Positions 1-64,000 of a stretch of 64,000 nucleotides of DNA are shown in pieces. The translations under genes were made by a program, and so were the position numbers. The notes under the pieces were generated by a model. That model saw only the letters and a list, made by a program, of their open reading frames with translations. It was not told where the DNA came from and did no database searches. The stretch's first letter is position 1; each line of letters begins with the position of its first letter. The DNA is from Acidisphaera sp. S103. GTDB taxonomy: Bacteria; Pseudomonadota; Alphaproteobacteria; Acetobacterales; Acetobacteraceae. The DNA is taken from positions 1-64,000 of the forward strand of contig NZ_LMUJ01000030.1 of the NCBI RefSeq assembly GCF_009765975.1, read 5' to 3'.

Positions 1-161
1 CGCCAAACGTCGGAAGCTGAGTAGAATCAATACCGTGCGGCTTGTACAGCGAAATAGTGCGTTCAGGACTCAAAAATCGTGCCAGACAGCCGTGGGACAC
101 GCCCGGCCATGACGATCAAAGGGCGCTTGGCTATGGCGACCAGGGCATGGCGGCCTCACCA

Positions 162-653
162 ATGACCCCCACCATCCGCCCCGTTCGGCCCACCGACGTG
201 GCCGCCATCCTGCGGCTGATCCGCGGCCTGGCCGAGTATGAACGGCTGCTGGCTGAGGTTACTGCCACCGAGGCGCAGATCCACGACGCTCTCTTCGCCC
301 CGAACCCGCGTGCCCACGCCCTCATCGCTGAAATCGACAGCACCCCGATCGGGCTGGCGCTGTTCTACTACACGCTCAGCACCTTTAAGCTGCGTCCGAA
401 CATCTTCCTCGAAGACCTGTTCGTCGATCCCGCCCACCGCGGCACCGGTGCCGGCTACGCCCTGATGCGCCACCTCGCGCAGCGCGCCGTGGCCGAAGGT
501 TGCGCCCGTATCGAGTGGCGGGTGCTGAACTGGAACCAGCCGTCCATCGACTTCTATCATCGGATCGGCTCCCAACCGATCGAGCACTGGCATACACTGC
601 AACTGGGTGGCGAGGCGCTCGCCGCCCTGGCGGAAGGAAATCCCCATGGCTGA
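162..653 (+). CDS. GNAT family N-acetyltransferase
   Basis: Predicted acetyl-CoA-dependent N-acetyltransferase of 163 residues, the usual single-domain GNAT length; substrate unknown. It opens with a beta strand (TIRPVRPTD) and carries the acetyl-CoA binding signature HRGTGAG after LEDLFVDP at about residues 86-100, followed by the late motif NWNQPSIDFYHRIG near residues 127-140. This resembles diamine/spermidine acetyltransferase-like GNATs, but I cannot name the substrate. An in-frame ATG at 147 is an alternative start; neither has a strong ribosome-binding site. The end overlaps the lpdA start by 8 bases, so the two are probably co-translated. DNA upstream (about 100-125) is a half copy of the REP-like palindrome found in full at 6445 and 57569. 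Confidence 0.85.
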   Translation: MTPTIRPVRPTDVAAILRLIRGLAEYERLLAEVTATEAQIHDALFAPNPRAHALIAEIDSTPIGLALFYYTLSTFKLRPNIFLEDLFVDPAHRGTGAGYALMRHLAQRAVAEGCARIEWRVLNWNQPSIDFYHRIGSQPIEHWHTLQLGGEALAALAEGNPHG

Positions 654-2046
654 CCAAGCATTCGACCTGATCGTCCTGGGCACCGGCCCCGGCGGCTACG
701 TCGCCGCCATTCGCGCCGCCCAGCTCGGGATGAAAACCGCAGTTGTGGAGCGGGAAAATCTTGGCGGCATCTGCCTCAACTGGGGGTGCATTCCCACCAA
801 GGCACTGCTGCGCACCAGTGAGATCAACCACCTGCTGCACCATCTGCCGGATTTCGGATTTGAGGCGGTCAAGCCGGTGTTCGACATCGGCAAGGTGGTG
901 AAGCGCTCGCGGGCCATTGCCAAGCAACTGTCCAGCGGCGTCGCTTTCCTGCTGAAGAAGAACAAGGTGACTGTGTTCGACGGCGACGGAAAGCTGAACG
1001 GCAATCAGACTGTATACGTAACGAAAGACGGCAAGGACGTTGCGACCCTGAAGGCGCCGCACATCATCCTCGCGACGGGCGCCCGAGCGCGGCAGTTGCC
1101 GGGGATCGAGGCGGATGGGAAACTGATCTGGTCGTATCGCGAGGCGATGGTGCCACCGATGTTTCCGAAGTCGCTGCTGGTCATTGGCTCCGGCGCCATC
1201 GGCATCGAGTTCGCCAGCTTCTACCTCAACATGGGCGCACAAGTAACGGTCGTGGAAGTGCTGCCTCGCGTTCTGCCTGTGGAGGACGAGGAAATCTCCG
1301 CGTTCGCGCACAAGGCGTTCGAGAAGCAGGGGATGAAGATCCTGGTCAATGCCGCCGTCAAGGGCGTCAAGAAAGGTGGCGACAACGTCACGGTTACGGT
1401 TGAAACCGGCGGCAAATCCCAGGATATTACCGTCGATCGTGTCATCTCCGCCGTCGGCATCGTCGGCAACACCGAGAACATCGGCTTGGAAGGCACCGCG
1501 GTGAAAGTCGACCGCACCCATGTCGTGATCGACGAATACGGCCGCACCGGCGAGCCTGGGATCTATGCCATTGGTGATCTGGCCGGCCCGCCGTGGCTCG
1601 CGCACAAGGCCAGCCATGAAGGCGTCATCTGCGTCGAGAAAATCGCCGGCCTCAAGGACGTGCATCCGATGGACGTTCGTAACATTCCAGGTTGCACGTA
1701 TTGCCGGCCGCAGGTCGCCTCGGTGGGGCTGACCGAGGCGCGGGCCAAGGAACTTGGTCACGAGGTCAAGGTCGGCCACTTCCCGTTTATCGGCAACGGC
1801 AAGGCGATCGCCATGGGTGAGCCCGACGGCATGGTCAAAACCGTATTCGATGCGAAGACGGGGGAGTTGCTGGGTGCCCATATGATCGGCGCCGAGGTGA
1901 CGGAGATGATCCAGGGCTACACCATCGCCCGCACGCTGGAGACGACGGAAACTGAACTGATGCACACGGTGTTCCCGCACCCGACGGTCAGCGAAACCAT
2001 GCATGAGGCGGTGCTGGACGCCTATAAGCGGGCGATCCATTTCTGA
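646..2046 (+). CDS. lpdA: Dihydrolipoyl dehydrogenase (E3)
   Basis: FAD flavoenzyme that reoxidises dihydrolipoamide with NAD+ in the pyruvate and 2-oxoglutarate dehydrogenase complexes; 466 residues, the normal family size. Visible features are the N-terminal FAD motif GTGPGG (residues 12-17), the redox disulfide in GGICLNWGC (Cys43 and Cys48), the NAD-binding GSGAIGIEFA near residue 180, an FAD motif ending in AIGDLAG, and the C-terminal catalytic HPTVSE. The ATG at 646 is chosen because GGAAGGA lies 7 bases upstream and homology begins there; an upstream in-frame start at 607 would add 13 residues unlike the family. In alphaproteobacteria lpdA usually follows the PDH or ODH genes; those would lie left of the window, with the GNAT gene between. 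Confidence 0.96.
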   Translation: MADQAFDLIVLGTGPGGYVAAIRAAQLGMKTAVVERENLGGICLNWGCIPTKALLRTSEINHLLHHLPDFGFEAVKPVFDIGKVVKRSRAIAKQLSSGVAFLLKKNKVTVFDGDGKLNGNQTVYVTKDGKDVATLKAPHIILATGARARQLPGIEADGKLIWSYREAMVPPMFPKSLLVIGSGAIGIEFASFYLNMGAQVTVVEVLPRVLPVEDEEISAFAHKAFEKQGMKILVNAAVKGVKKGGDNVTVTVETGGKSQDITVDRVISAVGIVGNTENIGLEGTAVKVDRTHVVIDEYGRTGEPGIYAIGDLAGPPWLAHKASHEGVICVEKIAGLKDVHPMDVRNIPGCTYCRPQVASVGLTEARAKELGHEVKVGHFPFIGNGKAIAMGEPDGMVKTVFDAKTGELLGAHMIGAEVTEMIQGYTIARTLETTETELMHTVFPHPTVSETMHEAVLDAYKRAIHF

Positions 2047-2093
2047 CACCGCCCGCGTCGAGATCGACCATCATCGGCTAAACCAGTTACGGA

Positions 2094-2116
2094 CCTCCCC
2101 CGCTTGATCGGGGAGG
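2094..2116 (+). terminator. Hairpin downstream of lpdA, possible terminator
   Basis: Perfect 7-bp stem CCTCCCC / GGGGAGG with a 9-base loop, 48 bases after the lpdA stop. There is no T-run, so it is either a Rho-assisted 3' end stabiliser or a copy of a dispersed hairpin repeat rather than a classic intrinsic terminator. Confidence 0.4.
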
Positions 2117-2261
2117 CACCCGGACCATTTATCGCAGCACGCGATCACGGGGCTGGCCGGAAGGCCGCTCAGCTCTGGCTTCTTATCGGATCGCGCGACG
2201 CCGATCACGCTCGCCCGTAATGGCGTAAGCATTTTCGCCATACGGCGATACATACGCTCAA

Positions 2262-2320
2262 TCCGCCCGCCATTTATATGGAAATACTATGGGAACGCCA
2301 TGCAAACCACATGGCTTCTA
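2262..2320 (+). promoter_or_regulatory. Candidate kdp promoter and control region
   Basis: The only AT-rich stretch ahead of the kdp genes. It has TTTATAT at 2273-2279, a TACTAT that could serve as a -10 at 2285-2290, no good -35 at the matching distance (as expected for an activator-dependent promoter), and a GCCATG-N7-CATGGC palindrome at 2297-2315. E. coli KdpE binds T-rich TTTATA-like sequence, so KdpE control is plausible but inferred. Confidence 0.3.
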
Positions 2321-2401
2321 TAGTCGCGCAAACTTACTTTCGGGCACGCTCAACAACCGTTCCGCCTGCCGCCCGAGCAGTGGGCAAAGGGAGCCTTGAC
2401 C

Positions 2402-2485
2402 ATGCTTGATGTAATTTATCTCGCGACCGGCGCGGCGTTTCTGTTCGCCTGCGTCCTGTACACTTACGCCTGCGATCGTCTGTAG
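2402..2485 (+). CDS. 27-aa membrane micropeptide upstream of kdpF
   Basis: Short open frame of 27 codons beginning MLDVIYLATGAAF and ending YACDRL. It is one hydrophobic helix (about residues 4-22) followed by a short charged tail, so a single-pass inner-membrane peptide is likely. It lies 10 bases before kdpF in the same direction and has a purine-rich AAAGGGAG upstream. From memory, similar short frames ending in a Cys-Asp-Arg-Leu-like tail precede kdpF/kdpA in other proteobacteria; I could not check this. A role as an accessory of the KdpFABC pump is inference from position and size. Confidence 0.55.
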   Translation: MLDVIYLATGAAFLFACVLYTYACDRL

Positions 2486-2495
2486 GACCACGCCA

Positions 2496-2585
2496 ATGAC
2501 GCTGGACTATATCCTGGGCGGCCTCGTGACCGCTTTTCTCCTGGCCTACCTCATCGTCGCGCTGATCAAGCCCGAACGCTTCTAG
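2496..2585 (+). CDS. kdpF: Potassium-transporting ATPase subunit KdpF
   Basis: 29-codon frame [14 protein letters not shown]... ending IKPERF, the typical length and pattern of KdpF: a single transmembrane helix followed by a K-P-E-R-F/L tail. KdpF is the small lipid-like subunit that stabilises the KdpABC complex in the inner membrane. It lies directly before kdpA (31 bases) in the canonical kdpFABC order. Too short for most gene finders. Confidence 0.9.
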
Positions 2586-2616
2586 GCCATCCCTCTATGC
2601 TCGGAAAGCGACACAC

Positions 2617-4326
2617 ATGACAGTCAACGGCTGGCTGCAGATCGCGCTATATTGCGTCCTGCTCATACTTCTCACCAAACCGCTGGGCGGTTACATGACC
2701 CGCGTCTTCGCGGGTGAGCGCACTTTTCTGTCCCCAATCCTTCGTCCACTGGAACGCGGCCTCTACGGCGTTTCCGGTGTCAAAGAAAACGAAGAACAGC
2801 ATTGGGTCACCTACGCGATCGCCATGCTGGCGTTCAGCTTCGCCGGCTTCGTCGTGCTGTACGCGCTGCAACGGCTGCAAGCGGTGCTGCCGTTCAATCC
2901 GCAGCATCTGGATGCGGTGTCGCCCGACCTGGCGTTCAACACGTCCGTCAGCTTCGTAACGAACACGAACTGGCAGTCCTACACGCCGGAAACCACCATG
3001 AGCTACCTGGTGGAGATGGCCGGCCTCACGGTGCACAACTTCGTCAGCGCTGCCACCGGCATCGCGCTGGCGATCGCGCTGATCCGCGGCTTCAGCCGCC
3101 GTTCGGCGAAAAGCGTCGGCAATTTCTGGGTCGATATGACCCGCACCACCCTGTACGTGCTGCTGCCGATCTGCATCGTCGTCGGCCTGGTCCTGGTCTG
3201 GCAGGGCGTGCCGCAGAACCTCGGCGACTATACGCAGGTCACCACACTGGAAGGTGCCAAGCAACTGATCGCCCAGGGGCCCGTCGCCTCGCAGGAGGTG
3301 ATCAAGATGCTGGGCACCAACGGCGGTGGCTTCTTCAATGCCAACTCGTCGCATCCGTTCGAGAACCCGACGGCGCTGACCGACCTGATCGAGATGCTGC
3401 TGATCTTCTCGATTGGCGCGGCATTGACCAACGTGTTCGGCCGCATGGTCGGCGACCAGCGCCAGGGCTGGGCGATTTTCGCCGTCATGGGCCTGCTGTT
3501 CCTCGCCGGCACCACGACCGTCTATTGGGCCGAAGCCGCCGGCAACCCGCTGTTCGCGCATCTGCCGCTCAACCACCTCGCCGGCAACATGGAAGGCAAG
3601 GAGGTTCGTTTCGGTATCGCCAATTCGTCGCTGTTCACCACCATCACCACCGACGCGTCGTGCGGCGCGATCAACAACACGCATGACAGCCTGACCCCGC
3701 TGGGCGGCATGGTCCCGCTGGTCAACATGATGCTGGGCGAAATCATCTTCGGCGGCGTCGGGTCCGGCCTCTACGGGATGCTGCTGTTCGTCGTCGTGGC
3801 GATGTTCGTCGCCGGGCTGATGGTCGGCCGCACGCCGGAATACCTCGGCAAGAAGCTGGAGGCGAAAGAGGTCAAGATGGCCATGCTCGCCATCCTGGTC
3901 ATGCCGATGTGCATGCTTGGGTTCACCGCGCTGGCGGTGGTGATCAACCCCGGCACCAGCGCGCTGGCCAATGCCGGACCGCACGGCTTCACCGAGGCGC
4001 TGTATGCCTACGTTTCGGCCACCGCCAACAACGGCAGCGCCTTCGCCGGCCTGTCCGCCAACGTGCCGTTCTGGAACAGCACACTGGGGCTGGCGATGTT
4101 CATTGGCCGCTTCCTGGTGATCGTGCCGATGCTCGCCATCGCCGGATCGTTGGCCGCGAAGAAGATCGTGCCGACCTCGGCTGGCACGTTCCCCACTGAT
4201 GGCGGGCTGTTCGTCGGCCTGGTGGTCGGCGTGATCCTGATCACCGGCGGCCTGACCTTCCTGCCTTCCCTCGCCCTCGGACCGATCGTCGAGCACCTCT
4301 CGATGCTGTCCGGCACCACTTACTAA
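2617..4326 (+). CDS. kdpA: Potassium-transporting ATPase, K+-channel-like subunit KdpA
   Basis: 569-residue inner-membrane subunit that selects and translocates K+ in the high-affinity Kdp pump. It belongs to the superfamily of K+ transporters and should have four pore-loop repeats; visible signature segments are [34 protein letters not shown] and [12 protein letters not shown], all conserved in KdpA. Hydrophobic helices run along the whole length, as expected. Length matches the family (about 557-600). It is followed 11 bases later by kdpB. Expression is probably switched on by KdpD/KdpE, encoded downstream in the same operon. Confidence 0.98.
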
Positions 4327-4337
4327 GGCATTTCCCA

Positions 4338-6422
<2,085 letters not shown>

Positions 6423-6444
6423 CCGTGCAGACCTCCATCCACCC

Positions 6445-6523
6445 CGTCATGGCCGGGCGTGTCCCGGCCATCGTCGCACCGTCGGACGAAGCGCGGATGG
6501 CCGGGACGCGCCCGGCCATGACG
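6445..6523. repeat. REP-like inverted repeat between kdpB and kdpC
   Basis: Two 28-bp arms (6445-6472 and 6496-6523) that are inverted copies with one mismatch, of the type CGTCATGGCCGGG...; each arm is itself palindromic (GGCCGGGC/GTCCCGGCC). The 23-base loop contains CGGACGAAGCGCGGATGG. A second full copy with the same loop words is at 57569-57647, and degenerate parts occur at about 100-125 and 6560-6615. This is a dispersed intergenic palindrome. Inside an operon it could act on mRNA stability or partial termination between kdpB and kdpC. Confidence 0.8.
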
Positions 6524-6635
6524 GATACACCGCGCGCGGCCGCGATGAATAACCTGACCCGACCATGGCGGATGGGGCGCAGCCGGACAGGCCGCGCCCA
6601 GCCGTGACGATCGAAAACTAAGGACACACACACAA

Positions 6636-7241
6636 ATGCTTAACCAGATACGCCCCGCCGTCATGATGATCGTCTGCATGACCATCCTGACCGGCCTTGC
6701 CTACCCGCTGGCGATGACCGGTATTGCCCAGGCCATCTTCCCGCATCAGGCCAACGGCAGCCTGATCGAGCAGAATGGCAAGGTCATCGGCTCCGCCCTG
6801 ATCGGGCAGAATTTTACCGCCGCCAAGTACTTCCATGGCCGCCCGTCCGCCACCACGGATACCGACCCCAAAGACCCCACCAAGACCATCGCGGCGCCGT
6901 ACAATGCGGATAACTCGGGCGGCGCCAACCTGGGCCCGACCTCGAAGGCGCTGCTGGACCGGGTGACCGCCGACACCAAGACGCTGGCGGCCGAAAACCC
7001 CGGCACGACGGTTCCCATGGACCTGGTGACGATGTCGGGCAGCGGGCTGGACCCCGATCTGTCCCCCGACGCCGCGCTGTTCCAGGTGCCCCGCGTCGCC
7101 AAGGCCCGCAACCTGACCGAAGCCCAGGTTCGTCAACTGGTGCAGGCCCACACCGTCTCCCGCCTTGCCGGACTGATCGGCGAGCCGCATGTGAATGTGC
7201 TAGAGTTGAACCTGGCACTGGACGCATTGGGCCGTAGCTGA
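6636..7241 (+). CDS. kdpC: Potassium-transporting ATPase subunit KdpC
   Basis: 201-residue subunit with one N-terminal membrane helix (about residues 10-32) and an extracytoplasmic domain. The family segments [38 protein letters not shown] and LNLALDAL are present. KdpC acts as a co-subunit assisting ATP and K+ use by KdpB/KdpA. The ATG follows AAGGACACAC. An insert around residues 80-110 (asparagine/alanine/glycine rich) is seen in many KdpC proteins. It is separated from kdpB by a 213-base region with REP-like repeats but followed by kdpD after only 11 bases. Confidence 0.97.
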
Positions 7242-7252
7242 ACGGACTCCGA

Positions 7253-9964
7253 ATGGGCGAGAGCGCGAATACCGACCGAAGACCCTCGCCCGACGCTCTG
7301 CTGCGGGAGGCAGAGAAGTCCCACCGAGGTCGGCTGAAGATCTTCCTCGGCGCCGCGCCGGGCGTCGGCAAGACATACGAGATGCTCTCCGCCGCCCAGA
7401 CCAGGCGGCGGGAGAACGTCGATGTGGTCATCGGCGTCGTCGAAACCCATAAACGGGCGGAAACCGAGGCGCTGACGGTGGGCCTGGAAACCATCCCCCG
7501 CCGCGAGATCGCCTATCGCGAACGCACCCTGACGGAGATGGACCTCGACGCCATCCTGGTGCGCAATCCGCGCCTGGTGCTGGTGGATGAGCTGGCTCAC
7601 ACCAACGCCCCCGGCAGCCGTCATCCCAAGCGCTACCTGGATGTCGAGGAACTGCTGGCCGCCGGCATCGACGTCTACACCACGCTGAACATCCAGCATG
7701 TGGAAAGCCTGAACGACGTCGTCGCTCGCATCACCCGCATCCGGGTGCGGGAAACCGTGCCGGATTCGGTGATCGAACGCGCCGACGACATCGAACTGAT
7801 CGACCTGACTCCGGATGACCTGATCCAGCGCCTGAAGGACGGCAAGGTCTACGTGCCCGCCCAGGCCGAACGCGCCGTGCGGCATTATTTCGCCCCCGGC
7901 AACCTGACGGCGCTGCGGGAACTGGCCCTGCGGCGCACCGCGCAGCGTGTGGACAACCAGATGGTCGACTACATGCGCACCCATGCCATCGAAGGTCCCT
8001 GGCCAGCCGGCGAACGCGTCCTGGTCTGCGTCCAGGGCGGACCCAAGGCCACCGCCACGGTGCGCCACGCCAAGCGCCTCGCCGACCAGCTTCGCGCGCC
8101 CTGGACCGCGATCAACGTCGAGACGACACGCTCCGCCCGCGCAACCGTCTCGGAACATGACAGCGTGGTGGCGGCACTGCGGCTCGCCGAACGGCTGGGG
8201 GCGGAACCGGTGCTGATCCCCGGCCAGGACGTCGCCGATACCGTCATCGATTACGCCCGCGCCAACAACGTCACCCACCTGATCGTCGGCAAATCCGACC
8301 GCCCGTACTGGCGCCAGTATCTGCTGGGTTCCATCACACAGCGCCTGATCAACCGAGCGGGCGGGATCAACATCCATGTGATCGAGGCCCCCGCCGAAGG
8401 CACCCCGCCACCGCCGGTTGCCACGCCGAGACCGGCATTCGATCCACGGCCGTATTTGATCGCCACGCTACCGGTCCTGGTGGCGATCCCCTGCGGCCTG
8501 GCGCTGCACGAATTGCTGGACGTCACCAACGTGGCGCTGGTGTTCCTGACGGCGATCCTGATCGGCGCCGTGCTGCAGGGCCTGGGACCGTCGCTGTTCG
8601 CCTGCTTCGTCGCGGTGATGGCGTATAATTTCTTCTTCCTGCCGCCGCTTTACACCTTCACCATCTCCGACCCGGAAAACGTCGTCGCGCTATTCTTCTT
8701 CCTGGTCGTCGCCGTCATCGCGTCCAACCTCGCCGCCAGGGTCCGCGGCCAGGCGCTGTCCGCTCGGCTGCGCGCGCGCCAGACCAACGACCTGTATCAG
8801 TTCAGCCGCAAGCTGTCGGTGGCGGTCGCGCTGGACGACCTGCTGTGGGCGACCGTCCACCAGATCGCGCTGATGCTGAAGGTGCGCGTTGTGCTGCTGT
8901 TGCCCCCAGGGGACAATAGTCACGGCAGTATCGCGGTCAGAGCCGGGTTCCCGCCGGAGGATGTGCTGGACGATGCCGACCTCGCCGCCGCGAAATGGTC
9001 GTGGGAGAAGAACCATATCGCCGGCCGCGGATCGGACACGCTGCCCGGCGGCAAATGGCTGTTCCAGCCGCTGCGTACCGGGCGCGGGCCGCTGGGCGTG
9101 GTCGGCATCATCCGCGACGAACCCGGCCCGCTGCTGACCCCCGACCAGCAACGCCTGCTGGATGCCCTCGCCGACCAGGCCGCCCTGGCGATCGAGCGGG
9201 TCAACCTCGCCCGCGACCTGCACCTGGCGCGTTTGGAGGTGGAGACGGACCGCCTGCGCGCCGCGCTGCTGACGTCCATCTCGCACGATTTGCGCACGCC
9301 GCTGGCGTCGATCCTGGGATCGGCCACCAGTTTGCGGTCCCAGGACGCGATCCTCGACACCGCGACCAAGGACTCCCTGCTGGGGACGATCATCGAGGAG
9401 TCCGACCGGCTCAATCGCTTCATCGGCAACCTGCTGGACATGACGCGGCTGGAATCCGGCGCCCTGAAACCACGGACCGGGCTGAATGAGCTGTCGGATG
9501 TCATCGGCGCGGCGCTGCAGCGGGCGGCGAAGATCCTGGCGGCGCACCGGGTCGCCGTCGATCTGCCGGCCGGCCTGCCGATGCTGGCGTTGGACATGGT
9601 GCTGTTCGAGCAGGTGCTGTTCAACCTGCTGGACAACGCCGCCAAGCACGCGCCGGCCGGCAGCCTGATCACCATCCAGGCCAGCCAGGACGGCGACACC
9701 GTCACGCTGCGGATCATGGATGAGGGCGAAGGCATCCCCGCCGGCGACGCCGAACGCATCTTCGAGAAATTCTATCGCGCGGGCGGTCCGGACCGGCGGC
9801 GCGCCGGCACCGGATTGGGGCTTGCGATCTGCCGCGGCTTCGTGGAAGCCATGGGCGGCACCATCGTCGCCGCCAATCGCCCCGACCGCCAGGGTGCCAT
9901 GTTCGTCATCACCCTGCCGGTTCCCATCAACGCGCTGCTTCCCGAAGAGGAAACCACCCCATGA
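7253..9964 (+). CDS. kdpD: Osmosensitive K+ channel histidine kinase KdpD
   Basis: 903-residue membrane sensor kinase that phosphorylates KdpE under K+ limitation. Domain order is the classic one: N-terminal KdpD domain with Walker-A-like GAAPGVGKT (about residues 33-41), a universal-stress-protein-like domain (about 250-375), four closely spaced membrane helices of the DUF4118 sensor (about 400-500), a GAF-like region (about 520-650), HisKA with the phosphoacceptor in SISHDLRTPLAS (His678), and a HATPase domain with NLLDNAAKHAP and GTGLGLAICRG. The 3' end overlaps kdpE by 4 bases (ATGA), indicating translational coupling. Confidence 0.98.
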   Translation: MGESANTDRRPSPDALLREAEKSHRGRLKIFLGAAPGVGKTYEMLSAAQTRRRENVDVVIGVVETHKRAETEALTVGLETIPRREIAYRERTLTEMDLDAILVRNPRLVLVDELAHTNAPGSRHPKRYLDVEELLAAGIDVYTTLNIQHVESLNDVVARITRIRVRETVPDSVIERADDIELIDLTPDDLIQRLKDGKVYVPAQAERAVRHYFAPGNLTALRELALRRTAQRVDNQMVDYMRTHAIEGPWPAGERVLVCVQGGPKATATVRHAKRLADQLRAPWTAINVETTRSARATVSEHDSVVAALRLAERLGAEPVLIPGQDVADTVIDYARANNVTHLIVGKSDRPYWRQYLLGSITQRLINRAGGINIHVIEAPAEGTPPPPVATPRPAFDPRPYLIATLPVLVAIPCGLALHELLDVTNVALVFLTAILIGAVLQGLGPSLFACFVAVMAYNFFFLPPLYTFTISDPENVVALFFFLVVAVIASNLAARVRGQALSARLRARQTNDLYQFSRKLSVAVALDDLLWATVHQIALMLKVRVVLLLPPGDNSHGSIAVRAGFPPEDVLDDADLAAAKWSWEKNHIAGRGSDTLPGGKWLFQPLRTGRGPLGVVGIIRDEPGPLLTPDQQRLLDALADQAALAIERVNLARDLHLARLEVETDRLRAALLTSISHDLRTPLASILGSATSLRSQDAILDTATKDSLLGTIIEESDRLNRFIGNLLDMTRLESGALKPRTGLNELSDVIGAALQRAAKILAAHRVAVDLPAGLPMLALDMVLFEQVLFNLLDNAAKHAPAGSLITIQASQDGDTVTLRIMDEGEGIPAGDAERIFEKFYRAGGPDRRRAGTGLGLAICRGFVEAMGGTIVAANRPDRQGAMFVITLPVPINALLPEEETTP

Positions 9965-10653
9965 GTGCCGGCCCGCTGCGGGTTCTGGTGGTCGACGACG
10001 AACCGGCGATACGGCGGTTCCTGCGCGCCGGGCTGTCCAGCCAGGGTTATATCGTGAGCGAGTTGGAAGAGGGCCTGCCGGCGATCGATATCGCCCGCCG
10101 CAAGGGTACCGACCTGATCGTGCTGGACCTCGGCCTGCCCGACATCGATGGCACGGAGGTGATCAACCGAATCCGCAGCGGCGGTTCCTCGGTGCCGATC
10201 ATCGTGCTGTCCAGCCGCAGCGATGAAGCGGCGAAGGTCGACGCACTGGATCTGGGTGCTGACGATTTCGTGACCAAGCCGTTCGGCATCGATGAGCTGC
10301 TGGCGCGAATCCGGGCGGCGCAGCGGCATCGGCTGCAGCAGGAGGGGGAAATCCCGATCTTCCGCAGCGGCGACCTGACCGTCGACCTGGTGCGCCGGAT
10401 CGTGACGGTGCGCGGCGAGGAAGTGAAGTTTTCGCCGCGCGAATATGCCGTGCTGCGGCTGCTGGTGCAGCACGCCGGCAAGGTGCTGACGCACAAGATG
10501 ATCCTGCGGGAGGTGTGGGGTTCGGATACCGACGTGCAATACCTGCGGATCTATGTACGCGCGGTGCGGCAGAAAATCGAAGCTGATCCGGAGCGGCCAG
10601 TCCACATCCTGACCGAAACCGGGGTAGGTTACCGGCTGCGAATCAACGACTAG
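9961..10653 (+). CDS. kdpE: Two-component response regulator KdpE
   Basis: 230-residue OmpR/PhoB-type regulator. The receiver domain has the acidic pair Asp12-Asp13, phosphoacceptor Asp56 in LIVLDLGLPD and the conserved Lys in FVTKPFG; the winged-helix DNA-binding domain (about residues 125-230) includes FSPREYAVLRLLVQHAGKV and the recognition-helix region YLRIYVRAVRQKIE. It is expected to activate the kdp promoter upstream of 2402. It overlaps kdpD by ATGA and is followed after 14 bases by an EIIANtr-like gene. Confidence 0.97.
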   Translation: MSAGPLRVLVVDDEPAIRRFLRAGLSSQGYIVSELEEGLPAIDIARRKGTDLIVLDLGLPDIDGTEVINRIRSGGSSVPIIVLSSRSDEAAKVDALDLGADDFVTKPFGIDELLARIRAAQRHRLQQEGEIPIFRSGDLTVDLVRRIVTVRGEEVKFSPREYAVLRLLVQHAGKVLTHKMILREVWGSDTDVQYLRIYVRAVRQKIEADPERPVHILTETGVGYRLRIND

Positions 10654-10667
10654 GATTTTTTCCGTAG

Positions 10668-11114
10668 ATGGAAATCACCGACTTTCTAACTGCCGACCGG
10701 ATTGTCCTGGATGTGCGGCCGCGCGACAAAGCGGCCTTAATCGGGGAGGTCGCCCGCGCCTTCGCCCGCCTGCTGCCGGCTTTGCAGCCGAAAGCCGTGG
10801 AGACTGCCTTGCTGGCTCGGGAACAGCTCGGCTCAACTGGCCTGGGTGCCGGATTCGCCCTGCCGCATGCTCGGATCGAGGGGCTGGACGGCTATCTGGG
10901 CCTGTTTGTACGGCTGGCGAAACCGCTCGATTTTGAGGCGATCGACGGCAAGCCGGTGCGGCTGGTGTTCGTGCTGCTGATCCCGTCGGAGACCACATCG
11001 CATGTGGCGGCGCTGGCCGCCATCTCCCGGCGATTCCGCGACCCGGACCTGGCCGCCAGGCTGGTCAAGGCGGCAACCCCGGGCGTGGCCTTCGGCCTGC
11101 TGACCGAACGTTGA
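10668..11114 (+). CDS. PTS EIIA-type (nitrogen-PTS, PtsN-like) protein
   Basis: 148-residue EIIA domain of the fructose/nitrogen PTS family. The phosphorylatable histidine is His67 in GFALPHARI, the family active-site motif; segments TGLGAGFALPHA and VRLVFVLLIPSE are typical. In E. coli, unphosphorylated EIIANtr binds KdpD and stimulates its kinase activity, so a ptsN paralogue directly after kdpE (14 bases) suggests dedicated control of this Kdp system. It overlaps the next gene through TTGA. The housekeeping ptsN is normally beside rpoN/hpf; this copy is not in that context, so I leave the symbol empty. Confidence 0.88.
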   Translation: MEITDFLTADRIVLDVRPRDKAALIGEVARAFARLLPALQPKAVETALLAREQLGSTGLGAGFALPHARIEGLDGYLGLFVRLAKPLDFEAIDGKPVRLVFVLLIPSETTSHVAALAAISRRFRDPDLAARLVKAATPGVAFGLLTER

Positions 11115-11671
11115 TCCGACCCGCACGCGTCGCACTGGTCCTGGACAGGCGCCGGATCGCGATCGTCGTCATGCTTGCGATGGGCTGTGGCGTTACCGGG
11201 GCACATGCCGCACCGGTTGCCGACGCAGCCGCCGCGGTCAGCCGGGTGGTGCAGGGCATCGTCAGCTACACGCGCTGGCCGACGCCGCCGGCACCGTTTC
11301 GCCTGTGCGTTGTAGGCCAGACCGACTACGCGGACGGCCTGTTGCAAAGCGGACTACAGATCGACGAAGTACAACTTCGCGCGCAACGTATGGCGATCGA
11401 TGACAATCGGCTAGGCGCTGAATGCGATGTGGTTTATTCCGGCGCCCTCACAGAATCCGAGCGCACCATTTTACGTACCGATCTCACCGGGCATCCTGTG
11501 CTGACGATCAGTGAGCATGATCCATCCTGCTCAGACAGCAATGCCTTCTGCCTTGCTGTCCACGGTACGACCGTTTCGTTTTCTGTCAATCTCGACTCCA
11601 TCGCCCGCAGCGGGGTTCGGGTGGACCCGCATGTCCTGCTGCTGGGGCGTCAGCCGAGGCCCACGCCATGA
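11111..11671 (+). CDS. yfiR: YfiR-family periplasmic repressor of diguanylate cyclase
   Basis: 186-residue DUF4154/YfiR-type protein with a hydrophobic export signal (about residues 17-36, ending ...GAHAAP). In Pseudomonas YfiR is a small periplasmic protein that holds the membrane diguanylate cyclase YfiN inactive and is sensitive to redox state and envelope stress. Typical segments are GIVSYTRWP near the mature N terminus and the C-terminal FSVNLDSIARSGVRVDPHVLLLGR. Several cysteines (CVVG, AECDVVY, DPSCSD, NAFCLAV) could form the regulatory disulfides. The TTG at 11111 overlaps the previous stop (TTGA); an ATG at 11171 is an alternative that still leaves a signal sequence. Confidence 0.88.
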   Translation: MIRPARVALVLDRRRIAIVVMLAMGCGVTGAHAAPVADAAAAVSRVVQGIVSYTRWPTPPAPFRLCVVGQTDYADGLLQSGLQIDEVQLRAQRMAIDDNRLGAECDVVYSGALTESERTILRTDLTGHPVLTISEHDPSCSDSNAFCLAVHGTTVSFSVNLDSIARSGVRVDPHVLLLGRQPRPTP

Positions 11672-12915
11672 CCGCGGGGCGCCGGCGGCCACAGCCGACA
11701 TTGCTGAGCGTCCTGCGCCGCGCCCATCTCAATATCGCCATTGTCGCCGTGACGATCGTCGGATTGTCCCTGACCCTGACCGGCGCCGTCACCCTGCTGG
11801 CCTATGCCAACGACAGCCTGAACCTGGTGGCCCGGGCGATCAGCTACAACGTGGAAGCCGCGGTCGTGTTTGGCGATCGTGCCGCCGCGCATGATGCCCT
11901 GGCCTCGATCGCCGCGACGGAAGACGTGGCGGAAGCGTCGGTGACCGGCCCCGGGGGCCGGATGATCGCCCACTGGGAAACGCCGTCACAGGGCACGTTC
12001 GCCATGCTGAGCCGGATGAGCATGATGCTGCTGGGTGTCCGCCCGGTGATGATGCCGATCACCCATGATGGAGCCTTGATCGGCAACGTTGACGTGAGCG
12101 GCAGCGGACAGAATGTGCTGCGTTTCGTGCTGAGCGGCCTGCTGGGTGTCGTCATCTGCCAGGTGCTGATCGTCGCCAGCGCCATGTATCTGTCACGGCG
12201 CATGATGACCAGTATCGTCAAGCCGTTGCAGACGCTCGCCGCCGTTGCGCATGCGGTGCGGCGGCAACGCGATTTCGAGCAGCGGGTGCCGGCGACCGAA
12301 ATCACCGAACTGAACGACCTGGGTGAGAATTTCAACGCGTTGCTTGACGAACTCGACAGATGGCAGGCTCACCTGAAAATCGAGAACGCTTCGCTTGTGC
12401 ATAAAGCGAGCCATGACAGCCTGACCCGCCTGCCGAACCGGGCGTTCTTCGAGACGCAACTGGTGCTGGCGATCGCCGATGCCGAACGGCGCGGCATGCG
12501 GGCGGCGGTGCTGTTCCTGGATTGCGACCGCTTCAAGACGATCAACGATGGATTCGGCCACGCAGCGGGCGACGCCGTCCTGATCAACGTCGCCACCCGG
12601 ATCAAAGCCCTGGTGCGTGAAACCGACCTGGCCGTGCGTCTTGGCGGCGATGAGTTCGCCCTGCTGATCGCGCCCGTCGGTGACGCCGCCGATGCCGTTT
12701 CGATCGCCGACGTCCTGCTGGCGCGCATGCGGGTGCCCATTTCATTGCCGTCTGGTGAAAGTATCGTAACGTCCCTGAGCATTGGGGTTGCGATATATCC
12801 GGACCATGCGCTGGATGCCGATACCCTGCTTCACAAAGCCGACCAGGCTATGTATCGCGCCAAATCCACCCAGAGAGGCAGCCGGGGCGTGGCGGCCGAA
12901 GTCGGTGGATCATGA
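11668..12915 (+). CDS. yfiN: YfiN-like membrane diguanylate cyclase (CHASE8-HAMP-GGDEF)
   Basis: 415-residue inner-membrane enzyme making cyclic di-GMP. The order is a membrane helix at about residues 17-42, a periplasmic CHASE8-type sensor (about 45-150) with NLVARAISYNVEAAVVFGD, a second helix (about 150-178), a HAMP linker (about 180-240) and a GGDEF domain with an intact active site GGDEF at residues 326-330 preceded by DCDRFKTINDGFGHAAGD. No EAL domain is present, so it is a cyclase only. The gene lies between yfiR (ATGA overlap) and yfiB (ATGA overlap), so YfiR repression and YfiB relief are expected, as in the Pseudomonas YfiBNR system. Confidence 0.93.
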   Translation: MTAGRRRPQPTLLSVLRRAHLNIAIVAVTIVGLSLTLTGAVTLLAYANDSLNLVARAISYNVEAAVVFGDRAAAHDALASIAATEDVAEASVTGPGGRMIAHWETPSQGTFAMLSRMSMMLLGVRPVMMPITHDGALIGNVDVSGSGQNVLRFVLSGLLGVVICQVLIVASAMYLSRRMMTSIVKPLQTLAAVAHAVRRQRDFEQRVPATEITELNDLGENFNALLDELDRWQAHLKIENASLVHKASHDSLTRLPNRAFFETQLVLAIADAERRGMRAAVLFLDCDRFKTINDGFGHAAGDAVLINVATRIKALVRETDLAVRLGGDEFALLIAPVGDAADAVSIADVLLARMRVPISLPSGESIVTSLSIGVAIYPDHALDADTLLHKADQAMYRAKSTQRGSRGVAAEVGGS

Positions 12916-13424
12916 CGTTATGGAGACATCCTGTGTTGCGGCGATTTCCTGAGCGACTGGCCGGCATTGGCTTGCTGGCGGTGTTCGGCCTCGCGGCGTG
13001 TGCGGGCCACACCGGCCTGACCGCGGCGCAGATCGCCGTGCTGCGGCAGAACGGATTTCACCAGATTGACGATGGATGGGAACTCGGGCTGTCCGACAAG
13101 ATTCTGTTCGCATCCAATTCGGACAAGCTGAACCCGGTGACGGAGACCTCCATGGGCAAGCTCGGGCACGAGCTGCTGTCGGTGCAGATCGGCCATCTTG
13201 GGGTCGAGGGGCACACCGACAGTTATGGCACCGATGCCTACAACAACGATCTGTCGTTGCGGCGCGCCCAGGCGGTTGCCGTCGTATTGGAAAGCGCCGG
13301 CATGCAGGCCGGCAATATCCGGGTGCGCGGCCTTGGGAAACAGGACCCGGTGGCGGACAACAATACGCCGGCGGGTCAATCGGAGAATCGCCGCGTGGCG
13401 ATCGTCGTGCCATCCGATCAATGA
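12912..13424 (+). CDS. yfiB: YfiB-like OmpA-family outer-membrane lipoprotein
   Basis: 170-residue lipoprotein with lipobox LAAC (Cys30) and a C-terminal OmpA-type peptidoglycan-binding domain: ILFASNSDKLNP, GHTDSYGTDAYNNDLSLRRAQAV and the final ENRRVAIVV. In the Pseudomonas system YfiB sits in the outer membrane and sequesters YfiR, releasing YfiN. It overlaps yfiN by ATGA, completing a compact yfiRNB module, and its last 7 bases overlap the convergent GNAT gene. The start is fixed by the overlap and by the signal peptide (hydrophobic residues 17-27). Confidence 0.92.
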   Translation: MTLWRHPVLRRFPERLAGIGLLAVFGLAACAGHTGLTAAQIAVLRQNGFHQIDDGWELGLSDKILFASNSDKLNPVTETSMGKLGHELLSVQIGHLGVEGHTDSYGTDAYNNDLSLRRAQAVAVVLESAGMQAGNIRVRGLGKQDPVADNNTPAGQSENRRVAIVVPSDQ

Positions 13425-13888
13425 TGAGCTGATAGAGTGCGCCTCATCAGCACGACTTGTTCGCCTCTTTCGTCCTCTGTCCCCACGCGTTGCCAGCCGA
13501 GGCGTGCGTAGAGCGTTTCGGCCGTCGAGGTGTAGAGCCATAGGACTGGAACGGCGGACGCCCGAGCGAATGCCTCGACTTTGCGGATCAGTTGGGTCGC
13601 GTGGCCGCGCCGGCGGAACGCGGGCTCGACGAAAAGACCGGCGAGCCAGGGGGTGAGGTCGGGGCGCGAGTCCAGGTCGGACCGGATTAGGGCGGCAGTC
13701 CCGGCCGGGCGGCCGTGGTCGAACAGGACGAATGTCTCTTTGGGTCCGCGTGGCGGTTCAAGGATCAGCGCGGTCATTTCTTCGACCGTGTAGCCGCCGG
13801 GGTGGTTGAAGAAGGCTTCCACCCGCCATCTTGCGACGAGAGGCGCCAGGTCGGGCCGGTCGGAGATCGTGACGATGGTGGAGGTCAT
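13418..13888 (-). CDS. GNAT family N-acetyltransferase
   Basis: 156-residue single-domain acetyltransferase. The acetyl-CoA site RRRGHATQLI is preceded by LAGLFVEPAF (about residues 84-105), and the C-terminal part has TSTAETLYARLGWQRVG, a common GNAT ending. Substrate unknown. It is convergent with yfiB and overlaps it by 7 bases; no operon partner is apparent on its own strand, the next upstream DNA being an inverted-repeat element. Distinct from the GNAT at the left edge of the window. Confidence 0.87.
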   Translation of the reverse strand: MTSTIVTISDRPDLAPLVARWRVEAFFNHPGGYTVEEMTALILEPPRGPKETFVLFDHGRPAGTAALIRSDLDSRPDLTPWLAGLFVEPAFRRRGHATQLIRKVEAFARASAVPVLWLYTSTAETLYARLGWQRVGTEDERGEQVVLMRRTLSAHH

Positions 13889-14021
13889 TCAAGCCTGGGA
13901 TTGAGACGGGGAGTGAGTGTGAACCGGTTTTTATCGATGGCGAGGGGCCGTTGTGGGCACGCGTGGTTGCTCGGGTGCGGGCCGCGTGTATGGCGCGCGG
14001 TCGTTCGCCCTTTCATCTTTT

Positions 14022-14241
14022 TTAACACGGAGGAAGAACGAGGGCCACTGAGGGCCACTGAGCGTTGCCGTGCCACTGCCGGCACACGACACACCATTTC
14101 GGACAAATCGGCGTGGGAGTGGCCTTTGAACAGGCCGTTGCTTTGTGTTTGCCCATAAGGACAGTGCTGGAGGCTTCGTCGAATATCACCGCTTTCTTCT
14201 TCGTGGCCCTTTGTGGCCCTCCGGCTTCCTCCGTGTTGAAG
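14022..14241. repeat. Long inverted repeat with tandem 10-mer words (element 1)
   Basis: Left arm about 14022-14062 reads TTAACACGGAGGAAG, a short spacer, then AGGGCCACTG twice in tandem. The right arm (about 14200-14241) is its inverted copy, with GTGGCCCT twice then CTTCCTCCGTGTTGAA. About 35 of 42 positions pair; the mismatches cluster in the spacers between words. The loop is about 137 bases and shows no gene. The whole 13889-14388 gap (500 bases) between the GNAT and esterase genes holds only this element and flanking sequence. Same architecture as the elements at 21309, 22818 and 44446. Confidence 0.75.
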
Positions 14242-14388
14242 AATCCCTGGCCTGACACCCTCTCAGGAGACGAACGGCCGGACACCAAGCCGTTAAGCAA
14301 CGATCAGTTCCATGGCATCATCGTGGGAGACCTACGGAGTACAGTCGCCGATATCAGTCTCAGGCGGCTGCGCGCAGATGTCGCGTCA

Positions 14389-15864
14389 TTACAGTCGTCG
14401 GGACACCGATGCGAGGTCACCGACCACGCCGCTGATCCGTCCGAACCGCATCGTTTGCCGCTGCCCCGCTTCATAGGGCGGCCACGGCAGGTCCGGTATC
14501 GCTGGCGCGCCGGTGCGGGCGAAGGTGTTCCAGGCCGCCATCATGCTGTCCGAAATGCCCGCGTATTCGGCGTCGTTCGTTCCGGCCAGCATTGGGGCAT
14601 CCCAGGCCGTTCGGGTGCCGAACACAAATGGCAGCTCGATACAGTGACATGCTTGCCACGGCGAACCGGCGGGCGACCAATCGAACTGGTACACGAACAC
14701 TTTCCGCCCTGCCCGCTCGATCCGTTCGGCGACATCCAGGGCGGGAAACAGGAACCGGTGGTCGGTTACGAGATCAGCGAGCAGATCGCGGGTATCGCCG
14801 CCGGGGCGGCGCCGGCGGTAGGCCTGGATTGTGTCGGCGCTGCCGGCCAGCGTGGTAAATCGTTCCGCGACCGCGACTTCATCGGGCCTCGTCATGGACG
14901 GGTCGGCGACCAGGAAGGCGTGCATCTCCTCCCGCGTCGTCCCCAGAACGACATCGATGCCGCGTTCGGCCGCCGCAGCGGCGACGCGGTCGGAGAACGC
15001 CTCGGCGCTGTCGAAATCGTCGAACACCGGTGGGAACGCCGGATCCGGTTCGGCGAACCGGGCGTTTTCCCGAGCGATCTGCATTTGCAGGGCAATCATA
15101 CGCTCCGCCGGTGCCGACCGCAGCCTCTCAGCGGCATCCCCATCATCCGGATCGATCTCCAGCAGTTGCATCATCCGCCGCGCGCGCGCCGTCGCCTCGG
15201 CGGAGGACACGCCTCGGCGCACCGAACCGCTCTGAACGATCGCTCGGTGGAACAGATCGCGCGTTTCCTGCCAGGTGATCAGCCGCAGCACGGCGCCGCC
15301 GCCGGCGGACTGGCCCATCAGCGTGACACAATCGGGATCGCCGCCAAACGATGCGATATGCGCCTGCACGAAGCGCAGGGCGGCGACCATGTCGTGCAGA
15401 CCCATCATCCCGTCGGCGAGGCCAGGATAATGCAGGAACCCGAGGGGGCCGAGCCGGTAGTTGACGCCGACGACCACGACGTCGCCGGATTGTGCCAGTG
15501 CCCCGCCATCGTACCAGTCCAACGAGCCGCCGCCGCTGAGCCACGCGCCGCCGTGCAGCCACACCAGCACCGGCCGCCGCTTGCCGTCCGCAGCCGGGGT
15601 GGCGATCGACAGCGTCAGGCAATCCTCGTCCTGGGTGCGATCGAATTCTCCCATCGCCAGGCGAAGGCGGGACGGCGGTTGGGGCGCGATCGGGCCGTGG
15701 TGGCGGGCATCGCGCACGCCGGTCCACGGGTCGGGTGGCTGTGGTGCGGCGAAGCGCAGGGCACCGACGGGCGGCGCGGCGTACGGCACCGCGCGGAAAC
15801 GCAGGACCCCGTCCTGCCGAAGCCCCAGCAGGTCGCCGATCGCGGTGTGGGCTATGTCGGTCAC
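14389..15864 (-). CDS. Type B carboxylesterase/lipase family protein
   Basis: 491-residue alpha/beta hydrolase of the carboxylesterase type B family, predicted to hydrolyse carboxylic esters. The nucleophile is Ser186 in GQSAGGG, with the oxyanion-hole motif VLVWLHGGAW around residues 110-120 and the family motif EDCLTLSI before it; FGGDPDCVTLMGQSAGG is typical. No signal peptide is seen, so cytoplasmic action is likely. The GTG at 15864 is chosen because it overlaps the MFS gene stop as GTGA and AAGGAGAA lies just upstream; a longer in-frame extension would run through the MFS gene. The coupling suggests the transporter imports an ester cleaved by this enzyme. Confidence 0.9.
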   Translation of the reverse strand: MTDIAHTAIGDLLGLRQDGVLRFRAVPYAAPPVGALRFAAPQPPDPWTGVRDARHHGPIAPQPPSRLRLAMGEFDRTQDEDCLTLSIATPAADGKRRPVLVWLHGGAWLSGGGSLDWYDGGALAQSGDVVVVGVNYRLGPLGFLHYPGLADGMMGLHDMVAALRFVQAHIASFGGDPDCVTLMGQSAGGGAVLRLITWQETRDLFHRAIVQSGSVRRGVSSAEATARARRMMQLLEIDPDDGDAAERLRSAPAERMIALQMQIARENARFAEPDPAFPPVFDDFDSAEAFSDRVAAAAAERGIDVVLGTTREEMHAFLVADPSMTRPDEVAVAERFTTLAGSADTIQAYRRRRPGGDTRDLLADLVTDHRFLFPALDVAERIERAGRKVFVYQFDWSPAGSPWQACHCIELPFVFGTRTAWDAPMLAGTNDAEYAGISDSMMAAWNTFARTGAPAIPDLPWPPYEAGQRQTMRFGRISGVVGDLASVSRRL

Positions 15865-17048
15865 GATGGTTCTCCTTCGCGGGGTGTCAGCACGAAAATC
15901 GCCAAAGCGGAGGCAGCGGCGGCGATCGCCGGCACCGCGGCGAGTGCGACGATGCTGCGTGCCGGCCATTGCAGATGCAGGAATGCGCCGGCGATGCCCG
16001 GCCCCAGGATGGAGCCGGCGCGTCCCATGGCCGACGACCAGCCGACTCCGGTGGTCCGCAGGCCGGCCGGATACAGCATCGCGGCGATCGCCGCCTGGCC
16101 GACGCCGCCGATCCCCAACCCCGCGCCGGTCAGGACCAGAAGCGCGGGCAATGTGCCGTTGGGGAGCCCGCCGAATGCGATCAGCAGCACGAACCCCGCG
16201 CCCACCGTGAAGGCCGCGGCCAGATAGCGGGCGCAGCCGACGCGCTGCACGAAGCACGCCATCAGGAGCACGCCGGCAATCCCGCCCGCGCCGATATACG
16301 TGTTTCCCAGTGCCGCGCTCGCTCTGTCGAAGCCGAAACTGGTCAGCAGCAGAGGCAGCCAATAGGTGAACGAGTAACTCTGCATGAACGACAGGAATGC
16401 CATGGCCCACAGCAGTATCGTGGGCAGGGCGAAACCGGCGGCGAACAGGGCTTTCGGCGAGCCTCGGCCGCCCTGGCTGGCGCCGTCAGGCAACCAGGCG
16501 ATCAACGCCGGCAGAGAAATGAACGGCAGGATCGCACCCAGCACGAACGGGCCTTGCCAGCCCCAGCGGCGCAGAAGCGGCACCGCGACCAGCCCGCCCA
16601 GCGTGCCGCCGATCACGATCGCCACGGTCACGATGGACGCTGTTACTTCTCGCCGGCTTGCGTCAGCGTGGCCGGACGCAAGGGCGATCGCTGTCGGTAT
16701 CGCACCGCCCAGACCCAGCGCAGTCACGAAACGGAACACCGTCAGTTCAGTGATGTCGGTCGCCAGCACGGTTGCCAGCGACATCAGCCCGAAGAAGCTG
16801 ACGCTGGCAATCACCAGCCGGCGATGACCGAACCTGGCGGCCAGGTGGCCGCAGGACACGTAGCCGATGACCGCGCCCAGGCTGGTCGCCACGAAGGCCG
16901 GGGTGAACGCCGCAGCCGGCAGCGACCAGTCATGCGCCAGGCTGGGCGCGGCGAAGGAGATCACCGCGGTGTCGTAGCCGTCCAGCAGGATGGTCAGGAA
17001 ACACAGCCAGGCGGCGGCCATGGCCCTCGATCCGCGATTTGGGCTCAC
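15861..17048 (-). CDS. MFS transporter, aromatic acid:H+ symporter-like
   Basis: 395-residue, about 12-helix major facilitator permease. The first helix carries DGYDTAVISFAAPSLA, the pattern of the AAHS (aromatic acid:H+ symporter) family, and the loop 2-3 motif region GHLAARFGHRRL is present. Substrate is probably an organic or aromatic acid, inferred from the family only. It starts at a GTG overlapping the stop of the upstream binding-protein gene (GTGA) and its own stop overlaps the esterase start (GTGA), so three genes form one translationally coupled minus-strand unit. Confidence 0.88.
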   Translation of the reverse strand: MSPNRGSRAMAAAWLCFLTILLDGYDTAVISFAAPSLAHDWSLPAAAFTPAFVATSLGAVIGYVSCGHLAARFGHRRLVIASVSFFGLMSLATVLATDITELTVFRFVTALGLGGAIPTAIALASGHADASRREVTASIVTVAIVIGGTLGGLVAVPLLRRWGWQGPFVLGAILPFISLPALIAWLPDGASQGGRGSPKALFAAGFALPTILLWAMAFLSFMQSYSFTYWLPLLLTSFGFDRASAALGNTYIGAGGIAGVLLMACFVQRVGCARYLAAAFTVGAGFVLLIAFGGLPNGTLPALLVLTGAGLGIGGVGQAAIAAMLYPAGLRTTGVGWSSAMGRAGSILGPGIAGAFLHLQWPARSIVALAAVPAIAAAASALAIFVLTPREGEPS

Positions 17049-18250
17049 GTTTTCGCCGTCGGGCAGCCGGCTTCTTCCGTCGGGCGGAACGCCTTGTTGC
17101 CGGGGACGGTCTGCAGGATGTCCTCATAATCCCACGGCGAATGCGATTCCGCCGGGCTTTTCACCTTCACCAGATACATGTCGTGCACCAGCCTGCCGTC
17201 CGCTCGGACCATCGCACCGTCGGCGTAGAAGTCGTGCACCGGCAACGAACGCATCTTCGCCACCACCGCGGCGGTGTCGGTCGTCCCGGCCGCGGCCACG
17301 GCGCGAATGTAGTGCCGCACCGCAGAATACGTCGCCGCGTGGTCCATCGAGGGCATCGTATGATGCCGCATGAAAAACCGTTGCGACCAGGCGCGAGTCT
17401 GGTCGGTGCGGTTCCAGGTGAACGACGTCATCAGCGTGATCCCCCACGCCACCGGCAGTCCCAAACTGTGGATATCGGCGTTGGTACACAGCATCGGGAC
17501 GAGTGTCTGGCCGCCCTGCTGCAAACCGAATTCCGCCGCCTGCTTCACCGCCCCCGTCATGTCGTTGCCGCCGTTGGCCAACGCGATCGCCTTCGCCCCC
17601 GACGCCTTCGCCGCAATCAGAAAGGAACTGAAATCGCCGGTCCCCAGCGGATGCCGCACCGACCCCAGCACCTTGCCGCCGGCCGCGCGCACCGCATCGG
17701 AGGCATCACTCTCCAGCGCCGCGCCGAACGCATAATCCACCGTCAGGAAGAACCAGGTGTCCAGTCCGCGCGCCACCAGTGCCCCGGCGACACCGTGGGT
17801 CAGCGCGTAGCTGTCGTAGTTCCACGACATCGCGTTCGGCGTGCAGAACTTACCGGTGAAATCATTGGTGCCGACGGCGATGGCGACGGTGATGCCGTTC
17901 CGCTCGCGCGCCACCTGCTCGACCGCCAGCGCGACGGACGAATTGTCCAGCCCTACAACCAAGCCGACGTGGTCGCGATCATACCACTGGCGGGCGATGG
18001 CGGACCCGATATCGGCTTTGTTCTGGTTGTCGGCGGACAGGATTTCGATCGGCCGGCCGATCACGCTGCTGCCGGCGTCCTCGGCCGCCATTTGCGCGGC
18101 GAGGAACGATCCGGGACCGATCGCATCGGCGTAAAGCCCCGTCATATCCGTCAGCACACCCACCCGCACGGGCGCCGCCTGTGCCCGGCCGCGCGTCGCC
18201 GTCAGCGCCAGCGGCGCCGCCAACAGCGCCCGCCTGTTCAAATTCCCCAC
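17045..18250 (-). CDS. ABC-type branched-chain (Leu/Ile/Val-type) substrate-binding protein
   Basis: 401-residue periplasmic binding protein of the Peripla_BP_6/LivK-like type. An export signal with twin arginines (NRRALLAAPLALTATRGRAQA) is followed by VRVGVLTDMTGLYADAIGPGS, the characteristic first strand and ligand-binding loop. The GTG at 18250 follows GGAGG by a few bases, and the signal starts right there; a longer upstream start is possible but less likely. No ABC permease or ATPase gene lies beside it. Instead it is coupled to an MFS permease and an esterase, as happens with orphan LivK-like proteins in alpha- and betaproteobacterial aromatic-catabolism loci. Confidence 0.88.
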   Translation of the reverse strand: MGNLNRRALLAAPLALTATRGRAQAAPVRVGVLTDMTGLYADAIGPGSFLAAQMAAEDAGSSVIGRPIEILSADNQNKADIGSAIARQWYDRDHVGLVVGLDNSSVALAVEQVARERNGITVAIAVGTNDFTGKFCTPNAMSWNYDSYALTHGVAGALVARGLDTWFFLTVDYAFGAALESDASDAVRAAGGKVLGSVRHPLGTGDFSSFLIAAKASGAKAIALANGGNDMTGAVKQAAEFGLQQGGQTLVPMLCTNADIHSLGLPVAWGITLMTSFTWNRTDQTRAWSQRFFMRHHTMPSMDHAATYSAVRHYIRAVAAAGTTDTAAVVAKMRSLPVHDFYADGAMVRADGRLVHDMYLVKVKSPAESHSPWDYEDILQTVPGNKAFRPTEEAGCPTAKT

Positions 18251-18408
18251 CCCGTGCCTCCGGTTTTTATCGGCTGGTGGAGCCTTAGCGGAAATGTGCT
18301 GCTCCGTCACGACCGCCTTGTGGTAGCGCGCACATCGGCCTTAGTGTCCGGCCCGAACAAACGATCCGAGCCCCACCAGGGCCGCCGATCCCGGGAAGGA
18401 GACTCAAC

Positions 18409-19431
18409 GTGCCGATTACCCGCCGCGCAGTCCTGCGCCATGCCGCCGCTTTGCCGGTTGGTGCCGCCCTGGCACCCGCCATCATCGGGCGAGCCCATGC
18501 CGCCGGCATGACGATGAAGCTGTCGTCGTCGCAGGCGAACGACCCGAAATTCGCGAACGGCCGAGTTTATTACGATTACCTGCTGAAAGCGCTGAAGGCC
18601 AACGGACTCGACGGCCAGATCACCGTGCAATTCTTTCCTGACAACCAATTGGGGCAGGAAATCGACGTCATCAACTCGGTCAAGCTGGGCGTCATCGACA
18701 TGATGGTGTCCGGCACATCGATCTCGGCCAACCTGGTGCCGCTGGTGGGTGTGTATGACCTGGGCTACCTGTTCCAGAGCTATCCGCAGCAGACCAAGGC
18801 GCTGGATGCCGGCGCCGCCAAGCCGGTCGAGGACGCATTGTTGAAAAGTGCCAATATCCGCCTGATTGGCTGGGCGTACAACTTCGGCGCCCGCAGCGTG
18901 CTGGCGCGCAAACCGGTGCATGAGCCGGCCGACCTGTCCGGGCTGAAAATCCGCACGCTGCCCAATCCGATCATCACCGAGTGCCTGCGCCTGATGGGCG
19001 CCGCCGCGACGCCGTTGGCATTCGGCGAAATCTACACCGCGCTGCAGGCCGGCGTGCTGGACGGGCTGGAGCACGATCCGCCCACCATCGTCGCCAGCAA
19101 GTTCTATGAGACGACCAAGTTCTACTCGTTGACCGAACATATCTACTCGCCGCTGGTGACGTATTTCAGCGACGCGACGTATCGCCGGATGGATCCGAAG
19201 CTGCGCGACGGGTTCCTCGACGCCGCGCACAAAGCGGCGCTCGATACCCGCGTGCATGGGCTGGCGGTGGAGCAGGAGGCGCTGGTTTTCCTGAAGGGCA
19301 AGGGCGTCACCGTGCTGGACTGCGACAAGGAGGCGTTCCGCAAGCGAGTGCTGCCGCAGACCGATGCGTTCGTGAAAGCGCATCCCGACGCCAAGGCGAT
19401 CGTCGATGCCGTGCGGGCCGCGTCCGCCTGA
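18409..19431 (+). CDS. dctP: TRAP transporter solute-binding protein DctP
   Basis: 340-residue periplasmic receptor of a tripartite ATP-independent transporter. The Tat-like signal TRRAVLRHAAALPVG ends near residue 30; the mature part has the DctP family features QFFPDNQLGQEIDVINSVKLG and LSGLKIRTLPNPI with the carboxylate-binding arginine (KIRT). Ligand is likely an organic acid, but not identifiable. GTG start at 18409 preceded by GGGAAGGAG. The permease gene follows after one base. Divergent from the binding-protein/MFS/esterase unit, with 158 bases of shared upstream DNA that could hold both promoters. Confidence 0.94.
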   Translation: MPITRRAVLRHAAALPVGAALAPAIIGRAHAAGMTMKLSSSQANDPKFANGRVYYDYLLKALKANGLDGQITVQFFPDNQLGQEIDVINSVKLGVIDMMVSGTSISANLVPLVGVYDLGYLFQSYPQQTKALDAGAAKPVEDALLKSANIRLIGWAYNFGARSVLARKPVHEPADLSGLKIRTLPNPIITECLRLMGAAATPLAFGEIYTALQAGVLDGLEHDPPTIVASKFYETTKFYSLTEHIYSPLVTYFSDATYRRMDPKLRDGFLDAAHKAALDTRVHGLAVEQEALVFLKGKGVTVLDCDKEAFRKRVLPQTDAFVKAHPDAKAIVDAVRAASA

Positions 19432-19432
19432 T

Positions 19433-21271
19433 ATGTCCGGGTTCAACCGGTATGTCGCCACGCCGCTGCTGCGGCTGACCGACGCGATCGCCGCGCTGCT
19501 GCTGGCGGCCGACCTGCTGGTGGTCGCTGGTTCGGTGCTGTCCCGCACCATGCTGGACGCGCCGTGGGAGTGGGCGGACGACGTGGCGCGCGGCCTGATG
19601 GTGGCGCTGAGCTTCTTCGGCGCCGCCGGCGCGCTGGCCCGCGGCGACAATGTCGGCGTGGCGTTCTTCGTGGAGAAATTCCCGCCGCGCGCCCGCCGGC
19701 TGACCGATGCGCTGAACGCGGTGCTGGTGGTGGTGATCACCGGCAACATCGCGTTCTACGCACTGCAACTCGGGCAGTTCACCACCGGCCAGACCACCGG
19801 ATCGGGCCTGCCGCTGGAGCTGACCTTCTACCCGATGGGCGTCGGCGCGGTCTTCATGGCGCTGTTCGCGTTGTTCCAGGCCGGACGCCACGCGGCGAAG
19901 GACCTTGCTTTGTCCGTCGTCGCGGTCGCGGTGGTGACGGCGGCCTGGTTCGTCTGGACCAGTTTCGCCCCCGACAGCCTGCCCAGCCCCGGCCCGCTGA
20001 TGCTGGCTGGCTTCGTCGTCTGCCTGGTCGGCGGGGTGCCGATCGGCTTCGCCCTCGCGCTGTCGGCGCTGATCTATCTGTGGGTGTCGGGCACCCTGCC
20101 CGGCGTGATCTTCGCCCAGCAGATGGCGCGCGGCATCGACAATTTCGTGCTGCTGGCCATCCCGTTCTTCATCCTCGTCGGCTACCTGATGGAGGCGAAC
20201 GGCATGTCCGTCCGCCTGATCGAACTGCTGGAACGCCTCGTCGGCCGGATGCGCGGCGGGCTGAACGTGGTGATGGTGCTGGCGATGGTGATCTTCTCCG
20301 GCATTTCCGGGTCGAAGATGGCCGACGTCGCCGCAGTCGGGTCGGTGCTGATCCCGGCCGCTCGTAAGTCGAAGCAGAATCCGGGTGCGGCGGTGGCGCT
20401 GCTGGCCGGATCGGCGGTGATGGCGGAGACGATTCCGCCCTGCATCAACCTGATCATCCTCGGTTTCGTTGCCAACCTTTCGATCGGCGGGCTGTTCATG
20501 GCCGGGCTGCTGCCAGCCGGGCTGATGGCGCTGGCGCTGATTGCGTCAGCGGTGATTTTCGGCGCCAAGACGGCGCTGGTGCCCGAGGATGACGGCCCGC
20601 GCACGCCGCTGGGCAAATTGTGGGGCGGCGCGGCGGTCACGCTGGGGCTGATCGTCATCATCTTCGGCGGTTTCCGCACCGGGTTCGCGACGGCCACCGA
20701 GATTTCTGCTTTTGCCGCGCTGTATGCGTTGATCGTCGGGGGTGTGGTGTTCCGCGAACTGGGGCCGCGCGCGGCGCTGCACAGCTTCGTCAATGCGGCG
20801 ACCCGGTCCGGCCTGGTGCTGTTCATCGTCGCGGCCGCTCAGTCGTTGGCGTTCATGCTGACGTTGCAGCAGGTGCCGCATATGCTGGCCGAGGCGATGA
20901 TCGCGCTGTCCGCCACCAGCGGCGCCTGGGTGTTCATGCTGCTGTCGATCGCCATCCTGATCGTGATGGGGTCGGTGCTGGAGGGCGCGGCCGCGCTGAT
21001 CATCTTCGGCCCGCTGCTGGTGCCGGTCGCGGTGCAGCTTGGTATCGGGTCGTTGCACTACGGGGTCGTCCTGGTCATCGCCATGGGGATCGGGTTGTTT
21101 GCCCCGCCGTTGGGGTTGGGGCTGTACGGCGCCTGCCTGATCGGCGGTGTGCCAATCGAGGTTACCGTCAAGCCGATGCTGGGGTATCTGGGGCTGCTGC
21201 TGGCGTGCCTGCTGGTGATCGCGTTCGTGCCGGGGATTACGCTGTGGCTGCCGCATGCGCTGGGGTATTAG
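19433..21271 (+). CDS. Fused TRAP transporter permease DctQ-DctM
   Basis: 612-residue fusion of the small (DctQ, four helices, about residues 1-165) and large (DctM, about 180-612) membrane subunits. The DctQ part contains WEWADDVARGLMVALSFFGAA; the DctM part has IPFFILVGYLMEANGMS and FSGISGSKMADVAAVGSVLIPA, both family signatures. It imports the solute bound by DctP using a Na+ or H+ gradient. Such DctQM fusions are known. The ATG at 19433 lies one base after the dctP stop and is preferred over an in-frame ATG at 19406 inside dctP. Confidence 0.94.
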   Translation: MSGFNRYVATPLLRLTDAIAALLLAADLLVVAGSVLSRTMLDAPWEWADDVARGLMVALSFFGAAGALARGDNVGVAFFVEKFPPRARRLTDALNAVLVVVITGNIAFYALQLGQFTTGQTTGSGLPLELTFYPMGVGAVFMALFALFQAGRHAAKDLALSVVAVAVVTAAWFVWTSFAPDSLPSPGPLMLAGFVVCLVGGVPIGFALALSALIYLWVSGTLPGVIFAQQMARGIDNFVLLAIPFFILVGYLMEANGMSVRLIELLERLVGRMRGGLNVVMVLAMVIFSGISGSKMADVAAVGSVLIPAARKSKQNPGAAVALLAGSAVMAETIPPCINLIILGFVANLSIGGLFMAGLLPAGLMALALIASAVIFGAKTALVPEDDGPRTPLGKLWGGAAVTLGLIVIIFGGFRTGFATATEISAFAALYALIVGGVVFRELGPRAALHSFVNAATRSGLVLFIVAAAQSLAFMLTLQQVPHMLAEAMIALSATSGAWVFMLLSIAILIVMGSVLEGAAALIIFGPLLVPVAVQLGIGSLHYGVVLVIAMGIGLFAPPLGLGLYGACLIGGVPIEVTVKPMLGYLGLLLACLLVIAFVPGITLWLPHALGY

Positions 21272-21308
21272 TTTCCATCGGCAGCCCAACCTGTGGCGAT
21301 GGCTTTCT

Positions 21309-21466
21309 TTTTTTAAGGCGGATTAGCGGGATGAAGGGGGGATGAAGGGGATTGTTTTGCGATCAGGCTTGGGTGGGAATGCGGCGGATCTCGACTTTGG
21401 GGTCCGCCGTCCACAACCACAAATCCCCTTCATCCCCCCTTCATCCCGCTAATCCGCCTTAAAAAA
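21309..21466. repeat. Perfect 45-bp inverted repeat (element 2)
   Basis: Left arm 21309-21353 and right arm 21422-21466 are perfect reverse complements over 45 bp, spacer 68 bases, total 158 bp. The arm is made of a T6 run, AAGGCGGATTAGCG and then GGGATGAAGGGG-type words repeated; GGAT recurs at steps of 9, 11 and 9 bases. The spacer has its own small stem GGCGGA/TCCGCC. It lies between dctQM and hisC and could act as a bidirectional terminator (T-run at the outer edge of the arm), but the length and word structure match the other long inverted repeats in this window. Confidence 0.9.
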
Positions 21467-21523
21467 TGCTTGCCGACGCCTGAAGGGGCGGAACCTGTCA
21501 CCACATCCTGATGGACACGATCG

Positions 21524-22588
21524 ATGAGCCGGTTCTGGAGCAGCCTGACCCACACCCTGAAACCCTATGTGCCGGGCGAGCAGCCTCGCATGGCGGACCT
21601 GGTCAAGCTCAACACCAACGAAAGTCCGATCGGCCCTTCGCCACGCGTGCTGGAGGCGATCCGGACCGAGGCGGCCGACACGCTGCGCCTGTATCCCGAT
21701 CCGGAGGCTGTCGCGCTGCGAACAGCGTTGGCCGCTTACCATCGGGTGGATGCCAAGCAGGTGTTCGTCGGCAACGGGTCGGATGAGGTGCTGGCGCACG
21801 CATTCGTTGCTCTGCTGAAGCACGATGCGCCGTTGCTTTTCCCTGACATCACCTACAGTTTCTATCCGGTCTATTGCCGGCTGTTCGATATCGCGCACGA
21901 AACGGTGCCGCTGGACGACGCGATGGGTGTGCGTGTCGCCGACTATTGTCGGCCGGCCGGTGCGATCATCGTGCCCAATCCCAACGCGCCCACGGGGATC
22001 GCGCTGTCACGGGCGCAGATCGAAACGCTGCTGACGGACCATCCCGACATCCCGGTGGTGATCGACGAAGCCTATGTCGATTTCGGCGCCGAGACCGCCA
22101 TTCCGCTCGTCGCCGACCACCCGAACCTGCTGGTGGTGCAGACCATGTCCAAGTCGCGTGCGCTGGCCGGGCTGCGCGTCGGTTATGCAATCGGCGACGC
22201 CGGTCTGATCGAGGCGTTGACCCGCGTCAAAGACAGCTTCAACTCCTATCCGCTCGGTCGCGTGGCCCAGGCGGGCGCCATCGCCTCGATCGAGGACGAG
22301 GCGTATTTCCAGGACAGCCGGACGCAGGTGATCGCCGGCCGCCGGCGGCTGAATGAGGGCCTGGCGCAACGCGGCTTTAGGGTTCTTCCGTCCGCAGCCA
22401 ACTTCGTCTTCGCGCGTCACCCGGGGTATGAGGGCGCCGCGCTGGCAGCCGCATTACGTGAACGCGCGGTGATCGTCCGGCATTTCACCGCGCCCCGGAT
22501 TTCGGACTATCTGCGGATCACCGTGGGCAGCGAGGCACAGATCGACCGGCTGATGTCGGCGTTGTCGGATATCCTGGAGGGTTCGTGA
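21524..22588 (+). CDS. hisC: Histidinol-phosphate aminotransferase
   Basis: 354-residue fold-type I PLP aminotransferase converting imidazole acetol phosphate to L-histidinol phosphate in histidine synthesis. Motifs: [13 protein letters not shown] near residue 28, [11 protein letters not shown] (about 150-160), DEAYVDFG, and the PLP lysine in [15 protein letters not shown] (Lys210). Many alphaproteobacteria have a second HisC-like aromatic aminotransferase, so phenylalanine/tyrosine transamination is possible. It stands alone here, away from other his genes. An 82-base 3' overlap with a degenerate antitoxin frame on the other strand follows. Confidence 0.93.
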
Positions 22589-22728
22589 TGCGACGCGGCG
22601 GCCTGGGATAGCTTCTGGTCGCGCCGCGCTTCATCAAGGTCTATCTGTTCCCGCAGACAAACGGCTTCGGATCGGGCTTCCGGCGTCATACGGGCGCGCA
22701 ACATTGCGAATGGGTACATGCCGGTCAT
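22507..22728 (-). pseudogene. Truncated XRE-family antitoxin/HTH regulator remnant
   Basis: 73-codon frame on the minus strand with a strong AGGAGG ribosome-binding site 6 bases before its ATG at 22728. Residues 14-43 (RMTPEARSEAVCLREQ, then DEARRDQKLSQ) resemble the N terminus of XRE/HigA-type antitoxins, in which a MTPEAR...LRxxRxLSQ segment leads into the helix-turn-helix. Here the helix-turn-helix itself is missing: after LSQ the frame runs into the antisense of the hisC 3' end. No toxin gene is seen upstream. Most likely the 5' remnant of an antitoxin gene cut off by a deletion; expression of the short product cannot be excluded. Confidence 0.4.
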
Positions 22729-22817
22729 TGTCGTCCTCCTGGTGCAATGCCGTTAAATACTCGTCGCGACCCACCGCTTGGCGGCCGTGAACCCTGCATC
22801 ATCCCGGTAGATCGGAA

Positions 22818-23007
22818 AGCAAGCAAGAATGACGCGGAGTTGGCGGTGTTTGCGCGGAGTTTCGCGAAGTAGTGTCCAGCCCTCCTTCGGGTTCGATGCC
22901 AGTAGCGGATATTCCGCGATTCAGACGTACGAGCGACCGACGAAAAATTTCTTCTCCGCGAAACACCGCGTGAACTCAGCGCAACTCCGCGTCATTCTTG
23001 ATTGCTT
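22818..23007. repeat. Long inverted repeat with CGCGGAGT words (element 3)
   Basis: The left arm (about 22818-22868) and right arm (about 22953-23007) form an imperfect inverted repeat containing a perfect 19-bp core, CAAGAATGACGCGGAGTTG at 22824-22842 and its complement at 22982-23000. The arms repeat CGCGGAGTT-like words about every 10-20 bases (GACGCGGAGTT, GCGCGGAGTTTCGCG). A 70-codon plus-strand frame at 22829-23041 runs across it but has no domain or ribosome-binding site. The gap 22729-23101 contains this element and nothing else that I recognise. Confidence 0.75.
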
Positions 23008-23101
23008 GGCTGCCAACAGCACCGACGGATCGCAGATGTGAAACAGCACTGTACCAATGCCACCAGAGCAAAACCCAATGGCTGGCGATCCCACGTTCAA
23101 A

Positions 23102-24223
23102 TCACTGAAGCGTCTTCGCTACGCGGAACCCAATACTGTTGGAACCGGAATAAGAATCGTGCCACAATCTTACCGCTGAGCGCGAATGCCACGAAACGGA
23201 CAGCCAGGAGGCACCGCGCACAACCCTCGTGGTACAGCCTTCCTTTTCGTGAGGGCTGCCGTCCGAGGGCGCGTTCAGGTAGCTATCCATCCAGCAATCC
23301 TCTGCCCATTGCTCCGCATTCCCCAGCGCATCGTACAGGCCGAACGGGTTGGGCGGGAAACGATCGACCGGGACGGTTTTCTTCTCGTAAGACGAACCGC
23401 AACAGCGTGGATAAATCATGACGATCCGGCCATCGCTAATCGCTGGCACCAGCCGGTTCGTGGCGGCATCGCAGTCCATGCACTTCGCGTGATTGCCGCC
23501 GATCCCATCCCCCCACCATCGCGCGGTCTGGGTTCCCGCTCGGATCGCGTACTCCAGTTCGGCTTCGGTCGGTAAACGGTATGGGCCATCCTTGGGCCTC
23601 GGCCCCGCGCCGTTGATCTTCCCATTGAGCCAGAGAATATAAGCCTTCGCATCGCTCCAGCTTATGCAGACGACGGGATCACGATCTGTCTGGTCGAACC
23701 ATGGGTCCGACCATCTGTTCGATGGGCCGGCAGAACGCCCGCGGCGGTTCTCGTTCCAGCACGGTTCCGTCCAATATCCGGTCTCTCTCACAAAAACAGA
23801 ATATTCACTTTTGGTAACGAGATCTTTTCCCAGCGCGAAATCCCTGGCAATCGTAACCGGATGCTGGGGATGCTCGTAGGAGAACAGCTTGCTCGCTCTT
23901 GAGCGCGTATCGAGCCCCAGCCAGGTCAAAAGGCCAGGGTTATCAGGCGGGACAATCGCCAGGTCTCGCTTCGTGGCTGCGTCGGATGATCCCATGAGGA
24001 AATGTCCGGCCGGGATGACGACCATTTCCGGGCAGTCAGAACAATCGCGGAAGCTATTTGCAGGATGAAGGTCCTGTGCCCTGGAACGACCGCCGGCAAC
24101 GACGACGCCCAATATCAGAACGACGATTGCTGATAGTCTCCACCGGACCCGACCGGATGATCGAGGCGACGCCTGCCCGCCGAACACTGGCCGCCGCGCC
24201 AGCATCTCCCTGTTGCGCCCCAC
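23102..24223 (-). CDS. SUMF1/formylglycine-generating-enzyme-like exported protein
   Basis: 373-residue protein with an N-terminal signal/membrane segment (about residues 29-48, ending RAQ) and a sulfatase-modifying-factor (FGE-sulfatase) domain: MVVIPAGHFLMGSS, RLPTEAELEYAIRAGT, NPFGLYDALGNAEQWAEDCW and RVVRGASW...GFRVA. In genuine aerobic FGE the segment after RGGSW/Y carries two copper-binding cysteines; here it reads LSVSWHSRSAV, with serine/histidine instead, so formylglycine synthesis is unlikely and a binding or structural role is more probable. No sulfatase gene is nearby. The start could be either of two in-frame ATGs seven codons apart. Next to inverted-repeat element 3. Confidence 0.87.
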   Translation of the reverse strand: MGRNREMLARRPVFGGQASPRSSGRVRWRLSAIVVLILGVVVAGGRSRAQDLHPANSFRDCSDCPEMVVIPAGHFLMGSSDAATKRDLAIVPPDNPGLLTWLGLDTRSRASKLFSYEHPQHPVTIARDFALGKDLVTKSEYSVFVRETGYWTEPCWNENRRGRSAGPSNRWSDPWFDQTDRDPVVCISWSDAKAYILWLNGKINGAGPRPKDGPYRLPTEAELEYAIRAGTQTARWWGDGIGGNHAKCMDCDAATNRLVPAISDGRIVMIYPRCCGSSYEKKTVPVDRFPPNPFGLYDALGNAEQWAEDCWMDSYLNAPSDGSPHEKEGCTTRVVRGASWLSVSWHSRSAVRLWHDSYSGSNSIGFRVAKTLQ

Positions 24224-24233
24224 CGCCTAACCC

Positions 24234-25289
24234 CTACCGCCCCGTCCACTCCCGCCACAGCAGCATCAGCGCCGCCATGATCGCCGGCCCCAGGAACAGG
24301 CCCAGCAGCCCCCACGTCTCCACCCCGCCCAAAATCCCCAGCAGCACCCACAGGAACGGCAGCCGCGTCGCGCCGCCGATCAGCACCGGGCGGACGAAAT
24401 GGTCGGCGACGAACGTCACCACGAACCCCAGCACCAGGATGGCGATCGTCCACGCCACCATTTCCTGCGCCAGCAGGATCAGCGCGGCAATGCCGAACAC
24501 CAGCGGCGCGCCGAACGGCACCATCGCCGCGATCGCGGTGAACAGCCCGAACAGAGTGGGATGCGGCACCCCGGCGACCAGATAGCCGATGCCCAGGATG
24601 AACCCCTCCCCCAGCCCGACCAGCACCAGCCCGTCCACCGTCCCATGCACCGACGCGATAATCTGCCGGCCGATCCGTTCCCCCGCGGGTCCGAACGCAC
24701 GCGCGCTGGCCCGCAGCATCTGGTCGCCCAGGCGGTCGCCGTCCTTGAACAGGAAGAACAGAGTCAGCAGCGTGAAGCCGAACAGCACGATGCGGTGGGC
24801 GATATTGGCGCCCAGTTCGCCGCTGCTCGACACGAACGACGACTCCCGAGCGCGTTGCAGCAGCGCCTTCGCGGATTCGGGGTTGGTCAGGTTTTCGTCC
24901 CACCACGTCGTGGCCTGCTGGCTGCCGATCGGCAGGTGGCTCAGCCAGGCGGGCGGCGGCATGCCCTCGGTGCGGGCCTTGGCGAGGCTGTCGTAGACGC
25001 CATGCACCTCCCGCCCCGCCTGCACGGCGACCAGGATCAGCGGGATGATGAACACCAGTGCCAGGCCCAGGGTGAACACCGACGGCAGCAGGATGTTGTG
25101 CTTGCCCGGCGGCCAGCGGCGCACCGCGCGCTGGTACAGCGGCCAGACGGCGATCGCCAGGATGGCGGCCCAGATCAGCGCCGGCAGATACCGGTGCAGC
25201 GTCCACAGCCCCAGCGCCGTCAGCAGCAGCGACAGGACCAGCTTCGCCGCCTGCTGCGGGCGGGATGCACCGTCGGGGGCCTCAGTCAC
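24234..25289 (-). CDS. AI-2E family transporter (PerM/TqsA-like permease)
   Basis: 351-residue integral membrane protein of the AI-2E transporter family, whose members include autoinducer-2 exporters and Na+/H+ antiporters; the real substrate cannot be read from sequence. Hydrophobic pairs near the N terminus (about residues 15-50), a helix at 65-90, a soluble insert, then the conserved FLFKDGDRLGDQML followed by five to six helices including GVPHPTLFGLFTAIAAMVPFGAPLVFG. It overlaps the upstream small membrane-protein gene by ATGA, so the two are likely produced together. Confidence 0.9.
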   Translation of the reverse strand: MTEAPDGASRPQQAAKLVLSLLLTALGLWTLHRYLPALIWAAILAIAVWPLYQRAVRRWPPGKHNILLPSVFTLGLALVFIIPLILVAVQAGREVHGVYDSLAKARTEGMPPPAWLSHLPIGSQQATTWWDENLTNPESAKALLQRARESSFVSSSGELGANIAHRIVLFGFTLLTLFFLFKDGDRLGDQMLRASARAFGPAGERIGRQIIASVHGTVDGLVLVGLGEGFILGIGYLVAGVPHPTLFGLFTAIAAMVPFGAPLVFGIAALILLAQEMVAWTIAILVLGFVVTFVADHFVRPVLIGGATRLPFLWVLLGILGGVETWGLLGLFLGPAIMAALMLLWREWTGR

Positions 25290-25741
25290 GGTGCGCGCCT
25301 GCCCGGCGGATAGGGCGGCGGCGGTTGGTCACGGCGGGACGGCGCGGCGCTCAGGCGCTGGGTCATCACCGCAGCGCCGGTCGCCACCAGGATCAGCGCC
25401 GCCAGCCAGCGGCTGATCGGGGCAGGCGCGAAATCGTAGGGCCGCCAGACCAGGACCAGGAACACCAGCGAGACCACCACCAGCGCGCCGATACCGCGGT
25501 GTCCACGCTGCGACGCCATGAACGCCAGCACCGCGAACACCACGTACAGCGCGATCGCCAGCGCCCGTATCACGCCATAGGTTTGCGCCCCCAGCGCCGC
25601 GACCAGCGAGCGGAACGCCGCGTCGATCCCGTCGATCAGGTTCCAGCAGGCGTCGAGGAACCGATCGGGACCGATCACATACAACGCCACCGCCAACACC
25701 AGGCCACCGGCCCAGATCATCAGAAGACTGCCTCGCCGCAC
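25286..25741 (-). CDS. Small multi-pass membrane protein of unknown function
   Basis: 151 residues from the GTG at 25741 (AAGGCGG upstream), with three or four hydrophobic helices (about residues 5-25, 55-80, 85-105 and 112-128) and a proline/arginine-rich tail RRDQPPPPYPPGRRAP. No recognisable domain. A longer in-frame start at 25813 would add 24 polar residues and is less likely. It overlaps the AI-2E transporter gene by 4 bases (ATGA), so a link to that permease is the only functional clue. Confidence 0.65.
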   Translation of the reverse strand: MRRGSLLMIWAGGLVLAVALYVIGPDRFLDACWNLIDGIDAAFRSLVAALGAQTYGVIRALAIALYVVFAVLAFMASQRGHRGIGALVVVSLVFLVLVWRPYDFAPAPISRWLAALILVATGAAVMTQRLSAAPSRRDQPPPPYPPGRRAP

Positions 25742-25927
25742 GACACCGCCTTGGTTGCAGATTGGAATAATGGTTCTACGCGATTCCCGCCGATCCCGCA
25801 CGTCAGGCGACACGATCGTGATTTAGCCCTTGCGCACGCGGCGGGATGGGTGAAACTGCCATGGTAACGCGGCGGTGACCGCGAGGGAGGAAGCGCAGTG
25901 CTCGTTTCCTGTGCGGAGATACCTGCC

Positions 25928-27556
25928 ATGCCCGACGACCTGCACCACCTCTCCATCACCGATGCCGCTCGTTTGATCGAGCAGCGGCGCCTGTCGCCGG
26001 TGGACCTGACCCAGGCCTACCTGGATCGGATCGCGGCCTATGACCCGCAGTTGAACGCCTATCTGCTGGTGACGGCCGATCGGGCGCTGGACGCGGCTCG
26101 GGATGCCGAGACCGAGATCGCCGCCGGCCGGTATCGCGGCCCGATGCACGGCATTCCGTTCGCGTTGAAGGACATCTACTGCACCAACGGGATCCGCACG
26201 ACGTGCCATTCCCGCACCCGCGAGACCTATGTGCCCGGGTTCGACGCTACCACGGTGGCCAAGCTGCACCAGGCGGGCGCGGTGCTGCTGGGCAAGCTGT
26301 CCACCCATGAATTCGCCCATGGCGGGCCGTCTTTCGATCTGCCCTGGCCGGCGGCTCGCAACCCATGGAACCGCGAATACGCCACGGGAGGCTCGTCAAG
26401 CGGGTCCGGCGCCGCCGTCGCCGCGGGTTTGGCGCCGGGTGCGCTGGGGTCGGACACCGGCGGGTCGATCCGCAATCCGGCCGGGCTGTGCGGGCTGGTG
26501 GGGCTGAAGCCGACCTATGGGCTGGTCAGCCGGTCGGGCGTGTTCACCAATAGCTTCAGCTACGACCATGCCGGCCCGATGGCTTGGACGGTGGAGGACT
26601 GCGCGATCATGCTGCAGGCGATCGCCGGGCATGACGCGAAGGACCCTGCCAGCGCCCGCCATCCGGTGCCGGATTACAGAGCGGAATTGTCCGCCGGGGT
26701 GAAGGGGCTGCGCATCGGCGTGCTGCGGCATTTGTACGAGGACGACATCCCCGTCCCCGCATCGCTGAAAGCCGCTTTGGACCAGGCCTACGACGTGCTG
26801 CGCGGCCTGGGCGCCACCGTCGAGGATGCTCGTATTCGTCCCGCCTCCGACTACCACGCGGTGAAGATCACCGGCGCGGAGACCGAGTTGTTCGCCGTCC
26901 ACGAACCCGTCCTGCGGACTCGCCTGAACGATTTCGGTGCCGATTTCCTGGGACGAGCGTTGGGTGCTCTGCTGATCAGCGGGCCGGACTACATGCAGGC
27001 GTCGCGCCAGCGCCGGGTGATGATCGACGAAATGGCGCCGCTGTATGCGAAATACGACGTGCTGGTCACCGCCGGGCCGGGTCCAGCGTCGCGGCTGGAT
27101 GCGTGGCGGACGCTGAGTTTCTGGCGCAACAACAACATCACCGCGCCGTTCAACGTGACCGGCAGCCCGGCGCTGGTGCAGTGCATCGGCTTCACCGATG
27201 ACGGACTGCCGCTGTCGATGCAGGTGGTCGGCCGGCCGTTCGCCGACGCGACGGTGCTGCGGGTGGCGAAGGCGTATGAGGACGCCACCCCCTGGCGGCA
27301 GCGGCGCCCGGTGCTGAACCCGAACGCTGCGTTGTTGCCCGCTCCGCCGGTCCCCGAACCAGCGAAAGCCGAGATCAGCCGCATGCGGCGCGACGAGATC
27401 GCCGTGATGTGCAAGCGCCGCGGCCTGACCGTGCCCGAAAACCACTTCGAGCAGCTCTGCGCGACAGTGCCCTATATTGAGGAGATGGTCGGCCACCTCG
27501 GCCGGTCATGGGACTTCACCGATGAGCCGTCGAGCGTGTTCCAGTTCGGGGGTTAA
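25928..27556 (+). CDS. Amidase (amidase-signature family)
   Basis: 542-residue amidase-signature hydrolase that cleaves a carbon-nitrogen amide bond. The Ser-cisSer-Lys triad is visible: Lys81 in FALKDIYCTNG, the cis serine at about 156-157 in ATGGSSSGSG and nucleophile Ser180 in GSDTGGSIRNPA. After the catalytic domain a C-terminal helical extension (about residues 470-542) follows, seen in some GatA/AtzF-like enzymes; function of that extension is unknown to me. No GatB/GatC partner genes adjoin, so it is not the tRNA amidotransferase. The ATG at 25928 has GGAGAT upstream. It precedes the hydantoinase genes and may act in the same amide-degrading pathway. Confidence 0.93.
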   Translation: MPDDLHHLSITDAARLIEQRRLSPVDLTQAYLDRIAAYDPQLNAYLLVTADRALDAARDAETEIAAGRYRGPMHGIPFALKDIYCTNGIRTTCHSRTRETYVPGFDATTVAKLHQAGAVLLGKLSTHEFAHGGPSFDLPWPAARNPWNREYATGGSSSGSGAAVAAGLAPGALGSDTGGSIRNPAGLCGLVGLKPTYGLVSRSGVFTNSFSYDHAGPMAWTVEDCAIMLQAIAGHDAKDPASARHPVPDYRAELSAGVKGLRIGVLRHLYEDDIPVPASLKAALDQAYDVLRGLGATVEDARIRPASDYHAVKITGAETELFAVHEPVLRTRLNDFGADFLGRALGALLISGPDYMQASRQRRVMIDEMAPLYAKYDVLVTAGPGPASRLDAWRTLSFWRNNNITAPFNVTGSPALVQCIGFTDDGLPLSMQVVGRPFADATVLRVAKAYEDATPWRQRRPVLNPNAALLPAPPVPEPAKAEISRMRRDEIAVMCKRRGLTVPENHFEQLCATVPYIEEMVGHLGRSWDFTDEPSSVFQFGG

Positions 27557-27559
27557 GCC

Positions 27560-27592
27560 CGTCATTGCGAGGAGCGCGGCGACGCGGCAATC
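27560..27592. repeat. Dispersed GTCATTGCGAGGAGCG-type repeat
   Basis: A copy of the widely scattered bacterial intergenic sequence CGTCATTGCGAGGAGCG followed by GCGACGCGGCAAT. It pairs partly with itself (ATTGCGAGG... / ...GCGGCAAT). It lies in the 94-base gap between the amidase and hydantoinase A genes. Only one copy was noticed in this window. Confidence 0.6.
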
Positions 27593-27650
27593 TCCGGCCA
27601 ACCGCGTCCTACCCAACCGGGACGCATCAACCACACCCTAAGGACTCCGG

Positions 27651-29726
27651 ATGAAGTCTGCCCGTCTTGCTGTCGATATCGGCGGCACGTTCACCGATCT
27701 TGCGCTGGAGCAGGACGGCAAACGCACCACCGCCAAGGTGCTGACCACTCAGTCCGCCCCCGAACGCGGCGTCATGGACGGTTTCCGCACCATCATCCAG
27801 GCCGCCAGCGTCGCCCCGGCCGACATCGAGCTGATCATCCACGGCACCACCCTGGCAACCAACGCGGTGATCGAGCGCAAGGGCGCCCGCACCGCCCTGA
27901 TCACCACCGAGGGTTTTCGAGATGTCATCGCCATGGGCAACGAAAGCCGTTACGATCAGTACGACCTGAACATCGTCCTGCCGGAGCCGCTGGTCCCCCG
28001 CCACCTGCGCCTGCCCGTGCCCGAACGGCTGGACAACACCGGCAAGGTCCTGCGCCCGTTGGACGAAGCGGCGGTGCACGCGTTGGTTGACGTGTTGAAG
28101 CGCGAGAAGGTGGAAAGCATCGCTGTTGGCCTGCTGCACGCCTTCGTCAATCCGGTTCACGAGCGCCGCATCCAGGCCATCCTGCACGACGCCCTGCCGG
28201 GCATTCCGGTGTCGCTATCGTGCGAAGTCTCGCCGGAAATGCGCGAGTGGGAACGGTTCTCCACCACCGTCGCCAACGCCTACGTGCAGCCGATGATGGC
28301 CAGCTACCTGCGCCGCCTGGAAACCGAGTTGCACGATGCCGGCGCCCCAGCGCCGCTGTTCCTGATGATGTCCGGCGGCGGGCTGACCACGATCGAGACC
28401 GCCTGCCGCTTTCCGATCCGCCTGGTTGAATCCGGCCCGGCCGGCGGCGCCATTTTCTCGGCCCACATCGCGCGCGAATGCGGCCTGGACAATGTGCTGT
28501 CCTTCGACATGGGCGGCACCACAGCAAAAATCTGCCTGATCGACGGCTTCAAGCCGCAAACCGCCCGCACGTTCGAAGTCGCGCGTGTCGGCCGCTTCCG
28601 CAAGGGATCAGGCCTGCCGCTGCGCATTCCGGTGATCGAGATGGTGGAAATCGGCGCCGGCGGCGGATCGATCGCGCATGTCGATTCCATGGGCCGCATC
28701 GGTGTCGGCCCAGAGAGCGCCGGCGCCGATCCCGGCCCCGCGTGCTACGGCCGTGGTGGCACCCATCCGGCGGTGACGGACGCCAATTTGTCGCTGGGCC
28801 GTTACGATCCTGCCCGTTTCGCCGGCGGGTCGATGAAGCTGGATGTCGGCGCCGCGCACGACGCGCTGCTGGCCGATGTCGGTGCGAAACTATCGCTGAC
28901 CGCGGAACTGGCGGCGCTGGGCGTGGTGGAAATGGTCGATGAGAACATGGCCAACGCCGCCCGGGTCCACGCCATCGAGTCCGGCAAAACCTACGAAGGC
29001 CGCACCCTGATCGCCTTCGGCGGCGGCGGCCCGGTCCACGCCTGTCGCGTCGCCGAGAAAGTCGGCATCAACCGTGTACTGGTGCCGTCCGGCGCCGGCG
29101 TCGGCAGCGCCATCGGCTTCCTGCGCGCGCCGGTCGGGTATGAGGTCGTCCGCAGCCTGTACCAGCGGTTTTCGACGTTCGACGTCGCCGCGGTGAACGA
29201 CCTTCTGGCCGATATGCGTGTCGAGGCCGAAACCGCCGTCGCCAAGGGCAGCTTCGGCGCCCCCACGGTGGAAACCCGCACCGCGTATATGCGCTATGTC
29301 GGGCAAGGCCACGAAATCCCTGTTCCGCTGCCGAACACCAGGCTGGGTCCGGACGACATCGCCCTGATCCGCGATCGTTACGACACCGAATACGCCCGTT
29401 TCTTCGACCGCCCCGTCCCCGGATCGGATGTCGAAATCATGAGCTACGCCGTTGTGGTCACCACCGTAACGGACGACGTGACCCCTCCCCCACGATCCGG
29501 CGATCTGTTCACGACCGAGGCCGCACCGGTCCGGACCCAGCCGGTTCGGGACACCACCACCGGCGAAGTCTCCGATTGGGCGATCTACGACCGAACCGGC
29601 CTGGTGCCGTGGGCCAGCATCGCCGGTCCGGCGATCGTCACGGAAGACGAAACGTCCACCCTGATCGGCCCCGGCTGGACGGCGGTGGTCAATGGGCTGG
29701 GGTATATCGAGATGACGAGGGTTTAA
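27651..29726 (+). CDS. hyuA: Hydantoinase/oxoprolinase subunit A
   Basis: 691-residue ATP-dependent hydantoinase A (N-methylhydantoinase/5-oxoprolinase A) subunit with an actin-like ATPase fold. N-terminal VDIGGTFTDLAL is the phosphate-binding motif; also LIIHGTTLATNAVIERKGARTALITTEGF split across residues 60-90, SFDMGGTTAKICL (about residue 285) and GAGGGSIAHVDSMGRIGVGPESAGADPGP. With HyuB it opens a cyclic amide (hydantoin, oxoproline or similar) at the cost of ATP. ATG preceded by AAGGA. The partner gene hyuB follows after 4 bases. Confidence 0.95.
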   Translation: MKSARLAVDIGGTFTDLALEQDGKRTTAKVLTTQSAPERGVMDGFRTIIQAASVAPADIELIIHGTTLATNAVIERKGARTALITTEGFRDVIAMGNESRYDQYDLNIVLPEPLVPRHLRLPVPERLDNTGKVLRPLDEAAVHALVDVLKREKVESIAVGLLHAFVNPVHERRIQAILHDALPGIPVSLSCEVSPEMREWERFSTTVANAYVQPMMASYLRRLETELHDAGAPAPLFLMMSGGGLTTIETACRFPIRLVESGPAGGAIFSAHIARECGLDNVLSFDMGGTTAKICLIDGFKPQTARTFEVARVGRFRKGSGLPLRIPVIEMVEIGAGGGSIAHVDSMGRIGVGPESAGADPGPACYGRGGTHPAVTDANLSLGRYDPARFAGGSMKLDVGAAHDALLADVGAKLSLTAELAALGVVEMVDENMANAARVHAIESGKTYEGRTLIAFGGGGPVHACRVAEKVGINRVLVPSGAGVGSAIGFLRAPVGYEVVRSLYQRFSTFDVAAVNDLLADMRVEAETAVAKGSFGAPTVETRTAYMRYVGQGHEIPVPLPNTRLGPDDIALIRDRYDTEYARFFDRPVPGSDVEIMSYAVVVTTVTDDVTPPPRSGDLFTTEAAPVRTQPVRDTTTGEVSDWAIYDRTGLVPWASIAGPAIVTEDETSTLIGPGWTAVVNGLGYIEMTRV

Positions 29727-29730
29727 GAAC

Positions 29731-31458
29731 ATGTCCCACGAAACCAACGCCCTCGCCCAAATCCACCGCCAGATCATGTGGAACCGCCTGATCGCGGTCG
29801 TGGAAGAACAGGCGCAGATCATGATCCGCACCGCCTTTTCCACCACCGTCCGCGAAGCCGGGGACCTGTCCGCCGGCATCTTCGACCTACACGGGCACAT
29901 GATGGCGCAGGCCGTTACCGGCACCCCCGGGCACGTCAACTCCATGGCCGAATCCGTGGGTCATTTCCTGAAGAAATTCCCCACAGCCTCCATGCGCCCA
30001 GGCGACCACTACATCACCAACGACCCCTGGCTCGGTACCGGCCACCTCCACGACCTGACCGTCGTCACCCCCGCCTTCCACAACGGCAAGATCGTCGGCC
30101 TGTTCGCCAACACCGCGCATGTCATCGACATCGGCGGCCTCGGCATGGGACCGGAGGGACGGTCGGTCTTCGAAGAAGGCATGTATATCCCCATCGTCAA
30201 ATGCTTCGCCGAAGGACAACCCAACGAAACGTTTTTCGACTTCATCCGAGCCGGGTCGCGCCTGCCGGTGGAGCTGGAGGGCGACATCTATTCGCTGTGT
30301 GCCTGTAACGATGCCGGCGCCAAGCGGCTGATCGAGATGATGGACGAATTCGAAATGACCGGGCTCGAGTCACTGGCCGGCTTCATCTTCGAAAGTTCCC
30401 ATCGCGCCACGCTGGCGGAAATCGCCAAGATTCCGCGCGGCACCTACCAGAACGAAATTTACTCTGACGGTTACGAGGAACCGGTCCGCCTCGCCGCGTC
30501 CATGGACATTCTCGACGACGGGATCGAGGTCGATTTCACCGGCACCTCCGGGCTGTCGTCACGCGGTATTAACGTTCCGCCGGCGTATTGCAGAGCGTAT
30601 TCCTGTTTCGGGATCAAATGCGTGGTGGCGCCGGAAATCCCCAACAACTGGGCCTCGCTGGCACCGTTTCGGATGAAAATACCCGACGGCTGTATCCTCA
30701 ACGCCCCGCACCCCTACCCCGTGTCGGTTCGCCACGTCATCGGCCATCTGCTGCCTGACCTGATGATGGGTTGCCTGCACCAGGCGGTTCCGGAGCGGGT
30801 CACCGCCGAGGGTGCGTCAGCCCTGTGGAACCCGCCGATGCGCGGCGGCGGCGCCATCTCCGGCCAGGCGCGTCACAACAAGCCTGTGGTCGCCGATTTC
30901 GAGATCATCACTTTCAATTCCGGCGGCACCGGTGCTCGTCCGACCCGGGACGGGCTGAACGCCACCGCCTTCCCGTCCGGTGTCCGCACCATGCCGGTGG
31001 AGGCGACCGAGAACGTCGCCCCCGTCGTCATCTGGCGCAAGGAGCTGAAGCCCGATTCCGGCGGTGCGGGGCGCACGCGCGGCGGTGTCGGCCAGATCAT
31101 GGAGATCGCCACCAAGGGTGACCTGGAATTCGCCGTCAACGCCAGCTTCGACCGTGTCGCCAACGCGCCCCGCGGGCGTGAGGGCGGCCTGAACGGCGCC
31201 GCCGGCCGCGTCACGCAGAAATCCGGCAAGCAACTGCGCACCAAGGGTCTGCAGGTCATCCCCGACGGCGACCGCCTGATCCTGGAACTGCCCGGCGGCG
31301 CCGGCATGGGCGATCCCACCGCTCGCGATCCCGCCCTGGTCGCCCGCGACGTCCGCGACGGGTTGGTATCCGCCGCCAATGCCCAGGCGCACTATCGCGT
31401 CGCCGTCACCGCGTCCGGCACGCTGGATGAGGCCGCCACGCAGGCATTGCGGGCCTAA
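29731..31458 (+). CDS. hyuB: Hydantoinase/oxoprolinase subunit B
   Basis: 575-residue hydantoinase B subunit, partner of HyuA. Family segments seen are HRQIMWNRLIAVVEEQAQIM near the start, TPGHVNSMAESV, DHYITNDPWLGTGHLHD and RGGVGQIMEI. The normal family length is 520-600. Together with the upstream amidase and the two downstream MFS permeases it suggests a pathway importing and degrading a cyclic amide or imide; the substrate cannot be derived from sequence. A 9-bp hairpin follows 26 bases after its stop. Confidence 0.95.
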   Translation: MSHETNALAQIHRQIMWNRLIAVVEEQAQIMIRTAFSTTVREAGDLSAGIFDLHGHMMAQAVTGTPGHVNSMAESVGHFLKKFPTASMRPGDHYITNDPWLGTGHLHDLTVVTPAFHNGKIVGLFANTAHVIDIGGLGMGPEGRSVFEEGMYIPIVKCFAEGQPNETFFDFIRAGSRLPVELEGDIYSLCACNDAGAKRLIEMMDEFEMTGLESLAGFIFESSHRATLAEIAKIPRGTYQNEIYSDGYEEPVRLAASMDILDDGIEVDFTGTSGLSSRGINVPPAYCRAYSCFGIKCVVAPEIPNNWASLAPFRMKIPDGCILNAPHPYPVSVRHVIGHLLPDLMMGCLHQAVPERVTAEGASALWNPPMRGGGAISGQARHNKPVVADFEIITFNSGGTGARPTRDGLNATAFPSGVRTMPVEATENVAPVVIWRKELKPDSGGAGRTRGGVGQIMEIATKGDLEFAVNASFDRVANAPRGREGGLNGAAGRVTQKSGKQLRTKGLQVIPDGDRLILELPGGAGMGDPTARDPALVARDVRDGLVSAANAQAHYRVAVTASGTLDEAATQALRA

Positions 31459-31483
31459 ACACCAACCAAATATCAAACGACGA

Positions 31484-31510
31484 CGCGAGCAATCGAAATG
31501 GTTGCTCGCG
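31484..31510 (+). terminator. Hairpin after hyuB
   Basis: Perfect 9-bp stem CGCGAGCAA / TTGCTCGCG with a 9-base loop in the 148-base gap between hyuB and the first MFS gene. There is no T-run; it may partially terminate or stabilise the hyuAB transcript. Confidence 0.45.
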
Positions 31511-31606
31511 CCCTTCCCCGTATCGTAGAAAGGATTACTAAAAATTTAAGAAGAGCCCGAACACGTCGGCAATCAAGCCGCCCATGGGCCAAACGGGGAG
31601 ATTTCC

Positions 31607-32914
31607 ATGGACGACGCCCTCGAAAAATCGGCGATGCGGAAAATCTACATCCGCCTGCTGCCGTTCGCGATCCTGACCTACTTCCTCGCCTATATTGACC
31701 GCATCAATGTCAGCTTCGCCGGGCTGACGATGCGCGGCGATCTGGGCATGTCGGCCACGGCATTCGGTTTCGCCGCCGGCACGTTCTACTGGGGCTATTT
31801 CATCTTCGAGGTTCCCAGCAACATCGCCCTTGAGAAAATCGGCGCCAGGATCTGGATCGCCCGCATCATGATCACCTGGGGCATTTTCGCCGGAATCACC
31901 GCGATGGTGACGGGATCAAGCAGTTTCGCCGTTGTGCGCTTCTTCCTGGGCGCGTCCGAGGCCGGGTTCTTCCCCGGTATCGTCCTGTATTTCACCTACT
32001 GGTTCCCCAGCTACCACCATGCACGCATCGTCTCGGCGTTCCTGATCGGCCTGCCCATCGCAGTCGCCGGCGGTGCGCCGATTTCCACCGCGATCCTGGG
32101 TCTCGACGGGCTGTTCGGCCTCAGCGGCTGGCGGATCATGTATATCGCCGAGGCGATACCCACCGTCCTGATCGGTGTCGTGACATTGTTCGTGATGACG
32201 GACCGGCCGGAGCAGGCGAAATTCCTGACCGACGCCGAAAAGAACTGGCTGACCGCCAAGCTTGCGTCCGAACGCAAGGCCAAGGAAGCGGTCAAGACCT
32301 TCAGCACTATACAGGCGATGTTCGACCCGAAAGTGCTACTCCTTTCGTTGAACTATTTCGGCATCGTCGTCGCCAGCCTGGGCGTGCTGATCTTCGTTCC
32401 GCAGATCATCAAATCGATCGGCGACAGCGGCAACATGACGGTCGGCTGGCTGACCATGATCCCGTATATCTGTGGCGGCATCTCGCTGGTTGTCTGGGGC
32501 CGCATCTCCGACCGCATGCGCGAACGGCGCTATAACCTGCTGGGCGCCTGTGTGCTGGCCGCCGTGGGCCTGTTCATCGCCGGCTATATGCTGGGAACGT
32601 GGTGGTCGATGGTGGGCCTGTCGCTCGCGACGATGGGCTTCTACGGCAGCAAAGGGCCGTTCTGGGCAATGCCGCCGATGTTCCTGACCGGCACGGCGGC
32701 GGCGGCCACGATCGCCTGGATCAATTCGATCGGCAACCTGGGCGGGTTCTTCGGTCCCTGGTATGTCGGGGTCATGAAGGACATGACCGGCAGTTACGCT
32801 GGCGGATTGTACGGCCTGGCGCTGCTGTGCGTGATTTCCGCACTGGTTTGCGCATTTTTCCTGAACGTCCGGGACGCGGCCAAAGCCGTCCCCGAACCCG
32901 CCGGCGCCGACTGA
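31607..32914 (+). CDS. MFS transporter, anion:cation symporter (phthalate-permease type), copy 1
   Basis: 435-residue major facilitator with about 12 helices. The start MDDALEKSAMRKIYIRLLPF leads into YFLAYIDRINVSFAGLTM, the first-helix signature of the ACS family (organic anion symporters such as tartrate, phthalate and hexuronate permeases). Cytoplasmic loop near residues 190-230. It is closely similar to the next gene, residue by residue (FGFAAGTFYWGYFIFEVPSN against FGFASGIFFWGYFIFEVPSN), so the two arose by duplication. Likely imports the hydantoinase substrate; inferred from position. A strong terminator follows it. Confidence 0.93.
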   Translation: MDDALEKSAMRKIYIRLLPFAILTYFLAYIDRINVSFAGLTMRGDLGMSATAFGFAAGTFYWGYFIFEVPSNIALEKIGARIWIARIMITWGIFAGITAMVTGSSSFAVVRFFLGASEAGFFPGIVLYFTYWFPSYHHARIVSAFLIGLPIAVAGGAPISTAILGLDGLFGLSGWRIMYIAEAIPTVLIGVVTLFVMTDRPEQAKFLTDAEKNWLTAKLASERKAKEAVKTFSTIQAMFDPKVLLLSLNYFGIVVASLGVLIFVPQIIKSIGDSGNMTVGWLTMIPYICGGISLVVWGRISDRMRERRYNLLGACVLAAVGLFIAGYMLGTWWSMVGLSLATMGFYGSKGPFWAMPPMFLTGTAAAATIAWINSIGNLGGFFGPWYVGVMKDMTGSYAGGLYGLALLCVISALVCAFFLNVRDAAKAVPEPAGAD

Positions 32915-32962
32915 TCTTTACAACTGTCCATCCACACGTAACCATCCCCGTACAACGCAATC

Positions 32963-33002
32963 CCCCCGCTCGGTTTTCGCAACAAAACCGAGCGGGGGTT
33001 TT
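32963..33002 (+). terminator. Strong Rho-independent terminator between the two MFS genes
   Basis: Perfect 15-bp stem CCCCCGCTCGGTTTT / AAAACCGAGCGGGGG, 6-base loop CGCAAC, then TTTT. The A-run before and T-run after the stem make it bidirectional. It lies 48 bases after the first MFS stop and about 20 bases before the second MFS start, so the second gene must be transcribed by readthrough or have its own regulated promoter. Confidence 0.92.
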
Positions 33003-33021
33003 GATAAAAGGGAGAAATGTG

Positions 33022-34323
33022 GTGGATGATGCGGTTGAACGATCGGCTATCCGGAAAATCTATTGGCGCCTGCTGCCGATCGCGATCTTCACCTACCTGC
33101 TCGCCTATATCGACCGCATCAATGTCGGTTTCGCCGCCCTGACCATGCGCGGCGACCTGCACATGTCCGCCACGCAGTTCGGTTTCGCGTCCGGTATCTT
33201 CTTCTGGGGCTACTTCATCTTCGAGGTCCCCAGCAACGTCATCATGGAGAAAGTCGGCGCTCGGATTTGGATCGCCCGCATCATGATTTCCTGGGGCGTG
33301 CTGGCCGCCGCCACCGCCTTCGTCACCGGCACCAACAGCTTTGCCGTGCTGCGCTTCCTCCTCGGTGTCGCCGAGGCGGGATTCCTGCCCGGCCTGATCC
33401 TGTATTTCACCTATTGGCTGCCCGGTTACCACCACGCCCGGGTCGTGTCCGGCTTCCTGGTCGGCCTGCCGATCGCCGTCGCGCTGGGTTCGCCGGTGTC
33501 CACCGCCCTACTGTCGCTGGACGGCTGGTTGGGCCTGCATGGCTGGCAGCATATGTATCTGTTCGAGGGCCTGCCCACGGTGCTGATCGGTTTCGCCGTG
33601 CTGTTTATCCTGACCGATCGGCCCGCCCAGGCGAAATTCCTGACGCAGCCGGAAAAGGATTGGCTGTCCCGCACGTTGGAGGCCGAAAAGCGCACCAAGG
33701 AGGCCAAAGGCCGCATGAGCCTGTGGCAGGCGCTGGTCGACTTCAAAGTCCTGATGCTGGCGCTGAATTATCTCGGCATCGTCACCGCCAGCCTCGGCAT
33801 GCTGATTTTCATTCCGCAGATCATCAAGTCGCTGGGCGTCACCAGCAACATGACCGTGGGATGGCTGACCATGATCCCCTACATCGCCGCCGGCATCGTG
33901 GAGCTGATCTGGGGCCAGGTCTCCGACCGGATGAACGAACGGCGGTGGAACCTGTTCACCGGCTGCATGCTGTCCGCCATCGGCCTGGTGATCGCCGGCC
34001 TGACCATGGGAACGTGGTGGGCGCTGTTCGGGATGACGATCGCGGCCTGCGGCTTCTACGGCTCGAAAGGCCCGTTCTGGGCGATGCCCGGCATGTTCCT
34101 GACCGGCCCGGCGGCCGCGGCGGGGATTGCCTGGATCAACTCCATCGGCAACCTCGGTGGGTTCTTCGGCCCGTGGTATGTCGGCTTCATGAAGGATGCG
34201 ACCGGCAGCTACAGCGGCGGGCTGTATGGCCTGGCGCTATTCGGCTTCGCCGCGGCGGTGATTACCGTGCTGTTCCTGGATATCCCGAACCCTGCCCCGG
34301 TACGGACCCAGGTGGCCGAATAG
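33022..34323 (+). CDS. MFS transporter, anion:cation symporter type, copy 2
   Basis: 433-residue paralogue of the preceding permease, with the same ACS-family opening YLLAYIDRINVGFAALTM and about 12 helices. The start is the GTG at 33022 (AAAGGGAG 7 bases upstream), which aligns with the ATG of copy 1; a GTG one codon earlier is equally possible. A longer in-frame extension would run back through the terminator and the end of copy 1 and is rejected. The C terminus FGPWYVGFMKDATGSYSGGL is nearly identical to a decayed third copy at 36441-36575. Confidence 0.93.
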   Translation: MDDAVERSAIRKIYWRLLPIAIFTYLLAYIDRINVGFAALTMRGDLHMSATQFGFASGIFFWGYFIFEVPSNVIMEKVGARIWIARIMISWGVLAAATAFVTGTNSFAVLRFLLGVAEAGFLPGLILYFTYWLPGYHHARVVSGFLVGLPIAVALGSPVSTALLSLDGWLGLHGWQHMYLFEGLPTVLIGFAVLFILTDRPAQAKFLTQPEKDWLSRTLEAEKRTKEAKGRMSLWQALVDFKVLMLALNYLGIVTASLGMLIFIPQIIKSLGVTSNMTVGWLTMIPYIAAGIVELIWGQVSDRMNERRWNLFTGCMLSAIGLVIAGLTMGTWWALFGMTIAACGFYGSKGPFWAMPGMFLTGPAAAAGIAWINSIGNLGGFFGPWYVGFMKDATGSYSGGLYGLALFGFAAAVITVLFLDIPNPAPVRTQVAE

Positions 34324-34347
34324 CCGGATATCCAGGCGGCCAGTCGC

Positions 34348-34806
34348 CTAGCAGTGGAGCGCCGTCCCGGATGTTGGCGGCTTTAAGACGCGTCGAGCGA
34401 GATTTGCCACCTGGAATCTGAACACCGCGTCCGGAAACGCGTCCGGCGCGGGGGCATTCGCAAACGCAGAACGAACAAGGTTTCCGTTGTGAACCACGCG
34501 AACGCTGACGATCGCGGTCGGCTTTCTGCCGTCATTGACGACACGCCAGATCATTTGCGGCGCGGATACGGCAAACGTTGGGGAGACATCGCATCGGGTC
34601 GGATACGATTCCGCCACCCCCGCCCTGATAAGCCGCGTCAGCTCGGTATTCGTGTAACCTTTCGCCATGCCCTGGACCACCAGGACCATCGCTCCGTCCG
34701 GCGTTCCAATTCCGGACCAATCCTCCGAACCACCTGAAATACCCGTCCTGGAACAGGACACGACAAACACCAGGCAACATAATAGTGCACGGCGAACCAA
34801 AGCCAT
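34348..34806 (-). CDS. Hypothetical lipoprotein
   Basis: 152-residue protein with a short lipoprotein signal (MALVRRALLCCLVFVVSC, lipid-modified cysteine at residue 18). No known domain; the mature part has VLVVQGMAKGYTNTEL and QMIWRVVNDGRKPTAIVSVRVV, suggesting a small beta-rich domain. A TTG at 34848 would extend it by 14 residues but gives a worse signal. It converges on the second MFS gene (24 bases apart) and diverges from the porin gene, with an AT-rich shared upstream region around 34865-34915. Confidence 0.6.
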   Translation of the reverse strand: MALVRRALLCCLVFVVSCSRTGISGGSEDWSGIGTPDGAMVLVVQGMAKGYTNTELTRLIRAGVAESYPTRCDVSPTFAVSAPQMIWRVVNDGRKPTAIVSVRVVHNGNLVRSAFANAPAPDAFPDAVFRFQVANLARRVLKPPTSGTALHC

Positions 34807-35008
34807 TCCTTCACCGAATCTTAAAATGCGCGCACAACCTAACCCCAAGTGATCGTCGCGGCAAATAGTATTTCTTATATATATATTGCCAGATACCGAT
34901 ATTATTCTCCGGAATAGAAATGTTGCCGAGTATTGATCACGGCGTCATAAGACATACCAGTGATCGCCTCGGGGTAGCATTTCGGTGCCTGTACGTAGCC
35001 TGGTTTCA

Positions 35009-36379
35009 ATGCAGACAGCCCACCGGGCAACGTTTGCCTTCCTGCTGATCGCCGCTGTTGTCTTAACCGTGCCAACGCACGCCCGGGCGCAGTCCGACAG
35101 CCAGCCATCGCCGGCCCCGAGCGACCCGATGCCGCTGGAGGAGAGTTGGGCCGTTCATGGCCAGACCACGACGACATGGCTGCTCCAGCCGGCATTTCGT
35201 TCCCCGTACCAAGGGCCGCAAAGCCTCAGCTCTGCCGCCAACGGCCGGGAAACGGTCGACGCAACGCTCTATTTCGGGCTGCGGCCCTGGCACGGCGCCG
35301 AGATTTGGATCAACCCCGAGATCGACCAGGGCTTCGGCCTCAGCCAGACGTTCGGCGTGGCGGGCTATGTCAGCGGCGAGGCCTATAAACTCGGCCAGGC
35401 GTCGCCCTATTATCAGATGCCACGGGCATTCTTCCGCCAGACGATCGATCTCGGCGGTGCGACCCAGAAGGTCGATCCCGATCTGAACCAATTGGGCGGC
35501 AGCCAGACCGCCAACCGGCTGGTGTTCACGGTCGGAAAATTCTCGGTCGTCGATATATTCGATACCAACAAATACGCCCACGATCCCCGCAACGACTTTC
35601 TCAACTGGTCGATCATCGACCTGGGGACCTTCGACTACGCCGCCAATTCATGGGGCTATACCTATGGCGCCGCGGCCGAGTGGTATCAGGACTGGTGGAC
35701 CGCCAGGGTCGGTCTGTTCGACCTGTCTGTCGTTCCGAACAGCCAGTATCTGAACAATCGTTTCATTTCACAAGCGCAGTTCGTCGCCGAGTTGGAGGAG
35801 CGGCACACGCTGTGGAACCAGCCCGGCAAGCTGAAGGTGCTGTACTGGCTCATTCGCGGCGATTTGGGATCCTATGACGACGCGCTCGCGCTGGCCGCGG
35901 CGAACGGCCAACCGCCCTCGACCGCCGCGGTACGCAACTATCGCAGCAAAGCCGGCATCGGACTGAACCTGGAGCAGCAGATCACCCCCGACCTTGGCGT
36001 TTTCGCGCGCGCCGGCTGGACACAGGGAAGCGTGGAGGAAGTCGACTTCACCGACATCAACGAGTCGGTATCGGCCGGACTGTCGTTGGCCGGGTCCAGT
36101 TGGGGCCGCCCGGACGACACGGTTGGCCTGGCGGGCGCGATCAACCTGATCTCGCACCAGGGCAAGCAATATCTCGCGGCCGGCGGACTGGGCGGCATTA
36201 TCGGCGACGGCCAGTTGCCGCAAGCCGGTCCCGAACAGATCGTCGAAGCATATTACAGCCTCGCCTTGTTCGGCTTCGCCCACGCCACCGCCGATTATCA
36301 GTTCATCAACGATCCGGCCTACAACCGCCAGCGAGGCCCCGTCTCGGTCTTCGGTTTGCGACTGCACGCACAATTTTGA
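35009..36379 (+). CDS. OprB-family carbohydrate-selective porin
   Basis: 456-residue outer-membrane protein with a cleavable signal (MQTAHRATFAFLLIAAVVL, cleavage after THARAQ). The body alternates aromatic and polar residues as in beta-barrels and ends in phenylalanine (FGLRLHAQF), the outer-membrane assembly signal. Segments TVGKFSVVDIFDTNKYAHDPRNDFLNW and SKAGIGLNLEQQITPDLGVFARAGW match the OprB/carbohydrate-porin family. A GTG at 34985 would add 8 residues. It sits among permeases and may admit their substrate across the outer membrane. DNA directly downstream carries remnants of two other genes. Confidence 0.88.
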   Translation: MQTAHRATFAFLLIAAVVLTVPTHARAQSDSQPSPAPSDPMPLEESWAVHGQTTTTWLLQPAFRSPYQGPQSLSSAANGRETVDATLYFGLRPWHGAEIWINPEIDQGFGLSQTFGVAGYVSGEAYKLGQASPYYQMPRAFFRQTIDLGGATQKVDPDLNQLGGSQTANRLVFTVGKFSVVDIFDTNKYAHDPRNDFLNWSIIDLGTFDYAANSWGYTYGAAAEWYQDWWTARVGLFDLSVVPNSQYLNNRFISQAQFVAELEERHTLWNQPGKLKVLYWLIRGDLGSYDDALALAAANGQPPSTAAVRNYRSKAGIGLNLEQQITPDLGVFARAGWTQGSVEEVDFTDINESVSAGLSLAGSSWGRPDDTVGLAGAINLISHQGKQYLAAGGLGGIIGDGQLPQAGPEQIVEAYYSLALFGFAHATADYQFINDPAYNRQRGPVSVFGLRLHAQF

Positions 36380-36389
36380 CGAACCGTCA

Positions 36390-36437
36390 TCAATGTCTCG
36401 CCCAAACTGGCGAGACGAAAATCGCCAGGTTGCACGC
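36390..36437 (-). pseudogene. C-terminal remnant of a second MAPEG gene
   Basis: Read on the minus strand, 15 codons plus stop give ACNLAIFVSPVWARH, matching 11 of 15 residues of the C terminus of the intact MAPEG protein (ACNLAIFFSPMWAGR) encoded at 37437-37826. A 17-base stretch, ATCGCCAGGTTGCACGC, is identical in both. The rest of this copy is missing: at 36438 the sequence changes abruptly to an MFS permease remnant on the other strand. Confidence 0.7.
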
Positions 36438-36440
36438 CAT

Positions 36441-36575
36441 TTCGGCCCCTGGTATGTCGGCGTCATGAAGGACGCGACCGGCAGCTACAGCGGCGGGCTG
36501 TGCGGGCTGGCCCAGTTCGGCTTCGTCGCGGCAAAGATCACCGTATTGTTCCTCGACATCCCGAACCCTGCCCCG
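36441..36575 (+). pseudogene. C-terminal remnant of a third MFS permease
   Basis: 45 codons beginning FGPWYVGVMKDATGSYSGGL and ending TVLFLDIPNPAP match the C terminus of the MFS protein encoded at 33022-34323 at 40 of 45 residues; 28 bases (36474-36501) are identical to 34198-34225. The original stop is lost and an 82-codon open frame (36393-36641) reads across, but there is no start or body of a transporter. This is the relic of a third tandem permease. Confidence 0.85.
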
Positions 36576-36637
36576 AGCCGGTTAGAATGCGAACACACTG
36601 GAAACGGTGCGGTTGACCGCAGCGCCGCCATCGTGAG

Positions 36638-37315
36638 ATGAAAAACACGACCAGGAAAGCGTTCAGCGGCCTTGTTTTCGTGCTTCTCGCCATGGCAGCG
36701 CTGCTCTTCCTGCCCGCCTGGACACTCGACTACTGGCAGGCATGGGTGTTCCTGGCCGTGTTCGGCGGATCGGCGTTGGCAACCACCCTATACCTGATGA
36801 AACATGATCCCGAACTCCTGCGCCGCCGGACACAAGCCGGTCCAACCTCGGAGAAACAAACAAATCAGAAAATCATCCAAACCATTACGTCCATCGGGTT
36901 TGTCGCCATACTGATTGTCTCCGCTCTCGACCATCGCTTTGCCTGGTCGCCGGCGCGGCCATATGTTCCGCCCGTCGGTGACGGTCTCATTCTTTTCGGT
37001 ATGCTCACTATATTTTTTGTGTTCAAGCAAAACAGCTTTGCATCCTCAACCATCGAACGCGTGCCCGGACAGGAAGTCGTAACGACCGGACTCTATGCCC
37101 TGGTGCGCCACCCGATGTACATGGGCGCCGTTTTCTATCTGATCGGCATACCGCTCTCACTTGGCTCGTTATGGGGGCTGGTCGCGGTCGTCTTCATGAT
37201 GCCCGCACTGATATGGCGGCTCTTCGACGAGGAAAAATTCCTCGCGATTAATCTACCCGGCTATACGGAGTACCAGAACAAGGTGGTGTATCGCCTGGTG
37301 CCGTTCATTTGGTAA
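36638..37315 (+). CDS. Isoprenylcysteine carboxylmethyltransferase-like membrane methyltransferase
   Basis: 225-residue integral membrane protein with about five helices. The C-terminal part has TTGLYALVRHPMYMGAVFYL and DEEKFLAINLPGYTEYQNKVVYRLVPFIW, the SAM-binding signature of the ICMT/PEMT-type methyltransferases (RHPxY and E-E...Y motifs). Bacterial substrates of this group are mostly unknown; phospholipids or isoprenoid-linked compounds are possible. It starts 62 bases after the MFS remnant and converges on the MAPEG gene. Confidence 0.85.
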   Translation: MKNTTRKAFSGLVFVLLAMAALLFLPAWTLDYWQAWVFLAVFGGSALATTLYLMKHDPELLRRRTQAGPTSEKQTNQKIIQTITSIGFVAILIVSALDHRFAWSPARPYVPPVGDGLILFGMLTIFFVFKQNSFASSTIERVPGQEVVTTGLYALVRHPMYMGAVFYLIGIPLSLGSLWGLVAVVFMMPALIWRLFDEEKFLAINLPGYTEYQNKVVYRLVPFIW

Positions 37316-37436
37316 GGTTACGCAATATATGCCTTACGGAAGCAACCCACCCCAATGCATCCGCCCAGAAAATCCGCCACGCCCCACACATAGCAACGCT
37401 TCTGCTGCTGGCACGCCGATCTCCTGAACCACGGCC

Positions 37437-37826
37437 CTAGCGCCCCGCCCACATCGGCGAAAAGAAGATCGCCAGGTTGCACGCGAACCCGACCGACCAG
37501 ACCATCGACCGCAGGCTTGGGCGATCGCCCAGGTACAGCAGCACATACACGACCCTGGCGACCAGGAAGGCGATCGCCAGCGCGTCCACCCTGCCCTGCG
37601 GGACCGCCCGCATCTCCGCCAGGATCACCGCGGCGGCGAAGAACGGGAATGCCTCGAACCCGTTCTGGTGCGCGCCCAGCGACCGGGTCCGCAGGCCCGG
37701 TGTGAAGTAGTTCGGGTCACGCGGGTTGCCGTTGTCATACTCCCGCCGGCCACTCAGCTTGGCCGGCATGATCGACAGGATCGTCAGGACGACGGCCCCG
37801 AGGAGGCACAGTTCGGCGATGGTCAT
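37437..37826 (-). CDS. MAPEG family membrane protein
   Basis: 129-residue, four-helix protein of the MAPEG superfamily (membrane-associated proteins in eicosanoid and glutathione metabolism). Typical residues are RREYDNGNPRDP, RTRSLGAHQNGFEAFPFFAAAVILAE and LLYLGDRPSLRSMVWSVGFACNLAIF. Bacterial MAPEG proteins may act as glutathione transferases or peroxidases, but the function of this subgroup is unknown. The C-terminal 15 codons of a second copy survive at 36390-36437, so the gene was once duplicated. Divergent from the D-aminoacylase gene (62 bases). Confidence 0.9.
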   Translation of the reverse strand: MTIAELCLLGAVVLTILSIMPAKLSGRREYDNGNPRDPNYFTPGLRTRSLGAHQNGFEAFPFFAAAVILAEMRAVPQGRVDALAIAFLVARVVYVLLYLGDRPSLRSMVWSVGFACNLAIFFSPMWAGR

Positions 37827-37888
37827 GACGTCAGGCTCCGGGTAAACTTGTGCCTCTATTCCACGAACGAGACGGACGGAACAAGCTT

Positions 37889-39343
37889 ATGGCCCTGCGC
37901 TGCGACCTGATCATCCGAAACGCCACCGTGTTCGACGGGCTGGGCAACCCGCGCGTCACCGCCGATGTCGGCGTCACCGGCGACCGGATCGTGGCGGTGG
38001 GCGACCTGGGCAGCCATGAGGCCGACCGGGACGTCGATGCCGATGGGCTGGCGCTGGCCCCCGGCTTCATCGACGCCCACACGCACGACGACCGAGCAGT
38101 GCTGTGCGGGCCGGAATGCATGCTGTGCAAGATGTCGCAGGGCGTCACCACCGTCGTCGTCGGCAACTGCGGCATCTCGCTGTCGCCGGTGCGGATGAAG
38201 TCCCGGCCGGTGCCGCCGCTGGATCTGCTGGGCGACGAAAGCTGGTTCGCTTACGACAGTTTCGGCGAGTATGCCGACCGGCTGAAACGCGATCCCTCGC
38301 CCGTCAACACCTATGCGCTGATCGGCCATATGTCGTTGCGTGTCGAGGCGATGAACGGCGATACCCAGCGCGCTGCCTCCGACAAGGAAGCCGCTCATAT
38401 GCAGGCCCGCCTGCGCCAGGCGCTGGCCGAGGGGGCGTCGGGCTTCTCCACCGGCCTCTATTACCCGCCCAACATGATGGCCCCCACGGACGAGGTGATC
38501 GCCGTCGCCGAGGCTCTGCGTGCCACCGGCGGGTTGTACGTCACGCACATGCGCGACGAGGCGAACGACGTGCTGCTGTCGATCGAGGAAGCCCTGAAGA
38601 TCGGCAAATCCGTCGACGTGCCGGTGGTCATCAGCCACCACAAATGCGCGATGCCGGAGAATTTCGGCCGCAGCGTGGAGACCCTGCCGCTAATCGACCG
38701 GGGCGCGGCCGGACAGAAGGTGGATTTCGACATCTATCCCTATGCCGCTGGATCGACCGTGCTGATGCCGCACCGGTTGCGCAAGGACGTGGCGGTGCAG
38801 ATCACGTGGTCCGTGCCGCATCCCGAATACGCCGGGCGGATGCTGGCGGATATCGCGATGGAATGGCAGATCGACCCGAAAGAAGCTGCCGAACGGCTGG
38901 TGCCGGCGGGTGCGATCTACTTCCAGATGGACGAACCCGACGTGCAGCGGATCATGGCGCACCGGTTGGCGATGATCGGCAGCGACGGGTTGCCGCACGA
39001 TTCGTATCCGCATCCTCGCCTGTGGGGGACGTTCCCGCGCGTGCTCGGCCATTACGCCCGCGACCTGAAGCTGTTCAGCCTGGAGGAAGCGGTCCGGAAA
39101 ATGACTGGCCACACGGCTTCGGTGTTCGGCATGGTCGATCGTGGGGTGATCCGCGAGGGCGCCTATGCCGACTTGGTGCTGTTCAACCCCGACACGGTGC
39201 GCGATGCCTCGACCTACGACGCGCCGACCAAGGTGGCCGAGGGGATCGTGGAGACCTGGGTCAATGGCCAATCCGCCTATGTGTTCGGTGAGGGTGCGAC
39301 CGAAGCTCGGGCGGGGCGGCTGGTGACGCGTAACCAGGGTTGA
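37889..39343 (+). CDS. N-acyl-D-amino-acid deacylase (D-aminoacylase family amidohydrolase)
   Basis: 484-residue metal-dependent amidohydrolase. The metal motif HTH is at residues 64-66 in GFIDAHTHDD; other marks are GVTTVVVGNCGISLSP, SGFSTGLYYPP, VISHHKCAMPENFG and the C-terminal GMVDRGVIREGAYADLVLF of the composite beta domain. These match D-aminoacylases/dihydroorotase-like enzymes that free D-amino acids from N-acyl derivatives. The ATG at 37889 has GGACGGA upstream; an in-frame start at 37850 adds 13 residues of no homology. It overlaps the beta-lactamase gene by TTGA. Fits a D-amino-acid or hydantoin catabolic role with hyuAB. Confidence 0.92.
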   Translation: MALRCDLIIRNATVFDGLGNPRVTADVGVTGDRIVAVGDLGSHEADRDVDADGLALAPGFIDAHTHDDRAVLCGPECMLCKMSQGVTTVVVGNCGISLSPVRMKSRPVPPLDLLGDESWFAYDSFGEYADRLKRDPSPVNTYALIGHMSLRVEAMNGDTQRAASDKEAAHMQARLRQALAEGASGFSTGLYYPPNMMAPTDEVIAVAEALRATGGLYVTHMRDEANDVLLSIEEALKIGKSVDVPVVISHHKCAMPENFGRSVETLPLIDRGAAGQKVDFDIYPYAAGSTVLMPHRLRKDVAVQITWSVPHPEYAGRMLADIAMEWQIDPKEAAERLVPAGAIYFQMDEPDVQRIMAHRLAMIGSDGLPHDSYPHPRLWGTFPRVLGHYARDLKLFSLEEAVRKMTGHTASVFGMVDRGVIREGAYADLVLFNPDTVRDASTYDAPTKVAEGIVETWVNGQSAYVFGEGATEARAGRLVTRNQG

Positions 39344-40500
39344 CCCAGGTGCGGTTGACGCGGCGAGCGGTGCTGGCCAGCGCGATCGCAACGCCTGTCC
39401 GCGCCCACGCGATCGCTGACCCTGATATCGCGACGATCGTCACGCAGGCGATCCGGCCGGTGGTGGACCGGTACGGCATTCCTGGGATGGCGGTGGGGGT
39501 CATCGTGAAGGGACAAAGCCACGTTTACGACTACGGCGTGGCGTCGAAGGCGACGGGACGACCGGTCACCGCCGATACGCTGTTCGAAATCGGTTCGGTT
39601 AGCAAAACGTTTACCGCGACGCTGACTGCCTATGCTCAAGTTACCGGGAAGCTGGCGCTGTCGGATACGCCGGGGCGGTATCTTCCGTCGCTGCGCGACA
39701 GCGGGATCGACAAGGTGACGTTGCTGAATCTGGGCACGCACACGCCGGGCGGCTTTCCGTTGCAATTTCCGGACGAGATCACCGACGACGCGCAAGCGAC
39801 GGCATATTTCCAGGGTTGGAAGCCAACTTACGCGCCCGGAACGTATCGCACTTACGCCAACCCCAGCGTCGGGCTGCTGGGCGTGGTCGCCGCGCGAAGC
39901 CTGGGCAAGGATTTCGTAACGCTGATGGAAGGGATGCTGCTTCCCGGCCTGGGCCTGAAGCACACCTATCTGCAGATTCCTGAAGCAGCGATGAGGAACT
40001 ATGCGCAAGGCTACACGAAGGCTGGGGCGCCGATCCGGATGGCGCCCGGGGCACTCGCGGCGGAAACCTACGGCATCAGAGCGACCGCCGGAGACATTCT
40101 GCGTTTCGTTGCGGCCAATATGGGTATGCTCGATCTTGACCCGGCCGTGCGGCGGGCGATCACCGACACCCATACCGGGTATTATCAGGCCGGTCCGATG
40201 ACCCAGGATCTGATCTGGGAGCAGTATGACTATCCGGTCGCGTTGAAGGATCTGCTGGAGGGGAATGCCGGCAGGATCGCCTCGGAGGCCACGCCGGTCA
40301 CCGCACTGCGGCCTGCACGGCCGCCGGCCGAGGCGGTGTGGATCAACAAAACCGGGTCGACCAACGGGTTCGCCGCTTACGTGGCGTTCGTGCCCAAGGA
40401 ACAGCTGGGCATCGTGCTGCTGGCGAACAGGAACTACCCGATCGACGCGCGCGTGACCGCGGCCTACGAGATCATGACCCGCCTCGGCGACGGCCGGTAG
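39340..40500 (+). CDS. ampC: Class C (AmpC-type) beta-lactamase / serine hydrolase
   Basis: 386-residue exported serine hydrolase with all class C motifs: SVSK (Ser86, Lys89), YAN (Tyr172-Asn174) and KTG (Lys337). Other AmpC-typical stretches are TLFEIGSVSKTFTATL, GLGLKHTYLQIPEAAM and YAQGYTKAGAPIRMAPGAL, so resemblance is to true AmpC rather than to esterases of the family. The signal sequence RRAVLASAIATPVRAHA has a twin-arginine start. The TTG at 39340 overlaps the deacylase stop (TTGA); a GTG at 39349 is an alternative. No ampR regulator adjoins. Activity on beta-lactams or on D-amino-acid peptides is not distinguishable here. Confidence 0.9.
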   Translation: MTQVRLTRRAVLASAIATPVRAHAIADPDIATIVTQAIRPVVDRYGIPGMAVGVIVKGQSHVYDYGVASKATGRPVTADTLFEIGSVSKTFTATLTAYAQVTGKLALSDTPGRYLPSLRDSGIDKVTLLNLGTHTPGGFPLQFPDEITDDAQATAYFQGWKPTYAPGTYRTYANPSVGLLGVVAARSLGKDFVTLMEGMLLPGLGLKHTYLQIPEAAMRNYAQGYTKAGAPIRMAPGALAAETYGIRATAGDILRFVAANMGMLDLDPAVRRAITDTHTGYYQAGPMTQDLIWEQYDYPVALKDLLEGNAGRIASEATPVTALRPARPPAEAVWINKTGSTNGFAAYVAFVPKEQLGIVLLANRNYPIDARVTAAYEIMTRLGDGR

Positions 40501-40648
40501 CCTAACCGGGTCGCGGTCCGCTGCCGGCCGGTCCCAACACGGCTGATGTCATGGAACTGCAACGCCTTTCCCGCGTGACAGGCCGGGATGCGCACGCTAA
40601 CAGGGCGGCGCGACGCAACTCCCAAGCCGGAAAACACGGTTCACCGAT

Positions 40649-42376
40649 ATGACCGCCACGCGATACCCCTCGATGGCCGCCGGCTGGCGCCTGCCCAACA
40701 TATGGGATGCGGCAGCCTTCGTGTGCGTCATCGGCGTCTTGGCCGGAGTCGGCCATGTCGCCGCCGGCACGCTGACCCGCATCGACGCGCCAGGTGCGAC
40801 CCAGATCACGCTCGATCCGTGGAATCTGCCGGCCTACGCCGTCCGCACCACGCTGCGGATGTTCGCGGCCCTGGCGGCGTCGCTGCTGTTCACCTTCACC
40901 TACGGCACCGCCGCCGCCAAGAGCCGGCGGGCGGCGCTGGTGCTGGTGCCGGTGCTGGACGTGTTGCAATCGGTGCCGATCCTGGGCTTCCTGACCTTCA
41001 CCGTCGTCTTCTTCATGAACCTGTTCCCCGGCCAGGTGCTGGGGCTGGAACTGGCGGCGATCTTCGCGATTTTCACCAGCCAGGCCTGGAACATGGCGTT
41101 CAGCCTGTACCAGTCGCTGAAAACGGTACCGAGCGACCTGGCGGAAGCGTCGGTCAGCTTCCATCTGACCGCCTGGCAGCGGTTCTGGAAGCTGGAGGTC
41201 CCGTTCGCCACGCCGGGCCTGGTCTGGAACACCATGATGTCGATGTCCGGCGGCTGGTTCTTCGTGGTGGCATCGGAGGCTGTCTCGGTCGGCGACAACA
41301 CCTGGAAACTGCCCGGCATCGGGTCCTACGTCGCGCTGGCACTGGAGAAGCAGGACATCGTAGCGGTGTTCTGGGCAATCCTGGCGATGCTGGTGGTGAT
41401 CCTGCTGTACGATCAGTTGCTGTTCCGCCCGCTGGTGGCGTGGTCGGCGAAGTTCCGCTTCGAGACGACGGCCGGCGCCACCGCGTCCGACCCCTGGATG
41501 CTGCGGCTGATGCGGCGGACCCGGCTGCTGAAGTTCGTGGGCGAGCTGGTCGGCGATGCGGCGGCGTTCATCGGCGGCATGCGGCTGTCGTTCGGGTTTC
41601 GCCCGCGCACATTGATGTCGCGGGAACCGTCGCGGGCGATCGATATCGCGTGGATCGCACTGCTGTTGGTGCTGGTGGCGCTGGCGATGTGGCGGGTGGT
41701 GGTGTTCGCGTCCCAGGCCATCAGTTGGCACGACGTCGGCGTCGCCGTCGGACTCGGCCTGATCACCTTGGTGCGGGTGGTCGTGCTGATGATCGTCGCC
41801 AGCCTGATCTGGGTGCCAATCGGCGTCTGGCTGGGCCTGCGTCCGGTCTGGGCGCGACGGGCACAACCGATCGCGCAGTTCCTGGCGGCGTTCCCGGCCA
41901 ACCTGCTGTTTCCGCCGTTCGTGGTGTTCATTGTCTATTTCCATCTCAGCCCGGACATCTGGCTGACGCCGCTGATGGTACTCGGCACACAATGGTATAT
42001 ACTGTTCAACGTCGTGGCCGGCGCGGCGGCGTTCCCGGGGGACCTGAAGGAAGTCGCCAGCAACTTCCGCATCGGCGGTTGGCTGTGGTGGCGCAAGGTC
42101 ATCATTCCGGGGATCTTCCCGTATTACGTCACCGGCGCCATCACCGCGTCGGGCGGATCGTGGAACGCCGCGATCGTCTCCGAGGTGGCATCATGGGGCG
42201 ATACCAAATTGCAGGCGCATGGCCTGGGCGCCTATATCGCCGACGCCACCGATAAGGGCGACATGGCCCGAGTCGTGCTGGGCGTGGTGGTGATGTCCGC
42301 CTTCGTCGTTCTGTTCAACCGCTTGCTGTGGCGCCCCATGTATGCCTTCGCGCAACGGCGTCTAACCCTGGGCTGA
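40649..42376 (+). CDS. ABC transporter permease, two fused permease domains
   Basis: 575-residue inner-membrane protein with two tandem binding-protein-dependent permease domains (about residues 65-270 and 335-565). Each has the EAA-type loop: VPSDLAEASVSFHLTAWQRFWKLEVPFATPG and KEVASNFRIGGWLWWRKVIIPGIFPYY, which contact the ATPase. It belongs to the nitrate/sulfonate/taurine-type importers; a duplicated permease of this type is paired with an ATPase carrying an AAA-associated tail. The ATPase follows after 11 bases. No periplasmic binding protein gene is adjacent, so substrate is unknown. Confidence 0.92.
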   Translation: MTATRYPSMAAGWRLPNIWDAAAFVCVIGVLAGVGHVAAGTLTRIDAPGATQITLDPWNLPAYAVRTTLRMFAALAASLLFTFTYGTAAAKSRRAALVLVPVLDVLQSVPILGFLTFTVVFFMNLFPGQVLGLELAAIFAIFTSQAWNMAFSLYQSLKTVPSDLAEASVSFHLTAWQRFWKLEVPFATPGLVWNTMMSMSGGWFFVVASEAVSVGDNTWKLPGIGSYVALALEKQDIVAVFWAILAMLVVILLYDQLLFRPLVAWSAKFRFETTAGATASDPWMLRLMRRTRLLKFVGELVGDAAAFIGGMRLSFGFRPRTLMSREPSRAIDIAWIALLLVLVALAMWRVVVFASQAISWHDVGVAVGLGLITLVRVVVLMIVASLIWVPIGVWLGLRPVWARRAQPIAQFLAAFPANLLFPPFVVFIVYFHLSPDIWLTPLMVLGTQWYILFNVVAGAAAFPGDLKEVASNFRIGGWLWWRKVIIPGIFPYYVTGAITASGGSWNAAIVSEVASWGDTKLQAHGLGAYIADATDKGDMARVVLGVVVMSAFVVLFNRLLWRPMYAFAQRRLTLG

Positions 42377-42387
42377 GGAATACCGTC

Positions 42388-43701
42388 ATGGACACAACGG
42401 TCGATGTTCGCCCCTGCCTGATCAACGTGACAGGCTGCCGGCAAGCCTACCACAAGGATGCCAACGCCGACCTCGTGGTGCTGGACGACGTCAACCTGAC
42501 GTTGCGTGAAGGCGAGATCGTCGCGCTGCTCGGCCGTTCGGGGTCCGGGAAGTCGACGCTGCTGCGCATCGTGTCGGGGCTGTTGAAGCCGACCGCTGGC
42601 AGCGTGACCTGGCGCGGGGTGGAAATCGACGGCCCGACCGACGGCGTGGCTATGGTGTTTCAGAGTTTCGCGCTGTTTCCCTGGCTGACGGTGCAGGAAA
42701 ACGTCGAGATCGGCCTGGAAGCCCGCGGCGTGCCCCGCGCGAAGCGGGAAGACCTGTCCGAGGCCGCGATCGACATGATCGGGCTGGGCGGGTTCGAGAA
42801 TGCCTATCCCAAGGAACTCTCCGGCGGCATGCGGCAGCGTGTCGGGTTGGCTCGGGCCTTGGTGGTGCATCCCGACCTGCTGCTGATGGATGAGCCGTTC
42901 AGCGCGCTGGATGTGCTGACCGCCGAGACGCTGCGCACCGACCTGATCGACCTGTGGATGGAGGGCAAGCTGCCGGTGAAGTCGGTGCTGATGGTGACCC
43001 ACAACATCGAGGAAGCGGTGCTGATGTGCGACCGCATCCTGGTGTTCTCCTCCAACCCCGGCCGCGTGGCCAACGAGTTGAAGGTGCCGTTTCCACACCC
43101 CCGGAACCGGCTGGACCCGGAGTTCCGGCAGATGGTGGACGATATTTACGGCATCATGACTCGCCGGGCGCCGGCTGGGCCGAAGGCAGCGACCGCGGTG
43201 CCGGTCTCGCCGCTGGCGACGCCGCTGCCGCGGGTCGGAACCAACATCATGTCCGGCCTGATGGAGACGCTGGCGACGGAACCGTACGACGGACGGGCGG
43301 ACTTGCCGGCGTTGGCCGCGTCGCTACAATACGAGGTCGACGACCTGCTGCCGCTGGGCGAGACGCTGCAATTGCTGCGCTTTGCTGTGCTGGAGGAAGG
43401 CGACATCCAGTTGACCGAATTGGGAAAGCGTTATGTCGAGGGCGACACGGATGAGCGCAAGGCGCTGTTCGCCGAGGCTCTGCGCCAGCACGTGCCGCTG
43501 GTCAATATGATCCGCGGCGTGCTGGACGAACGGTGGAACCACCGCGCATCGGCGGTACGGTTCCGCGACGAGTTGGAGGACCACATGTCCCCGGATTATG
43601 CCGAGGACACGCTGCGGACGGTGATCGCCTGGGGGCGATACGCGGAGCTGTTCAGCTACGATGAGGAAGCGGAACAGTTCAGTCTGGAGGATATTGAGTA
43701 G
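42388..43701 (+). CDS. ABC transporter ATP-binding protein with AAA-associated C-terminal domain
   Basis: 437-residue ATPase. Walker A GRSGSGKST (about residues 48-56), Q-loop QSFALFPW, signature LSGGMRQRVGLARAL and Walker B LLLMDEPFSALD lie in the first 260 residues, similar to the nitrate/taurine importers (NrtD/TauB). The C-terminal part (about 285-437), starting TNIMSGLMETLATEPYDG, is the AAA-associated domain found on a subset of these ATPases. The ATG at 42388 has GAGGAA upstream; an earlier in-frame start lies within the permease gene and is rejected. Partner of the double permease encoded directly before. Confidence 0.94.
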   Translation: MDTTVDVRPCLINVTGCRQAYHKDANADLVVLDDVNLTLREGEIVALLGRSGSGKSTLLRIVSGLLKPTAGSVTWRGVEIDGPTDGVAMVFQSFALFPWLTVQENVEIGLEARGVPRAKREDLSEAAIDMIGLGGFENAYPKELSGGMRQRVGLARALVVHPDLLLMDEPFSALDVLTAETLRTDLIDLWMEGKLPVKSVLMVTHNIEEAVLMCDRILVFSSNPGRVANELKVPFPHPRNRLDPEFRQMVDDIYGIMTRRAPAGPKAATAVPVSPLATPLPRVGTNIMSGLMETLATEPYDGRADLPALAASLQYEVDDLLPLGETLQLLRFAVLEEGDIQLTELGKRYVEGDTDERKALFAEALRQHVPLVNMIRGVLDERWNHRASAVRFRDELEDHMSPDYAEDTLRTVIAWGRYAELFSYDEEAEQFSLEDIE

Positions 43702-43864
43702 GCCTCCAACCTCCCGGCGTCGCCAGCCATCCGCGGTTCCTCGCGGCGGATCAAGTGCATATCAAAAATAACGCCGCAACAACCGTGCGAAGCGCCCAAT
43801 TCACGTTGATATATTGTAACGGTGAAAATTACAGGGCAACAGCCACACTATTTATGCTCGGTGC

Positions 43865-43898
43865 AATCTGTGCCCTTAATCCGCTAAATCTGTGTTAG
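43865..43898. repeat. Single arm of the CAGATT/GCGGATTA repeat family, left of the GxxExxY gene
   Basis: 34 bases AATCTGTGCCCTTAATCCGC then TAAATCTGTGTTAG. It is an inverted copy (31 of 34 positions) of the arm at 44446-44479 and a direct copy of the arm at 44570-44603, so the GxxExxY gene is bracketed by inverted copies of the same word. The 279-base gap 43702-43980 is more AT-rich than its neighbours. Confidence 0.85.
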
Positions 43899-43980
43899 AT
43901 TCTTGATTTCGCCCAACACCCATTAACCGTTTCTAAATCACTCTCCGCGATCCTTCCCACACACAGGCAGGATCGTCCGC

Positions 43981-44367
43981 ATGCCCCATGAGTTACCCCC
44001 CAACGGAGACCTCACTTACCGGATCATTGGCCTTGCAATGCGGGTTCACAGCCGCCTTGGTCCCGGACTGCTCGAGTCAGTTTATCACCATTGTCTGTGT
44101 CATGAGCTGTCCCGAGCAGACATCCCTTTCAACCAGCAGGTCCGCCTGCCAATTCATTACGACAATATCGAGATCGAATCCGGATACCGAGCGGACATCG
44201 TCGTGCGTGGCGAGGTTATCCTGGAACTCAAGGCCGTGGAACTTGTCAGCCCGCTGCACGAAGCCCAGTTATTGACATATATGCGCCTCAGTTCATGCCG
44301 GGTTGGACTGTTGATCAATTTCAACACCGTATCGCTGACCGACGGCATCCGCCGCCGCGTGCTGTAG
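43981..44367 (+). CDS. GxxExxY protein (PD-(D/E)XK nuclease-like family)
   Basis: 128-residue protein of the GxxExxY family (TIGR04256, PDDEXK_3 fold). The name-giving motif is G29-LLE32-SVY35 in RLGPGLLESVY. The nuclease-like core is intact: Asp72 in GYRADIVV and Glu82-x-Lys84 in VILELKAVE, which fit a PD-(D/E)XK metal site; the end LINFNTVSLTDGIRRRVL is also family-typical. The biochemical function of this family is not established. It stands alone and is bracketed by copies of a 34-base repeat (43865 and 44446, inverted), with a third arm at 44570. Lower GC in its flanks suggests it and the repeats arrived together; that is inference. Confidence 0.9.
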   Translation: MPHELPPNGDLTYRIIGLAMRVHSRLGPGLLESVYHHCLCHELSRADIPFNQQVRLPIHYDNIEIESGYRADIVVRGEVILELKAVELVSPLHEAQLLTYMRLSSCRVGLLINFNTVSLTDGIRRRVL

Positions 44368-44445
44368 CCGGTTCGGTTCGGCGATACCTGCGCGAAGGCG
44401 CAGCGGGCCGGCGACATGCGGTCGGTGTTGAAGAGAAGGGAAGCG

Positions 44446-44603
44446 TTAACACAGATTTTGCGGATTAAGCGCACAGATTACGGGAAAAGAAGGTTTGAGG
44501 GCGATGCCCAGGATGAGTGTGCGGCGGGTTCCGGTGGGGAATGTTCGGTGATGCCGCCAAGATTCGTGTAATCTGTGCGCTTAATCCGCTTAATCTGTGT
44601 TAG
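44446..44603. repeat. Inverted repeat with CAGATT/GCGGATTA words (element 4)
   Basis: Arms at 44446-44479 and 44570-44603 are 34 bp, inverted, 31 of 34 matching; pairing extends a few bases outward (AAGCG / CGCTT). Words ACACAGATT, TTGCGGATT and GCACAGATT recur 9 and 13 bases apart. Spacer 90 bases, total 158 bp, the same total as element 2. The 393-base gap 44368-44760 contains a small hairpin TGCGC-GAAG-GCGCA after the GxxExxY stop, this element, and 157 bases with no recognised gene before the flavin-oxidoreductase stop. Confidence 0.88.
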
Positions 44604-44760
44604 CGCTTGCTTTCCTTTCCAGATATCGCCGGTGCCGATCCCCAAGGGCAGATGATCGCGGGCGCCAACGCCGATCGATGGGACACAATGCAGGCCTACG
44701 TGCCTGTGCTGCGCATCTCCTCCCATCGTCCGACGCTGTCGTGGCGTTTTCCTAGGTCGC

Positions 44761-45738
44761 TTATGACGCAAAAATCTCCCCCAGGCGCTTGATCGTGGCC
44801 AGGGTCTGTTCCTGCGGCAGGCCGGGCCAGTTGCAGCGCATGATGAAGTGGTCGACGCCGAGGATCTCGCGGTAGCGGGCGATTTCCTCTTTCACCGATA
44901 CTTTGTCGCCGATGATGAATTTGTCGCGCGCGAAGTCCTCGAATGTCGTTTCGGTCTTACGGCCTTGCAGGCCCCAGGACGCGTAGGCGTTGTATTTGTA
45001 TTCCAGGGGGCCGCGGCATTCCTCATGCGCGGTGGCGTGGTTGGCGCCGACGTAACACTCCACGGTGATGGGAAACTCCTTGGCGGTGCGGCCGTATTCA
45101 GCCAGTGCTGCCCTGTAGGTTTTCATCAGCGGGGCGATGGTACCGAGGCCGCTGCTGTTGACGATCAGCCAGGCGTCGCCGATGCGGGCGGCTCGTTTCA
45201 CTGACGCGTCGGCCTGGGCGGCGATGTAGATCGGCGGGCCGCCCTGCTGGACCGGTTTCACACCGATGCCGGCATCGTTTACAGTGTAGAAACGGCCTTT
45301 GTGGGTGACGCGGTCCTCGGTCCACAGGCGCTTGATCAGGCCGATGCTTTCGTTGAAGCGCGGCATGCGTTCGGAAAGCGGGATGCCGAAGGCGTCGAAT
45401 TCCGGCTGGCGGTAGCCCTGGCCGATGCCAAGGATGTAGTTGCCGCCCGTCAGGATATCCAATGTGGCGGATTCCTCGGCGACGTGCATGGGATTCTGCG
45501 GCGGCAGTATCAGGATGTTGGGACCGATGGTCATGCCTTGGGCGTGGGCCGCGAGGTAGCCCATGACCGGCGTGATCTGCAGCATCTGCATCGGATGGGT
45601 CAGCCAGTGATGCGGCAGCCACAGCGAACTGAAACCCGCATCGCGAGCGGCGCGGACCTGCTCGACGATTTCGGGGATGCGTTCGGTGACGGTGTTGCCC
45701 TGGGGGAACTGGGTGTTGACGAACAGGCCGACTTTCAT
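44761..45738 (-). CDS. LLM class (luciferase-like) flavin-dependent oxidoreductase
   Basis: 325-residue bacterial-luciferase-like monooxygenase/oxidoreductase using FMN or F420. A TIM-barrel pattern starts at MKVGLFVNTQFPQGN; LGIGQGYRQPEFDAFGIP and GPPIYIAAQADASVKRAARIGDAWL are typical of the family. Substrate unknown. The ATG at 45738 is preceded by GGAGG at a good distance; an in-frame ATG at 45780 lies further upstream without such a site. Divergent from the glycosyltransferase gene across a 136-base region. Confidence 0.92.
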   Translation of the reverse strand: MKVGLFVNTQFPQGNTVTERIPEIVEQVRAARDAGFSSLWLPHHWLTHPMQMLQITPVMGYLAAHAQGMTIGPNILILPPQNPMHVAEESATLDILTGGNYILGIGQGYRQPEFDAFGIPLSERMPRFNESIGLIKRLWTEDRVTHKGRFYTVNDAGIGVKPVQQGGPPIYIAAQADASVKRAARIGDAWLIVNSSGLGTIAPLMKTYRAALAEYGRTAKEFPITVECYVGANHATAHEECRGPLEYKYNAYASWGLQGRKTETTFEDFARDKFIIGDKVSVKEEIARYREILGVDHFIMRCNWPGLPQEQTLATIKRLGEIFAS

Positions 45739-45874
45739 GGGGTGCCTCCGCTGGTTCAGGCAGAGGTTAAAGCAGTTCACGCCGGCGGGAAATCAGGCAG
45801 GCGGGCCGCAGGGGACCTTCGATTCCCATCCCTCGTTAACGATTCGTCAACGTTTCCCCCCTAGCGTCCCCGGC

Positions 45875-46834
45875 ATGGACCTCACAGTCTGCATCTGCAC
45901 CCATGACCGTCCGCGCTACGTCCGGGACTGTCTGGCCGGTCTCCGCCGCCAGACCGCCCCACGCGATCGTTTCGGCATCCTGTTGGTGGACAGCGCCTCC
46001 TCCCACGCCGCCGCCGTGGAGCTGGACAGCCTCGCGGCCGCCCACGACGCCAGGCTGATCCGGCTCGACCACCCGGGCGTCAGCCTGGCGCGCAACGCCG
46101 GCGCCTGGGCCGCCCGCTCGCCATTCATCGCCTACGTCGACGACGACGCCATCCCCGCCAACGACTGGGTTGAGGCCATCCTGGCCGCCATCACCCGGCC
46201 CGGACGCCCGCCCGCCCTGATCGGCGGCCGCATCCTGCCGAAATGGGAAACCCCCCTGCCCGCCTGGTGGCCCGGTTCCCTGCGCGGCGTGCTGTCGATC
46301 ATCGAGCATGAAGGCAGCGGCGAATACCGCACCGACGCGGTCCCCAAGGACCTGGAACCCTACGCTGCCAACATCGTGGTTCACGTGCTGTCGCTGATTG
46401 CCGCCGGCGGCTTCGGGGGCGCCATTGGCCGCTATGGCCAGTCGTTGCTGTCGGATGAGGAAGTCCAACTTGCCTGGATGCTGCAGGATGCCGGCCACTC
46501 GGTGCGATACGATTCACGTATCACGGTCTTCCATCAGATCCAGTCCCGGCGGCTGGAACCTGAATGGCTGCTGTCCCGCCTGTACTGGCAGGGCGCCTCC
46601 ACCGTCCTGACCCGCCGCCTGCTGCACCAGCCGCAGCGTGTGTGGCGCGAACTGCCGCGCCGGCTGCTGGTCGCCTGCCTGCTGGGTCCGGCCTGGCTGG
46701 TCCCCCGTCATTCCACCGCCCTGCTCTCCGCCCGCTGGCGGGTCGCCTATGCCACCGGCTTCATCCGGGCCGCACTGGGCTGGCACGCCACCGGGGCCGC
46801 GATCCAGCAGGCCTCGGTGGCGGTGGTGGCGTGA
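45875..46834 (+). CDS. Glycosyltransferase family 2
   Basis: 319-residue GT-A fold glycosyltransferase. MDLTVCICTHDRPRYVRDCL starts the nucleotide-sugar-binding domain; the metal-binding acidic motif is YVDDDAIP near residue 90, and the acceptor-side region has GGFGGAIGRYGQSLLSDEEVQLAWML. C-terminal hydrophobic stretches may associate it with the membrane. It likely adds a sugar to a cell-surface glycan or a natural product. The ATG at 45875 starts exactly at the fold; an upstream in-frame start exists in the divergent gene and is rejected. Overlaps the next gene through GTGA. Confidence 0.9.
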   Translation: MDLTVCICTHDRPRYVRDCLAGLRRQTAPRDRFGILLVDSASSHAAAVELDSLAAAHDARLIRLDHPGVSLARNAGAWAARSPFIAYVDDDAIPANDWVEAILAAITRPGRPPALIGGRILPKWETPLPAWWPGSLRGVLSIIEHEGSGEYRTDAVPKDLEPYAANIVVHVLSLIAAGGFGGAIGRYGQSLLSDEEVQLAWMLQDAGHSVRYDSRITVFHQIQSRRLEPEWLLSRLYWQGASTVLTRRLLHQPQRVWRELPRRLLVACLLGPAWLVPRHSTALLSARWRVAYATGFIRAALGWHATGAAIQQASVAVVA

Positions 46835-47802
46835 TCCTGTATCGATGGCGGGGCGTATCCACCAACTTCGGTGATGAGCTGAACACAGTCCTCTGGCCGC
46901 GTCTGCTGCCCGGCTTTTTCGACGACAATCCCGCTTTCCGGTTCCTGGGTATCGGATCGGTACTGGACCAGCGGCATTCCTCACAGGCGGTCAAGCTCGT
47001 CGCCGGGTCCGGCTACGGCGGCTATGAGGGCAAACCCACCCTCGACGAAAACTGGATCATCCACTGGATCCGGGGTCCCCGGACCGCCGCCATGCTGGAT
47101 CTTCCACAAGCCCTGGCCCTGGGCGATCCCGCCGTCCTGGTACCCAAGGCGCTTGGGCTTCCTCCGGCGGGCGGCCCCGACATCGGATTCATGCCGCATT
47201 TCGAGAGCGCTGCCCGCGGCGCCTGGCGACAGGCGGCAGAGCAGGCCGGGGTGCGGCTGATCGATCCCCGCGACCCGCCGCTGACGATCCTGAGGGCGAT
47301 CGGCCGCTGCAAGCTGCTGCTGAGCGAGGCGCTGCACGGCGTGATCGTGGCCGATGCCCTGCGCGTGCCGTGGATCGCCATACGGCCGCTGGCCCGCGTT
47401 CACCGGGCGAAATGGCTGGACTGGGCGGACACCATGGACCTGCGCCCGCGATTCGGCCGTCTGCCGGCCTCGACCCTGTCCGAATGGGCCGGCGCAAGCG
47501 CGCTTGGGACCTTCCACCCGACACGGACCTGGCTGAGCCGGCGGGAACTACTGCTGGCAAAAGCGACACCGGAACGGCTCGTCGTCCGGGCGGGCCAGGC
47601 GTTGCGGCGGGCCGTGAACGCCGCGCCGCAGCAATCGGCCGATGCCACCCTGGATCGATGCCAGTCCCGCATGCTGGACGCGGTTCACGCATTGCGCCTG
47701 CACCCAATGCGCGGAGCGTCCGGTGCCGCACCCATTTCGCAGACGCGATCACACTTGCAAGCGGACGGTGATTCCGCCTACCAGCTTACGCCGATCGTCT
47801 GA
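46831..47802 (+). CDS. Polysaccharide pyruvyl transferase family protein
   Basis: 323-residue protein with the features of PF04230-type pyruvyl transferases: N-terminal GVSTNFGDELNTVLWPRLL, GIGSVLDQR, and the late motif LLLSEALHGVIVADALRVPW. Such enzymes put ketal pyruvate on sugars of exopolysaccharides or act as related glycosyltransferases. GTG at 46831 overlaps the stop of the preceding glycosyltransferase (GTGA). A longer in-frame extension to 46564 would lie inside that gene and is rejected. The C-terminal about 70 residues are low in family motifs. Confidence 0.86.
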   Translation: MILYRWRGVSTNFGDELNTVLWPRLLPGFFDDNPAFRFLGIGSVLDQRHSSQAVKLVAGSGYGGYEGKPTLDENWIIHWIRGPRTAAMLDLPQALALGDPAVLVPKALGLPPAGGPDIGFMPHFESAARGAWRQAAEQAGVRLIDPRDPPLTILRAIGRCKLLLSEALHGVIVADALRVPWIAIRPLARVHRAKWLDWADTMDLRPRFGRLPASTLSEWAGASALGTFHPTRTWLSRRELLLAKATPERLVVRAGQALRRAVNAAPQQSADATLDRCQSRMLDAVHALRLHPMRGASGAAPISQTRSHLQADGDSAYQLTPIV

Positions 47803-47850
47803 GCGTGATCGGGCTGCGCCACTTTCCCACGCGGGATTCCAGATCCGCCG

Positions 47851-49533
47851 ATGCTGTTTCCTTCCGATGCTTCCGACCTGCTGTCGCGTATTCCCCTGTC
47901 GGCACGCACCATCCTGGACGTAGGCTGTGGCAGCGGGGCGCTTGTCGCCGCCTACCGGCCGCTGAACCCGAGAGCCCGGCTGCTGGGCATCGATATCGAT
48001 CCGGTCCAGACCGCCCTGGCGACACCGCATCTGCACCAGGTCGCCACGATGGACGTGGAAACCGATCCGCTGCCGTTCGACGTGCCTGACGGCATCGACT
48101 GCATCATCTACGACGACATCCTGGAGCATCTGCGCGATCCCTGGGCCATGCTCCATCGCCACGCCGAGGCCCTCAGTTCGGATGGCGTCATGCTGATCTG
48201 TGTGCCCAATATCGATTACTGGCGCCTCGCCGAACGGCTGCTGCGCGGCACCTGGCATGACAGTCAGGATCAGGATCCGCACCACCGGCAGCTCCGCTGG
48301 TTCAACCTCGATTCCATGCGGGAAAACCTCATCCACGCCGGCCTCACGCTCTGCGACGTCACCACGCGGGAACCTGACGGCGATCAGGCGGCACAGTTCG
48401 CCGCGTCGCTCGCCCCGGGGCTGGAAGCCATGGACATCGATCCCCAGGAGTACGCCAGGCGCGCCGCGCCCAGCCACCTGATCTGGCGCGTCCGGAAGGA
48501 GCCGCGGCAGCGGATGATCCTGGCGGGGACGATGCTGGCGCCCGTTGGCGGTGTTTCCGATGTGCGCGTGGTCTACCCGATGGAGGCGATCGGAACCGAT
48601 CCGATGGTGACCGCCGGCGTCGTGGAGCGGGTGGAATTCGGTCAGGGAGGGGACGGCAACGCCCGCATTTTCGTGCTGCATCGCCCGAGCTTGATCGGAG
48701 AGCAGGGCCACACGCTGTTGCAAGGCCTGGCCCAGGCCGGATTCCTGGTCGTCACCGAATTCGACGACCTTCCCGAGCGTTTCGCGATGATGCGGATGGG
48801 CGGCGACCTGGGCTTTTACGGCGTGCATGCGGTCCAGACGAGCACGCTGGCGATGGCCGAGGCGCTACGCAGGTACAACCCCGAGATCGCCGTGTTCCCG
48901 AACGCCGTCGGAGCGCTGCCGGCGGTCCGGAACTTCGCCGACCCGCGTTCCATCACACTGTTTTTCGGCGCACTGAACCGCGAGCATGATTGGCTGCCCT
49001 TCATGCCGGCGATCAACGCTGTCGCCCAAATGGCGGGGGACCGCCTGAAGTTTCAGGTCGTGCATGACCAGTCGTTCTTCGATGCGCTGGAATCGCCACA
49101 CAAGACGTTCACGCCCACCTGCGATTACGAAACCTATCTGGATATTCTCGGCAGATCGGAAATATCATTCATGCCGCTGTCCGACACCCCGTTCAACCGA
49201 GCCAAATCCGACCTCAAATTCATCGAGGCCGCCTCATGCCGCGTAGCGACGCTGGCGAGCACCGTCGTCTATTCGAACACCGTCGAGGACGGCCGAAACG
49301 GCCTGTTGTTCCGCGATCCGGTGCAATTCCAGGCCGGGCTGCTGCGCCTTCTGGCGATGCCGGAAATGGCCCGTGAAATGGCCGACACGGCCCGGCGCTA
49401 CGTCATCGACAATCGGATGCTGGCCTATCAGGTCGCACCTCGAATCGCCTGGTACCGGTCTCTCTGGGCTCGACGTGACGCTCTCAACCTCGCTCGGCAT
49501 GAACGGATGCAACGGAACCGGATCGCCGCCTGA
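47851..49533 (+). CDS. Methyltransferase-glycosyltransferase fusion
   Basis: 560-residue two-domain protein. Residues 1-200 form a class I SAM methyltransferase: TILDVGCGSGALVAAY (SAM motif I), LGIDIDPVQ and IIYDDILEHLRDPW. Residues about 220-560 resemble a GT-B glycosyltransferase (GT4-like): FVLHRPSLIGEQG, FFGALNREHDWLPF, FMPLSDTPFNRAKSDLKFIEAASCRVATL and VEDGRNGLLFRDP. Such fusions decorate surface polysaccharides or glycopeptide-like products. It begins 48 bases after the pyruvyl transferase gene, completing a three-gene glycan-modifying set. No flippase, polymerase or export gene is adjacent. Confidence 0.9.
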   Translation: MLFPSDASDLLSRIPLSARTILDVGCGSGALVAAYRPLNPRARLLGIDIDPVQTALATPHLHQVATMDVETDPLPFDVPDGIDCIIYDDILEHLRDPWAMLHRHAEALSSDGVMLICVPNIDYWRLAERLLRGTWHDSQDQDPHHRQLRWFNLDSMRENLIHAGLTLCDVTTREPDGDQAAQFAASLAPGLEAMDIDPQEYARRAAPSHLIWRVRKEPRQRMILAGTMLAPVGGVSDVRVVYPMEAIGTDPMVTAGVVERVEFGQGGDGNARIFVLHRPSLIGEQGHTLLQGLAQAGFLVVTEFDDLPERFAMMRMGGDLGFYGVHAVQTSTLAMAEALRRYNPEIAVFPNAVGALPAVRNFADPRSITLFFGALNREHDWLPFMPAINAVAQMAGDRLKFQVVHDQSFFDALESPHKTFTPTCDYETYLDILGRSEISFMPLSDTPFNRAKSDLKFIEAASCRVATLASTVVYSNTVEDGRNGLLFRDPVQFQAGLLRLLAMPEMAREMADTARRYVIDNRMLAYQVAPRIAWYRSLWARRDALNLARHERMQRNRIAA

Positions 49534-49534
49534 T

Positions 49535-49942
49535 TCAACGCATGACCGCCCACGGATCGATCACCGGCACGCCCACATCGTCGAAATCGGCGACATTTCG
49601 GGTCACGATGATCTTGTTGTTTACATGCGCCGTCGCCGCGATCAGCGCATCCGCGACCGGACGGCTGCGCTGCGCCATCAAATGCCCCCAACGGGTCGCC
49701 ACGGCGTCATCGATCGGCAGGATGCGGGCGGCATAGACGAAGCGCAGTTCGTCCAGCCAACGCAGCAGACCCGCCGCCACCGGGGGGTCGGTACGCATCT
49801 TCATCATCACGCCCTTGGCGATCTCGCCGATGGTAAGAGCGCTCAGGAACAGTGTTTCCGGCTGGGCGGCGCGCAACCAGGCGACCGCCTGGGGGGTGCG
49901 CCGCCGAGCCTCGGACACCACGCAGGTGTCGATCAGATACAT
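49535..49942 (-). CDS. PIN-domain toxin (VapC family)
   Basis: 135-residue PIN-domain ribonuclease, probable toxin of a type II toxin-antitoxin pair. The conserved acidic residues are visible: Asp5 in LIDTCVVSE, Glu near residue 40 in TIGEIAKG, Asp in SRPVADALIAATA and Asp in VTRNVADFDDVG. The ATG at 49942 overlaps the last base of the antitoxin stop (TGATG), so the pair is translated together; an earlier in-frame start would lie inside the antitoxin gene. Downstream of, and probably controlled by, the operator at 50223-50245. Confidence 0.9.
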   Translation of the reverse strand: MYLIDTCVVSEARRRTPQAVAWLRAAQPETLFLSALTIGEIAKGVMMKMRTDPPVAAGLLRWLDELRFVYAARILPIDDAVATRWGHLMAQRSRPVADALIAATAHVNNKIIVTRNVADFDDVGVPVIDPWAVMR

Positions 49943-50211
49943 CAGAACGCGATGTCGCGGCCGGTATCGGGGCTGCGATCGTTGATCGCATCGACCACGT
50001 CGTCGGACCACGGGTCCTGACCAGGCGTTTCGGTCAGCAGGAAATCCACGAAGGACATCCGCGGCTTGACCAACGCATCGAACTCCAGCGCGGACACCAC
50101 CACCGCCGCACGTTGGCCATGCACGGTCACGGTCTGAGGGCCTTCATCACGCGCACGCTTCACCACTTCGCTGAAGCGGTTCTTTGCATCCTGCAACTGC
50201 CAATCCTGCAC
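49942..50211 (-). CDS. Phd/YefM family antitoxin
   Basis: 89-residue antitoxin. The N terminus MQDWQLQDAKNRFSEVVKRA is the Phd/YefM DNA-binding fold signature (W-x-L-x-x-A-K-x-x-F), followed by GPQTVTVHGQRAAVVVSALEFDAL; the C-terminal about 35 residues (from RMSFVDFLL) should wrap the PIN toxin. It is the first gene of the pair and a palindrome just upstream is the expected autorepression site. Confidence 0.92.
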   Translation of the reverse strand: MQDWQLQDAKNRFSEVVKRARDEGPQTVTVHGQRAAVVVSALEFDALVKPRMSFVDFLLTETPGQDPWSDDVVDAINDRSPDTGRDIAF

Positions 50212-50222
50212 GGCGGCCTCCT

Positions 50223-50245
50223 AATCTAGCCAGACAGGCTAGATT
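50223..50245 (-). promoter_or_regulatory. Operator palindrome of the Phd/PIN pair
   Basis: Perfect 9-bp inverted repeat AATCTAGCC-N5-GGCTAGATT, centred about 23 bases upstream of the antitoxin start. Phd-type antitoxins repress their own promoter by binding such palindromes. Confidence 0.75.
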
Positions 50246-50266
50246 TAGGTTGTCTGTTCTACTGCG

Positions 50267-50665
50267 TCAATCTTTTTCGTTCTTGTGCAGGTCGCGGGCG
50301 ATTTCCGGCCGGTGCATCAGCGTGTCGATCTTCATCGCGTAATCCAGCGCCAGGTCGGGCGTGAACGTCAGGTCCGGGGCGATCCGCAGTTTGACCGCCT
50401 TGGCCACCTGGCCGCGCAGATACGGCGTCGCCCGCACCAGCGCCGGCACCAGCGCATCGGCGTCGGAGCGCCCCAGCCGGGAAAAGAACGCGGTTGCCCG
50501 CTTCAGATCGGGGCCGATCCGCACCTCAGTGACGGTGATCTGGGCACTCGCCAGATCGGGATCACGGAACTCACCGCGGGCGAAAATCCCGGACAGCACG
50601 TGGCGGATTTCCTCCGCCACGCGCAACTGCCGCTGGGATGGACCAGCGTTCGGGGGCTTCTTCAA
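50267..50665 (-). CDS. rbfA: 30S ribosome-binding factor RbfA
   Basis: 132-residue KH-like protein that binds the 30S subunit during late 16S rRNA maturation and cold adaptation. Family features are [19 protein letters not shown], the middle [20 protein letters not shown] and the end [20 protein letters not shown]. It is last in the rimP-nusA-ylxRQ-infB-rbfA series and overlaps infB by ATGA. A truB/rpsO pair often follows rbfA in other proteobacteria; here the Phd/PIN pair is next instead. Confidence 0.96.
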
Positions 50666-53394
50666 CCCGGAACCATCTCCACTTCAAAGCACTCGATGAT
50701 GTCGCCCTCTTGCAGGTTCTCGAAGTGGGCGAACGACAGGCCGCATTCGTAGCCACGCGCCACTTCGCGCACATCGTCCTTGAACCGCTTCAACTGCGAC
50801 AGCTCGCCTGAGTGGATCACCACGCCGTCGCGCAGCACCCGCACGCCGGACCCGCGCTTCACCAGGCCCTCGGTGATCATGCAACCCGCGACCTTGCCGG
50901 TTTTGGTGATGTTGAACACCTTGCGGACCTCGGCATAGCCCAGGAACTTCTCGCGAGCCTTCGGCGCGACCTTACCCTTGACCAGCTTTTCGACGTCGTC
51001 GGCCACTTCGTAGATGATCGAGAAGTAGCGGATATCGACGCCTTCGCGCTGTGCCAGTTCCCGCGCCTGGGACGTCGCGCGCACGTTGAACGCGATGACC
51101 ACGGCGTTGGACGCCTTGGCAAGCTGGATGTCGCTTTCGGTGATCTGCCCCACGCCGGACAGCAGCACGCGGACCTTCACTTCCTCATGCGCCAGCTTGG
51201 TCACCACCACCTGGATGGCTTCGGCGCTACCCTGCACATCGGCCTTGACCAGAAGAGCCACTTCCTTCTGCTCACCAGCCTGGATACGGGCCAACATCTG
51301 GTCCAGCGTGCCACGCGCACCCACGAGCGCACCCGCCGCCTGATCGCGGATCCGGCGCTGGCGGAACTCGGTGATTTCCCTGGCTCGGCTTTCGTTCTCG
51401 ACCACCACGAACGGCTCGCCGGCTGCCGGCGCGCCGCTCAGGCCGAGGATCTCCACCGGCGTGGACGGTTCGGCGATCGCCATCGGCTTGCCCTTGTCGT
51501 CCAGCATCGCCCGCACCCGGCCCCATTCGGACCCGGCGACGACGATATCGCCCTGTTCCAGCCGGCCGCGCTGCACCAGCACGGTGCCGACCGGGCCGCG
51601 ACCGCGATCGAGCCGGCTTTCGATGACCGTGCCCTCGGCCGAACGATGCGGATTGGCCTTCAGGTCGAGGATTTCGGCCTGCAGCAAGATCGCTTCCTCC
51701 AGCTTGTCCAGGCCGGTCTTCTTCAGCGCCGAAACCGGGACGTCCTGGGTTTCGCCGCCCAGTTCCTCGACCACGATCTCGTAGCTGAGCAGTTCCTGGC
51801 GCACCCGGTTCGGATCGGAATCGGGTTTGTCCATCTTGTTGATGGCGACGATGATCGGCACGTTCGCCGCCTTGGCATGGCGGATCGCCTCGATGGTCTG
51901 CGGCATGACACCGTCATCGGCCGCCACCACCAGGATCACGATATCGGTGACCGAGGTGCCGCGTGCCCGCATCGCGGTGAACGCTTCATGGCCCGGCGTG
52001 TCGATGAAGGTGATCTTCTCGCCGCCATGCATCGTCACCTGATAGGCGCCGATATGCTGGGTGATGCCGCCGGCTTCCCCCGACACCACGTCGGTGGCGC
52101 GCAGGGCATCCAGCAGCGACGTCTTGCCGTGATCGACATGGCCCATGATTGTCACGACCGGCGGACGAGCGAACAGGTCGGTGTCGTCGTCGGCAATGCC
52201 TTCCAGGCCGATTTCCACGTCGGATTCAGAGACCCGCCGCGTCCGGTGACCGAATTCCTGCACCACCAGTTCGGCGGTATCGGCATCCAGGCTTTGCGTC
52301 AGTGTCGCCATCACGCCCATCTTCATCAGTGACTTGATGACGTCCTGGGTGCGAGCGGCCATGCGGTTGGCCAGTTCCTGCACGGTGATGGTTTCCGGCA
52401 GGATGACGTCGCGCACGACCTTCACCTGGTCGGAACGCAGCCGGTCCAGTTCCTGCTGGCGGCGGTCGCGTTCGCGCTGACGGCGAACCGAGGCCAGCGA
52501 CCGGACTTTTTCGTCCTCGCCCTCGATCGCCGCCTGAACGTCGATGCGGCCGGCTCGGCGGCGGTCGTTGGTGCCGCGATTGGGCGCCACGACCGGCGGC
52601 TTGCGGGCCGGAACGCCCCCGGCACCGGTGCGTCGAATCGGGCGTCCGTCGTCTTCGTCCTCCGGCCGAGCGGCGCGCAACCGCAGGGTCTCGGTGGCGG
52701 AGGGTGTCGGCTGCTGTGCTGGCTGCGGCCGGCCCGGAGGGGCCTTGGCAACAACCGGCTGTGCGGGTTGCGGCGGAGTTGGGGGCGGCGGTGGCGCTGC
52801 CGCCCGGGCCGCAGCTTCCTCGACCGTGTCGTCCTCGTGGTCGGGTCCGCGCGCGGCAGCGGCCGCGGCGGCGGCTGCCTCGGCGGCGCGCTTGGCCTCG
52901 GCCTCGATCTTGTCGCGGACCGCCTGTTCCTCGGCTCGGCGGGCCTCTTCTTCGGCCGCTTTCTTGGCCTCGGCCTCACGCCGGCGCGCTTCCTCGGCGG
53001 CGGAGAGGATGGAAATCGTCTCCTGCTCCCGCCGTTCGGCTTCGCGCCGAGCGGAATCGCGCTTCTGCTCGTCCAGCGCGCGCTGGCGGGCGGCCAGTTC
53101 GGTCGCGGTCAGTGCCCGTCCAGCACCGGCCGGCGGACGGCCGGGCTGGGCTGGCGCGCGCGGCGGCGGCGCCATGCCGGCTGGCGTCGGCGGCGGTGCC
53201 CCCGCGGCAGCCGATGGATTGCGTGCGACGGGCGCACGCGTCTTGCGCACTTCCACCTGCACGACTTTTGACCGGCCGTGGCTGAAGCTCTGGCGGACGG
53301 AGCCCGCGGCTTCAGTCCGCCCTAGTTCCAAACGCCCTGCCGGACGCAGAGAGAGCCGACCCTTGCCGCCGTCCTGATCGTTGCTTTCGCTCAT
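50662..53394 (-). CDS. infB: Translation initiation factor IF-2
   Basis: 910-residue GTPase that places initiator tRNA on the 30S subunit. N-terminal about 300 residues are Arg/Ala/Pro-rich and include a long charged coiled coil (about residues 100-185), usual in alphaproteobacteria. An IF2_N domain precedes the G domain; G1 is [14 protein letters not shown] at about residue 417, DTPGHEAF and NKMDKPDSD complete the nucleotide site. C-terminal domains II-IV end with [19 protein letters not shown]. The gene overlaps rbfA by 4 bases and follows the YlxR/Q gene by 2. Confidence 0.98.
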
Positions 53395-54150
53395 GTTTAT
53401 CCGTTGGCACCCGTTCCATCGTTCACCGAGGCGGTTTCCCGCCCCGTGGCCCTTGCGGACCCCAAGGCCCTTGCGGACCCGTTCTTCAATCCGGCCAGCC
53501 TGCCCGCCTCCACGACGAGCGACTCCGCCAATTTGCCCGGCGCAACCGCGACGTGCACTACATAGTCCCGACCGAACACGCGTCCCAGGGTCTCCCCCGG
53601 AAGCGGGTCGATTATTGTCAGGTCCGGCCCGAAACCGGACAGGAAGCGCGAACGTTCCGCCTCACTGCCGTCCGACGCCTGCAGGACCAGCCGGTAACGG
53701 CCAGTCCTTAGCGCCTCCCGCGCCTTTTCGTAACCCGCCACCGCTTGCCCGGCGCGTCGGGCAAGGCCGAGACAATCACCGATCCGCCGGACCAACGCCG
53801 TCTGAAGCAGGACAGAAAGATCAGATGGCACCGATACGGGGCCGCGCGCGGCCCTGGCAAATGCCCGAACGAGGTGACGATACCGTCCGTCGCCCGGTTT
53901 TTCTTTTTGCCGCCCGTCACCTTGGGCGTCGGACGACTCTAACACATCCAAGGACGCGCTCAACCATATTCCCCGTCCGGGCAGCCTTGCGGCCAGGTCG
54001 GGGACGATTTGCCGATCCGGCCCCACGACGAAACGGATCATCCGCTCCTTCGGCAACCTTTCGCGTGTGATGATGCAACGCCGCAGCGGCCCGGTTTCCG
54101 GTTCCGCTGCGTCGTCATCGTCCGTCTCCGCGCCAACAGCCGGGTCGGTT

Positions 54151-55701
<1,551 letters not shown>

Positions 55702-55739
55702 GGCGACCTCTGTCAGTGGGTCCGGGTTATACGAGTGCG

Positions 55740-56291
55740 TTAGTGTGCGAGCGGCGGTGAAGCCGTGGCTTCGATCAAGGCATCAGTCAAGACAAGTTTC
55801 GCTCGGCGAATGTCGGGGTGGCGGATCTCGACTTCCAGACCGCCGTCCAGGCGGATGCGGGCAACGGTTTCGTCGGCCCCCAGAACGACACCGGCGAAGC
55901 GCTTGCGGCCGTTCTGCGGAAAGAAGGTTTCAACCCGCGCGAGATGGCCGACGAATCGGTTCCAGTCCTTCACCCGGGTCAACGGGCGATCGATCCCGGC
56001 GGAACTGACCTCCAGCGTCCAGGCACCGGGAATCGGATCGTCCACGTCGATGGCGGCGCTGACGTCGTGGCTGATCTGCGTACAATCCTCGATCGAAATC
56101 TGTGAGCCGTCGGCCCGGTCGGCCATGATCTGCACCGTCGGTCGCTCACGCCCCAGCACGGTGACACGCACCAGCTCGAATCCCATCAGTTCCAGCCGCG
56201 GCGCGATGATCGCGGCCAGCTTGGCTTCCAGGCTGGTGGCCGCGCCACCGGCGTCGGCCGAAGTCGCGGATGTTGGTTCGTTTCCGTCCAA
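55740..56291 (-). CDS. rimP: Ribosome maturation factor RimP
   Basis: About 183 residues; the core ([20 protein letters not shown] to LRLDGG-like region, with [21 protein letters not shown]) matches RimP, a 30S assembly factor. The start is uncertain. A GTG at 56363 would make 207 residues, but the predicted promoter places transcription start near 56360 and a terminator-like hairpin (56305-56336) lies inside that extension, so the TTG at 56291 or a start close to it is preferred. No clear ribosome-binding site is seen for either. First gene of the operon. Confidence 0.88.
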
Positions 56292-56304
56292 ACCGAGTGG
56301 CCCC

Positions 56305-56336
56305 AAAACAAAAAGAGGCGGCCCGCGAAGGCCACC
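56305..56336 (-). promoter_or_regulatory. Attenuator/terminator hairpin upstream of rimP
   Basis: On the minus strand GGTGGCC-TTCGCG-GGCCGCC is a 7-bp stem (one G-T pair) followed directly by TCTTTTTGTTTT, a proper Rho-independent terminator. It lies between the predicted promoter and rimP, so transcription of the whole rimP-rbfA operon must pass it. NusA, encoded in the operon, acts on such sites, suggesting feedback. Confidence 0.75.
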
Positions 56337-56366
56337 CCCCGTAACAGCGGAGAATGATTTCACGGT

Positions 56367-56395
56367 GAAATAGCGCGCAACCCGCGGGATTGCAA
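56367..56395 (-). promoter_or_regulatory. Sigma-70-type promoter of the rimP-nusA-infB operon
   Basis: On the minus strand TTGCAA (-35, 56395-56390), a 17-base spacer and TATTTC (-10, 56372-56367). Correct spacing; predicted start near 56360, about 25 bases before the attenuator stem. Confidence 0.5.
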
Positions 56396-56437
56396 GGGTT
56401 CGTACTTTGTTAACCTATTTCCCGCATCCTGTCCCGC

Positions 56438-57652
56438 ATGAAGCAGTTGAGCATGCACCGGCTGGAATGCCTGGACGGCTTGCGCGGCCTTCTGGCGGTC
56501 TACGTGCTGCTGGGCCACATGGCGCCCTTCGCGGTACTGCCGAACCGGCTGCAATCCGCCCTGTCGCATGGCGGCGCGGCGGTGGACGTGTTTTTCATCC
56601 TCAGCGGGCTGGTGATCACCCAGTCGCTGCTGCACGCCAACGGCCAGGCGGCGCCGTTCCTGATCAATCGCATCGCCCGGATCTACCCGGTGTTCCTGCT
56701 GGTGTTCGCCCTTGCCGCAGTGGTGCATCCCTGGTCCTGCGGCTTCGAAGACATGCCCTGGATCGGTCCCGACAACGCCGCCCGGACGATCTGCGTGATG
56801 GCCGACCCGCATGGACGGGTGGCCGAGATCGTCGCGCACCTGACGATGACCCATGGGCTGTTTCCCAACGGCATCCTGAAGGACGTCTGGGTCAGCTACC
56901 TGGGCTCCGCCTGGAGCCTGTCCACCGAATGGCAATTCTACGTCCTGGCGCTGCTGGCCTTCAGCGGAAACCGCCACCTGTGCTGGCTGCTGCTGACCCT
57001 GGCGGTGGCCGGAGTCGCGTGGCGCCTGTCCGTGCCGGGAACATGGCAGTTCAGCCGCGCCTTCCTGCCGAACAAGGCCCAGTTCTTCGCGCTGGGCGTC
57101 GCGAGCGTACCCGTCGTACGCCAGGAGAGCGGCGCCCTGGTGCGCTACGGGCTGGTCCTGGCCGCAACCCTGATGATCTGCGCAACCCAGCAGGCGATCG
57201 GCAAGATGCTGCCACCGCTGGTCTGGACCGCCTGCCTGGGCGTGCAGTTGGCACCCGGACGGGCCGGCTCATCCATAGTCGCCCGTGGGCTGCGGCATGC
57301 GGTCACGCAGTACCTCGGAGCGATTTCGTACTGCCTGTATCTGGTCAACGAGCCAATCCACAAACTGACCGGCGTGGTGCTGAGCCGTGTGGCCGGCGGC
57401 AACGGGACGCTGTTCACGCTGCTATGGATTCCCCTGGCGACCGGCCTGCCGATCCTCGCTGCCGCCGGCCTGCACACGTATTGGGAAACACCCGCGCTGA
57501 AATGGGGACGCTCGCTGGCGAAAAGAGTGGCGGGGGAAGCAAGATTTGGCTGGCCGGCACACTCTCACCGTCATGGCCGGGTGTGTCCCGGCCATCTTCG
57601 CGCCGGCGGACGAAGCGCGGATGGCCCGGACACGCCGGGCCATGACGGATAA
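56438..57652 (+). CDS. Acyltransferase family 3 membrane protein
   Basis: 404-residue integral membrane acyltransferase (OafA/NodX-like PF01757). LECLDGLRGLLAVYVLLGHM and GGAAVDVFFILSGLVITQSL near the start carry the His and Arg/Phe signatures; LINRIARIYPVFLL is the third. About 10 helices follow. These enzymes O-acetylate sugars of surface polysaccharides or other molecules. The last about 28 codons are read from a REP-like palindrome (57569-57647), so the natural stop was probably replaced by repeat insertion or extension; the end FGWPAHSHRHG... has no family similarity. ATG at 56453 is an alternative start. Confidence 0.9.
   Translation: MKQLSMHRLECLDGLRGLLAVYVLLGHMAPFAVLPNRLQSALSHGGAAVDVFFILSGLVITQSLLHANGQAAPFLINRIARIYPVFLLVFALAAVVHPWSCGFEDMPWIGPDNAARTICVMADPHGRVAEIVAHLTMTHGLFPNGILKDVWVSYLGSAWSLSTEWQFYVLALLAFSGNRHLCWLLLTLAVAGVAWRLSVPGTWQFSRAFLPNKAQFFALGVASVPVVRQESGALVRYGLVLAATLMICATQQAIGKMLPPLVWTACLGVQLAPGRAGSSIVARGLRHAVTQYLGAISYCLYLVNEPIHKLTGVVLSRVAGGNGTLFTLLWIPLATGLPILAAAGLHTYWETPALKWGRSLAKRVAGEARFGWPAHSHRHGRVCPGHLRAGGRSADGPDTPGHDG
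57569..57647. repeat. REP-like inverted repeat at the acyltransferase 3' end
   Basis: Arms 57569-57596 and 57620-57647 (28 bp each), inverted with two mismatches, GTCATGGCCGGG family. The loop contains GGCGGACGAAGCGCG, shared with the copy at 6445-6523. It overlaps the last codons of the acyltransferase gene and ends 5 bases before its stop. Confidence 0.8.
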
Positions 57653-57802
57653 ATCTCGACAGGTCCGACCAAATAATTCTCCCCACACCGCTTATGGCGA
57701 TGCCTAAGGGACGAAGCCCTCGCTTTGCTTCCATTCCCGGGCGCCGTTGACGCCACACGGGGTCTGTTTCAGCTTCGCGCCCGATCAAGGGAGTTGAAAC
57801 CA

Positions 57803-59461
57803 ATGGCCACCGACTACACCGTAGGCGATCTCGTCGCCGAGTTCCTGTCCGCGTGCGGCGTCACCACCGTCTTCGGCATCGCCTCGGTGCACAACATTCC
57901 GATGCTCGACGCCATCGGCCGGCGCAACACCATCCGCTTCATGATGGCGCGCGGCGAGCTTGGCGGCGCCCACATGGCGGACGGATATGCCCGCGTGTCG
58001 CAGGGGCTGGGGGTGATTTTCTCCTCCACCGGGCCCGGCGCAGCAAATACCATCGGCGGGCTGATCGAGGCGCGTTTTGCGGGGTCCCCAGTCCTGCATA
58101 TCACCGGCCAGACGGCGACCAAATTCGTCGATCGCGGCCAGGGCACCGTGCACGACCCGGCCGACCAACTCGGCATGATGGCGTCGGTGTGCAAGGGCGC
58201 CTACCGCATCCGCTCCGCCCAGAACGCGCTGGGCGTGCTGACCCAGGCCGCCGTCGAGGCCCTTACCGCCCCGATGGGGCCGGTCAGTGTCGAGGTGCCC
58301 ATCGACCTGCAACGGGTCAAGATCGAGCGTCCTTCCATGCTGGACAATTTCGTGCTGCCGGTGCCGGCACCTCGCGTGCCGACGGACATCGAACTGGACG
58401 AACTCGCCGCCCGTGTGATCGCCGCTAAGCGACCGATGCTCTGGCTTGGCAATGGCGCCAAGAAAGCCGGCGCGGCGGCGGAAAAACTGCTGGACCTCGG
58501 GTTCGGCATGGTGACCAGCTTCAACGGCCGAGCGACGGTGCCGGAAGAGCATCCGCGGAACCTTGGTGGACTGACCGGCAGCGGTATGCCGATCATCACC
58601 GATTTCTATAAGACCGTGGACCTGTGCCTGGTCGTCGGCTGCCGCGTCCGCGGTCATGAGACCAACGACTTCCACGTGCAACTGCCCGACAACATCGTGC
58701 AGGTCGACGCCGACCCGCGCGCCAACGGCCGTACCTACGCCAGCCAATATTTCGTCTGCGGCGACGCCAAGGCTACGTTGGAGGGCCTGGTCAGCCGGAT
58801 CGAGGGCAAACTGAAAGTTGCCCCCGGCTACCCCAACGAATTCGCCGAACTGAAACGCAACGCCCAAGCCGTTTTCATCGAAACGCTGGGTGCCTACGGG
58901 ACCTTCAGCAAGCAACTGCGGCAGGTCATGCCCCGGGACGCGATCTGGGCGCGCGACGTCACCCAGAACAACACCACCTGGGGCAACCGGGTGTTCCCGC
59001 TGAATGCCCCCAACCAGAACGTCTATCCGGTGGGTGCCGGCATCGGCCAGGGCCTGTGCCTGGGCATCGGCGCCGCCGCGGCGGCCGGCGATGGCAAGAC
59101 GGTTGTCATGACAGGCGACGGCGGCTTCTTCCTGAACGTCGGTGAACTATGGACCGCCGTGCAGGAAAACCTGGATATGACGGTGATCGTGATGAACGAC
59201 CGCGGCTATGGCGTCATCAAGCGCATCCAGGACGCCACCGCCCAGGGCCGCCGTTTCTATGCCGATCTGGAAAGTCCCGACATCGAGAAACTCGCCGGGC
59301 TGTCGGAAATCCCCTATTTCCGCATCTCGCATGCCGATACGTTTGGCGATACGGTCGCCAAGGCGCTGGCGATCAAGGGGCTGACCATGGTGGAAGTCGA
59401 CATGACCGCGGTGGGCGAGTTCCCCGCCTATTACCCGTTCAACCAGAAGCCGGCCGGCTGA
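57803..59461 (+). CDS. Thiamine-diphosphate-dependent enzyme (acetolactate synthase/benzoylformate decarboxylase-like)
   Basis: 552-residue three-domain ThDP enzyme. The N-terminal domain (TVGDLVAEFLSACGVTTVFGI) has the catalytic glutamate region MARGELGGAHMADGYAR; the middle FAD/dinucleotide-like domain follows; the C-terminal domain has the ThDP motif GDGGFFLNVGELWTAVQENLDMTVIVMND. It makes or cleaves 2-keto acids; a specific reaction is not evident. The ATG at 57803 with AAGGGAG upstream is preferred over an in-frame start at 57725. The nucleoside-transporter gene starts on its stop codon (TGATG), so the two are coupled. Confidence 0.9.
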   Translation: MATDYTVGDLVAEFLSACGVTTVFGIASVHNIPMLDAIGRRNTIRFMMARGELGGAHMADGYARVSQGLGVIFSSTGPGAANTIGGLIEARFAGSPVLHITGQTATKFVDRGQGTVHDPADQLGMMASVCKGAYRIRSAQNALGVLTQAAVEALTAPMGPVSVEVPIDLQRVKIERPSMLDNFVLPVPAPRVPTDIELDELAARVIAAKRPMLWLGNGAKKAGAAAEKLLDLGFGMVTSFNGRATVPEEHPRNLGGLTGSGMPIITDFYKTVDLCLVVGCRVRGHETNDFHVQLPDNIVQVDADPRANGRTYASQYFVCGDAKATLEGLVSRIEGKLKVAPGYPNEFAELKRNAQAVFIETLGAYGTFSKQLRQVMPRDAIWARDVTQNNTTWGNRVFPLNAPNQNVYPVGAGIGQGLCLGIGAAAAAGDGKTVVMTGDGGFFLNVGELWTAVQENLDMTVIVMNDRGYGVIKRIQDATAQGRRFYADLESPDIEKLAGLSEIPYFRISHADTFGDTVAKALAIKGLTMVEVDMTAVGEFPAYYPFNQKPAG

Positions 59462-60705
59462 TGCTGCACGCCGGTCTGGGGCTGTTCGCCCTGCTGCTGC
59501 TGGCGTTTCTGTGCAGCGAGGACCGGCGCCGGATCCCCTGGCGGACCGTGGGGTGCGGCATTGTTCTACAGATCGCGTTCGCGCTGGTGCTGATCGGCGT
59601 CCCCGGCGCCGATCGGGCGATGTTCTGGCTGAATGACGCCGCGACCGCAGTGCACGCCGCGACTCTGACCGGCACGCAGTTCGTGTTCGGTTACCTCGGC
59701 GGCGGCGCCCCCGCCTTCGCCGAGACACATCCCGGCGCCAGCTTCATCCTGGCGTTCCAGGCCCTGCCGCTGGTGCTGACGATCAGCGCCCTGGCGTCGC
59801 TGCTGTTCTATTGGGGCGTCCTGCAACGGATCACGGCCGCCTTCGCCTGGCTGCTGCGCCGGTCGATGGGCATCAGCGGCCCGCTGGCCCTGGGCGCTGC
59901 GGTCCACGTCTTCGTCGGCATGGTGGAGGCACCGTTACTGGTCCGTCCCTATCTGATGCGCATGCAGCGCGGTGAGCTGTTCGCGCTGATGACCTGCGGC
60001 ATGGCCGGCGTCGCCGGCACCGTCATGATCATCTACGCATCGTTCCTGGGTCCGTTCGTTCCGAATGCACTGGGGCATATCCTGATCGCTTCCATCATCA
60101 GCACGCCGGCCGGGCTGGCCGTGGCGGCACTGATGGTGCCGTTCGACATCTCCGACCGAGCGGACGGCGAATTGGTGATCGAGGATCCGCCACACAGCAG
60201 CCTCGATGCCCTGGTCAAGGGAACCATGGATGGCGTGCCGATCCTGGCCGCGATTATCGCCCTGCTGCTGGTGACCGTCGCGCTGGTCACCTTGTGCAAC
60301 ATGGCACTCGGTTTATTCCCCGACTGGGGCGGTTCGGCGGTGACGCTGCAACGGCTGTTCGCCCTGCCCTTCCGACCGGTCATGTGGCTGATCGGCGTGC
60401 CATGGGCGGAGACCGGGGCCGCATCGATGCTGATGGCGACCAAGACCGTGCTGAACGAGTTCGTTGCCTACCTGGATTTCTCCCAATTGCCGCTTGCGAC
60501 GTTCTCCCCGCGCAGCCGCATGATCCTGACCTACGCGCTGTGCGGATTTGCCAATTTCGGCAGCCTGGGAATCATGATCGGTGGCCTGGGCGCGATGGTG
60601 CCCGCCCGCCGAGGCGAAATCGTCGCCCTGGGCCTGCGCACGATCCTGTCCGGCACGCTGGCCACCTGCATGAGCGGCGCGGTCGCCGGCGCTTTGGCCG
60701 GGTAA
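59461..60705 (+). CDS. Concentrative nucleoside transporter (NupC/CNT family)
   Basis: 414-residue membrane protein. Family segments are GTQFVFGYLGGG, SASLLFYWGVLQ-like LLFYWGVLQRI, FVGMVEAPLLVRPYL, GMAGVAGTVMIIYA and ALCGFANFGSLGIMIGGLGAM, all typical of H+/Na+-coupled nucleoside carriers. About ten helices. It starts on the last base of the preceding ThDP-enzyme gene (TGATG), an unusual partnership; a pathway linking a keto-acid enzyme and a nucleoside or nucleoside-like importer is inference. Confidence 0.9.
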   Translation: MLHAGLGLFALLLLAFLCSEDRRRIPWRTVGCGIVLQIAFALVLIGVPGADRAMFWLNDAATAVHAATLTGTQFVFGYLGGGAPAFAETHPGASFILAFQALPLVLTISALASLLFYWGVLQRITAAFAWLLRRSMGISGPLALGAAVHVFVGMVEAPLLVRPYLMRMQRGELFALMTCGMAGVAGTVMIIYASFLGPFVPNALGHILIASIISTPAGLAVAALMVPFDISDRADGELVIEDPPHSSLDALVKGTMDGVPILAAIIALLLVTVALVTLCNMALGLFPDWGGSAVTLQRLFALPFRPVMWLIGVPWAETGAASMLMATKTVLNEFVAYLDFSQLPLATFSPRSRMILTYALCGFANFGSLGIMIGGLGAMVPARRGEIVALGLRTILSGTLATCMSGAVAGALAG

Positions 60706-60787
60706 ATCCACCCCCACCGCAACCCCGATCAAACACCCTTCGCCAAATCCGCTAATATCCCCCCGGACGCCAACCCCGAGGGACCCA

Positions 60788-61621
60788 ATGAACCCCGTGA
60801 CCAAGGCGCTGTGGTTCATCGAAAGCCACTTCGCGACCGAAATCACCCTGGCGGAGATCGCCGACGTCGCCGGCGTTTCCCACTTCCACATGGTACGCGC
60901 GTTCGGCACGACGACCGGCCACGCCGTCATGCGCTATGTCCGAGCGCGCCGCCTGAGCGAGGCCGCGAAGGTGCTGGCCAGGGGCGCACCGGATATCCTG
61001 ACCGTTGCCCTCGACGCCGGCTACAACTCGCATGAGGCGTTTACGCGGGCGTTTCGCGACCAGTTCGATTTGACCCCGGACCAGGTGCGCGCCGGCGGTT
61101 CGGTCGAAAACCTTCATCTGACGGAGGCCTTCACAATGGACGAAACACCCAGCACCACACTGCGCGCGCCCCGCATGGAGAACGGCCGGGCGTTGTTGAT
61201 CGCCGGCCTCGGCGGGCATTTCGACTTCGAGCATACGGGCGGTATCCCGGGATTGTGGCAACGCTTCCACCCGCATATCGGCAACGTTCCCGGGCAGGTC
61301 GGCACCATCGCCTACGGTGTTTGCCACAACACCGACGAGGCAGGGAATTTCGACTATATCGCCGGCGTCGAGGTCGCCGATTTCGCCGCACTGCCGAAGG
61401 ATTTTTCGCGTTTGCGCCTGGCCGAACAGCTATATGCGGTATTCACCCACGACCAGCACGTCTCGACCATACGCGGCACGTTCATGGCGATTTTCAACGA
61501 CTGGCTGCCGAATTCGGGCTACCACAGCGCCGACGCCGCGCCGTTCGAACGTTACGACGAACGGTTCGATGGCCGCACCGGCATGGGCGGGTTCGAGATC
61601 TGGATACCGGTCAAGGCGTGA
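60788..61621 (+). CDS. AraC-family regulator with GyrI-like effector domain
   Basis: 277-residue protein. Residues about 5-105 hold the two helix-turn-helix units of an AraC/Rob-type DNA-binding domain (EITLAEIADVAGVSHFHMVRAFG and ILTVALDAGYNSHEAFTRAFRDQF); residues about 125-277 form a GyrI-like small-molecule-binding domain (from RMENGRALLIAGLGG to GFEIWIPV). It probably senses an amphipathic compound and regulates neighbouring or distant genes. Orientation follows the CNT gene (82 bases), so a regulatory link to the ThDP-CNT pair is possible. Confidence 0.92.
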   Translation: MNPVTKALWFIESHFATEITLAEIADVAGVSHFHMVRAFGTTTGHAVMRYVRARRLSEAAKVLARGAPDILTVALDAGYNSHEAFTRAFRDQFDLTPDQVRAGGSVENLHLTEAFTMDETPSTTLRAPRMENGRALLIAGLGGHFDFEHTGGIPGLWQRFHPHIGNVPGQVGTIAYGVCHNTDEAGNFDYIAGVEVADFAALPKDFSRLRLAEQLYAVFTHDQHVSTIRGTFMAIFNDWLPNSGYHSADAAPFERYDERFDGRTGMGGFEIWIPVKA

Positions 61622-61625
61622 CCCC

Positions 61626-62594
61626 TTACGGCAACGGCGGTGCGACCACTCCAAGGCCAAACCCGACATAACGCTCGCAACTGGAATCCGCCACCACGGG
61701 AACCTGACAGGACCCAAGCGGCGGCCAGTCCTTCGGCACGTTGACGAATGTCGCCGCACCGTTCGCCGCCTGTCGCACCATCGTCGTCGACCCGCCGCCG
61801 TCGAGATTGATACCGTCGGACGCCCCCAGGAACAGCAGCAGGCCGGCCGCCTGCGGCAGCGTGACGCCGCTGGAAACCCCCTGCACCGAGTCCACCGCGA
61901 CCAGCCACAAACGCGGGAACACCACCTGACTGCCGCCATTCAATCCGGCGTTGTATCCCACCACCGTGCGCGCATTGGGCCCGAACCAGTCCGACGGAGT
62001 CGTATCGGCCGGCGCGGTATTCCTGCCCTCCGTCAGAATACGGTGGGTGCCGGTTACTGCCAGCGTCAATCCCGGCGGCAGTGCCTGCCCTTTCGTAAGC
62101 GTCACGATGCGCGGCTGCCCGTTCGCCACGATCAGGCTACTGAGGAAATCACCCGGCGGCGCCGGCTGTTGCGGGTTGTTGCCGATCGGCGACCACAACG
62201 CTCCATTGCCATACGCCAGGCCAAGCAGGGAGGTGGAAGCCCCACCGCCGGCGTAATCGCAGCAGCCGGTGAACAGATTGGCGTTCACCGCGATCTCGTC
62301 CCGCGCCGATTGCAACGCCCCCGAGACCAAAAACGTCCGCGGTGCCTGCGCGGAACCGGCTGACAGCGTCACCAGCGACAATCCCTTTATCGTCAGGTCG
62401 ACCCGCGCGACATGCGCGGTGCTGATCAAAACCGACCCGTTCCAGGGGCACGTCACGGTCACGGTTTGCAGTTGGACACCCTTGAAGACCGGCTGACTGG
62501 CGCGAGGCGAAAACGCACAATCGGCGGCCCGCGCCGGCGCCTCCGCCAACAGGCCGAAAACGGCCAGGCAGAGCAGAAATCGTATCACGGCCAT
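61626..62594 (-). CDS. Phosphodiester glycosidase (NAGPA-like) exported protein
   Basis: 322-residue secreted protein with a signal peptide (FLLCLAVFGLLAEAPARA). The catalytic-domain motif LFLGASDGINLDGGGSTTMV near residue 270 is the signature of the phosphodiester glycosidase family (PF09992), which in eukaryotes uncovers mannose-6-phosphate and in bacteria often acts on cell-wall or exopolysaccharide phosphodiesters. Other features are NANLFTGCCDYAGGG and GYNAGLNGGSQVVFPRLWLVAVD. It converges on the AraC-type regulator, only 4 bases apart, and lies 19 bases after a Tat-exported beta-helix lipoprotein gene on the same strand. Confidence 0.9.
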   Translation of the reverse strand: MAVIRFLLCLAVFGLLAEAPARAADCAFSPRASQPVFKGVQLQTVTVTCPWNGSVLISTAHVARVDLTIKGLSLVTLSAGSAQAPRTFLVSGALQSARDEIAVNANLFTGCCDYAGGGASTSLLGLAYGNGALWSPIGNNPQQPAPPGDFLSSLIVANGQPRIVTLTKGQALPPGLTLAVTGTHRILTEGRNTAPADTTPSDWFGPNARTVVGYNAGLNGGSQVVFPRLWLVAVDSVQGVSSGVTLPQAAGLLLFLGASDGINLDGGGSTTMVRQAANGAATFVNVPKDWPPLGSCQVPVVADSSCERYVGFGLGVVAPPLP

Positions 62595-62613
62595 GCTGCG
62601 TCCCCGTCGTCCC

Positions 62614-63906
62614 TTAGCGCGATGCCACGACCATCTTTACCGGCGAGGCAGCATCAAGTTTAGGCGGGTCCGGCAGAAATGTGCAGGGCAACCCCACCGT
62701 GGCAGGTTTCAGGCCGTAGGCCTTCACGTTCTTCGCATTAGGTCTTACGAGAAATGACCCCTTGCCGCATACCGCGTCGCCGGCGCCGCTCTGGTTGCTG
62801 AAACCGACAATTTCACCCCAGCTTGGGTGATTGATCATCCGCGGTGGTGCCACCATGACCAACCCGTCGATGTCAACGCTGGACGGGACATGGAAGGGGA
62901 TGTCGTTGCCGTCCTGATTCTCGCCGCTGTAGTGGACGATCCAGTTGGCATCGGTACCCGGCGATTTCTCCATGATCGCGTTGGTGATCGACAGCACGCC
63001 GGCGTCGGGTACGTCGAGACAGGCGCTCTCGGTGCCACCCCGGCCGAGCAGCCGCGTATTCAGGATCACCGTCTTCGCGGCTCGGCTTTTGGCCAGATGC
63101 CCGATGGTGCAGCGCGTGGACAGGCAGTTGTCCATGGTGAACACGTCTCCACCGCCGAAATAGACGTTATGGCACCGCCCGGACCCGTTGCCGTTGTCGT
63201 GCAGGTAGACCCGCCGCAGCGTCAGCGACTGTCCGGAGATTCCGCCCATGATGGCGTTATCACACTGGCTGATCTCGCAGTCCTCGAACAGGACATGGCT
63301 TTGCATCGGCACGCTGGTGGTCAGTTTCTGACCCAGCCGCACGGCCGCGTAATTGCCGATGCCATCCTGCCGGCGGAAACCACGGAAGATCAGATTGCGG
63401 AACGTCGCATCGAAATTGCCGGTGGCGAACAAGCCGGTCTGGTAATATAGCACCCCATCGCCATAACCGTCGGTATCCAGTACCGGCGGTGGCTTGCCGG
63501 GCTCACCTTCGATCACGATGGGGCCGTACAGGGCGCCTTCATAGGGCGGCCACCCGACCATCTTCGGCCAGCGCCTGGAGTGTGAGCCGCTGTCATTGGT
63601 GTAATAGCCCGGTTCGGCCGGGCTGATGATAATGTGTGCCGGTTGCGGATCGGGCACGGACTGGCCGGACGCCGCAGTCCATTTCTGCTGCAGCCGGCAG
63701 CCCGCCAGGGTGAGGGATGGATACTGCTTCCCCGGCCCGACCAGCAGCAATTCCGGATGACCACCGACCGGTGCCGCCGGTACCGTGCGAACACGTGCCG
63801 CCGCAGGAACGATCGTCGTGGCCTCACTGTCAGAGGCGGTGGTCAGCCCACAACCGGCAAGACCAAGCGCAGCGGACGTCACGAAAGAGCGGCGGGACAC
63901 GGCCAT
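62614..63906 (-). CDS. Tat-exported lipoprotein with right-handed beta-helix-like repeats
   Basis: 430-residue protein. The N terminus VSRRSFVTSAALGLAGCG joins a twin-arginine motif to a lipobox (Cys19), so export folded and lipid anchoring are expected. The middle (about residues 150-320) shows short repeating strands such as NFDATFRNLIFRG, HVLFEDCEISQCDNAIMGG, SLTLRRVYLHDN and FTMDNCLSTRCTIGHL, the pattern of right-handed parallel beta-helices (pectate-lyase-like). Activity unknown; carbohydrate binding or lysis is plausible. The DNA upstream to the window end (63907-64000) shows no gene. Confidence 0.8.
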   Translation of the reverse strand: MAVSRRSFVTSAALGLAGCGLTTASDSEATTIVPAAARVRTVPAAPVGGHPELLLVGPGKQYPSLTLAGCRLQQKWTAASGQSVPDPQPAHIIISPAEPGYYTNDSGSHSRRWPKMVGWPPYEGALYGPIVIEGEPGKPPPVLDTDGYGDGVLYYQTGLFATGNFDATFRNLIFRGFRRQDGIGNYAAVRLGQKLTTSVPMQSHVLFEDCEISQCDNAIMGGISGQSLTLRRVYLHDNGNGSGRCHNVYFGGGDVFTMDNCLSTRCTIGHLAKSRAAKTVILNTRLLGRGGTESACLDVPDAGVLSITNAIMEKSPGTDANWIVHYSGENQDGNDIPFHVPSSVDIDGLVMVAPPRMINHPSWGEIVGFSNQSGAGDAVCGKGSFLVRPNAKNVKAYGLKPATVGLPCTFLPDPPKLDAASPVKMVVASR

Positions 63907-64000
63907 AATGCGTTTCCTTGTCAGTGAAAAGAAATCGGGGAACAGAAATCAGGTTCCTTTTGGACCCGATGCTCGCCCGAAAATCGGGCATTCCGGCGAA

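Follow-up and report, generated by a model that had tools for sequence, protein, structure and literature searches.

In the window analysed here, the first 64,000 nucleotides of contig NZ_LMUJ01000030.1 of Acidisphaera sp. S103, a gene of the GxxExxY family is bracketed by inverted arrays of 7-bp words, and gene and arrays together probably form a compact mobile unit of about 0.5 kb whose nuclease recognises the arrays at its own ends. The initial annotation of this DNA had described the locus as a compact element whose protein may act on the repeat. The first part of that reading is strongly supported by flank counts across genomes and by empty sites in related genomes; the second has indirect support, from clade-specific words, invariant catalytic residues and purifying selection. 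The coordinates of the features are collected in Table 1.

Table 1. Features of the GxxExxY locus and of a related hairpin in the window (loci, contigs and genomes are given by their handles).
Feature	Position	Strand	Remarks
Hairpin of related multi-copy element, most of the gene lost	21295..21480		59-nt arms, 90% complementary, 68 nt between
Spacer between two convergent flanking genes	43704..44765		Matching spacer of G016 is 71 bp by match coordinates
Word array 1, upstream arm; words CACAGATT / GCGGATTAAG on the minus strand	43865..43897		33 nt, 94% complementary to 44447-44479
GxxExxY / PDDEXK_3 nuclease-fold gene	43981..44367	+	128 aa; PF13366, TIGR04256, alignment, AlphaFold
Word array 2 with flanks; pairs with array 1 and is also the left arm of the downstream hairpin	44430..44486		Inverted repeats, fold
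Hairpin loop	44487..44562		76 nt; loops of the C40 and C97 hairpins show no clear similarity
Word array 3 with flanks; right arm of the downstream hairpin	44563..44619		84% over 57 nt; 92% to array 1

The window ORF is a full-length GxxExxY protein. It matches the profiles PF13366 (E 9e-43, 145.8 bits against a cut-off of 22 bits) and TIGR04256 (E 2.2e-44, 150.5 bits against a curated cut-off of 35 bits); PF13366 was its sole Pfam match at E 0.001, PF12784 not being matched. The motif reads GLLESVY (G29, E32 and Y35), and D72, E82 and K84 are also present. Across 21 aligned family members the invariant residues include G29, E32, D72, E82, K84, H93, Q96, Y100 and N113, while Y35 is kept in at least 90%, an alignment that bears out the earlier description of a full GxxExxY motif with a D72/E82-x-K84 site. 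The AlphaFold model has a mean pLDDT of 94, and its top Foldseek matches in the PDB, with weak scores, are Cas4 SSO0001 (E 8.9e-3) and lambda exonuclease; no PDB match was obtained at E 0.001, and a sequence search of solved structures gave no clear relative (best E 0.56). The profile and structural matches suggest that the enzyme of the element has a PD-(D/E)XK nuclease fold. GxxExxY genes are under purifying selection, with dN/dS of about 0.06-0.31 in 14 of 15 gene pairs, the remaining pair (L031/L058), a gene compared with itself, having been left out.

At the locus itself, the initial annotation had placed inverted 34-base copies around the gene (43865-43898 and 44446-44479) and a third copy (44570-44603) in a further inverted pair. 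Both are confirmed, the former as 33-nt arms at 94% and the latter as the 57-nt arms of the downstream hairpin (44430-44486 and 44563-44619, 84%, with 76 nt between them); the third copy (44566-44603) is also a 38-nt direct repeat of 43861-43898 at 92%. The 20-nt core of the arrays occurs at three sites in the window with up to 3 mismatches (0/100 shuffles), and the strand 44430-44619, folded as DNA, reaches -57 kcal/mol (z -10.7), which none of 200 shuffles equals. Across the 8.37-Mb genome this word type is found at only 8 sites with up to 2 mismatches, 3 of them inside the window, and its dispersed hairpins (C40 and C97) have conserved arms and loops that are not conserved. At the window locus, for which the initial annotation had also allowed a guiding role of the hairpin transcript, no Rfam family reached its gathering score, and promoter and terminator scans gave nothing at the arrays.

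The association between gene and arrays extends far beyond this locus. An inverted flank pair was found at 62 of 77 named GxxExxY loci against 13 of 1,490 shifted windows; these loci derive from a collection scan that kept the best 80 of at least 568 confirmed loci, and the set therefore favours close relatives, three having been dropped for short flanks. In the samples from the window's own genome, its genus and its phylum, counting genes with enough flank and a pair score of at least 14, the corresponding figures are 57 of 103 genes and 2 of 311 control windows shifted by 700-900 bp. Repeats of this type are thus commoner near GxxExxY genes than elsewhere, the check that had been proposed for the association. 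Control genes of another small family in the same genus, encoding the ParE toxin, showed an inverted flank pair in 0 of 30 cases. When an array of at least three words within 400 bp is accepted as an alternative to the inverted pair, 72 of 76 named loci from 17 phyla, one of them archaeal, are positive (L128 being omitted as a repeat of G002), as are 11/13 loci of the own genome, 48/66 of the genus and 24/25 of the phylum sample; the controls for this combined count are separate for its two parts, 13/1,490 and 42/875. The three-word scan alone detected arrays at 122 of 188 loci against the latter 42 of 875 control windows. Both signals, inverted pair and three-word array, are missing from 25 of 180 loci, 18 of which are among the 66 of the window's genus. 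The idea of a repeat peculiar to this locus or genus was rejected, the same grammar recurring in 17 phyla.

The arrays are concentrated at the gene and their relation is an inverted one. Up to 150 bp from the gene, hairpins occur at 0.84 per kb, as against 0.045-0.108 per kb at greater distances. For the flanks of 110 genes the median scores are 17.25 for inverted, 10 for direct and 9.5 for merely reversed matches, and a direct-repeat reading of the flanks was rejected on the higher score of the inverted match. Matches above the 99% level of mismatched pairs number 39/110 inverted, 11/110 direct and 0/110 reversed, the direct ones indicating that some loci have arrays in both senses. Since words are shared between elements, no more than 37 of the 110 genes find their best-matching partner in their own downstream flank.

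The family is present in 29 of 33 genomes of the window's genus by profile search and in only 17 of 100 genomes across the phylum sample. The named Rhodopila globiformis locus L128 is 100% identical over 3,345 bp to L050 of the genus genome G002, which places Rhodopila globiformis in the genus of the window. With the window protein as sole query, 8 of 72,556 records of a plasmid collection matched at E 1e-8, of which at least one seems to be a fragment of a chromosome, and 0 of 50,697 records of a phage collection matched at E 1e-6. Two of the plasmid-collection matches were inspected: the one from Bacteroides has arrays on both sides, and the one from Prevotella has none in the displayed stretch. 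The Bacteroides finegoldii record NZ_OY725952.1, labelled as a plasmid, looks chromosomal (radA, thrA), and its GxxExxY gene (L269, 5880-6420) is closely hemmed in by radA and a second gene, yet has arrays on either side. Viral relatives by fold include Halogranum tailed virus 1, and a gene list for an algal virus, in the accessible part of the source, includes one GxxExxY gene (PMC12085832). PADLOC and PHROGs assigned no family to three GxxExxY proteins.

The arms of the arrays consist of 7-bp words in series, built on the pattern C-R-C-N-R-A-G/T, among which CACAGAG (114 occurrences), CACGGAG (89), CGCAGAG (63) and CGCAGAT (42) are found, together with others. In the 119 upstream arms of paired loci there are 270 words, where shuffling gives a mean of 14.6 (largest 28); since the word form was itself taken from such arms, this comparison assesses how dense the words are and not how the form was chosen. 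Word spacing is 8-10 bp in 270 of 325 cases, the median distance of an array from the matched domain is 29 bp on each side, and in 93 of the 119 paired loci the upstream words lie in coding-strand orientation; in the window copy the word orientation is reversed, and L002 resembles this copy in having a third array. The polarity of the GCGGATT/GCGGGAT family of the own genome was probably mis-called, since its words lack the CRC start. A genome-wide scan with a fixed 9-bp word-array pattern was set aside as uninformative, many of its matches being GCCGA-type runs.

Word type tracks the protein clade and not the host. Word type and protein distance are correlated (Mantel r 0.54, 93 elements), also within the window's genus (r 0.75, 25 elements), with none of 2,000 permutations as high in either case; the alternative that word type follows the host was rejected by this comparison inside one genus. 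The last letter of the word is common to an element and its nearest protein relative below 70% identity in 91 of 93 cases against 59.7 expected, and it changes only 2 times on the protein tree against a shuffled mean of 19.2 (0/500 as low), the tree being built from few columns and poorly resolved. The window gene departs from the pattern, in that its protein is of the GLLES type and its words end in T. A correlation between word and clade would already result, without any binding, if gene and arrays were inherited together. As for the residues that might read the words, R52 goes with G-ending words in 72 of 74 cases, and Q52 with T-ending words in 27 of 37 and with G-ending words in 9 of 37, a comparison in which the word assigned to L032 was read manually off its flank. 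Residue 52 was not upheld as the base-reading position: it is one column picked post hoc from four chosen window-type rows, and a phylogenetic pair test offers only 3 independent pairs on supported branches and has no power. The residue is chemically suggestive and possibly a candidate for direct base reading.

The window's genome contains 22 protein matches and 32 profile matches to the family, and some genomes of the genus only 1-3 profile matches. Many of the own-genome copies are bracketed by inverted arrays with differing words. A second, multi-copy element family in this genome comprises 63 BLAST pieces; its full-length copies are 73-89% identical to one another, and the family includes copies with stops, two minimal hairpins, one of them of 121 bp (L240), and eight internally deleted copies that retain both arrays and pieces of the interior. 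The hairpin at 21295-21480 is one of these eight; its neighbours, named by eye, are a TRAP-transporter-like and a histidinol-phosphate-aminotransferase-like ORF. The internally deleted copies are not one lineage: C47, C49 and C104 have a common deletion junction, yet they lie apart on the tree, and the junction coincides with an imperfect direct repeat of 20 bp, which makes recurrent slippage the simpler explanation. A trans-mobilised, gene-less family was rejected for this reason, and the earlier proposal that the protein may spread the repeat gains no support from these copies.

In some cases the repeat runs well past the arrays: within the multi-copy family of G000 (L008, L009, L010, L012, L014-L020 and others), several copies have longer flanks in common (query 7 to 665). 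The longer block in the G000 copies ends near GGTATGAGTTTCC and GTTTCTATTTAG, as if it were carried by a larger second repeat. Elsewhere, two GxxExxY elements lie in tandem (L031, 1327-1832 and 2059-2554, on G019:C112) and are 88% identical over 510 aligned bp.

Gain or loss of the whole unit is seen most directly in two species of another genus, G057 and G049, where an insert of 488-489 bp lies between two genes. The same gene pair is separated by -2, 11, 12, 16, 18 and 19 bp in G041, G108, G135, G076, G133 and G053, respectively, which lack the insert. The insert consists of an array, a GxxExxY ORF and an inverted array, with at most about 20 bp on each side, and it contains no strand-transfer, recombinase or known transposase gene. 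Among 20 genomes with both flanks of this site, 3 are occupied (G057, G049 and G137) and 17 have less than 120 bp, by coordinates, separating the matched flank pieces; six of these 17 were read at sequence level. No target-site duplication is conserved at the G057/G049 site, and none was found among the own-genome copies.

The window site has a counterpart in G016, where the same convergent genes (86% and 84% identical) lie 71 bp apart by match coordinates and the spacer holds no gene and no array, the two spacers being too diverged for an exact junction. The empty site that had been sought in related genomes as a check of the element is thus found twice over, at the window site in G016 and in the six relatives of G057/G049. 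At another site of G016 lies a relative of the window element, 78% identical to it (L032, on G016:C828), and homology between the two begins at the array edge 43865 (L001, 1385-1889). A search of 10 genomes for an unoccupied counterpart of 20500-22400 returned both flanks together in none. Around an anchor gene compared in 9 genomes, G023, G019 and G017 have one word type downstream, G026 a decayed element of another word type, and G027, G005, G014, G002 and G000 no element; this site gives no base-exact junction because its right flank is not syntenic. The anchor gene in L277 (G026:C53) and in L074 (G023:C26) thus has elements of different word types downstream, which may reflect either a change of words within a resident element or separate insertions at the same place.

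A mechanism can be proposed for such a unit. The protein would bind its own array, perhaps with one protomer per 7-bp word and roughly on one face of the helix, and the nuclease would nick or cut at the end array or at an extruded hairpin. The element might then be copied to new places, either through break repair of a homing-like, gap-filling kind or through end-joining once a unit has been released; where a hairpin has no intact gene, it would be a decayed or minimal version in which the arrays are still recognisable. The PD-(D/E)XK nuclease fold hydrolyses DNA and is not known to carry out strand transfer, and it is for this reason that we infer copying by repair or end-joining. By the same hydrolytic chemistry, classical transposition by the GxxExxY protein alone is unlikely.

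Three other explanations were weighed against a mobile unit whose nuclease recognises its own ends. The gene could home into pre-existing host hairpins by cutting the loop and inserting itself, so that array-gene-array would be the occupied state and a short hairpin the empty target. Gene-less hairpins of the kind required do exist (44430-44619, the two dispersed ones with unlike loops and the 121-bp L240), but the six unoccupied relatives of G057/G049 have no array at all in their -2 to 19 bp, G016 likewise has none at the window site, and the eight copies that retain both arrays with pieces of the interior are what deletion of an occupied unit is expected to leave; we consider homing of this type unlikely. 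A regulatory role, with the arrays serving as operators for self-repression or as RNA structures or terminators around a host gene, would fit the short distance, 29 bp in the median, that separates them from the matched domain on either side. It would not readily account for an inverted pair on both sides of the gene, for array hairpins built from window-type words that lie apart from the gene or for the presence and absence of gene and both arrays as a block, and no Rfam match at the locus or terminator call at the arrays speaks for it, so that we regard it as very improbable.

The unit could also be carried passively by another mobile element or by recombination, the GxxExxY protein having an unrelated job such as repair or defence and the arrays acting as self-marks. 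The longer common flanks of some own-genome copies are in keeping with such carriage, as is the Bacteroides copy, which is packed closely between radA and a further gene and has arrays on either side. Against it stand the absence of a PADLOC or PHROGs family for the three proteins examined, the rarity on plasmids and the lack of matches in phage records with the window-protein query and the G057/G049 insert, which comprises only array, gene and array; passive carriage appears improbable. The mobile unit with self-recognised ends, as set out at the beginning, is the reading that we retain.

A gene with cognate flanking repeats is an already known kind of arrangement, and the association of GxxExxY with word arrays is apparently undescribed. 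A literature search on GxxExxY, PDDEXK_3 and PF13366, with most subscription papers and bioRxiv outside its scope, returned passing mentions only and no assigned function; within the same scope, searches including the repeat strings and combined terms returned no description of the gene-array association. The association gives this widespread family a defined partner in DNA whose word grammar can be read, and the cognate and non-cognate arrays of one genome offer built-in specificity controls for binding and cutting. If the mobile-element reading is true, it adds a transposase-free element type based on a PD-(D/E)XK nuclease, here in bacteria and archaea, and a class of CACAGAG-type intergenic repeats may be explained by GxxExxY elements. 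It is conceivable, although we advance it only tentatively, that these elements form a pan-prokaryotic class of minimal selfish elements with one hydrolytic nuclease of about 125 residues and no transposase, whose modular ends of 7-bp words are read by the protein in a code that varies between clades (e.g. words ending in G or T), each paralogue spreading its own array type only.

Several known systems share features with this element. By fold, the protein approaches the RecB/Cas4/lambda-exonuclease group (Foldseek, weak scores), and its invariant Q96-x-x-x-Y100 resembles the QxxxY motif of that group; it differs in the weakness of those structural scores and in that the sequence search of solved structures brought up no relative (best E 0.56). 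Insertion sequences and MITEs likewise have inverted ends, presence or absence as a whole unit and internally deleted copies, whereas the resolved insert contains no transposase and no target-site duplication was found. The PD-(D/E)XK_2 proteins of the Rpn/YhgA type (PF12784) provide a precedent for a PD-(D/E)XK protein linked to miniature inverted-repeat elements: in the accessible part of the report on the Thiomargarita hupL MITEs, these are suggested to be possibly the first MITEs from a PD-(D/E)XK_2 protein, and word-array ends are not mentioned there (PMC4853749). That family is a different one in Pfam, GxxExxY having matched only PF13366.

The REPIN-RAYT systems are similar in combining a small nuclease gene flanked by its own repeats with inverted doublets that form hairpins and with further hairpins elsewhere. 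REPIN hairpins have loops less conserved than their arms, as described in the part of PMC3116915 available to us, a pattern seen here at C40 and C97. The same part of that source presents the repeats as thought to co-evolve with the protein and the RAYTs as single-copy and not self-mobile (PMC3116915). RAYTs are also unlike transposase genes in their presence on plasmids, according to the accessible text of PMC8266576, and GxxExxY, rare on plasmids, resembles them in this respect. There are also differences: GxxExxY is a PD-(D/E)XK protein (only PF13366 and TIGR04256 were matched) and not a Y1 HUH transposase, its repeat is a run of 7-bp words instead of one palindrome, its gene is multi-copy and gained or lost with the arrays, whereas RAYTs are single-copy, and the window word type is low in copy number. 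By analogy, the GxxExxY element can be described as working like a REPIN-RAYT system without being a member of it.
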